Origin: Bacillota bacterium
GTDB lineage: Bacteria > Bacillota > Clostridia > SK-Y3
Length of the DNA stretch: 34,034 nt
Assembly (NCBI GenBank): GCA_022360955.1
Contig: JAKSBV010000254.1
Span: 1-34,034 of the forward strand
Direction: 5' to 3'
The position numbers were made by a program, and so were the translations under genes. The notes beneath the pieces were generated by a model that was not told where the DNA came from, searched no databases, and saw only the letters and a program-made list of their open reading frames with translations. Positions 1 to 34,034 of this stretch are shown here, one piece after another (within the stretch, counting starts at the first letter, position 1; the number at the start of each line of letters is the position of its first letter).

Positions 1-1
1 A

Positions 2-340
2 TCCGGAAAAACTGATCACCCTGTTAATGCCTAATTTCTCAGCTAATAGAACCGTTTTTTCAAAATCCTTATGGAATTTCTCCGCTATTTGCTTCTGCGG
101 ATGTACCGGATTGCCATGACAGCTTAATGCACTAATTTCCATATCGTACTTCTGCACAAGCTCCTTAAAGGCTGTGATTTTACTTTCGTCTGCCAACAGT
201 TCGTCGGTATTTGCATGGGCATTACCGGGGAACCCTCCTGTCCCTATCTCTACGGCCTGCACACCCAATCCGCTCAGATACTTTAATGTCTCTTCCAAAC
301 TTTTGCTGCCAAATAATACTGTTAATACCCCCAGCTTCAT
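2..340 (-). CDS. Sugar phosphate isomerase/epimerase, TIM barrel (3' end cut by window)
   Basis: The first 113 codons of a gene that runs off the left edge. It starts at an ATG (338-340) with a GGAGAGGAG ribosome binding site about 10 nt upstream. The protein opens MKLGVLTVLFGSKSLEE, then shows VQAVEIGTGGFPGN and ALSCHGNPVHP, which are typical of the AP-endonuclease-2 / xylose-isomerase-like TIM barrel family (IolE, YcjR and similar enzymes). Such proteins isomerise, epimerise or dehydrate sugars and keto-sugars in the cytoplasm, usually with a divalent metal. It lies 21 nt behind a second member of the same superfamily and is probably in the same operon. The substrate cannot be told from the sequence. 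Confidence 0.85.
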   Translation of the reverse strand, partial: MKLGVLTVLFGSKSLEETLKYLSGLGVQAVEIGTGGFPGNAHANTDELLADESKITAFKELVQKYDMEISALSCHGNPVHPQKQIAEKFHKDFEKTVLLAEKLGINRVISFSG

Positions 341-361
341 CAAAATCCGCTCCTCTCCGAT

Positions 362-1102
362 TTAAAGCATTTTTTTTAAATTTTCGAAACTAATGGTGAC
401 ACTTTCTAACGGCTGCCGTTTACACTCATCTTGTTCTACAACCAACCATTTTGCACCGTTTTCTTTGGCTGCATCCACAATTGCTTTTATATCCATGACG
501 CCATTGCCTATTTCGGCATAATCTTTTTTCTCTCCTGCTTCCATGTCTTTCAGGTGAATCAGCGGACATCGGCCCCTGTACTGTTTGATATATCCCACCG
601 GGTCCACACCGGCATATTGTACCCAATAGGTATCTATCTCCGCTTTTACCAGGTTTTCGGCACTTTCCCCATAAAGAATATCAAGGCCGTAATTCCCGTC
701 TACAACGTCAAATTCGTGGTCATGGTTATGATAACAAAATATCAGGCCGTTTTCATTGCACCTTTGACCGATTTCATTAAACTTTTTCGCTGTATTGATA
801 TAATCTTCTTTGGTCTCGAATTCTGCCCACGGGCATATAATGTAGGCATTACCAATTGCCTTGTTAAATGCAATGACTTCATCAAGATTGCTGGTAAGCT
901 GGTCCATTGATACATGGGACCCAGCAGCCTTCAAACCCAATCTGTCCAGACAAGCCTTTAATTCCGAGGCACTTAAACCGCCATACCCTGCAAACTCTAC
1001 GCCTTGGTAGCCGATTGCCGCTACTTTTTCCAAAGTACCTATAAAATCCTTTTCCGTCTCTTCCCGCAATGTATATAATTGTAATGCAACCGGAATATTC
1101 AT
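362..1102 (-). CDS. Sugar phosphate isomerase/epimerase, TIM barrel
   Basis: A 246-residue protein of the xylose-isomerase-like TIM barrel superfamily, near full length for this family. It opens MNIPVALQLYTLREETEKDF, a hallmark start (QLYTLR), then GYQGVEFAGYGGLS, AAGSHVSMDQL, YHNHDHEF (strand with metal-binding His), AEIDTYWVQYAGVDP, and PLIHLKDM with GNGVMD near the end. The longer frame begins at a TTG one codon upstream; I prefer the ATG at 1100-1102 because AGGGGG sits 9 nt before it. Relatives act in inositol or keto-sugar breakdown, and the Gfo/Idh/MocA oxidoreductase upstream supports oxidation followed by isomerisation or dehydration of a sugar. The exact substrate is unknown. Confidence 0.88.
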   Translation of the reverse strand: MNIPVALQLYTLREETEKDFIGTLEKVAAIGYQGVEFAGYGGLSASELKACLDRLGLKAAGSHVSMDQLTSNLDEVIAFNKAIGNAYIICPWAEFETKEDYINTAKKFNEIGQRCNENGLIFCYHNHDHEFDVVDGNYGLDILYGESAENLVKAEIDTYWVQYAGVDPVGYIKQYRGRCPLIHLKDMEAGEKKDYAEIGNGVMDIKAIVDAAKENGAKWLVVEQDECKRQPLESVTISFENLKKML

Positions 1103-1204
1103 CAATAAAGTCCCCCTTCATCGTTATTGAAATACAATACATCCTTTACCCTTTATGCACCTCATGACAGAGGGCTAACGCTGCAACGGCATTTATATCT
1201 GAAC

Positions 1205-1257
1205 AAAAAACGCAAAACCGTCGCTGCTTGTTCAAATAGATGAATCGTTTTAGCGTT
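1205..1257 (-). terminator. Probable intrinsic terminator or attenuator after the Gfo/Idh/MocA gene
   Basis: Read on the minus strand, AACGCTAAAAC pairs with GTTTTGCGTT (one bulged T) and is followed by a run of six T. It lies just behind the oxidoreductase stop codon and ahead of the isomerase gene, so it may reduce read-through into the two isomerase genes. The loop is long (about 28 nt), so efficiency is uncertain. Confidence 0.5.
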
Positions 1258-1265
1258 TGCTGTCT

Positions 1266-2357
1266 CTATTTGTGCAGATACACCGGCTTTCCGGTCTGTG
1301 CCGATTCATAAATGGCTTCCAAAATCTCCGTAACAACCAATGCTTCTTCCGGTTTGACCACCGGCTCCGTATCATTCAGTACACATTCAATCCAAAGTCG
1401 GGCTTCCCTTTCACCCGCACTTTCTTGATCACCGTCATAGAAATCTACACCTTTGGCATCCAAGGCGGGAACCGTCGTATATAATTTCCCGTAATTCGCA
1501 CCATTGATACGAAGCCCGTCCATCATATCGGCCCCTGCTTTTGTTCCGCACAAGGTCGTCATGGCTTCACCGGCCTGGAGCGTATTTAACGCCCAACTGG
1601 ACTCTAATACAACAGTCGCACCGTTTTCCATGGTGATAAACCCGAAAGCGGAATCTTCTACCGTATATTTTTTCGGATCCCAGTCTCCCCAGGCATTCCC
1701 TGTGTTCTTCTGGTCGGCCAGCTTGCGGTAAGCGTTGCCTACTACATATTTAGGCTTGTAATTGTTCATCATCCACAATGTTAGATCCAACGCGTGGGTA
1801 CCGATGTCGATAAGCGGACCGCCGCCCTGTTCTTCCTCATTCAGAAACACACCCCATGTAGGCACGGCACGTCGACGTATAGCATGGGCTTTTGCAAAAT
1901 AAACTTCACCCAAGTCGCCGTTATCACAAGCTGCGTGCAAATATTGCGAATCATCTCGATAACGGTTCTGATACCCGATTGTCAATTTCTTGCCCGTACG
2001 CTTTGCCGCCTCAAGCATCCTGCGTGCGTCTGCGGCTGTCTTTGCCATCGGTTTTTCACACATTACATGTTTGCCCGCTTCAAGGCTGCTCACCGTAATA
2101 TCGGCATGGGATTTGTTCGGTGTACAAACATGGACCACATCAATGGTACCATCCCTCAACAACTCTTGATAATCCGTATACACCTTTGCTCCTTCTGTGC
2201 CAAACTCTTTAGCAGCCTTTGCCGCCCGCTCTTCAACGACATCGCAGAACGCCGCCATTTCTACCGTATCCAACTTCACAAGAGCCGGCATATGCTTGCC
2301 GTTTGCAATACCGCCACACCCGATAATTGCTACCTTTAGTTTCTTTTGATTTACCAT
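1266..2357 (-). CDS. Gfo/Idh/MocA family NAD(P)-dependent oxidoreductase
   Basis: A 363-residue protein, the usual length for the family. The N-terminal Rossmann fold is clear: KVAIIGCGGIANGKHMPAL holds the dinucleotide glycine motif, and VVHVCTPNKSHADI and HVMCEKPMAKT are the classic EKP region, whose Lys is catalytic. GGGPLIDIGTHALDL is the conserved catalytic GxHxxD-like segment (His about residue 188). These enzymes oxidise or reduce a sugar or inositol hydroxyl with NAD(P). The ATG start has AAGGGAGG 9 nt upstream. It sits between a LacI regulator and two TIM-barrel isomerases, which argues for a sugar, polyol or glycoside breakdown route. A small GGGCATT/AATGCCC stem-loop without a T run precedes it. 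Confidence 0.92.
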   Translation of the reverse strand: MVNQKKLKVAIIGCGGIANGKHMPALVKLDTVEMAAFCDVVEERAAKAAKEFGTEGAKVYTDYQELLRDGTIDVVHVCTPNKSHADITVSSLEAGKHVMCEKPMAKTAADARRMLEAAKRTGKKLTIGYQNRYRDDSQYLHAACDNGDLGEVYFAKAHAIRRRAVPTWGVFLNEEEQGGGPLIDIGTHALDLTLWMMNNYKPKYVVGNAYRKLADQKNTGNAWGDWDPKKYTVEDSAFGFITMENGATVVLESSWALNTLQAGEAMTTLCGTKAGADMMDGLRINGANYGKLYTTVPALDAKGVDFYDGDQESAGEREARLWIECVLNDTEPVVKPEEALVVTEILEAIYESAQTGKPVYLHK

Positions 2358-2396
2358 TATAAAGACCTCCCTTATTTAGTTCGTCGTCAGGCATTT

Positions 2397-2424
2397 GGGC
2401 ATTAGCACCTATCTTAAAATGCCC
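2397..2424 (-). other. Intercistronic stem-loop between lacI-type gene and oxidoreductase
   Basis: GGGCATT (2397-2403) and AATGCCC (2418-2424) are a perfect 7-bp inverted repeat with a 14-nt loop. There is no T run on either side. It could be a weak terminator, an RNA processing or stability element, or chance. Confidence 0.3.
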
Positions 2425-2440
2425 CTCTCCTCACTTCAAA

Positions 2441-3433
2441 CTATTTAAATGTTGATTTTCTAATAATTAATTCGTGCTCCACAAAAATATGCTGAGGCTC
2501 TTTCAACTCTCCCTTCATTTGCTTCAACAATAAATCCATCGCGATACAGCCTATATCGTATTGGGGCTGTGAAATGGTGGTCAGCTGCGGCTCAACCATT
2601 GTCGAAAACCTAATGTTATCAAAACCCACCACCGCCATATCGTCGGGAATCTGCAATCCCCTTTCCTTGATCGCTTTCATGGCGCCTATGGCCATCATGT
2701 CCGACATTGCAAATATAGCGGTAGGCCTTTTATCCCTGTGAAGAAATTGTTTGGCGGCCCTAAAACCGCTTTTAAAGCCGTATTCGCCTTTTAATATTAA
2801 GGCATCGTCAAAGGCAATGCCTGCGTCCTCAAGGGCTTTTTTATATCCGGCCTCTCTTTGAAAGGTGGAAATGCAATGGTTGGTGCCGCTGATCATACCT
2901 ATTCTTTGATGTCCCAGCTCTATTAAATGCTGCACCGCCTTATAGGCCGCAGCAAAATTATCGATTGAAATATAAGAGACCTCTGCCCCTTCCTTATACT
3001 CGCAGCACTGAATCATGGGAAAATATCTGCCTATTTCCGAAAGCTCTTCTTTGCTTAACTCCGTCGCCATAAAAATGGCGCCGTCAATCAATTTATTTTT
3101 TAAAAGATCAAGATATACTTCTTCTCTTTGTTTATCCGAATCGGTATCACACAGCATGATATTATATCCGTTTCTAAGACCCACTTCCTCTATGCCCTTT
3201 ACAATTTTTACATAAAAGGTATTGGAAATTGTAGGAAGCAGTACCAAGATCATTTTAGTTTCGGAGCGCCTTAAATTTCTTCCTAATAAATTGGGCTGAT
3301 AATTCAAGTCTTTAATCGCAACCTGCACCTTTTTTCTTGTATCTTCCCTCACCGACAAACTATGATTCAATACTCTGGAAACAGTAGCGACAGAAACACC
3401 GGCCCTTTTAGCTACATCTTGAATAGTAGCCAT
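2441..3433 (-). CDS. LacI family transcriptional regulator
   Basis: A 330-residue LacI/GalR repressor of usual length. MATIQDVAKRAGVSVATVSRVLN is the canonical N-terminal helix-turn-helix plus hinge start. A periplasmic-binding-like effector domain follows (KMILVLLPTISNTFYVKIVKGIEE, RIGMISGTNHCISTF, PTAIFAMSDMMAIGAMKAIKERG, VVGFDNIRFSTMVEPQLTTI). The open frame extends 37 codons further up, but the ATG at 3431-3433 has GGAGGTG 4 nt upstream and matches the family start. Two palindromes in its promoter region suggest autoregulation. The likely regulon is the downstream oxidoreductase and isomerases; the effector is probably the sugar they degrade. Confidence 0.93.
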   Translation of the reverse strand: MATIQDVAKRAGVSVATVSRVLNHSLSVREDTRKKVQVAIKDLNYQPNLLGRNLRRSETKMILVLLPTISNTFYVKIVKGIEEVGLRNGYNIMLCDTDSDKQREEVYLDLLKNKLIDGAIFMATELSKEELSEIGRYFPMIQCCEYKEGAEVSYISIDNFAAAYKAVQHLIELGHQRIGMISGTNHCISTFQREAGYKKALEDAGIAFDDALILKGEYGFKSGFRAAKQFLHRDKRPTAIFAMSDMMAIGAMKAIKERGLQIPDDMAVVGFDNIRFSTMVEPQLTTISQPQYDIGCIAMDLLLKQMKGELKEPQHIFVEHELIIRKSTFK

Positions 3434-3446
3434 TTCACACCTCCAA

Positions 3447-3460
3447 TGTAACGGATTACA
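3447..3460. promoter_or_regulatory. LacI-type operator candidate, proximal copy
   Basis: TGTAACGGATTACA has TGTAA/TTACA half sites around four bases, as in LacI/CcpA-family operators. It lies 13 bp upstream of the repressor start codon. A near copy (one base different) lies 57 bp further upstream. Confidence 0.6.
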
Positions 3461-3503
3461 TGCTTGATCAAAAAAAATAACAGATATTAACAACCCAATA
3501 ATT

Positions 3504-3517
3504 TGTAATGGATTACA
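3504..3517. promoter_or_regulatory. LacI-type operator candidate, distal copy
   Basis: TGTAATGGATTACA differs at one position from the copy at 3447-3460. It begins 6 bp downstream of the -10 box of the regulator's promoter, so a bound repressor would cover the transcription start. Confidence 0.6.
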
Positions 3518-3523
3518 TTCATT

Positions 3524-3552
3524 ATTATATAACCGCTGCATCAAAAATGCAA
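3524..3552 (-). promoter_or_regulatory. Promoter of the lacI-type gene
   Basis: On the minus strand TTGCAT (3547-3552), a 17-nt spacer and a perfect TATAAT (3524-3529). It faces the LacI-type gene, and the distal operator starts just downstream. Confidence 0.65.
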
Positions 3553-3577
3553 GGGGGTTTTTTCTTTTTTTTCTTTT

Positions 3578-4813
3578 TTATCTCCCGAAACGAAAAAGTT
3601 CCAATTCGGGAGCCGCATGTCCAAAATATAAATCTCTTAACAGACGACCGCCCAAGACACTGTACAGAATGCCGTTAGATCCGTATCCCAAAGAAAAATA
3701 ACAATTCGGCAGATCCGCATATTCTCCGATATAGGGCAACCCATCTTTAGATTCACCGAATAGCCCATTGAATTTGAACTCGATTTCTATATTGGGTATG
3801 CCCGGGAAAAATGCTTGCAGCTTGTTGGTCAGCATCGTATACTTTTCTTCTAATACCCCGTCAACATCATGAACCTTCGCCATGTTGCTGTTCTTGCCGC
3901 CAATGGGAATGTCTTCGCCTCCGATTATAATACGTCCGTCTCCGGTTGTTCTCAAATAAACATAGGGCGTATTGTTGTCACGAATCAAACAGGTGCGGTG
4001 CCACCCTTCAAACTTTTGTGCGGGCTTGGTGGCCAATGTAAAGGTTCTGCTTAATTGCAAAATGTTTTCTTTAATATGCTTCTGGGCCTCAAATCCCGTA
4101 GCAATGACAACCTTTTTGGCGCTGATCTTTTTATGATTATGGGTTGTGAGCGTGATACCGGGGCCCTGATTCTGCATATTTATAATTTCGGTGTTTTCAA
4201 AAACCCGTGCACCCTTTTTCACCGAATGGGCAATAAGGGCATTGGCGAATCTGTAAGGGTCTATCTGCCCCGCACCGAATCCCGAGTAGATCCCTGCTTC
4301 CACCGGAAATGAAAATCTTTCCCGGGCAGCCCTTTTTTCTAAAAACTCTACATCAAAGCCGTATTCTTTGCGCAATCCGTATTCTTTTTTCATGGTCTTT
4401 ACCTGCGCTTTGTCCGTAGTATAATAAAAGCATTCCTTGCGCTCAAAGTCACATTTGTCTTCCAACCTATTCACAATTTTCTCAATCTCATAGACGGCCT
4501 GTTCGCACAGCTTAAAACTTTTCACCCCATTGTCCATACCGATCATCCCTTGAAGCTGGTGCAGATCATAGTCAACTTCGTATTGCAGCAGTGATGTCGA
4601 TGCACTGGTAGCACCATATCCAACAATATTCTTATCTACCAGAACCGTTTGAATACCCGCTTCCGTAAAATAATAAGCACAAGCTGCACCCGTAATGCCG
4701 GCCCCCACTATCACAACATCGCATTCGATATCTTCTGTCAAATAGGCATATTGATGGGGTATAGGATTGACACTTGTCCAAAGCAAGTTACCGGATACCA
4801 GATTCACATTCAT
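3578..4813 (-). CDS. FAD-dependent oxidoreductase, DAO family (glycine/D-amino acid oxidase type)
   Basis: A 411-residue protein. The N-terminal CDVVIVGAGITGAACAYYF is the GxGxxG FAD-binding Rossmann motif, followed by VLVDKNIVGYGATSAS, typical of DadA/GlpD-like enzymes where the GAT.S segment contacts FAD. RIIIGGEDIP and the C-terminal LPNCYFSLGYGSNGILYS are the expected late FAD-contact motifs. Such enzymes oxidise secondary or tertiary amines (D-amino acids, sarcosine, glycine derivatives) in the cytoplasm or at the membrane. The ATG has GGAGG about 6 nt upstream. It is separated from the LacI gene by 144 bp and is probably transcribed on its own. The substrate is not evident. Confidence 0.88.
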   Translation of the reverse strand: MNVNLVSGNLLWTSVNPIPHQYAYLTEDIECDVVIVGAGITGAACAYYFTEAGIQTVLVDKNIVGYGATSASTSLLQYEVDYDLHQLQGMIGMDNGVKSFKLCEQAVYEIEKIVNRLEDKCDFERKECFYYTTDKAQVKTMKKEYGLRKEYGFDVEFLEKRAARERFSFPVEAGIYSGFGAGQIDPYRFANALIAHSVKKGARVFENTEIINMQNQGPGITLTTHNHKKISAKKVVIATGFEAQKHIKENILQLSRTFTLATKPAQKFEGWHRTCLIRDNNTPYVYLRTTGDGRIIIGGEDIPIGGKNSNMAKVHDVDGVLEEKYTMLTNKLQAFFPGIPNIEIEFKFNGLFGESKDGLPYIGEYADLPNCYFSLGYGSNGILYSVLGGRLLRDLYFGHAAPELELFRFGR

Positions 4814-4994
4814 CCCTCCATGGTCTATAAATATTACACTTTCAATATAAAGATATTATTTGATATTTACTTCATTCTGATACAAAAATATAATATATGC
4901 ATTTATACGGATATAGATACCCAACTTTAAAATTGAATTTATATTTAATCTATTGATTATTTTGATCTAAACATTAAAGATACCTTTAAAAGTA

Positions 4995-5022
4995 TTGACA
5001 TATAATATATATCTGTTATACT
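4995..5022 (+). promoter_or_regulatory. Promoter of the GntR/DUF1648 operon
   Basis: TTGACA (4995-5000), a 16-nt spacer and TATACT (5017-5022). The -10 element lies inside the left arm of a perfect inverted repeat, a layout that suits autorepression. Confidence 0.7.
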
Positions 5023-5041
5023 ATAACTATAACAGATATAT
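5007..5041. promoter_or_regulatory. GntR/YtrA-type operator: perfect 14-bp inverted repeat
   Basis: ATATATCTGTTATA (5007-5020) and its exact reverse complement TATAACAGATATAT (5028-5041) are separated by 7 bp. The left arm covers the -10 box and the right arm the likely transcription start, so binding of the GntR protein encoded just downstream would block initiation. Confidence 0.7.
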
Positions 5042-5066
5042 ATTATATGTGGAGGAGGCGAAAAAG

Positions 5067-5465
5067 GTGTTGATAGGATTGGACTTTCAATCTGACATCC
5101 CCATATACCTGCAATTAAAGACACAAATCATCGAAGGCATTGCAACCGGCAGACTCAAACCCGGTGACTCCCTGCCTTCGGTAAGGCAATTTGCGGAAGA
5201 CCTAGGCATCAACATGCACACGGTCAATAAGACATACAATCTGCTCAAACAGGACGGCTTTATCCTGGTACACCGGCAAAAAGGGGTGGTGGTAAATCCT
5301 AACGGCAGTCCTGCTGTTACCGACGACTATCTCTCACATCTGGATGACGGTTTAAGGCCTATGATCATAGAAGCCTTTTGCAGAGGCATAAAAGAAGAAG
5401 CATTTAACAAACTATGTAGTGAAATATTTTTAACATTAAAAAATGCTGGAGGCGATGAATCATGA
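5067..5465 (+). CDS. GntR family transcriptional regulator, YtrA subfamily
   Basis: A 132-residue protein. FQSDIPIYLQLKTQIIEGIATGRLKPGDSLPSVRQFAEDLGINMHTVNKTYNLL is the full winged helix of YtrA-type GntR regulators; the short C-terminal part (about 60 residues) is the size expected for that subfamily, which lacks a large effector domain. The open frame reaches back to 4995, but that stretch is the promoter. The GTG at 5067 has GGAGGAGG 8 nt upstream and gives a normal N-terminus. Its last codons overlap the next gene (ATGA), so the two are translationally coupled. YtrA regulators usually control a membrane protein or ABC exporter in their own operon. Confidence 0.92.
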   Translation: MLIGLDFQSDIPIYLQLKTQIIEGIATGRLKPGDSLPSVRQFAEDLGINMHTVNKTYNLLKQDGFILVHRQKGVVVNPNGSPAVTDDYLSHLDDGLRPMIIEAFCRGIKEEAFNKLCSEIFLTLKNAGGDES

Positions 5466-6580
5466 AATTGTTTATGACAATGATGATGTTTATCATTGTA
5501 TATGCTCCTTTGCTGGGTATTTTTGCGTTAACGCCTTATATCACCAGAAAAACCGAAAGCTTCGGTGTAAGCATCCCCGAACAAATATATGCCGATCCTG
5601 AAGTCAAAAAAATTAGGGATACGTATAGGAATAACGTGCTTTTATGGGGAGGCATTGTCGCCATCATCAGTTTCATAGCGGATGTACTGCTATTGCCCCA
5701 ATCGGATTTCTTCTTTCTTCCTTTCGGTATAGCAGCGGAAATGGTCCTCCTGTTTGCCTTTTATCTGAAGGGCCACAAACAGATGAAACGATTGAAGCAA
5801 TATAAGAACTGGACGGCAAATACGCCGCAGAAAGTGATCATTGACACAGATTTCAGAAAAAAAAGCATGCTGGTATCTCCCTGGTGGTTTTTATCTTACG
5901 CCGTGGTTATTCTGGCAACTTTGGGGTTAGGCTTGCTGATGTATGATACAATACCCGACAGGATACCCATGAATTACAATATGAGCGGCGAAGTCACAAG
6001 ATGGGTAAATAAATCTTATAAAGTCCTTTTCTTTGCCCCGGCGTCACAAACCTTCATCACGTTTCTCATGATGTTTGTTTACCGGATTATCGGAAAGGCC
6101 AAACAGCAGATCCATCCGGCCTATCCCGAAAAGTCCGTTGAGCAGAACAGGATTTTTAGATACAGGTGGTCTGCTTTTACGGTATTTATGGGGCTGGCAG
6201 TATTAGGCTTGTTCGGCTTTACCCAATTATCCATGACGGGGATCATTACGAATCCTTGGATCATTATGACTGTCCCTCTGATGATTACCGGTATTATTGT
6301 CGCTGCGGCTGTAGTGCTGTCGGTGACCACCGGTCAAGGCGGGAGCAGAATAGCCGTCGGTAAAAAGGCATCCGGCGAAGTCATCAATCGGGATGAAGAT
6401 CAATACTGGAAACTAGGGGTCTTTTACTACAATCCGGAAGACCCGGCACTGTTCGTTGAAAAGCGATTTGGCGTGGGCTGGACCAATAACTTTGCAAGGC
6501 CTATGTCCTGGGTAATGCTGGTCGGACTCCTGATCTTGATCGTTCTGTTTGTTATAGGAACAACGAGGATGACGGGTTAG
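5462..6580 (+). CDS. DUF1648/DUF5808 multi-pass membrane protein
   Basis: A 372-residue integral membrane protein. The N-terminal segment is hydrophobic, with further membrane spans across the protein (for example around residues 60-80, 145-165, 195-215, 235-255, 265-290 and 345-368). The segment around residues 155-185, with IPDRIPMNYNMSGEVTRWVNKS, matches the DUF1648 motif (PDxIPxHxxxxGxxD-like) shared with SdpI-type immunity proteins. The C-terminal FYYNPEDPALFVEKRFGVGWTNNFARPMSW matches DUF5808. Its start overlaps the GntR stop by 4 bp. Family members are found with GntR/ArsR regulators and are linked to envelope stress or toxin immunity; the function here is unproven. Confidence 0.85.
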   Translation: MKLFMTMMMFIIVYAPLLGIFALTPYITRKTESFGVSIPEQIYADPEVKKIRDTYRNNVLLWGGIVAIISFIADVLLLPQSDFFFLPFGIAAEMVLLFAFYLKGHKQMKRLKQYKNWTANTPQKVIIDTDFRKKSMLVSPWWFLSYAVVILATLGLGLLMYDTIPDRIPMNYNMSGEVTRWVNKSYKVLFFAPASQTFITFLMMFVYRIIGKAKQQIHPAYPEKSVEQNRIFRYRWSAFTVFMGLAVLGLFGFTQLSMTGIITNPWIIMTVPLMITGIIVAAAVVLSVTTGQGGSRIAVGKKASGEVINRDEDQYWKLGVFYYNPEDPALFVEKRFGVGWTNNFARPMSWVMLVGLLILIVLFVIGTTRMTG

Positions 6581-6724
6581 TGAGTGGGGAGTGAGGCGTG
6601 GGGAGTGGGGAGAGAAAACCTTGCCACAATAAAAGGACGTCATGATGACGTCCTTTTATTGTGGGTTATATGGTTGGTTACAGGTTCTTCAAACCCTCCC
6701 CACCCCTCACTCCCTACTCCCCAC
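6581..6724. repeat. Nested palindromic repeat with central terminator hairpin
   Basis: Between two convergent genes. The outer parts are G-rich on the left (repeated GTGGGGAGTGAGG-like units, 6581-6614) and C-rich on the right (6685-6724), and are imperfect reverse complements. The centre (6624-6664) is a perfect palindrome with 20-bp arms (CCACAATAAAAGGACGTCAT) around one base. The A/T-rich inner tract and convergent position suit a bidirectional terminator. The G-rich units look like a short dispersed extragenic repeat. Confidence 0.65.
6624..6664. terminator. Bidirectional intrinsic terminator
   Basis: Perfect inverted repeat with 20-bp arms at the core of the repeat element, placed between the stop codons of the plus-strand DUF1648 gene and the minus-strand SIMPL gene. 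Confidence 0.65.
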
Positions 6725-6730
6725 TATTCT

Positions 6731-7525
6731 CTAATACTCATATACAACATTGACATTTGCGCGAATTTCCATTTCACCGGGTGAAATTGGGGTTGCGTTA
6801 TCTTGCATCTTCCCGGCATTCATCTCGGCGGTAAATCTAAACTTTATGGCTTCCGGGGCATAGGCGCCGGATTCAATAATATTTGAAGGTTTGCCAAGGG
6901 TAATGCCATATACGGAGGCCATGGCTTCGGCTTTCATCTTGGCATTCGTAACAGCTTTCTTCAAGGCTTCCAAATATTGTTTTTCGCTTTTTTCTTTGCT
7001 AAGCCCAAAAGAGACAGAATTGGCTTCATTGACCCCAGCTTCAACAGTGGCATCAAGCACAGCACCCACTTTATCCAAATCTCTGATGGTTATTGTTACC
7101 ATATTGTTTACTTCATATCCGATCAGAATACGATTACTTTTTCTCTCCACAACACCCTTTTGGGGAGTTGCTTCAATCTCATTCCATTCATATCTCGGAT
7201 GTATGTTGTAGTTGCTCGTTTTAATGTCTTTCTCTTCAATACCGAGGCTTTGCAACTTCTTATATACTTTGTCCATCTTTTCACTGTTTTCTTTTTGTGC
7301 CTCTTTCGGGTCCTTGGAAAAAGTTTCTACTCCTATGGATATGTACGCAATATCCGGAGCAACTTTCACCGCATGGCTGCCGTTAGCACTAATCGCATTT
7401 TTACTCTGTTCTTCCCTAGCTGCTGCTTGCGCCGGCTCCGCACTGCCGATAAAATGTGTAATACCCGCTACCAAGCCGCAAATCAACAGAATTGCAAGGG
7501 AAACGGTCATTATCTTATTTCTCAT
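6731..7525 (-). CDS. SIMPL domain (DUF541, YggE-like) exported protein
   Basis: A 264-residue protein with a Sec signal peptide (MRNKIMTVSLAILLICGLVAG, probable cleavage after AQA near residue 34). The mature part shows the SIMPL pattern: SHAVKVAPDIAYISIGVET, a charged helix KEAQKENSEKMDKVYKKLQSLGIEEKDIKTSNYNIHPRYEW, then MVTITIRDLDKVGAVLDATVEAGVNEANSVSFGLS and KAVTNAKMKAEAMASVYGITLG. It ends with NVNVVYEY, typical of the family. Family members are extracytoplasmic and have been linked to oxidative stress and oligomeric assemblies; the precise role is unknown. It is monocistronic by spacing. Confidence 0.92.
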   Translation of the reverse strand: MRNKIMTVSLAILLICGLVAGITHFIGSAEPAQAAAREEQSKNAISANGSHAVKVAPDIAYISIGVETFSKDPKEAQKENSEKMDKVYKKLQSLGIEEKDIKTSNYNIHPRYEWNEIEATPQKGVVERKSNRILIGYEVNNMVTITIRDLDKVGAVLDATVEAGVNEANSVSFGLSKEKSEKQYLEALKKAVTNAKMKAEAMASVYGITLGKPSNIIESGAYAPEAIKFRFTAEMNAGKMQDNATPISPGEMEIRANVNVVYEY

Positions 7526-7641
7526 GAATTTGCACCATCCTTACTCTTATTAATTTTCATATCCTCTTTTATTTGATTGGCGTATACGCTTTATGTACTT
7601 CATTAGACGTGAAGAATACTAAAAGGTTCCGAAACTGTTCC

Positions 7642-7689
7642 AAAAAAAATACATGAGACCGTCCTCGTATCTGCGAGCTCATGTATTTG
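7642..7689 (-). terminator. Intrinsic terminator after the small helical-protein gene
   Basis: Minus strand: ATACATGAG (7678-7686 side) pairs with CTCATGTAT (7649-7657 side), with an inner CTCG/CGAG stem, and is followed by eight T (7642-7649 on the complement). It lies 12 bp behind the stop codon at 7701. Confidence 0.8.
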
Positions 7690-7700
7690 ATGCCGTTACA

Positions 7701-8156
7701 TTAGAAATAGGGGGCACCCCAAAATGCCAGCTGGCTTCTCAGCATCCTAAACAATTGGTGCATATATTCCTGCTCATTAATGATATGCCCGATTAATGCC
7801 TGCCAGACTTTATCTTCCTCCCCATAGGTCTTTACGCATTTTAACACACTCAAAAAATCACAATTGTACCTTAAAAACGCCTCTACCAGATTCCTTATGC
7901 CGCTCATCGGGGGACATACCCTCCATCCTGCGCCCCCGTACCCTAACCGGCAGCAGGCATCTCTAACCGCTCTATGTAAGTGTTCAAAGTTCTTTTGGAC
8001 CTCATCCAATTGCTTGATAATCTCTTTCGACAAGTCTTTATCCGTCAATTCCGCCACCGTTTTGATAAAAACGGGATGTTCTTTGGAAATCTGGGTCCAC
8101 AGGTCTAATTCTCTCAAAACGCATCGAATATCGGTAACCGTTGTATAACAAAACAT
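7701..8156 (-). CDS. Small helical protein, DUF2935-like
   Basis: A 151-residue soluble protein predicted to be mostly helical. The N-terminal LRELDLWTQISKEHPVFIKTVAEL and the C-terminal HIINEQEYMHQLFRML resemble the two ends of a DUF2935 ferritin-like helical-bundle unit, with His and Glu residues at similar spacing; I make this match from memory and only weakly. The middle part GYGGAGWRVCPPMSG is distinctive. The open frame begins 7 codons further up, but AAGGAGGTG ends about 5 nt before the ATG at 8154-8156, which decides the start. It has its own terminator and is flanked by unrelated genes. Function unknown; some DUF2935 proteins are found in sporulating Firmicutes. Confidence 0.75.
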   Translation of the reverse strand: MFCYTTVTDIRCVLRELDLWTQISKEHPVFIKTVAELTDKDLSKEIIKQLDEVQKNFEHLHRAVRDACCRLGYGGAGWRVCPPMSGIRNLVEAFLRYNCDFLSVLKCVKTYGEEDKVWQALIGHIINEQEYMHQLFRMLRSQLAFWGAPYF

Positions 8157-8255
8157 AAAAACACCTCCTTCAAGCATATTATGAAGAAAGTGCTTCCTAT
8201 GCTACACCCTATCCGTAACCGAGCATATCAAATTTTAGTTGAGAGTTAAGCTATT

Positions 8256-9014
8256 TTACAATATCTGATTTAAAAAGGCCTTTGTCCTTTCATGGGAAGG
8301 GCTGCCAAAAATCTTTTGCGGCGGTCCTTCTTCCACAATCTCTCCATCATCCATAAAGATCACTCTATGGGCCACTTCCCGGGCAAATCCCATTTCATGG
8401 GTAACCACCAGCATGGTCATATGCTCTTCGGCCAGCTGACGCATAACTTTTAGCACTTCTCCCGTCAATTCAGGGTCTAAAGCCGACGTGGGCTCATCAA
8501 AAAGCATAATATCCGGCTTCATGGCCAGCGCTCTTGCAATCGCGACCCTCTGTTTTTGCCCGCCGGAAAGCTGGGACGGGTAGCTGGCTTTCTTCTCTGT
8601 CAGCCCTACCTTGTGAAGCAATTCGTCGGCAATGGCTGCGGCTTCTTCTTTGTTCGTTTTATTGACAATGACCGGCGCTTCTATGATATTTTCCAGCACC
8701 GTTTGATGGGGGAATAAATTAAAGTTCTGAAAGACCATTCCCATTTTTTTGCAAATCCTGCGCACTTCTTTTTCCGGTACATACTGGCTCTGTCCGTCAT
8801 CATCATCGGACACCATTGTTTCTCCTTCTATCTCAATAACACCTTTATCAATGATTTCCAGGTGGTTCAGACATCTCAAAAAAGTACTCTTACCGGACCC
8901 TGAAGGGCCTATAATTGCAATCACTTCTCCTTTATTTACTTCCAGAGAAATCCCCTTTAATACTTCTAATCGATTAAACTGCTTATAAATATTCGTGGCC
9001 TTAAGCATCTTCAT
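8256..9014 (-). CDS. Polar amino acid ABC transporter, ATP-binding protein (GlnQ type)
   Basis: A 252-residue ABC ATPase of the polar amino acid uptake family. Walker A is GPSGSGKST (about residues 34-42), the Q-loop region is [18 protein letters not shown], the ABC signature is [15 protein letters not shown], Walker B is [14 protein letters not shown], and the switch His is in [28 protein letters not shown]. The family-typical tail [13 protein letters not shown] is present. It is the last gene of a complete importer, 12 bp behind the permease. The ATPase drives import from the cytoplasmic face. The substrate amino acid is not determined. Confidence 0.95.
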
Positions 9015-9026
9015 ATTATCATTCCC

Positions 9027-9680
9027 CTATTCGTATACAGCATATATTTGCTCAAGCTTTTTAAATATCTGTGTAATGACAAACGTCATTGCCAAATAAA
9101 AGACAGCAGCAACAATAAAGGGTGATGTGATTGCATCTCTATTCACAATCTGTTTAGCCGCTCTTAACAGTTCTCCCAACCCGATGGCATACACCAGGGC
9201 CGTATCCTTCACCAGGGTTATGGTCTCATTGCTGACAGGAGGCAGTACACGTTTTACCATTTGCGGCAGTACGATCCTGCGCATGGTCTGCCAATAAGTC
9301 ATCCCTAAGGCTTTTGCGCCCTCATATTGACCCCTGTCAATAGATTGTATGCCGGCTCTGAAAATCTCGGCAAAATACGCTGCATAATTTAAAATAAAGG
9401 CAATGGCTGCCGCCGTAAATCTGCCCAGCCTTATACCGATGACGGGGATAAAAGGCAAGCCGAAATACACAAAAAACAATTGCAGCAACAACGGCGTCCC
9501 CCTTAGCAACCATATGTAGATACCTGTCATATCTCTCAAAAATTTAAATTTCGATATTTTCGCCAGCGCAAGGATTAATCCTAACGGTATGGACAAAAGA
9601 ATGGTTATGAAAAACAATTGCAGCGTAACACCCGTTCCGTTTAAAATGGGAACAATGATCCTAGACATATATTCCATCAT
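9027..9680 (-). CDS. Polar amino acid ABC transporter, permease (GlnP/HisM type)
   Basis: A 217-residue inner-membrane permease of the His/Glu/Gln/Arg/opine family. It has about five membrane spans: GTGVTLQLFFITILLSIPLGLILAL, GTPLLLQLFFVYFGLPFIPV, TAAAIAFILNYAAYFAEIFRAGI and a last span FIVAAVFYLAMTFVITQIF. The EAA-loop equivalent EGAKALGMTYWQTMRRIVLPQ contacts the ATPase. The open frame begins at 9695, but GGGAG lies 6-7 nt before the ATG at 9678-9680, so the shorter start is preferred. A single permease gene suggests a homodimeric channel. Confidence 0.94.
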   Translation of the reverse strand: MMEYMSRIIVPILNGTGVTLQLFFITILLSIPLGLILALAKISKFKFLRDMTGIYIWLLRGTPLLLQLFFVYFGLPFIPVIGIRLGRFTAAAIAFILNYAAYFAEIFRAGIQSIDRGQYEGAKALGMTYWQTMRRIVLPQMVKRVLPPVSNETITLVKDTALVYAIGLGELLRAAKQIVNRDAITSPFIVAAVFYLAMTFVITQIFKKLEQIYAVYE

Positions 9681-9702
9681 ATTTTTCTCTCCCATATATT
9701 AC

Positions 9703-9735
9703 TATAGGCTAATGGTTTGAAACCAATAGCCTATA
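9703..9735 (-). other. Intercistronic stem-loop between binding protein and permease
   Basis: TATAGGCTAATGGTTT (9703-9718) and AAACCAATAGCCTATA (9720-9735) form a 16-bp stem with one mismatch. There is no T run on the minus strand. In importers of this kind such a stem often protects the upstream binding-protein message and lowers permease/ATPase expression; that role is inferred. Confidence 0.6.
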
Positions 9736-9763
9736 TGCTTCATCATTTTTGCACGATACACAA

Positions 9764-10591
9764 CTATTTTACAATATCTTCACCAAACCACTCTTTAGAA
9801 ATCCTGGCCGACGTACCGTCTTCCTTCATTTCATCCAGAACCTTTTGAAGTTCATTCAATAGTTCCGTATCCTCTTTCCTCAATCCCACACCAAATTCTT
9901 GAACGCCAAAGTTATCTTCCAAAATGACATATTCATCAGGCTTTTTGGCAATATAGTACCTTCCTACCACTTCGTCTACCACAACAGCATCGGTCCTGCC
10001 GATCTTGAGGTCCATTAAAGCTTCATTATTATTCGCATATTCGACGATATCTTCCAATGACTTTAAGGTTTCCTGATCTGCCTCCAACGCATCCTTGCTG
10101 CTGCTTCCTGCTTGAAGGCCTATGATTTTACCCGCAAGGTCTGTTTTACCCTTAATCTCCGAGCCTTTTACTACAACGATGATTTGTTTGTCTTCAAGAT
10201 ATGGCTTGGTAAAACTTATCTCTTTTTGCCTCTCCGGCGTTATGGTCAAACCATTCCATATTAAATCGATGTTTTTACTATTTAGTTCAAGTATGTTGCT
10301 CTCCCAGTTTATCGGTTGAAATGTTACCTCCACACCCATTCTTTTTGCCGCTTCCTTGGCCATATCAATATCAAAACCTATAATCTCACCCTTTTCATCC
10401 AAAAACCCCATAGGCGGAAAATTATCGTCCAAACCCACTACAATCTTTTCCATCTTTTCCGTTTCATTTGACGAACCGGCTGCATCCGGTGCTTTAGCGG
10501 GTGTACCGGACTCATCTTGACCGGAGCATCCTGTTAAAATAAGACTTGCTGCCAACGCCACCATTAAAATGGTCATTAGTATCCTTTTCAT
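9764..10591 (-). CDS. Polar amino acid ABC transporter, substrate-binding lipoprotein
   Basis: About 275 residues. The N-terminus is a lipoprotein signal (KRILMTILMVALAASLILTGC) with Cys near residue 22 as the lipid anchor, then a Ser/Pro/Ala linker. The mature part is a family 3 solute-binding protein: KIVVGLDDNFPPMGFLDEKGEIIGFDIDMAKEAAKRMG is the diagnostic start, and LIWNGLTITPERQKEISFTKPYLEDKQIIVV and KIGRTDAVVVDEVVGRYYI follow. It captures a polar amino acid outside the membrane and delivers it to the permease. Two adjacent ATGs are possible (10594 and 10591); GGGGAG lies too close to the first, so the second is favoured. Confidence 0.94.
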   Translation of the reverse strand: MKRILMTILMVALAASLILTGCSGQDESGTPAKAPDAAGSSNETEKMEKIVVGLDDNFPPMGFLDEKGEIIGFDIDMAKEAAKRMGVEVTFQPINWESNILELNSKNIDLIWNGLTITPERQKEISFTKPYLEDKQIIVVVKGSEIKGKTDLAGKIIGLQAGSSSKDALEADQETLKSLEDIVEYANNNEALMDLKIGRTDAVVVDEVVGRYYIAKKPDEYVILEDNFGVQEFGVGLRKEDTELLNELQKVLDEMKEDGTSARISKEWFGEDIVK

Positions 10592-10643
10592 CATTACTCC
10601 CCTTTACCCTTCCGTATAAAACGATATTTTTTAAACAACATTC

Positions 10644-10674
10644 ATTATACTTTAATATACTAAAATAGTAAAGT
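10644..10674 (-). promoter_or_regulatory. Promoter of the amino acid importer, with inverted repeat between its boxes
   Basis: Minus strand: TTTACT (10667-10672), a 17-nt spacer and a perfect TATAAT (10644-10649). ACTTTA and TAAAGT arms, with matching TAT/ATA inside, span the spacer, which would suit a repressor or activator site. Confidence 0.5.
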
Positions 10675-10785
10675 GATAAATTCATAAACTGAATATAAAT
10701 ATCCTTTTATGTTATTTATTTTCACGGATTTACATAAGAAAGCGGCATTTTTGAAATGTTTAATGTAAATCTTGAACACTGCCCG

Positions 10786-11970
10786 TTAAAGCCTGTTCAA
10801 CAAAAGTTGCATGATCTGCTCCTTTTCCAACTGAACGGGATTATTTTTATTGCCCGCTGCCTCAGCAATTTTATCCAGATCGTGTTTGGAGATGCCATAC
10901 TTGCCCAAGCGCGGTATTTTAAGTACTTTAATCCATTCTTCAACAGCTGCAATAAGTTGCTCACAACATCGCTCAACATCATTTTCGTCGGTTCCCGCAA
11001 CCATCGCACCCACCTTCGCATACTTTTTGAGATAGGGATTTTCCCCCACCCCCTCCTGACGAAGCAAACCGATATTCATCTTGACCGCTTCACCGACCAA
11101 CGTACCGCAAACAACGCCATGGGGTATATCAAAGTATCCTCCGACCGGCGAAGCCAATCCGTGTACGATCCCCAATCCCGCATTTGCCAGGGCAATACCC
11201 GACATCAGGGAGGCATAAGCCATCCCGGCCCGTGCATTTACGTTGTCCGCCTCTGTTGTACACACAGGAATCAGGCATTCTTTTATATAGTGCAGCCCGC
11301 TCAATGCAACCGCATCGGTCATGGGTGAGGCTTGGACGGATACATAGGCACCAAGCAGTTGTGTAAAAGCATCCAGCCCGCTTGCTGCCGTTACGTCCGG
11401 CGGACAGGATATGGTAAGCATGGGGTCAAGGACCGCGATATCAGGCACAAACCGGTCGTGCCGCAGAGACTTTTTGAAGCCCTTTTCACCGATTTGACTC
11501 AACACCGCGTTTTTGGTTGCTTCGCTTCCCGTTCCGGAAGTTGTCGGAACCGCAATAAAAGGTACTTTTGTGCCCGTATGCTTCTTTCCCTTTCCCACTC
11601 CTTCTAGATATGCCATCACCGAATCATCTTGAAGCAGCATAGCGGAAATCGCTTTCCCCGCGTCCAGCACACTTCCGCCGCCAATGGCCAATACCGCATC
11701 AATCTGCTTATGCCTATGGCGCTCAACTGCCTCATCGATCAACGCCGGGGAAGGTTCCCCTTTCACCGCAACATCAAACACCTGCATGGAACGCTTTCTC
11801 AAACGGTCGCATAGCTCCTCGTATTGGCCTGTGGCACGAAGGGAAGAACCGCCTGTCACGATAAGAACCTTTTCCCCATATTGCGAGATGATGTCGTCAA
11901 GCTTTCCAAAGGTACCGGCACCGAACACAACCTTTGGTGTATTTGCGAATACAAAGGATTCTATCACCAT
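10786..11970 (-). CDS. Iron-containing alcohol dehydrogenase
   Basis: A 394-residue group III (Fe-type) alcohol dehydrogenase. It opens MVIESFVFANTPKVVFGAGTFGKL, the usual start. EKVLIVTGGSSLR and AVLAIGGGSVLDAGKAISAML carry the NAD(P)-binding GGGSxxDxxK motif; TKVPFIAVPTTSGTGSEATKNAVL follows. The metal site lies in SGLDAFTQLLGAYVS and GLGIVHGLASPVGGYFDIPHGVVCG, where the His residues are ligands. It interconverts an alcohol or lactaldehyde-like substrate with the aldehyde or ketone. The open frame extends 28 codons further up, but GGAGGAG upstream of the ATG at 11968-11970 and family alignment fix the start. It overlaps the upstream small gene by 7 bp, so the pair is translationally coupled. 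Confidence 0.93.
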   Translation of the reverse strand: MVIESFVFANTPKVVFGAGTFGKLDDIISQYGEKVLIVTGGSSLRATGQYEELCDRLRKRSMQVFDVAVKGEPSPALIDEAVERHRHKQIDAVLAIGGGSVLDAGKAISAMLLQDDSVMAYLEGVGKGKKHTGTKVPFIAVPTTSGTGSEATKNAVLSQIGEKGFKKSLRHDRFVPDIAVLDPMLTISCPPDVTAASGLDAFTQLLGAYVSVQASPMTDAVALSGLHYIKECLIPVCTTEADNVNARAGMAYASLMSGIALANAGLGIVHGLASPVGGYFDIPHGVVCGTLVGEAVKMNIGLLRQEGVGENPYLKKYAKVGAMVAGTDENDVERCCEQLIAAVEEWIKVLKIPRLGKYGISKHDLDKIAEAAGNKNNPVQLEKEQIMQLLLNRL

Positions 11971-12272
11971 CGTTCCCGCTCCTCCGGCGCAACCACCTGA
12001 TGGGCTATGCCTTTTCTTGGTTTTGCCATCCAGTCCGCCACCCTTTCGCGCCATTTCAAATAATGGGGGGTGTTTTTATGTTCTGCCGCTGCTTTTTCCG
12101 TTTCATAAGCTTCATACAATGTAAAACGTGCAGGATCGTCGATGCTTTGCAACACATCAAACCGTAAATTGCCCGCCTCCCGGATCGAAGCGTTATGGTT
12201 TTCAACCGTGGCCTTTTTAAAGTCCTCAATATGTTCCTCTTTGACATAAACTTCTACCGTTGTCACTATCAT
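11964..12272 (-). CDS. Antibiotic biosynthesis monooxygenase (ABM, YgiN/LsrG-like) domain protein
   Basis: A 102-residue protein with the dimeric alpha-beta barrel fold of the ABM family: MIVTTVEVYVKEEHIEDFKKATVENHNASIREAGNLRFDVLQSIDDPARFTLYEAYETEKAAAEHKNTPHYLKW, where the F-x-x-A, E-x-G, D-x-x-x-F-x-L-Y-E and H segments are typical. Relatives are small quinol or anthrone monooxygenases and the LsrG isomerase, all cofactor-free. Two ATGs exist; the second (12270-12272) has AGGGGAG 9 nt upstream, while the first is too close to it. Its stop overlaps the start of the alcohol dehydrogenase. An LsrG-like isomerase acting with a dehydrogenase on a small hydroxy-carbonyl compound is possible but unproven. 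Confidence 0.88.
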   Translation of the reverse strand: MIVTTVEVYVKEEHIEDFKKATVENHNASIREAGNLRFDVLQSIDDPARFTLYEAYETEKAAAEHKNTPHYLKWRERVADWMAKPRKGIAHQVVAPEERERW

Positions 12273-12359
12273 ACGTTCCATCTCCCCTTTTATATTTTGT
12301 TTTTGCTGCTGCTCCCTCTACCACACTAACAGCCCCTAAAACAGCCTATGATTTATTCT

Positions 12360-12420
12360 TAATTTTAGAATGATTCATTCTTAATTCTTAATTCTTCATT
12401 ATTAATTATTCATTATTCAT
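12360..12420. repeat. AT-rich short tandem-like repeat
   Basis: A run of related units of the form ATTCTTAATTCTT and ATTATTCATT between panD and the ABM gene. It looks like a low-complexity extragenic repeat, and I see no gene in it. No terminator with a T run was found for the pan operon here. Confidence 0.5.
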
Positions 12421-12437
12421 CGCCTTCCCTTTCCATA

Positions 12438-12821
12438 TCATTTTATTTCCCCATGGACCTCCACATCGCTTTTCTCAACAATTTCATTTTTTTCATTGAC
12501 AAAAACAATATTCGGTTTAAACCCTCTGGCCTCTTTTTCCTCCATCCAGCAGTAGGCTATAATAATCACATTATCGCCCCGCTGCGTAAGTCTGGCAGCC
12601 GCACCGTTCAAACAAACCATTCCGCTGCCGGCATCCCCTTCAATGACATAGGTTTCCAGTCTGGCACCGTTATGATTGTTCACAATCTGCACCCTTTCGC
12701 CGGGCAAAATGCCGGCGGCCTCTAACAAAGTCTTATCAATGGTAATACTGCCGACATAATTTAAATCGGCCTCGGTTACCGTTGCTCTGTGTATTTTTCC
12801 TTTGACCATATTAAGCAGCAT
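12438..12821 (-). CDS. panD: Aspartate 1-decarboxylase precursor
   Basis: A 127-residue proenzyme of normal length. [29 protein letters not shown] matches the canonical PanD start, with the self-cleavage site Gly24-Ser25 in YVGS; cleavage yields the pyruvoyl group that decarboxylates L-aspartate to beta-alanine. [34 protein letters not shown] and [13 protein letters not shown] are conserved. It is the last gene of the pan operon, starting 3 bp after panC. Beta-alanine is one of the two substrates of PanC, so the operon supplies both halves of pantothenate. Confidence 0.97.
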
Positions 12822-12824
12822 ATG

Positions 12825-13673
12825 CTACACCTCCATCCTGATATTGTCAATCAAGCGCGTTTTTCCGATCTTCACCGCCAGGGCTATTAAGACATCTCCC
12901 TGTACCTTCTCAATCTTTTGAAGGGTTCGGGCATTGACAATCTCTATATAGTCAATATCAGCCTCTTTTGCCGATCGAATATTTTCTATTATAAACGCCC
13001 TTATTTTGGAAGCGTCCTCTTCCCCGCTTTCTATCATTTCCTTTGCCCTAAACAAAGATTGGGAAAGTACGACCGCTTCCTTTCTCCCTTGCGGCGTGAG
13101 ATAGGTATTCCTGGAGCTCAACGCCAAGCCGTCTTCTTCTCGTATGATCGGACACGGAATGATGTCGATATCAAAATCCAAATCTCTAACCATTTGCTGA
13201 ATAACTGCTACCTGCTGGGCATCCTTTTGCCCGAAATAGGCCCTATCGGGCATCACAATATTAAACAGCTTGGAAACAATCGTTGTCACACCTTTAAAGT
13301 GTCCCGGCCTTGACCGGCCGCAAAGTAAGCCGGTAATGCTTCCTTCCGCCTCCACATAGGTGGTATATCCCTCGGGATACATCTCCTGCGCCGGCGGTGC
13401 GAACAACAGATCCACGCCCACCGTCTCTGCCAGTTGACTGTCCCGCTCAAAATCTCTGGGGTAACTATCCAGATCCTCCCCCTGTCCGAATTGGGTTGGG
13501 TTCACAAATATACTGATCACAACAACATCATTTTCTTGTCGGGCCCTCTCCATCAGAGACAGGTGTCCCTGATGCAAATAACCCATTGTCGGTACAAACC
13601 CTATTGTTTTGTGCGCTGTACGCGCTTTTTTAAGTTCATCTCTTACATCGGCTATGGTATGCAATATTTTCAT
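12825..13673 (-). CDS. panC: Pantothenate synthetase (pantoate-beta-alanine ligase)
   Basis: A 282-residue ligase that joins pantoate and beta-alanine with ATP, via pantoyl adenylate. IGFVPTMGYLHQGHLSLMERAR contains the HIGH-like nucleotide motif, VSIFVNPTQFGQGEDLDSYPRDFERD the pantoate-binding strand, and LCGRSRPGHFKGVTTIVSKLFNIVMPDRAYFGQKDAQQ the central ATP/pantoate site; LALSSRNTYL is the KMSKS-like segment. AGGAGG precedes the ATG at 12 nt, a little far, with AAAGGA closer. It lies between panB and panD. Confidence 0.97.
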   Translation of the reverse strand: MKILHTIADVRDELKKARTAHKTIGFVPTMGYLHQGHLSLMERARQENDVVVISIFVNPTQFGQGEDLDSYPRDFERDSQLAETVGVDLLFAPPAQEMYPEGYTTYVEAEGSITGLLCGRSRPGHFKGVTTIVSKLFNIVMPDRAYFGQKDAQQVAVIQQMVRDLDFDIDIIPCPIIREEDGLALSSRNTYLTPQGRKEAVVLSQSLFRAKEMIESGEEDASKIRAFIIENIRSAKEADIDYIEIVNARTLQKIEKVQGDVLIALAVKIGKTRLIDNIRMEV

Positions 13674-13710
13674 GATCCTTTACGCCTCCTATCCGTTTGC
13701 CCTTACCCCA

Positions 13711-14547
13711 TCAATACAATTTTGCAATCACTTCGGCATCCATCTGAAACGAATGTTCCTTCCCGGGAAACACCCCGGTTTGCATTTCATCGATATACAT
13801 GGTTACGGCCTCTTTGATTGCCCCGCTTAAATCCGCATATTTCTTAACAAACTTAGGGGTAATATCGGTGTACATGCCCAGCATGTCCTGCATGACAAGC
13901 ACCTGTCCGTCACAATATTTTCCCGCTCCGATGCCTATGGTAGGGATATCCAATTGGCCGCTGATGATTTTTGCCAGCTGTTCCGGCACACACTCCAGCA
14001 CCAGCGCAAAAACGCCCGCATCCTGCAGCCTCAACGCTTCTTCCGCAATCTTCCTGGCCTGCTCTTCTTCCCTTCCCTGCACCTTAAACCCGCCGAACAT
14101 ATTGACCGACTGAGGTGTCAGCCCCAAATGTCCCATTACAGGTATCTGCGCCTTGACAATCGCTTTGACATTATCTAAGATATTGCTGCCGCCTTCCAGC
14201 TTGACCGCTTGAACATGACCTTGCTGCACCAAGCGCCCGGCATTTCTGACACTTTCCTCGACACTAATATGATAGGATAAAAACGGCATATCTCCTATAA
14301 TCATCGCCCTTTCGGCACCCCTGGAAACTGCTCTGCAATGATGAACCATATCTTCCATCGTAACCTGCAGCGTGTTCTCATACCCCAGCATCACCATTCC
14401 CAACGAATCACCCACCAGCAGGCTGTCTACTCCCGCTTCGTCCAGCAATTTAGCGGTAGAATAGTCATAGGCTGTGAGCATAGAAATTTTTTGATCATTC
14501 TTTTTGGCTTTCAAAAACGAATCTACGGTAAATCGTTGCTTTTTCAT
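13711..14547 (-). CDS. panB: 3-methyl-2-oxobutanoate hydroxymethyltransferase
   Basis: A 278-residue TIM-barrel enzyme that transfers a hydroxymethyl group from 5,10-methylene-tetrahydrofolate to ketoisovalerate, giving ketopantoate. SMLTAYDYSTAKLLDEAGVDSLLVGDSLGMVMLGYENTL includes the Asp of the Mg site; MIIGDMPFLSY the second Asp; AVKLEGG the substrate Lys region; GHLGLTPQSVNMFGGFKVQG the loop conserved in all PanB; and FALVLECVPEQLA the catalytic Glu. ATG with GAGAGGTG upstream. It begins 5 bp after the PanG-like gene. Confidence 0.97.
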   Translation of the reverse strand: MKKQRFTVDSFLKAKKNDQKISMLTAYDYSTAKLLDEAGVDSLLVGDSLGMVMLGYENTLQVTMEDMVHHCRAVSRGAERAMIIGDMPFLSYHISVEESVRNAGRLVQQGHVQAVKLEGGSNILDNVKAIVKAQIPVMGHLGLTPQSVNMFGGFKVQGREEEQARKIAEEALRLQDAGVFALVLECVPEQLAKIISGQLDIPTIGIGAGKYCDGQVLVMQDMLGMYTDITPKFVKKYADLSGAIKEAVTMYIDEMQTGVFPGKEHSFQMDAEVIAKLY

Positions 14548-14552
14548 CTTTT

Positions 14553-15419
14553 TTACACCTCTCTCAAAACTTTTTTCAGAGCATTTTCTTTCTGCTTATC
14601 CTTTAGTTTTTGCTTTTTTGCCAGTTCTAATGATTTAAAAGCAAATATCTTATAAAATTCCAATTCATCGGGGTGATTCTTTTTCAACGCTTCCATGTGC
14701 ATTTTTACAGTATGCACATCTCCCCTGGCAATAGGACCTGTCAGCGCGTGTTCCGTACCCAATTTTAAAATATTATCGAGCGTGCCCCAAATAAGGGGGG
14801 ATAACGCTTTAAATGCATCCGATTCCTCAATGCCTATGGCTTTGTATAAAGACAGCCCATAGTCCATTAAAGTGACAAGGTAATTGGACATAACACATGC
14901 GGCCGCATGATAGATGCCTTTCTGCTCCGCTGTGAGCTTGAAATATTGATTGCCCGTTTGCCTTAAAAGCTTCTCAACATCATCTATCTTTTCCCCGTCG
15001 CCTTCAATGCTGAATACGGTGTTCTCCAAATCCTCTGCGGCTTTCTTCACGTCCGCAAAGGCCTGGAGGGGATGCAGGGAAAAAGTATAGCATCCTTTTT
15101 CCTTAGCAGGACTTAAAAGCTGTGAAGAATGGGCACCGCTCATGTGTACCAGTATTTGACCTTCTGCCAGCAGGTCTTGCTCTGCCAATGTATTGCAGAC
15201 CTTCCCAATCTCATCGTCACCGGTCGTGATAAACAGGATATCCGAATGTTTAACCAATGAAGCCATTTCCTGCTCTGCCATACTGCCGGTCATTTCCGCC
15301 GCCCGCCGGGCAGACTCAAAACGTCGGCTGTAGTATCCATACACCGGCACTCCCTTTTGCTTCAAATAGCTTCCGAATGCCATCCCCACTTTTCCCGCGC
15401 CGATAAATCCGATTCTCAT
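14553..15419 (-). CDS. Rossmann-like/DUF2520 protein, probable PanG-type ketopantoate reductase
   Basis: A 288-residue protein. MRIGFIGAGKVGMAFGSYLKQKG is an N-terminal NAD(P)-binding GxGxxG fold; the C-terminal helical half (HAAACVMSNYLVTLMDYGLSLYKAIGI, LSPLIWGTLDNILKLGTEHALTGPIARGD) matches DUF2520. This architecture is the one reported for PanG, an alternative ketopantoate reductase first described in Francisella. Position as first gene of panG-B-C-D and the absence of panE or ilvC in the window support reduction of ketopantoate to pantoate. The open frame starts with GTG three codons up; GAGGAG 8 nt before the ATG at 15417-15419 favours the ATG. Function is inferred from context and family. 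Confidence 0.85.
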   Translation of the reverse strand: MRIGFIGAGKVGMAFGSYLKQKGVPVYGYYSRRFESARRAAEMTGSMAEQEMASLVKHSDILFITTGDDEIGKVCNTLAEQDLLAEGQILVHMSGAHSSQLLSPAKEKGCYTFSLHPLQAFADVKKAAEDLENTVFSIEGDGEKIDDVEKLLRQTGNQYFKLTAEQKGIYHAAACVMSNYLVTLMDYGLSLYKAIGIEESDAFKALSPLIWGTLDNILKLGTEHALTGPIARGDVHTVKMHMEALKKNHPDELEFYKIFAFKSLELAKKQKLKDKQKENALKKVLREV

Positions 15420-15662
15420 ATGATACACTCCTCAAAAAAATACCCTGCCCTGCCTATAACACCTATAGACAGAAAAGGGTATTTTGTAGATAAACAGCAC
15501 CACACGATGCCAATTCGTTCCGCAACAAAATCTCAAGGGCCTTGCGCCCGTCATTCTTGTACCTACGTACCGCTTTCAGTCTCTGTCCAAAGGATCAAAG
15601 CAGAAATTGCAGCAATATTAAATTATTTAATGCGTAATGGTTTGATTCTTTCGATATCAACC
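15420..15662 (-). promoter_or_regulatory. Leader of the pan operon, candidate cis-regulatory RNA
   Basis: About 240 nt of untranslated transcript between the promoter at 15669-15697 and the first pan gene. It contains several hairpins, for example GGGCGCAAGGCCC (15537-15549 region) and a GTAC-GTAC repeat, and ends in a terminator immediately before the ribosome binding site. A terminator in that place means the operon can be switched off by attenuation. The known Firmicutes pan RNA motif, which precedes pantothenate genes, is one candidate; I could not confirm it, and no T-box sequence was recognised. Confidence 0.5.
15434..15485 (-). terminator. Leader terminator before the pan operon
   Basis: Minus strand: AAAATACCCT pairs with AGGGTATTTT; an inner stem CTGTCTATA/TATAGGCAG surrounds a GGTGT loop; seven T follow. 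It sits just upstream of the GAGGAG of the first pan gene, the position of a regulatory attenuator rather than of an upstream gene's end. Confidence 0.75.
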
Positions 15663-15668
15663 AAGTTC

Positions 15669-15697
15669 ATTTTACCATTTAATAGCTAAAATTGCAA
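15669..15697 (-). promoter_or_regulatory. Promoter of the pan operon
   Basis: Minus strand TTGCAA (15692-15697), 17-nt spacer, TAAAAT (15669-15674). It lies about 250 bp upstream of the first pan gene and would produce the leader described above. Confidence 0.6.
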
Positions 15698-15808
15698 ATC
15701 AAATAGCTGTCATAAATTCATATTTTAGTATCGTTCTTAACGGCCATGATATTATTTTATTCCTTTTCTGCTCATTTTACTTATGTTTTATAATTTAAAA
15801 CTTGATTA

Positions 15809-15867
15809 TGCAAAATAAAAGCTGGAATATACCCTTGATTTTAAGCTATTCCAGCTTTTATTTTGCA
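15809..15867 (-). terminator. Intrinsic terminator of the oligosaccharide ABC operon
   Basis: TGCAAAATAAAAGCTGGAATA (15809-15829) and its perfect reverse complement (15847-15867) are separated by 17 nt. The U-rich arm allows termination on either strand; position behind the binding-protein stop at 15932 suits the minus strand. Confidence 0.75.
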
Positions 15868-15931
15868 TTTAGGAGTTAAATATCTTCTATTTTCAATGAT
15901 TTTGCCGTGAACTAACGGATAGATAAAATGT

Positions 15932-17566
15932 TTATTGCTCCAAATTACTATACCAATCGTTAGCTTCTTTTGTGAGGGTGTCTCCTCCTAGTTCATACCA
16001 TTTTTTAACAAACTTATCAAAATCGTCTAACGGTTTCTGGCCTGTTATAATAGAAATATAGTATTCATCTCTAAGCAAGTCAAGATCAGGACGAAGCTTT
16101 GACTCTGAAGGCAGTGCGGCAACTAATTCACTTCGATAACCCGGGAAATCATAGTGTTGATCACCCCATGCATATCTTTCAGGATGTTCTTTCCTTGAAT
16201 TTTCCAATGTATAAATACTATTAAGAAGCTGGATGCCTTCCGGATGATATCGTTCTCTATTTTCATAGTCCGCTTTACGTACCCTTAGACCGTTTTTATT
16301 GAATTCCCAATGCACATCCTTAATCCCATATTCCACTAACATCCTATTGTCTTCATTAGTTACTTGATTTTCCAATATTTGAAGATAACGAATGAGCTGC
16401 TTGTCAGATACTTTGTTGCTCAATACAATGACTTCTGCCGCTCCGACACCAACCTGATATTGCCATGTTCCGGAGTGTCCGTTCGGACCTACAACCGGCT
16501 TACCATAAGCAAGCTCCGCATCCGGATTAGCTATTTTAAGCTCTTTATAAACCGGCCCGCCACTTTCACCCTCTCGCAGCGGAGGCATCCAATGATAGAA
16601 ATGAGCTAAACCCGTAAATCCGATTTTATTATTAACAAAATCAGTGGAAACAGCCCAATATCCACCTTTATTCTCGCCTACTATAAACTCAGGATCAATC
16701 ACACCATCTTTATACCATTTGCTTAATACGGCCAGTGCGTCCTTCATTTCAGGTTTTACTGCAGAATATATCAATTGACCGTTGTCATCCTTTTGCCACA
16801 GCCAATACTGCTCCCACGGCCCCCAAGGAATACTGCCATAAGCGCCGAATATCATGTCCAAGCCTGATTTTCCTAATCCGTATGTGTCTTGCTTTCCATT
16901 ATCGTCAGGGTCGTTCTTTGCAAAGGCATAAAAGGCTTTTTCCGCTTCTTCCAGTGTTTCCGGCACTTTGGCAATCCCCAGCCGGTCCAGCCAATCTTTT
17001 CTCCAAATAGCATTCAATGGATATACGTTATTTAATCTTTCACCACAAATACCATAAATTTCTCCCTCGAACTTAAGATATTTTAAATATTTCTTTTGCG
17101 TTTCGTATACGGTAGGTGCATATTTTTTTAGATATTCTTCCGGAATAGATCGTAATATTCCCTGCTTATAATATTGGTTAAACTCCACCATATTTCCTAC
17201 CACTTCGAATACATCCGGTACCTCTCCGCTCGCAATTTTTAAAGCGACCAAATCTCCCTCCTTCGTACGCTCAAAATTAATATATCCGAAATTAATATTG
17301 TATAGTTCTTCTAATTTTTTAATAACCGGTGCATTTTCTTTAGGGGGAAATGCTACCTTTGCGAATGTTAAATCAATTTTTTCGGAAAAATCATCGGCTT
17401 CCGGTAATTGTGCTTCATTGTTCTTTTCGGATTGGGCTCCCGAAGATGCACCTTTGTCCGATTGGGACTCATTGTTTGTGCCGGTATTACTCTCCTTGCC
17501 GTTACAACCTGTTACAAGCATTACAATTGTCAACAATAACACAGCGAACAACTTAAATGTTTTCAT
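15932..17566 (-). CDS. Oligosaccharide ABC transporter, extracellular substrate-binding lipoprotein (LplA/YtcQ type)
   Basis: A 544-residue lipoprotein of the large (more than 500 residue) sugar-binding class. The signal MKTFKLFAVLLLTIVMLVTGC has the lipobox VTGC with Cys21, followed by a long Ser/Gly/Asn/Gln linker (residues 22-55). The mature part has typical segments: IASGEVPDVFEVVG, KYAPTVYETQKKYLKYLKFEGEIYGICGERLNNVYPLNAIWRKDWLDRLGI and NDPDDNGKQDTYGLG (a Ca-binding-like DPDDNG loop common in this class). The upstream extension of the open frame overlaps the permease gene region and lacks a ribosome binding site; GGAAGGGAG precedes the chosen ATG. It binds an oligosaccharide and hands it to the two permeases upstream. 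No ATPase gene is present, as is common for transporters sharing MsmX. Confidence 0.93.
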   Translation of the reverse strand: MKTFKLFAVLLLTIVMLVTGCNGKESNTGTNNESQSDKGASSGAQSEKNNEAQLPEADDFSEKIDLTFAKVAFPPKENAPVIKKLEELYNINFGYINFERTKEGDLVALKIASGEVPDVFEVVGNMVEFNQYYKQGILRSIPEEYLKKYAPTVYETQKKYLKYLKFEGEIYGICGERLNNVYPLNAIWRKDWLDRLGIAKVPETLEEAEKAFYAFAKNDPDDNGKQDTYGLGKSGLDMIFGAYGSIPWGPWEQYWLWQKDDNGQLIYSAVKPEMKDALAVLSKWYKDGVIDPEFIVGENKGGYWAVSTDFVNNKIGFTGLAHFYHWMPPLREGESGGPVYKELKIANPDAELAYGKPVVGPNGHSGTWQYQVGVGAAEVIVLSNKVSDKQLIRYLQILENQVTNEDNRMLVEYGIKDVHWEFNKNGLRVRKADYENRERYHPEGIQLLNSIYTLENSRKEHPERYAWGDQHYDFPGYRSELVAALPSESKLRPDLDLLRDEYYISIITGQKPLDDFDKFVKKWYELGGDTLTKEANDWYSNLEQ

Positions 17567-17651
17567 ATGACTCCCTTCCTTTCTTATATTTTTTATCTCA
17601 ATGGCATCGCTGCCGGCCTTGCGACAGCAAACCATTAAAATCATATGATTG

Positions 17652-18524
17652 CTATCCCTTTAGAGATCCTACCATAATTCCCTTTACAAAATATTTTTGT
17701 AAAAACGGGTATACAATTAATATGGGTATTGTAGAAAAAATGATCGCTGCAGCTTTAATACTTTCCGCAGGCACAATCTCGTTCACCGACTCCATCATAA
17801 CATTCATCGTATCGGAAGCACCTTCAATCACAATTCTTCTTAACACATATTGCAGCACCATTTTGTCATAGTCTTTAATATACAAAAGAACATCAAACCA
17901 CGCATTCCAATGCCACACTGCCGTCCATAATATTACCGTAGCAATGATCGGCATCGAGATGGGTGCAATAATAGAAAACAAAATTCTAAAATAACTTGCT
18001 CCGTCAATTTTAGCCGATTCTTCCAGGCTATCGGGTAAGGACATCATATAATTCCTCATTACTATCAACGCAAATGTGTCAATAAGCCTAGGTAATACAA
18101 GGGCCCACATTGTATTCATTAAGTGCAAATTCTTTATAAGAATATATCTAGGGATTAACCCGCCATCAAAGAACATGGTGAACACTATGAATAATGTTAA
18201 AAACACTCTGCCGGGCAAATCTTTCTTAGATAACGTATAGGCAAACATAATCATCACAATCAGCGTCAATGAAGTGCCTACAATAACCCTAATAATGGTA
18301 TTCTGCAATCCGACCCATATTAAATTATTTTCGATAACCCTTGTGTAATTTATAAGTGTAAATTCCTTAGGCAGCAGACTAAGCCCGATCGTTGTCGTCT
18401 TACTAAAAGAAAGGGCAATAATATTAAGAAACGGATATACCGTCACAACAACAACAAGCATCATTATAAGCCCATTGATCACTTCAAATACTATATCATT
18501 TTTCAACCTGCCCTGTTTTATCAT
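17652..18524 (-). CDS. Carbohydrate ABC transporter permease (LplC/YtcP type)
   Basis: A 290-residue inner-membrane permease with about six spans. INGLIMMLVVVVTVYPFLNIIALSFS is the typical first span; VIVGTSLTLIVMIMFAYTLSKKDLPGR and FFDGGLIPRYILIKNLHLMNTMWALVLP are diagnostic of the YtcP/LplC subgroup (the GGLIPxYxL segment). The EAA-loop is LPDSLEESAKIDGASYFRILFSIIAPISMP, which contacts the ATPase. It ends KYFVKGIMVGSLKG, a conserved tail. It starts 15 bp after the partner permease and precedes the binding protein by 85 bp. Confidence 0.94.
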   Translation of the reverse strand: MIKQGRLKNDIVFEVINGLIMMLVVVVTVYPFLNIIALSFSKTTTIGLSLLPKEFTLINYTRVIENNLIWVGLQNTIIRVIVGTSLTLIVMIMFAYTLSKKDLPGRVFLTLFIVFTMFFDGGLIPRYILIKNLHLMNTMWALVLPRLIDTFALIVMRNYMMSLPDSLEESAKIDGASYFRILFSIIAPISMPIIATVILWTAVWHWNAWFDVLLYIKDYDKMVLQYVLRRIVIEGASDTMNVMMESVNEIVPAESIKAAAIIFSTIPILIVYPFLQKYFVKGIMVGSLKG

Positions 18525-18539
18525 TTATCCACCTTCTCT

Positions 18540-19505
18540 CTACCAGATTCCATATCCTTCATCATCTAATTTATTGGCTATCGTATTGCTTGTAAAAACA
18601 AGTATCAAGGCTATAATATTTTTAAATAAATCAACAGCTGCCGCATAGCTAAAATTCATCTGCTCTAACCCTTGTCTGTAGACATAAGTAGATATCACAT
18701 CAGCCGTACTATACACTGCCGGATTATACAGATTGAATATTTGATCGAAGTCATCCTTGATAATATTTCCCACCGACAGAATAAACATGATGATGATGAT
18801 AGGCAGAATAGAGGGCAAGGTTATATGAATCATCCTTTTTATTCTGCCTGCCCCGTCAATGACTGCCGCTTCATACATCTGTGTATCAATAGAGGCAATG
18901 GCAGCTAAAAATATGATACTATTCCACCCCATTGATTTCCATATATGGGTAGCTACCAGCAATACACGAAATCTTTGTGGATTCGTTAAAAAACTTATTT
19001 TCTCCATCCCTAGAAACTCAAACAATGCATTAAGCGGGCCATGTATGGAAAAAATCTGTAAAAACATACCTCCCAGGATAACCCATGAAAGAAAATGGGG
19101 TAAATACGATGTAGTCTGAATCATCTTTTTAAAACGAACATGTCTGATTTCATTGAGTAATAGTGCAAATATGACCGGTATCGGAAACCCAAAACATATT
19201 TTAAGTATGCCTAAAATGAATGTATTGCTAAATACTCTATAGAATGCGTTGCCGCTAAACATAAATTTGAAATATTCCAACCCCACCCATTCGCTTCCTG
19301 TAATCCCGTGAACAAAAGAAAAATCCTTAAAAGCTACCGTAACGCCGTATATGGGTATATAATGAAATATCACATAGTATATAAATGCAGGCAGCGCCAT
19401 TAAATATAATTGACGATACGAAATTACTTTTTTCCATGTACTATGCTTTTTCATGTTATTTTTTATTTTAAAATTTATTTTTTTTTCCGCTACTGTTCTA
19501 CTCAC
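18540..19505 (-). CDS. Carbohydrate ABC transporter permease (LplB/YteP type)
   Basis: A 321-residue permease. YRQLYLMALPAFIYYVIFHYIPIYGVTVAFKDFSFVHGITGSEWVGLEYFKFMF is the signature N-terminus of LplB/YteP proteins, and LPHFLSWVILGGMFLQIFS and the EAA-loop MYEAAVIDGAGRIKRMIHITLPSILPIIIIMF follow; it ends near DEGYGIW. The start is a GTG with GGGG 7 nt upstream; an in-frame ATG 17 codons on (MKKHSTW) has no ribosome binding site and would still keep the first span. It pairs with the LplC-type permease directly downstream. Confidence 0.92.
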   Translation of the reverse strand: MSRTVAEKKINFKIKNNMKKHSTWKKVISYRQLYLMALPAFIYYVIFHYIPIYGVTVAFKDFSFVHGITGSEWVGLEYFKFMFSGNAFYRVFSNTFILGILKICFGFPIPVIFALLLNEIRHVRFKKMIQTTSYLPHFLSWVILGGMFLQIFSIHGPLNALFEFLGMEKISFLTNPQRFRVLLVATHIWKSMGWNSIIFLAAIASIDTQMYEAAVIDGAGRIKRMIHITLPSILPIIIIMFILSVGNIIKDDFDQIFNLYNPAVYSTADVISTYVYRQGLEQMNFSYAAAVDLFKNIIALILVFTSNTIANKLDDEGYGIW

Positions 19506-19823
19506 CTTTTATCCCCTTTCTCAATTTAGCGCGTTTTGCCAGATAAATAGCATGCCAAGAAATGAATCCCCCCTTATTTTGCTTTAACAATGCTGCTGAT
19601 TTCCCTTTACCATATGTACATCATGCATTGTGTATATATTCATTTTAAATAAGCTTTTGTTTTCTGTATATAGAAAATTCATATATATATGGTTGTTTTT
19701 TGTCTAAATAGTATAATGAATGAAAGATTACTATAAACACAAATTCGTTGTATTATATACGCTGCCATAACAAAACCCTCCATTGAATAGGAGGGTTTAC
19801 GAAAAAATGAAGCACTGCGTTGA
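19506..19823. other. 318-bp AT-rich region upstream of the oligosaccharide importer
   Basis: No gene. It holds the terminator of the regulator gene at its upstream end (19773-19798), a possible minus-strand promoter (TTTATA, 16-nt spacer, TATACT, about 19709-19736), and a long untranslated leader of the transporter operon. Confidence 0.5.
19773..19798 (-). terminator. Intrinsic terminator of the AraC sensor gene
   Basis: AAACCCTCC (19773-19781) and GGAGGGTTT (19790-19798) form a perfect 9-bp stem with an 8-nt loop; on the minus strand TTTTGTT follows. It lies 26 bp behind the stop codon at 19824. Confidence 0.8.
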
Positions 19824-22118
19824 CTATGTATATCTTTCAATATTTAAATTTTTGCGATAGTACCCGGGTGTAACACCCTTTATCTTTTTATATTGCTTAA
19901 TAAAATAACCTGCATCTTTAAATCCGACTTTACCGGAAATTTGTTCAACCGTCAGATTAGTTTCTTTCAAAAGCTTATTGGCATGATGAATGCGTTTAAT
20001 AACAAGCAGCTGAGAATATGTTTTCCCCGTTTCTTCTTTAATAATCTTGCTTAAATAAGAATAACTCACATGGAAGCAATCAGCCAAATCTCTAAGACAT
20101 ATCTCTTTATCAATATGCTTCTCAATATAAGTGAGGATGGATTCTACCAATTCAGATTTTGAGGTTTCTTTTCGCGTTTCAACTACCAACAATACATCTT
20201 TGATCAGTTGACTATATATTTTATTAAACTCGTCAAGATGTACCATCTTTTTATAGTCGGCCACAAAAGTATCCACAATATCTGACGGTAATCTTAGGCT
20301 GTTTTCTTGCAGAAATTGTTTGGTCTTTGACACTAATTCACTTAATAATAATTGTACGGTCTCATAGGAAGCCTTTCGGACTTTCATTTGATAAACGGTG
20401 TCTTGTATATAGCTCTCCAGTTGGTTCCGATTCATGGTGTTAATCAGGCCTTTTAATTGATAAGGATCAAAAATTTCTTCTGCCTTAATATCTGCAAACG
20501 GCCCGTCTTTGTCATAATCCATCATATTATCGTATATGAACGTATATTTATTCATTTCTTTCGCTTCTGCATAAGATTTATAAACATTTTCAATATCACT
20601 ATAACTCTTGCCGCTGCAAAGCTTGCATTTGTACTTGTTTGAGCCCAGGCCCAAATTTTTAGTAATATACACGTATAACTGGGAAACCATTTGATCATAG
20701 ATTAAGCAATCTTTGTAATTGCAAATCATAACGATTTCATGCTTTCCACGAATTAAATTATAGATATTCAGGCCTTTATAATTTAAGTGATCCGTATACT
20801 CCATGATACCTAAACAAAGTAATTCTATTTCCGATATACTCATTAATTTACTAAAAAAAACAATCAAGACCTTATAATAGGGACCAACAAAACGTATATC
20901 AAGAAATTTTTGTTTATTCTTAATATCATTTATACTAATGGTATTCTGGATTAAGTCTGTATAAAAGTTATTTTTAATGTTCGGTATATATGTATCTAAA
21001 GTCCTATTTAATCCGTTTATTTTCTTGGTTAGCGTTTGTATTGTGACATCAATCGCTTGATAATCATCAACATCTCTATCTTTTTTGAGATCTATAGAAT
21101 TTTTGGCCTGCTTCACAAGCTCGCTAATCGGACGATATATTTTCTTTGATTTTATATACACCAGTATACTGCTGATGACCAACATGGCAATACCCATAAA
21201 AACGATCTGCTTTTTTAAGATGGATGATTTTTCAAAATAATTGCTTTTAGGCGTTGTAAACGTATATACAAAATCATTATCGTCAGATAGAACAAAGGAA
21301 TGAATCAAATCGTTCACTTTAACCTGAGATACTTTATGACTTGATAACCGCTTAGCACTTAATAATTCCTTAACAACGGCATTGTCTTTTTCCCAGTCCT
21401 TTTTTGTACTGTATATGCTATTGCCATTTTTATGGTATATATTAAACTGATAAATATCCTGTACGATATTTTGATTCAATATATCATCAATATACGATTT
21501 GTATATGTTAATAGCAACGATGGCTTTTTTATCACTTGCAGCATCACCTGTTAGCAACGTTCTTAAAATAGTGATTACCTCATCTTTTTCATTGTTATAA
21601 AATAGCCTTGGTTCATGAGATGCGAAAGAAGTGGTAGTGCCGATAAAATCAATATGCTTGAGCCATTCAAACTCTACATAACTAGAGGTGTGCTGATCAA
21701 CATATTTAAAACTACTGCTGGAATTAACGAATTTACTATCGGAATAATAAATATTGATGGAATGGAATAAGGATACATTTTTTTTCTTTAACGCTAACAG
21801 ATCCTGATGCACCTTATATATAGCCCACATTTCGTACACTTTATCCTGTTCATAGATCGGATCAAAGTATCCCACGTTTTTTGTATCAAAAGCAATGTGT
21901 GAAAAAACCTCAAAGATCGGTACGGTTACCATATTATCAACGACCATTTTCATTTGCAATAAAGATTTTTTATTCACATTACTAAGCTCTTCTTCATAAT
22001 TAGCTACGAATATCATATAGTATATGATAGCATTCACTATGATTAAGGGAATAATAATCAATAAATAGGATACCACGATTTGAAATAAATTAGACCGCTT
22101 TTTATATCTGGCAAGCAT
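19824..22118 (-). CDS. Membrane-bound AraC family sensor-regulator
   Basis: A 764-residue protein. A first membrane span lies at about residues 10-35 (LFQIVVSYLLIIIPLIIVNAIIYYMIF), then an extracellular sensor of about 270 residues, then a second span at about 315-335 (IVFMGIAMLVISSILVYI), a HAMP-like/coiled linker (YRPISELVKQAKN), a cytoplasmic middle region and a C-terminal AraC double helix-turn-helix (about 665-760: ICLRDLADCFHVSYSYLSKIIKEETGKTYSQ and LTVEQISGKVGFKDAGYFIKQYKKIKGVTPGYYR). Such proteins sense an outside sugar or binding protein and control a nearby importer. GGGAGGGTG precedes the ATG at 22116-22118. It directly precedes the LplB/LplC/lipoprotein genes, which it probably regulates. 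Confidence 0.92.
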   Translation of the reverse strand: MLARYKKRSNLFQIVVSYLLIIIPLIIVNAIIYYMIFVANYEEELSNVNKKSLLQMKMVVDNMVTVPIFEVFSHIAFDTKNVGYFDPIYEQDKVYEMWAIYKVHQDLLALKKKNVSLFHSINIYYSDSKFVNSSSSFKYVDQHTSSYVEFEWLKHIDFIGTTTSFASHEPRLFYNNEKDEVITILRTLLTGDAASDKKAIVAINIYKSYIDDILNQNIVQDIYQFNIYHKNGNSIYSTKKDWEKDNAVVKELLSAKRLSSHKVSQVKVNDLIHSFVLSDDNDFVYTFTTPKSNYFEKSSILKKQIVFMGIAMLVISSILVYIKSKKIYRPISELVKQAKNSIDLKKDRDVDDYQAIDVTIQTLTKKINGLNRTLDTYIPNIKNNFYTDLIQNTISINDIKNKQKFLDIRFVGPYYKVLIVFFSKLMSISEIELLCLGIMEYTDHLNYKGLNIYNLIRGKHEIVMICNYKDCLIYDQMVSQLYVYITKNLGLGSNKYKCKLCSGKSYSDIENVYKSYAEAKEMNKYTFIYDNMMDYDKDGPFADIKAEEIFDPYQLKGLINTMNRNQLESYIQDTVYQMKVRKASYETVQLLLSELVSKTKQFLQENSLRLPSDIVDTFVADYKKMVHLDEFNKIYSQLIKDVLLVVETRKETSKSELVESILTYIEKHIDKEICLRDLADCFHVSYSYLSKIIKEETGKTYSQLLVIKRIHHANKLLKETNLTVEQISGKVGFKDAGYFIKQYKKIKGVTPGYYRKNLNIERYT

Positions 22119-22179
22119 TTTCACCCTCCCATAAATATCCAATAACCATAAAACGATTATAGAAAGCATCTATAGTTAT

Positions 22180-22209
22180 ATATTATCTCTAATTATTGAT
22201 AACTGTCAA
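22180..22209 (-). promoter_or_regulatory. Promoter of the AraC sensor gene
   Basis: Minus strand: perfect TTGACA (22204-22209), 18-nt spacer, TAATAT (22180-22185), about 60 bp upstream of the start codon. Confidence 0.6.
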
Positions 22210-22386
22210 GAGCAGTATTGGATGTGGGAGTATCCATAACGCTAACAGGCCCTAAACCTTTCTACAATGTTCTTCCCATATCCTTTAACTAGCACAACAG
22301 GTTAACTTTATAATTCTCTATCACCACACCTTATGTTAATGAATACAATATATAAAGTGGATTTTTTCTAAAAGGAGGAAATTGCG

Positions 22387-22833
22387 TTGAAAAGGCTGAA
22401 TCCTAAAAAATTGTTTGTACAATACCGCCCCGGTGTAACGCCGACCCACCCCATCATCTCCAGGCGTTATACGTTGACCCATTCCGATGTTACCGGCGAA
22501 CTGTTCCTCATGATAGGATTACAATATGCGTATGACAAAATTAATCCGATGAGAGATGAAGTGCTGACCGAATGGTGCCGCGTTGACAATAAATATGTAT
22601 TCTGTGCTTATGCTTATGTGGGAGGACCCTTTAGCAGGGAAGAGGCGAAGGTGCGTTACGGTTTTTTCAAAAAGGAAATGCCGCTGGCCCTTGAAGCCAT
22701 GCGCTACGGAGACAGGTCCTTCTTTAAGGCCCATCCGGAATTGGATAACGTACCTATTTGGATCTACTTCGATTCTGTTTATCCTTACTTTAACCGTTTA
22801 GAATACTGGGGAACTTTTTCGGATTACAAATAA
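22387..22833 (+). CDS. Staygreen (SGR) family protein, bacterial
   Basis: A 148-residue protein that I recognise as a bacterial member of the Staygreen family. RRYTLTHSDVTGELFLMIG, MRDEVLTEW, YCAYAYVGG-like middle, VRYGFFKKEMPLALEAMRYGDRSFFKAHPELDNVPIWIYFDSVYPYFNRLEYWG follow the plant SGR domain almost end to end. Plant SGR removes Mg from chlorophyll a; some bacterial homologues have Mg-dechelating activity in vitro. The His and Asp in LTHSD fall at residues 32 and 34, positions I recall as catalytic in bacterial SGR. The start is a TTG with GGAGG 8 nt upstream. It stands alone on the plus strand, convergent with the GH3 gene. The natural substrate in a non-photosynthetic Firmicute is unknown. 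Confidence 0.9.
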   Translation: MKRLNPKKLFVQYRPGVTPTHPIISRRYTLTHSDVTGELFLMIGLQYAYDKINPMRDEVLTEWCRVDNKYVFCAYAYVGGPFSREEAKVRYGFFKKEMPLALEAMRYGDRSFFKAHPELDNVPIWIYFDSVYPYFNRLEYWGTFSDYK

Positions 22834-22892
22834 AAAACAGGCCAGACCTTGCATTCTTCACGCATTATAATGGGCGAATGATGCAGGGCCTG
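22832..22892 (-). terminator. Terminator between the Staygreen and GH3 genes
   Basis: CAGGCC (22838-22843) and GGCCTG (22887-22892) close a long imperfect hairpin (inner CTTGCATTC/GAATGATGCAG). On the minus strand it is followed by TTTTTTATTT, so it mainly serves the GH3 gene. Confidence 0.7.
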
Positions 22893-22905
22893 ACCCTCTC
22901 CTGAC

Positions 22906-25065
22906 TTACTTGACTATAAAATCTGCCGAAAGCACTTTTTGGCCTGTTAATGCCTCGCTTCTTGCATCGGGCTGACTGCCTCCTGCAAATACACGAAAGG
23001 CGCCCGGCTCCAGCATTTGTTTTCCGTTATCATCAAAAATACTCATTTTCTCCGCCGTCATTGCAAAGGATACCCGCTTCTTTTCACCCGGCTGCAAATG
23101 AACAGGCTTGATACCTTTTAACTGCCAATGGGGCACAACCACGGAAGCCTCCAAATCTTTCAGGTATACCTGTACTATTTCCTCTCCGGCCCGGTTACCG
23201 ATATTTGCAACCTCTACCTCAACATTAACGGCTTCTCCGGCTGCAACTTCTTTTTGGTCCAACGTTAAACGGCCGTATGCAAACCGGGTATAGCTTAACC
23301 CATAGCCGAAAGGATACAGCGCTTCTTGCTCCATATACCTGTAAGTCCGGTTTTTCATATTATAATCTTCAAAGGGAGGTAAATCCTCCATAGAACGCAC
23401 AAAGGTCACCGGTAATCGTCCGGCAGGATTATGGCTGCCAAAAAGTACGTCGGCAATCGCAGTACCGCCTTCTGCACCGGGATACCAGGCTTGAAGTATG
23501 GCAGGAATATGCCGGTCCGCCCAGTTCAAAGCCAAGGCGCTTCCGCTTAACAAGACGAGAATAACCGGCTTGCCGGTGGCGTGGATTCTTTCCAAGAGCT
23601 CTTGCTGCAATCCCGGCAGATCAAGATTTACTTTATCGCCTGCCGCCTCCGCATTGGGCGATTCTCCTTCTTCCCCCTCCAAACAAGCGTTTAACCCTAA
23701 ACACATAATTACGGCATCCGCTTTTTCAGCCGCACTCACGGCCTCGGCAAAGCCGTCTCTCGTTTCCTGTACTTCACCCCGTGAACGCTCTCCTGTCATC
23801 TCGCACCCCTTGGCATAATACACTCTGGTATCGGGATTGACTGCGTTACGAATGGCTTCTAACGGTGTCACATATTTGGAGGGAGTGCCTGCATAGTTGC
23901 CAAGCAGCACCTCTCTGTCATCTGCATTAGGTCCGATAACGGCAATGGTTTGAATCTTATCCCGCTCAAAGGGCAGCACATTATTTTCATTTTTCAGCAA
24001 CACTATACTCTTTCTGGCAACCTCTACCGCAAACTTATGATGTGCCTCGCAATCATTTACTTCATAAGGCGTACTTGCATAGGACACCATGTGCGCCGGC
24101 TCAAACATGCCCAGTTTGAATCGTGTTACAAACAGTCTTTTGACAGCAGTTGTAATTGCTTCTTCGGTAATAAGTCCCTGCTGGTGTGCAGCCAGCAAAC
24201 TTGGGAATGTATTCCCGCAGTTTAAATCGCTTCCGTTTTTCACAGCCAACGCGGCAGATTCTGCCGGGGTTTCCGTTATTTTATGGTGCATATGGAAATC
24301 ACAAATCGCCCAGCAATCCGATACTACGTGCCCTTCAAATCCCCATTGGTCTCGCAAAATATCCTGAAGCAGGGTCTTGCTGCCACAGCAAGGTTCCCCG
24401 TTGGTACGGTTATAGGCACCCATGACCGCTTCTACTTTGCCCTCCTGCACACACGCTTTGAAAGCAGGCAAATAGGTTTCATGCAGGTCTTTTGGTGTAA
24501 CCATCGCATCAAATTCATGGCGTTTACCTTCCGGGCCGCTATGCGCCGCAAGATGCTTGGCACATGCAGCTGCCTTCATATATTTTGCATCACTGCCTTG
24601 AAGGCCCTTAATGAAGCCAACCCCTAATCTGGATGTGAGATACGGGTCTTCTCCATAGGTTTCATGACCGCGTCCCCAGCGGGGATCACGAAAGATATTG
24701 ACATTCGGCGACCAAAAAGTCAGCCCTTTATAAATACCATGATCCCCTTTACGCTGGAATTCATGATACTTGGCTCTGGCTTCGTCCGATGTGACCTTGG
24801 CAACCTCATACAATAAATCTTCATCAAAGGTCGCTGCCATCCCGATAGCCTGCGGAAAAACGGTTGCCGTACCCGCCCGTGCAACCCCGTGCAGGCATTC
24901 ATTCCACCAGTTATAGGCAGGAATGCCCAAGCGTTCAATGGCAGGTGAATAATGCAGCATTTGAGATACTTTTTCTTCCAAGGTCAGCTGAGAAACCAAA
25001 TCATTGACCCGCTCGTCAATGGATAAAGACGGGTCCTGAAAAGCAAATTTATAGTTTGCAGTCAT
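22906..25065 (-). CDS. Glycoside hydrolase family 3 (beta-xylosidase/beta-glucosidase)
   Basis: A 719-residue GH3 enzyme. The N-terminal barrel has LGIPAYNWWNECLHGVARAGTATVFPQAIGMAATFD, a motif characteristic of the xylosidase/arabinofuranosidase branch; NIFRDPRWGRGHETYGEDP; AKHLAAHSGPE; and VVSDCWAICDFH, whose Asp250 is the expected nucleophile. The second domain carries CLGLNACLEGEEGESPN (463-469 EGEEGES), where the acid/base Glu is expected. A fibronectin III-like domain ends the protein (about 640-719). There is no signal peptide, so it acts in the cytoplasm on imported oligosaccharides. The ATG at 25063-25065 has GAGGAGGA upstream; the open frame begins 17 codons earlier without one. A divergent AraC regulator lies next door. 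Confidence 0.94.
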   Translation of the reverse strand: MTANYKFAFQDPSLSIDERVNDLVSQLTLEEKVSQMLHYSPAIERLGIPAYNWWNECLHGVARAGTATVFPQAIGMAATFDEDLLYEVAKVTSDEARAKYHEFQRKGDHGIYKGLTFWSPNVNIFRDPRWGRGHETYGEDPYLTSRLGVGFIKGLQGSDAKYMKAAACAKHLAAHSGPEGKRHEFDAMVTPKDLHETYLPAFKACVQEGKVEAVMGAYNRTNGEPCCGSKTLLQDILRDQWGFEGHVVSDCWAICDFHMHHKITETPAESAALAVKNGSDLNCGNTFPSLLAAHQQGLITEEAITTAVKRLFVTRFKLGMFEPAHMVSYASTPYEVNDCEAHHKFAVEVARKSIVLLKNENNVLPFERDKIQTIAVIGPNADDREVLLGNYAGTPSKYVTPLEAIRNAVNPDTRVYYAKGCEMTGERSRGEVQETRDGFAEAVSAAEKADAVIMCLGLNACLEGEEGESPNAEAAGDKVNLDLPGLQQELLERIHATGKPVILVLLSGSALALNWADRHIPAILQAWYPGAEGGTAIADVLFGSHNPAGRLPVTFVRSMEDLPPFEDYNMKNRTYRYMEQEALYPFGYGLSYTRFAYGRLTLDQKEVAAGEAVNVEVEVANIGNRAGEEIVQVYLKDLEASVVVPHWQLKGIKPVHLQPGEKKRVSFAMTAEKMSIFDDNGKQMLEPGAFRVFAGGSQPDARSEALTGQKVLSADFIVK

Positions 25066-25121
25066 CTTACAATCCTCCTCTAATATAAAAATCTTAATAA
25101 TTACATGATTATTCAACTATG

Positions 25122-25151
25122 ATTTTATCAGACCTTATCGCTCAAAAGCAA
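25122..25151 (-). promoter_or_regulatory. Probable promoter of the GH3 gene
   Basis: Minus strand TTGCTT (25146-25151), 18-nt spacer, TAAAAT (25122-25127), 57 bp upstream of the GH3 start. The spacing is one base longer than ideal. Confidence 0.4.
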
Positions 25152-25317
25152 TCCAATATCTTATGGCCAATTAAAAAATCTTATGATTATTTCCAAAGCA
25201 AATTGCCATAAAGTATGGTAAAATGAAAATAACACCGGGAAAACATCGCCCCTTATCCTTTGGGTTAGATTTCCCCCTGTGAAGGAATTTGAATCAACAT
25301 GAAAAGGAGCCCTGAAA

Positions 25318-26202
25318 ATGAGCATCCCCAAAATACCTATAAGTGAAGACCGACTTTCTCCTCGCATACTCTTTTGCAGTCATTTTACAGCCGGCATGCA
25401 GCTGCCTAAAGGAGCAAAACTCGGAGAACGGTTTATTTATGATTATGAAATTGAGTATATTGTTGACAGCAAAGACGGGTCTATGATGCTGGACGGTCAG
25501 ATGATCAGCGTCAAAAAAGACGAAATCTTTTTCAGATATCCGGGACAAAGAACAGAGGGCATCATGCCTTATGCAAGCTACCTGCTGTGCTTTGATCTGC
25601 TTGGCACAACCGGCAGGGATACCTCTTTATATAATCTGAACACAAAAAAAAGCTTTCAAAAACGATATCAGCACCCTATGCTGGATATTTGGCCCGATAA
25701 ATATCTGCCCAACAATCCTAGCTATTATTTCGCCCTTTTCCATGACATTTTTGAGCAGTTCATCCATATGGAAATCGGCTCCGCAGCCTTAATCAAAGCC
25801 AATTTATTAAAAATACTGTACAGTTTGTACAAGGAATTGAGCCAGCCTCTGCTCATTGCGTCTCCCTATGCTTCCATGCTCAAAAATACAATTCAATACA
25901 TCAAGAATCATACGGGACACAAATTGACACTGGAAATGTTGGCCAAACAGAGCGGCTTGAGTCCAAATTATTTCCACAGCATTTTTACCCGGACCATGGG
26001 GATGACCCCCAATGAATATTGTACGAAAGAAAAAATCAGAAAATCAAAGGAACTGCTCATTCACACCCAAAAATCCATCGATCAAATTGCAGCCTTATGC
26101 GGATTCAGTACGTCGGTCTATTTCTGCATGGTTTTTAAGAAAATAGAGAAACTGACGCCTACGCAGTTTCGGAAAAAATATACGCAGATGATGTTGTTAT
26201 AA
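25318..26202 (+). CDS. AraC family transcriptional regulator
   Basis: A 294-residue AraC regulator of common size. The N-terminal part (about 1-170) has a cupin-like sugar-sensing pattern (FIYDYEIEYIVDSKDGSMMLDGQMISVKKDEIFFRYPGQ). The C-terminal 100 residues are the double helix-turn-helix: HTGHKLTLEMLAKQSGLSPNYFHSIFTRTMGMTPNEYC and KSIDQIAALCGFSTSVYFCMVFKKIEKLTPTQFRKK. The ATG has AAAAGGAG 9 nt upstream. It is divergent from the GH3 gene with 252 bp between the starts, so it most likely controls that gene in response to a plant-derived sugar. Confidence 0.92.
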   Translation: MSIPKIPISEDRLSPRILFCSHFTAGMQLPKGAKLGERFIYDYEIEYIVDSKDGSMMLDGQMISVKKDEIFFRYPGQRTEGIMPYASYLLCFDLLGTTGRDTSLYNLNTKKSFQKRYQHPMLDIWPDKYLPNNPSYYFALFHDIFEQFIHMEIGSAALIKANLLKILYSLYKELSQPLLIASPYASMLKNTIQYIKNHTGHKLTLEMLAKQSGLSPNYFHSIFTRTMGMTPNEYCTKEKIRKSKELLIHTQKSIDQIAALCGFSTSVYFCMVFKKIEKLTPTQFRKKYTQMMLL

Positions 26203-26275
26203 TCCATATCAAAGCCAACGGGTTTATCCCAAGTAAAGCTCTTAGAATCCCCATCGTCTATATCATTCCAAATCC

Positions 26276-27067
26276 TTACTTTTTTACTCTTAGAACAAGC
26301 ATAGTAGCATAATGCAGGACATTAAATTTTTCAGGCGCTATTTTTTCCAGTAATTCTTTATGTTCCCTGTTGAAAGATTCAATCGCATTATCATCTAAAG
26401 ATGCGCCAATGCCTCTGCAAGCCCTCATTCGTCCATTCCAACTATCTCGTGTAAATGGTATATGAATATCAAAAGTTCTTTTGTGCGCTGCATCAAATAA
26501 TTCTTTTGACCATTCAGGCGTTTCTAATGTATAGCGTTTCATTTTTCCACCGGTCCAAGACGGATTGTATTTTTGGACAAGTTTTTCACTCTGTTTTGCA
26601 ATTTCACTTTCATCGGGAAGCCAAGCCAGAAACAAAATAGCAAATACCCCGTTAGGCTTTAACATGCGCACAATATTAGGCAATATGATTGCTTTGTCAA
26701 AATACATAAAACACTGACAGGCTATTGCTGCATCAAACGTATCGTCCGGAAAATTAACCTTTTCTGCCGGAGATACAATATACTCAATATCCATAGCGGA
26801 TTCTTCCGACATTTTCCTTGCTTCCACAATTTGATTTTCAGCAATATCAACCCCTACAAACGTTGCACCATATTTGTACATATTTCTTGGGATAACACCC
26901 GTACCGGTTCCTAAATCAAGAACTTTTTGCCCTTTTGTACATAACCCTAATGCTAGGATTGCTTCATAAAATTCTTGGGGATAAATGTCACGGTATTTGC
27001 CATAATCAGTTGAAGCTTTTCCCCAGTCAAATGCCTTTCCGTTATCGATATTGCTATCCTTTATCAT
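26276..27067 (-). CDS. Class I SAM-dependent methyltransferase
   Basis: A 263-residue methyltransferase. Motif I is VLDLGTGTGVIPRNMYKYG (about residues 50-68) followed by the acidic strand FVGVDIAENQI; IEYIVSPAEKVNFPDDTFDAAIACQCFMYFD holds motifs II-III of the UbiE/type 11 family. It carries AILFLAWLPDESEIA and a long C-terminal part. The methyl acceptor is unknown. ATG with GAAAGGGG about 10 nt upstream. It appears monocistronic. Confidence 0.9.
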   Translation of the reverse strand: MIKDSNIDNGKAFDWGKASTDYGKYRDIYPQEFYEAILALGLCTKGQKVLDLGTGTGVIPRNMYKYGATFVGVDIAENQIVEARKMSEESAMDIEYIVSPAEKVNFPDDTFDAAIACQCFMYFDKAIILPNIVRMLKPNGVFAILFLAWLPDESEIAKQSEKLVQKYNPSWTGGKMKRYTLETPEWSKELFDAAHKRTFDIHIPFTRDSWNGRMRACRGIGASLDDNAIESFNREHKELLEKIAPEKFNVLHYATMLVLRVKK

Positions 27068-27182
27068 GCGGTTTTACCCCTTTCTCCGGCATCAATACTC
27101 TTTATACTATGCTATAAGCGTGTATATATTTATCTACTGTTTCATTTGCTTTTTATAGACTAAAAATAAATGGGCCTCAATT

Positions 27183-27293
27183 TCATGGTTCCATTTTGGC
27201 GAATGTTTTTCTTTTGCCGCAATTTACACACTCAATACTAACATTGAACTTGTATCTAAAAAATTGAAAATACAGCCTTTCACGTTGTATCAT
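27183..27293 (-). CDS. Possible 36-residue peptide with a CxxC motif
   Basis: A short frame opening MIQRERLYFQFFRYKF and containing IECVNCGKRKTF, a zinc-knuckle-like CxxC. AGGA lies directly before the ATG, which is too close for a good ribosome binding site, and it overlaps the end of the broken toxin gene by 14 bp. It may be a fragment of a larger zinc-ribbon protein or chance. Confidence 0.25.
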   Translation of the reverse strand: MIQRERLYFQFFRYKFNVSIECVNCGKRKTFAKMEP

Positions 27294-27574
27294 TTCCTGC
27301 AGAAAAATGACGTCTTGAATGGACCAAAAAAAGGATTTCAGTACTGTCATCCATGATCTGATAGATAATTAGATAAGAATATACGAAGATTTCTCTTATA
27401 TTTTTATCATTATAATTCTGAAACAATTTTGCCCCTATAAGGGAAATTGTCCAACGTCTCTGTCTTAGATAAGATGTCTTGAACAACTTTCTTAGCATAG
27501 AATTGGGAATCCTTGAGAATATAATTATAGATTTGCCTCAAGTCGTCTTTAGCCGAATTTGACCACTTTACCAT
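27280..27574 (-). pseudogene. RelE/ParE family toxin, frameshifted
   Basis: The gene starts at ATG 27572-27574, overlapping the antitoxin stop (ATGGTAA). Frame one reads MVKWSNSAKDDLRQIYNYIL, KDSQFYAKKVVQDIL and SKTETLDNFP, then leaves the family and stops at 27410-27412 after 54 codons. The missing part continues in another frame from about 27440: IGAKLFQNYNDKNIREIFVYSYLIIYQIMDD and STEILFLVHSRRHF, the conserved ParE/RelE C-terminus with its Arg and His. A loss of two bases or gain of one near 27436-27446 explains both. Intact, it would be a toxin of about 97 residues, an mRNA-cleaving (RelE) or gyrase-targeting (ParE) protein. A sequencing or assembly error is the alternative. Confidence 0.8.
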
Positions 27575-27747
27575 GTCTCAATTTCCCTTCTTAGATTTTC
27601 CACGGTTGTAAATTCTCCGTTTTTAATCTGCTCCTGGCCTTTCTTTACCTTGCTTAATACATAAAGCTGATACATGGTATCGTCAATAGCAACTGTATCA
27701 GGCAACTTGGAAATAATATCAATCGCTTCTTGCTTGACACTCTGCAT
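27568..27747 (-). CDS. Type II toxin-antitoxin system antitoxin
   Basis: A 59-residue protein: MQSVKQEAIDIISKLPDTVAIDDTMYQLYVLSKVKKGQEQIKNGEFTTVENLRREIETW. The size, the helix-rich KQEAIDIISKLPD start and the acidic/basic C-terminal helix fit the small antitoxins that precede RelE/ParE toxins in Firmicutes. GGAGGTG precedes the ATG at 27745-27747 by 5 nt; the open frame upstream of it is only read-through. Its stop codon overlaps the toxin start, the usual coupled layout. The antitoxin is intact although the toxin reading frame is broken. Confidence 0.8.
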   Translation of the reverse strand: MQSVKQEAIDIISKLPDTVAIDDTMYQLYVLSKVKKGQEQIKNGEFTTVENLRREIETW

Positions 27748-27786
27748 AAAAACACCTCCATTACAAAAAAAATTCTTCTTATCTTC

Positions 27787-27815
27787 ATTATACAGCATAT
27801 TTATCATTATTATAA
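27787..27815 (-). promoter_or_regulatory. Promoter of the toxin-antitoxin pair
   Basis: Minus strand TTATAA (27810-27815), 17-nt spacer, perfect TATAAT (27787-27792), about 40 bp upstream of the antitoxin start. Confidence 0.5.
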
Positions 27816-27915
27816 GAGAGAATTTTAAGTTGGGACAACCAACCTCTCCCCTTGTTGCTATGGCTTTTTAATATGGCAATCAAAGCGTCCTTATGTCCAC
27901 TATCATCACTGAAAA

Positions 27916-28707
27916 TTAAGCCCCATTGATAAGCTCGCTTATCTTAATAAAAGGGTTGACATATCTGCTGCGCTTTTTAGTTTGTTCACCAAATTGTACA
28001 CATTTTTGAGGGCATAAGTGCAGGCACGCAAGACACCGCTGACAAGTTAAACCTAGCCATTCGGGCTTTCCATCCGCCATTTTAATATTCTTTACCGAAC
28101 ACACCTTAGCACATAAGCCACAAGAATTACACTTTTCTGTTGAGTAGAAGTCTGTATCTCCAGCATTGACCTCTTTTAAAAACCCCTTATAATTGAACAG
28201 CACAGGACCTATATGCTCCATTAAACTCTTATCAATTTTGTTTCCTCTTTCCGCCACTATCTCAGCAATTTTTCCGGCCTTTATCTCGGCATTTTTGTGT
28301 AAGGCACCGTGTTTTTTCTCACTGGTAACATCCCATGTCCACAATATAAAATTGTCCACCATTCTTACGTAGAATCCTGAAGAAAGACGCTTGCTTTTTA
28401 AAGCTAGTGCTTTTTTCATTTGGGAAAGCGCTCCGCCGGGAAGACCCTTAGCAAAAGTCACAACTGTAAATATATACTTTGTTTTATCTAAATTAACTTT
28501 GTCAATGAATTGGAGAACGATTTCCGGAAGTCCAAAATAATACTTCGGGCATACAATCCCAACAACTTCCGGTGCTTCAATTTTCTCATTTTGCTCTAAT
28601 GCTTTTGGTATTGATACACACTCACTATCACCTAAATTTCGAGAAATATCCTTTGCCACTTTTAGTGAATTTCCTGTTCCGGTAAAATAATAAAGCGTCG
28701 TTTTCAT
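27916..28707 (-). CDS. EFR1-family flavodoxin/ferredoxin protein
   Basis: A 263-residue fusion. The N-terminal flavodoxin-like half starts MKTTLYYFTGTGNSLKVAKDI, whose TGTGNS loop binds the FMN phosphate. The C-terminal part has two 4Fe-4S clusters: CNSCGLCAKVCSVKNI and CQRCLACLHLCPQKCVQFG (CxxCxxCxxxC pattern), then a basic tail. EFR1-type proteins shuttle electrons in anaerobes; the physiological partner is unknown. GGGAGG precedes the ATG at 28705-28707; the frame extends 5 codons further. Just upstream lies a broken flavodoxin gene. Confidence 0.9.
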   Translation of the reverse strand: MKTTLYYFTGTGNSLKVAKDISRNLGDSECVSIPKALEQNEKIEAPEVVGIVCPKYYFGLPEIVLQFIDKVNLDKTKYIFTVVTFAKGLPGGALSQMKKALALKSKRLSSGFYVRMVDNFILWTWDVTSEKKHGALHKNAEIKAGKIAEIVAERGNKIDKSLMEHIGPVLFNYKGFLKEVNAGDTDFYSTEKCNSCGLCAKVCSVKNIKMADGKPEWLGLTCQRCLACLHLCPQKCVQFGEQTKKRSRYVNPFIKISELINGA

Positions 28708-28749
28708 ATTACTGCCTCCCAATCCTGTTAAATAGTTTCATATTCATTT

Positions 28750-28927
28750 TCATAGGTGAATCACTATTGCCCATTTATTTTGTTTAAATTGATATGCCAG
28801 ATCATGCGCAGTGTTAAGTGCCTCGACGTCATCTTTGGCCCGCATGCCCTTTGTTCCGTCCATACTATCCGTGTACGACCGTATCCCCGTTCTTTCTCGA
28901 AGAGCCATTAATCATTAAGGTTTTCAT
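28750..28927 (-). pseudogene. Remnant of a flavodoxin/NADPH-dependent FMN reductase-like gene
   Basis: GAGGAG 6 nt before an ATG (28925-28927) opens MKTLMINGSSRKNGDTVVHG, the N-terminus of the flavodoxin-fold NAD(P)H oxidoreductases (ING-S-RKNG-T phosphate loop), and then stops at 28865-28867. In a different frame the same strand continues DGTKGMRAKDDVEALNTAHDLAYQFKQNK to 28750, which resembles the C-terminal helix of the same family. The middle, roughly 120-150 codons, is missing. This is best read as an internal deletion plus frameshift. The intact start and ribosome binding site directly follow the QueG-GNAT stop, so it was once co-transcribed with it. Confidence 0.6.
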
Positions 28928-28937
28928 TCAAATCTCC

Positions 28938-30122
28938 TCAGTTTTGTTCCAAAATATACGTCCTAACCTTGAATCCATATTTCTCATAGAAACCCAATAC
29001 GGTATCATTGCCTGCAAGCACACCAATCCTTTTACGCTTTGCGCCTTGACTCTCCATCCAACCCAGAGCATGCTTCATCAGCATATCCCCAATATCCAAC
29101 CCCCTATACTGACTGTCAATAAAGATAGACTCGACCTCTCCAATCAAGTCATTGCTCAATGAAGTGATGCAGTATCCTATCGGGAGCTCTGCCTTTTCCC
29201 TTTGCACCAATTCGATTCTAAAAATATGGTGCTGTGCCTTTGCTTCAAAATCGCCGGCCCTATCTGCAAAGGTCCGTTTCCGAATACTTTCCGAAAAATG
29301 CTTTGAAATACTGCCATGATGGTCTCTCAGCTGTTCCCAGAGCGGCTGTACCGACGGCAGCAGCTCCAAGCCCCCCGCAATCGATATTAGCCCTTTACGC
29401 AGGTATTTCTTTGTCCAAGGGCAAGAGCGAATACATATACCACATAGGCTTTCATTAATACCTGTTTCCCCACTTTTTTCCCGCGCAGCTTTCCTGCAAT
29501 TAAATGCATTGTAGAACTCATCTCTGTCCTTATGAACCTCCCAATGACTACCTGAAACCGCTCCCGCCGGACAGATATTTTTACATGCCGTGCAAGCACC
29601 ACACCCAGATGTATTGATTGGTACTCCCACCTCCAACGCTGCATTGGTAAGCACACTGGAGATTCGGACGGCAGAACCGTATGCCTCAGTTACCAGCAAT
29701 GCACATTTACCTATCCAACCGATGCCTGCTCTTGTTGCCACCGTTTTGTGAGGCAGCTCGGTCCGTCTGGTTTCCTCATCAATCTCTACGGCACGTCGTA
29801 CCTTTGGCAATGCGTCAAACCCCTTTGCCCTCAGTAATTCCGCTGCATATTCATCCAGCTCGTCTAAAAGGCTGTTGACCCTTTTGTATTCATCGTAATA
29901 GGCAAGTGTGGGCCCGTCTTTTATTCCTAAAACGATTTCAGGTGCTAATGCTACTCCAATGGCGATACCGTACCTGTACCCTTTTCTATACTTTTCAGGT
30001 ATGGAAGATAAATCGGCATAGGCCACGATAGACGCACCCTTTTCAATTAATGAGGTCCTGATTCTATCGGACATACTCACTTTTTTTTCGACATGCTGCC
30101 GATTCTTTTCTATTTTTCCCAT
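28938..30122 (-). CDS. QueG-like double 4Fe-4S protein fused to a GNAT acetyltransferase
   Basis: A 394-residue two-domain protein in one uninterrupted frame. Residues about 20-245 resemble the epoxyqueuosine reductase family: VATRAGIGWIGKCALLVTEAYGSAVRISSVLT, then CGACTACKNICPAGAVSG and CGICIRSCPWTKKYL, which give two 4Fe-4S clusters. Residues about 245-394 are a GNAT domain: LPIGYCITSLSNDLIGEVESIFIDSQYRGLDIGDMLMKHALGWM (acetyl-CoA loop R-G-x-x-IG) and NDTVLGFYEKYGFKVRTYILE. It is shorter than QueG at the N-terminus, so true tRNA queuosine activity is doubtful. The ATG at 30122 has GAGGAG 11 nt upstream; an internal ATG (MSDRIRT) is possible. The fused acetyltransferase suggests a redox-plus-acyl-transfer role that I cannot name. 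Confidence 0.85.
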   Translation of the reverse strand: MGKIEKNRQHVEKKVSMSDRIRTSLIEKGASIVAYADLSSIPEKYRKGYRYGIAIGVALAPEIVLGIKDGPTLAYYDEYKRVNSLLDELDEYAAELLRAKGFDALPKVRRAVEIDEETRRTELPHKTVATRAGIGWIGKCALLVTEAYGSAVRISSVLTNAALEVGVPINTSGCGACTACKNICPAGAVSGSHWEVHKDRDEFYNAFNCRKAAREKSGETGINESLCGICIRSCPWTKKYLRKGLISIAGGLELLPSVQPLWEQLRDHHGSISKHFSESIRKRTFADRAGDFEAKAQHHIFRIELVQREKAELPIGYCITSLSNDLIGEVESIFIDSQYRGLDIGDMLMKHALGWMESQGAKRKRIGVLAGNDTVLGFYEKYGFKVRTYILEQN

Positions 30123-30224
30123 AAAGCAGCCATCTCCTCACACATTTGTTATCCTTTATCTCCCCCTTTTGGGTTCCAAAACACGATACGGCCTGGCAGC
30201 AGGTGCATACACCGTATTATATAA

Positions 30225-30266
30225 CAAAAACCCCACGAAGTCACTATTTTAGTGACTCCGAAGGGC
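30225..30266 (-). terminator. Terminator, copy A of the amylase-flanking repeat
   Basis: CCCCACGAAGTCACT (30231-30245), loop ATTTT, AGTGACTCCGAAGGG (30251-30265), a mostly paired 15-bp stem; on the minus strand GGGGTTTTTGTT follows. It serves the candidate RNA and/or the amylase transcript upstream on the minus strand. The same hairpin recurs at 32705-32741. Confidence 0.75.
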
Positions 30267-30340
30267 TTGCTCTTCGTGCAGGATGTATCCGCATACATCC
30301 CTATGCTGCTCACCCACCGTGCTAAAGCATACTCACTTTT
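30226..30340 (-). ncRNA. Candidate small structured RNA or leader element
   Basis: A strong minus-strand promoter (30347-30375) reads into about 115 nt that end at an intrinsic terminator, with no reading frame of note. Inside, TATGCT pairs with AGCATA around a GCACGGTGGGTG loop, GGATGTAT pairs with ATACATCC, and GC-rich GCACGAAGAGC follows. The terminator lies about 100 bp before the QueG-GNAT gene, so it may be a free small RNA or a riboswitch-like leader for that gene. I do not recognise a known RNA family. Confidence 0.45.
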
Positions 30341-30346
30341 GCAGGT

Positions 30347-30375
30347 ATTATTACATATGCTTTGCATTTTGTCAA
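30347..30375 (-). promoter_or_regulatory. Promoter of the candidate RNA
   Basis: Minus strand: perfect TTGACA (30370-30375), 17-nt spacer, AATAAT (30347-30352) with an extended TGn directly upstream. Confidence 0.65.
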
Positions 30376-30402
30376 GAGAAAATCGTAGTTCGTTTTATAA
30401 GG

Positions 30403-30434
30403 CATCGGCTCTAGGAGTATAGCAGTATGCCGGT
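30403..30434. repeat. Diverged repeat element, copy A
   Basis: The stretch from GGCATCGGCTCTAGG through AGTATAGCAGTATGCC matches the stretch at 32750-32781 with a few changes. GGCAT/ATGCC arms would close a hairpin. It lies between the amylase stop and the candidate RNA promoter. Confidence 0.55.
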
Positions 30435-30496
30435 AGTTATGATTTGTAGGTATATGTGACTATAACCGAGTTTTTATCGGGTTATATACGATGTGA

Positions 30497-31993
30497 TTAA
30501 AAATTAGGATATATGTGTATTGTATCTCCGCCATAACCCACCCAATTAGAGTCAGTAGCCCATTGGGAATCATTAATCAGAACCTTAAATTCAAATCTTT
30601 GTCCTTGCGGAATAGCGGTAGTTTCCCACATCCATATGTCACTTCCGCCATTGGTCATTTGTATTCCATTATGCCAGCTCAACGGACCGGTATCCCCACG
30701 TATATGCATAGAATTTCCGTAGCCGACATCATAATGAGCTATTATTTTAGTAGCTCCCGTAGTTCCACCGCCGCCAACATTAGTCCAGACATTCATATAG
30801 CCGTTCCATCCGGAAGCATCAGGATGCAAGTCTCCGCTTGGTGGCTGCCACTCCGGCCAGTCAAGTGCAATTGCGATGTTATGATTTGTTCCTTCAACTA
30901 TTATTGCCCTGCCGGACCCACCATTAGTTTGATCAGAAATGATAGCTGAATCTGCTCTAATTCCCGCATTTTTACGAACCCAAATCATACTTTTCAACCA
31001 ATCGTAACCTACTCCACCGTCTATTAAATCCGACCAGAAAATACATGGTGTTCCGGGAGTTGCAAGAATCCAAGCATAACATTTTGAACGAGCCCCCATA
31101 GAATCGTCCGGAGCGTGATTACCGTATCCCCTAGAAATTTCACTATCATGGTTTTCAACAAATGTAACTGCTCTTGCACGTGCTTCAGGTCTGGCATTAG
31201 TATGAAGGCCACCAAAAGCAGACGGATTTCCACCATTTAAATTCCATTTTCCATAGAAATCAAATCCTGTACTTCCTGTAGCTGCACACCAATCTTCCAA
31301 GTGTCCGGAAACAGGATGATAACCGGACCAGTCATATTCACCAACTACAAAGCTTGCATTTGTATCATTATTCCAGCCAAGGGCTCTATCGGAAGGATAT
31401 CCATGACAAACATCATAACGCCAGCCTACAGCCCCCTTATTCTTTAGTACCATCATTGCATCTCTTATGTAAGGATAAGCATTACCTGTATTTAATTCAT
31501 TTTCTTCTGAAAAAGAATACCCGGGCTCCCACGCATTTGCTCGCCAGATGTTTGAATCACTGGGCCATGGAGAATCAGGATGGAATCTATCTGCATGATT
31601 TGCAACTATATCAAATATAACGCCTATACCCCTTGAATTCATAGTTGAAATCATATTATTCAATTCTGCTTCAGTACCATGAGCCGAATCAAGTCCGAAA
31701 TCATGCCACCAATACCCGGAACCACCGGTATTCGCACTATCGTCATCCCAAGGACCAGGACTCCAAATCATAGTAATGCCTGCGTCCGCTATCATATCGG
31801 CCCTACCGGACATAGTATTATACCAGCTGCCCGGAGCATCCCAGGCCCTCCAATAAAAGCCTTGCAGAAGAATTTCATCGCCGCCGCCATTACGAATACT
31901 TGGAGAAGCATTTATTGTTAGCGTAGTAATTAACAAACAAGTAGTGATTAATACGCTTAATATACCTAGAAATACTTTCATATTTCTCTTCAT
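30497..31993 (-). CDS. Secreted alpha-amylase, GH13
   Basis: A 498-residue extracellular amylase with a signal peptide (KRNMKVFLGILSVLITTCLLITTLTINAS). GH13 conserved regions are present: DIVANHADR (strand 3 region I), AVGWRYDVCHGYP with the nucleophile Asp194, FVVGEYDW with the acid/base Glu219, and TFVENHDSE with Asp283 as third catalytic residue. The opening LLQGFYWRAWDAPGSWYNTM is typical of maltotetraohydrolase-like and plant-type amylases. The C-terminal 85 residues (KIIAHYDVGYGNSMHIRG, then WMWETTAIPQGQRFEFKVLIND) look like a carbohydrate-binding domain. It hydrolyses starch outside the cell. GGAGG before 31996 makes the ATG at 31991-31993 or the one before it the start, rather than the GTG at 32002. 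No importer gene is adjacent. Confidence 0.93.
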   Translation of the reverse strand: MKRNMKVFLGILSVLITTCLLITTLTINASPSIRNGGGDEILLQGFYWRAWDAPGSWYNTMSGRADMIADAGITMIWSPGPWDDDSANTGGSGYWWHDFGLDSAHGTEAELNNMISTMNSRGIGVIFDIVANHADRFHPDSPWPSDSNIWRANAWEPGYSFSEENELNTGNAYPYIRDAMMVLKNKGAVGWRYDVCHGYPSDRALGWNNDTNASFVVGEYDWSGYHPVSGHLEDWCAATGSTGFDFYGKWNLNGGNPSAFGGLHTNARPEARARAVTFVENHDSEISRGYGNHAPDDSMGARSKCYAWILATPGTPCIFWSDLIDGGVGYDWLKSMIWVRKNAGIRADSAIISDQTNGGSGRAIIVEGTNHNIAIALDWPEWQPPSGDLHPDASGWNGYMNVWTNVGGGGTTGATKIIAHYDVGYGNSMHIRGDTGPLSWHNGIQMTNGGSDIWMWETTAIPQGQRFEFKVLINDSQWATDSNWVGYGGDTIHIYPNF

Positions 31994-32051
31994 CATACAC
32001 ACCTCCGCTTAATGTAATACTTAGGTTATAAAAATGAAATAATAAGTCTTA

Positions 32052-32081
32052 TTATGGAAAATAGGCAGAATAAATACGCAT
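32052..32081 (-). CDS. Nine-codon upstream open reading frame before the amylase
   Basis: AAGGAGG sits 7 nt before an ATG that reads MRIYSAYFP and stops, 56 bp upstream of the amylase start. The ribosome binding site is better than many in the window. AATAAG/CTTATT arms follow the stop. It may be a regulatory leader peptide or the remains of a larger gene start. Confidence 0.35.
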   Translation of the reverse strand: MRIYSAYFP

Positions 32082-32099
32082 TACAAAGACCTCCTTAAT

Positions 32100-32698
32100 T
32101 GTAGGATTAAATACTTATTTGTAAAACGCTGCAGCCTCAGATAAAGCTAATCAACTGGGTATCTATATTGGCGTGTTAGAGCACATTGTCTTTATTGATC
32201 TCATAATTTTACTTTCCGCCATCTGTCATGACTGTAAACATACTTTCCGGAACAATTAGCCAAAGTTCCTTGAAATGATCACATAGTCCTATTTCTGATG
32301 ATTTGCTTAATATAGTTAATTTTGCTGATTTTATAAAGAAAAATTTATATTTTAAAGATGTATTTAAACAAAAGACATTATTTTCTTCATGATATCTATA
32401 TATTTTCATATCATACTCAAATAAAATAAATGAAAATTTCAACCGATGTTTCTATATTTGTTTAATCTACAATCATATAGTAACATGGAAAATATTTAAT
32501 TTCAACCCATATTTTTGTTTTTTTTAAAAAATATGTAAAAATATTATTTTTCTTACTAAATATTCCTTTTATGAATTCTGTTTTGCGTTCGGTATGCTTT
32601 TACAAGTGTCATAACTGCCGAACTCAAAACTCATAAGAATATTTCAGGTAAAATCCATAGGCCGTTCTTCAATAGCTCTTATCATCTCCACCATCATA
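32100..32698. other. AT-rich region without a supported gene
   Basis: About 600 bp between the amylase leader and the repeat at 32700. A 77-codon frame (32209-32442, minus) starts with TTG, lacks a ribosome binding site and shows no family pattern. One hairpin is visible at 32587-32623 (GTTCGG-TATG with CATA-actg-CCGAAC). Nothing else is supported. Confidence 0.5.
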
Positions 32699-32699
32699 C

Positions 32700-32741
32700 A
32701 AAAAGCCCCACGAGGTCACTATTTTAGTGACTTCGTGGGGC
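32700..32741 (-). terminator. Terminator, copy B of the amylase-flanking repeat
   Basis: GCCCCACGAGGTCACT (32705-32720), loop ATTTT, AGTGACTTCGTGGGGC (32726-32741): a 16-bp stem with one G-T pair; on the minus strand TTTTTG follows. It lies downstream of the CRISPR array on the strand on which the array is read, so it may end the crRNA precursor. It matches copy A at 30225-30266. Confidence 0.75.
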
Positions 32742-32749
32742 TTGTAGGT

Positions 32750-32781
32750 GGCGTCGGCTTTAGGGGATATAGCAGTATACC
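32750..32781. repeat. Diverged repeat element, copy B
   Basis: The stretch from GGCGTCGGCTTTAGG through TATAGCAGTATACC matches copy A at 30403-30434. Here it lies next to the terminator hairpin, with 8 bp between them; in copy A the two parts are about 135 bp apart and enclose the candidate RNA. Confidence 0.55.
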
Positions 32782-32823
32782 TGTCAGCTTTCTCCATGAA
32801 CAAAGGATAGCGTAAAACTCCTT

Positions 32824-32852
32824 TAAGTAGTCCCCATTGATCGAATCATTGC
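32824..32852 (-). repeat. Possible decayed fourth CRISPR repeat
   Basis: The end TCGAATCATTGC (32841-32852) resembles GTCGGGTCATTAC and falls exactly 65 bp before the end of the first clear repeat, the array's own period (66 and 65 bp). Fifteen of 29 positions match the consensus. It would be the oldest, leader-distal unit. Confidence 0.4.
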
Positions 32853-32888
32853 ATATATCATGTCTCTGCATATTTACAATACTATCCA

Positions 32889-33048
32889 ATTTTAATTCCC
32901 TATGGTCGGGTCATTACACTAATCCTTATGTAAATGAATTGTTATTAATGATTGGTTTCAATTCCCTATAGTCGGGTCATTACGATGATACGCAAAACAT
33001 TCAAACATCTATAAAAATCGTTTCAATTCCCTATAGTCGGGTCATTAC
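32889..33048 (-). CRISPR. CRISPR array, three repeats and two spacers
   Basis: 29-bp repeats at 32889-32917, 32955-32983 and 33020-33048. The last two are identical, starting GTTTCAATTCCC and ending GGGTCATTAC on the plus strand; the first differs at three bases. Spacers are 37 bp (32918-32954) and 36 bp (32984-33019) and unrelated. Read on the minus strand the repeat ends in AATTGAAAC, the usual crRNA 5' handle of type I-B/III systems, so transcription is probably leftward, with the leader at 33049-33240 and the degenerate repeat at the far end. A type III RAMP gene lies beyond the leader. Confidence 0.9.
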
Positions 33049-33244
33049 CCCAATCCCCATGCATAAAAGTCGCTCTTTTATAACTTATTCTGCATAAAAA
33101 TAAAAATCCCTGCCTAATTTTATCAAAAATACAGATTTTTATCCCCTGTTTTTGCATTTTTTGTCGTCGACCTCCGGGGATTTTTACATCACCGGGGGTC
33201 GACGACTTTTAGGCGTGTATAAATATGTATGATTAGACGGAAAA
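33049..33244 (-). promoter_or_regulatory. CRISPR leader region
   Basis: About 195 bp of AT-rich DNA between the array and the RAMP gene. It contains a perfect 9-bp inverted repeat (ATAAAAATC/GATTTTTAT, within 33100-33145) and the GC-rich palindrome at 33163-33206. Length, base composition and position next to the newest repeat fit a leader; no clear promoter boxes were fixed. Confidence 0.6.
33163..33206. repeat. GC-rich 15-bp inverted repeat in the CRISPR leader
   Basis: GTCGTCGACCTCCGG (33163-33177) and CCGGGGGTCGACGAC (33192-33206) pair over 15 bp with one mismatch (G-T in RNA) around a 14-nt AT-rich loop. On the minus strand the following tract is A-rich, so it is not an ordinary terminator of the cas gene. 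Its high GC content stands out in an AT-rich region. Confidence 0.75.
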
Positions 33245-34034
33245 TCAATTATTCACTTTTATCGTTACTTTGCCTGCGCCTTTACTTTTTTGTCCTCCCA
33301 GCCACTGAATACTTTCTAAAGCCGGCTTTAAAATATCTTCTATCAGTATAGTATTTACATCGTCTTCAGCCTTACAATTTTCTAACCACTTGTCAAGCGT
33401 ACAAGTTCCGATTTTTCTTGGATGTCCGAAATGAAAATCCTGCACCGGAAAATCAAGGATTTCAATCATACCGAAAAACTTCGTTCCGGGCTTTACTTGT
33501 TCCCCGTCAACTTTTGCCTTGTTGGCCGCTGTCCACATTTTCCTATCAAGCCTAATATTGGTCTGCTCAATGATATTCCCCTCCTGTTGAGGTAAAAAAT
33601 TTGAAATTCTTAAAAATCCCATAATTCCTGCAGCACCCATAAAGTAACAAACGGGACAAAGCCCTGAGTTACCTACTATTTTAGTATCATTTGCCTTTAT
33701 TTCACAATATCCGTCATATTTTTTATCTTTTATGTGACCGCGATAGCTCTTCGATGAAATCAGTGATTGTTCTGCCCTCGTGGGAGAAGATGAGGGAATA
33801 CAAGGCTTTAATATATCTATATTTACATTAAAGGTTTCTTTCCATTTCTCGGCTTCATTAATGAATTTTTGTTCTAATTGATACCTTAAAGCACCTTTAA
33901 AACTGCTTGCAGGTATGACAGGTTTCCCTTCAATTTTGAATATAGTTCCTTTCTTTTCTGTCAGAGGTGATGCTGCTCCCCCAATATGTAAAAAACTATC
34001 TACGGCAATTTCCACTTCCACCTCAATATTTTTA
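33245..34034 (-). CDS. Type III CRISPR RAMP (Cas7-like, Csm3-related) protein, 5' end beyond the window
   Basis: At least 258 residues. VEIAVDSFLHIGGAASPLTEKKG and PVIPASSFKGALRYQLEQKF are the RAMP start and the S-x-K-G-x-L-R motif of Csm3/Cmr4-like backbone subunits; CPVCYFMGAAGIMGFLRISNF contains a CxxC zinc-binding pair; the glycine-rich end LGGQKSKGAGKVTIKV is the RAMP G-loop. It would bind the crRNA and cut target RNA as part of a Csm/Cmr-type complex. A GTG at 34019-34021 could be a start, but it has no well-placed ribosome binding site and the frame stays open to the edge (KNIEVEVE), so the true start is probably outside. The exact subtype cannot be set. Confidence 0.88.
   Translation of the reverse strand, partial: KNIEVEVEIAVDSFLHIGGAASPLTEKKGTIFKIEGKPVIPASSFKGALRYQLEQKFINEAEKWKETFNVNIDILKPCIPSSSPTRAEQSLISSKSYRGHIKDKKYDGYCEIKANDTKIVGNSGLCPVCYFMGAAGIMGFLRISNFLPQQEGNIIEQTNIRLDRKMWTAANKAKVDGEQVKPGTKFFGMIEILDFPVQDFHFGHPRKIGTCTLDKWLENCKAEDDVNTILIEDILKPALESIQWLGGQKSKGAGKVTIKVNN

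Follow-up and report, generated by a model that had tools for sequence, protein, structure and literature searches.

Gene and surroundings

The window, by which the whole analysed stretch of 34,034 nucleotides is meant, carries a single gene for a Staygreen-family (SGR) protein; the gene and the features around it are listed in Table 1. The reading frame is open throughout and its borders are exactly those given in an earlier note on this DNA. The gene is solitary, lying between a divergent gene for an AraC-type regulator and a convergent gene for a GH3 glycosidase. The hairpin in the convergent gap is the probable transcription end shared by the SGR and GH3 genes; a terminator scan of it found no fitting T run. 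Besides the GH3 glycosidase and the sugar-type ABC transporter, an alpha-amylase is encoded in the window. At the contig end lies a gene for a RAMP-superfamily protein (33245-34021, minus strand; PF03787, 3.2e-17), where a type III CRISPR-Cas locus probably begins or ends.

Table 1 Features at the Staygreen locus, in positions of the window
Feature	Position	Strand	Remarks
Staygreen-family (SGR) protein gene	22387..22833	+	148 amino acids; TTG start, TAA stop; catalytic-site residues H32, D34, D57
Ribosome-binding site AAAGGAGG	22372..22379	+	Just 5' of the SGR TTG start; read from the sequence, position accurate to one or two bases
Promoter-like match TTAACT-18-TATAAT (10/12)	22285..22314	+	5' of the SGR gene; based on the consensus alone
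Strong hairpin (z -4.15)	22840..22895		Intergenic, where the SGR and GH3 genes converge
Large AraC-type regulator gene	19824..22169	-	Divergent neighbour; adjoins the sugar-type ABC transporter; outside the SGR system; not common to other SGR loci
GH3 glycosidase gene	22906..25116	-	Convergent neighbour; outside the SGR system; clusters with a single other SGR locus

For 52 of 89 SGR copies a same-strand neighbour within 100 bases is absent, and comparison of 87 loci revealed no recurrent partner at a fixed place beyond one synteny block. Within that block a secreted FG-GAP-like protein of about 253 amino acids, below the Pfam cut-off, is encoded directly 5' of Staygreen and 3' of parE-parC (17 loci of 10 Bacillales-like groups; e.g., L057:5172-5939). 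It was considered as a functional partner and dropped, the association sitting within the parE-parC synteny block. At one locus (genome G004, L010:10068-12397) inspection by eye placed Staygreen directly 3', on the same strand, of genes resembling those for the large and small subunits of [NiFe] hydrogenase; such genes do not recur beside SGR at other loci. Neither a tetrapyrrole gene nor an obvious importer of metal complexes adjoins the SGR gene, which counts against explaining the protein as a metal dechelatase.

Family, fold, and active site

The Staygreen profile of Pfam (PF12638) matches the 148-residue protein with an E value of 8.5e-57 and 191.6 bits, over profile positions 2-147 of 147. 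As the cut-off is 27 bits and the whole domain is covered, a chance match is excluded, and membership of the Staygreen family is virtually certain. The earlier note, made from the letters alone, had named the protein a Staygreen homologue and proposed this profile search; the end-to-end match bears it out, and the two motifs that it cited, LTHSD with His32 and Asp34 and the block ALEAMRYGDRSFFKAHPELD, are both found in the protein. An NCBIfam search with the window protein returned no match.

Among solved structures, phmmer retrieved a single entry, 7Y5Y (E 1.8e-30), the bacterial SGR AbSGR-h. An AlphaFold2 model of the window protein, built from three sequences, reached middling confidence (pLDDT 63.8); in a Foldseek comparison with the PDB its sole significant match was again this structure (7y5y_A; E 1.3e-11, probability 1.00, TM about 0.66, 44% identity over the alignment). 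Gelsolin-like and nuclease-like folds also appeared and were set aside as weak (E above 0.001). The superposition on a bacterial SGR that the note had suggested thus gives the expected fold, and the placement of His32 and Asp34 agrees.

Up to residue 53 the window protein and AbSGR-h share one numbering, and R26, Y28, T29, T31, H32, D34, and T36 are common to both. Beyond a five-residue deletion, R61, D62, and E63 of AbSGR-h correspond to R56, D57, and E58 in the MRDE motif of the window protein, and R95 and D114 to R90 and D109; all structural residues (R26, Y28, T29, and D109, the last being D114 in AbSGR-h) are therefore present. So is the second essential aspartate (D62 in AbSGR-h, here D57), which the note had passed over. 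In AbSGR-h, the D34N and D62N variants are inactive yet soluble and H32A has weakened activity (PMC8531759); from the crystal structure a mechanism was proposed in which D34 acts on the metal beside an H32-D62 pair (PMC11006732).

The three catalytic residues are well conserved among 89 homologues (H32 in 88, D34 in 84, D57 in 84). The exceptions include three copies of family f214 with E34 and N57 (loci L132, L122, and L119) and a divergent plasmid copy of Priestia megaterium with P32, Q34, and N57 (locus L058); judging from these replacements, activity may have been lost or changed in all four. Some f214 genomes hold two to four matches to the Staygreen family each.

Loop before the MRDE motif

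Directly before the MRDE motif the two proteins differ: AbSGR-h reads SGWYTRFMRDE and the window protein NPMRDE, its loop being five residues shorter. The missing residues fall within G54-F59 of AbSGR-h and include W55, R58, and F59, which form part of the predicted substrate cavity (PMC8531759), a feature of AbSGR-h and not a known defining trait of SGR-type Mg-dechelatases. The spacing from Y28 to RDE, 33 residues in AbSGR-h, amounts to 28 or 29 in each of the 87 scorable homologues (the window, same-phylum genomes, and Bacillota plasmids), and the pocket loop with W55, R58, and F59 occurs in no Bacillota homologue examined. The short loop may lower the activity of the window protein on chlorophyll.

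Distribution and spread

A sample of 398 genomes from the host's phylum held 7 with the Staygreen family; in the sample of the host's class two genomes only have it, the host itself and G004 of the same family. One Bacillales-like order is rich in carriers (163 of 397 genomes), and three other orders yielded 3 of 74, 6 of 13, and 4 of 9, where the first two counts each include a short fragment. The label Bacillales-like, and that of Bacillota for the host's phylum, derive from the named Bacillaceae and Fictibacillaceae copies that stand among these sequences in the tree. Plasmids of Peribacillus, Cytobacillus, and Priestia carry copies as well, recorded as 'staygreen family protein'.

A further copy lies on a viral contig of 45.6 kb in IMG/VR (IMGVR_UViG_3300033406_000373; Staygreen gene at 5001-5453, locus L134), on the opposite strand between the genes for a terminase small subunit and a ParB-DNA methyltransferase; it is 49% identical to the window protein. 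The phage record collection gave no match. A scan of genome contigs with the window protein, with Chloroflexi and archaeal genomes outside its range, gave one locus.

In a tree of Bacillota-side homologues and one Chloroflexi sequence, the window gene stands nearer to the copies of a few Bacillales-like families and to those of G082 and G004. Its closest homologue is that of G082 (68% identity), and the tree places the window copy no further than this nearest row. AU tests with the window copy joined to G004 or to G082 as a clade were run, and the quick free trees scored worse than the constrained ones. The G004 copy nests, with support of 99/84 and 100/80, among copies of f211 and f189, two Bacillales-like families, to which it is 76-80% identical as against only 59% to the window copy; placement and identities together suggest horizontal transfer. 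The patchy distribution, the plasmid copies, and the copy on a phage contig likewise indicate horizontal spread.

Tetrapyrrole synthesis in the host

HemB (PF00490) and HemC (PF01379) were not found in the host assembly, nor in G082, whose homologue is the closest; by this absence both organisms are apparently incapable of tetrapyrrole synthesis. The CobN/BchH family (PF02514), looked for in the host alone, is missing from its whole assembly. The remark that no chlorophyll genes lie nearby is correct for the window. At 97% completeness and in 522 contigs, the host assembly might conceal a clustered hem operon in a single gap, which counts against a tetrapyrrole-free reading; G082 (98% complete, about 40 contigs) is for this reason an important second case. 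If both absences are right, the substrate in these two organisms is not a tetrapyrrole of their own making. Most of the other SGR carriers checked have HemB, which is present in 23 of 27 genomes in all.

Statements on host biosynthesis would not apply to the SGR gene if the window contig were an assembly contaminant, a reading that might draw on the 522 contigs, on the 4.4% contamination of the assembly, on the presence of SGR in only one other genome of the host's family, and on a second PanB, 43% identical, on another contig. The PanB of the window contig is itself 73% identical to that of a same-family genome and 61-63% identical to those of two others, values above nearly all other class members. 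This closest match supports the contig as the host's own, and contamination is very improbable.

Discussion

The gene is truly related to the plant enzyme for Mg removal from chlorophyll, yet as a bacterial relative it is ordinary. A single-gene, horizontally mobile Staygreen-family metal dechelatase is, by analogy with AbSGR-h, the best explanation of it, and one to which we give an even chance. That the protein would remove a metal from some complex is, on the same analogy, quite probable; that the complex is an imported tetrapyrrole falls slightly short of an even chance. As in AbSGR-h, D34, held deprotonated by the H32-D57 pair, would coordinate the chelated metal, and protons would take the place of the metal. 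As tetrapyrrole synthesis seems to be lacking altogether in the host, the native substrate would most likely be a metal complex from outside the cell, either a metallotetrapyrrole or another chelate; with the chlorophyll-pocket loop missing, chlorophyll would at best be handled weakly.

Two other readings concern the substrate. An efficient chlorophyll dechelatase, serving a host that degrades plant fibre and meets plant or algal chlorophyll, would accord with the GH3 glycosidase, alpha-amylase, and sugar-type ABC transporter of the window, which fit a saccharolytic life, and with the presence of every residue that AbSGR-h needs for activity; AbSGR-h, with about 44% identity, shows high activity towards chlorophylls in assays (PMC8531759, PMC11006732). 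Yet five residues of the cavity loop are missing and the loop is short in every scorable homologue, no further gene of chlorophyll breakdown lies near the SGR gene, and according to published work activity varies greatly among bacterial homologues; this reading is decidedly unlikely. Somewhat less so, though still rather doubtful, is a role apart from tetrapyrroles, such as taking Mg or another divalent metal off a nucleotide, a siderophore-like compound, or a phosphate chelate, with chlorophyll as a side reaction. With HemB and HemC missing, no endogenous tetrapyrrole is expected in the host and G082, and no gene family recurs beside SGR in the 87 loci apart from the one synteny block; PMC8531759 cites a paper, Obata 2019, whose title describes the bacterial activity as promiscuous. 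Against such a role, no substrate of the kind is positively indicated, and most of the other carriers checked have HemB.

An intact catalytic site in the host and in G082, if both are truly free of tetrapyrroles, would point to the demetallation of an environmental or non-tetrapyrrole complex and not to turnover of the cell's own tetrapyrroles. That Staygreen proteins of this type are in general mobile accessory dechelatases, whose native substrate the host does not make, may be put forward tentatively.

The gene is not new in kind. Staygreen homologues have since 2019 been described as widespread in chlorophyll-free bacteria and, so far as the account of Obata 2019 given in PMC8531759 extends, they occur in chlorophyll-free bacteria and archaea with variable activity, one having passed to photosynthetic eukaryotes (PMC8531759). 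The question that the earlier note raised, what the native substrate is in a host without chlorophyll, is a real one; the facts beneath it had already been published and carriers are common, as the count of 163 in 397 genomes illustrates. The present analysis adds that the host background is apparently free of tetrapyrroles, that copies lie on plasmids and on a phage contig, and that the Bacillota homologues examined have a short loop. Several bacterial homologues were reportedly assayed by Obata in 2019. The plant gene responsible for Mendel's green peas has been proposed to derive from bacterial Staygreen proteins. The host and G082, apparently without tetrapyrroles, are useful test organisms for the original Staygreen role, because a self-made substrate (haem, sirohaem, cobalamin, or chlorophyll) can largely be excluded in them.

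Relation to known systems

With the plant STAY-GREEN Mg-dechelatase (SGR/NYE1) the window protein shares the Pfam domain PF12638 from end to end. The plant protein is a chloroplast enzyme acting on chlorophyll a (PMC8531759); unlike it, the window protein is a stand-alone bacterial protein of a host without chlorophyll and apparently without tetrapyrrole synthesis. AbSGR-h, an active Chloroflexi enzyme from Anaerolineae bacterium SM23_63 (PDB 7Y5Y), is of the same family and fold. The 'staygreen family protein' copies of Bacillaceae, including those on plasmids, belong to the same family at 34-54% identity and, the divergent Priestia copy excepted, share the catalytic residues of the window protein; many Bacillales-like copies form a more remote subgroup, often located 3' of parE-parC and the gene for the secreted FG-GAP-like protein.
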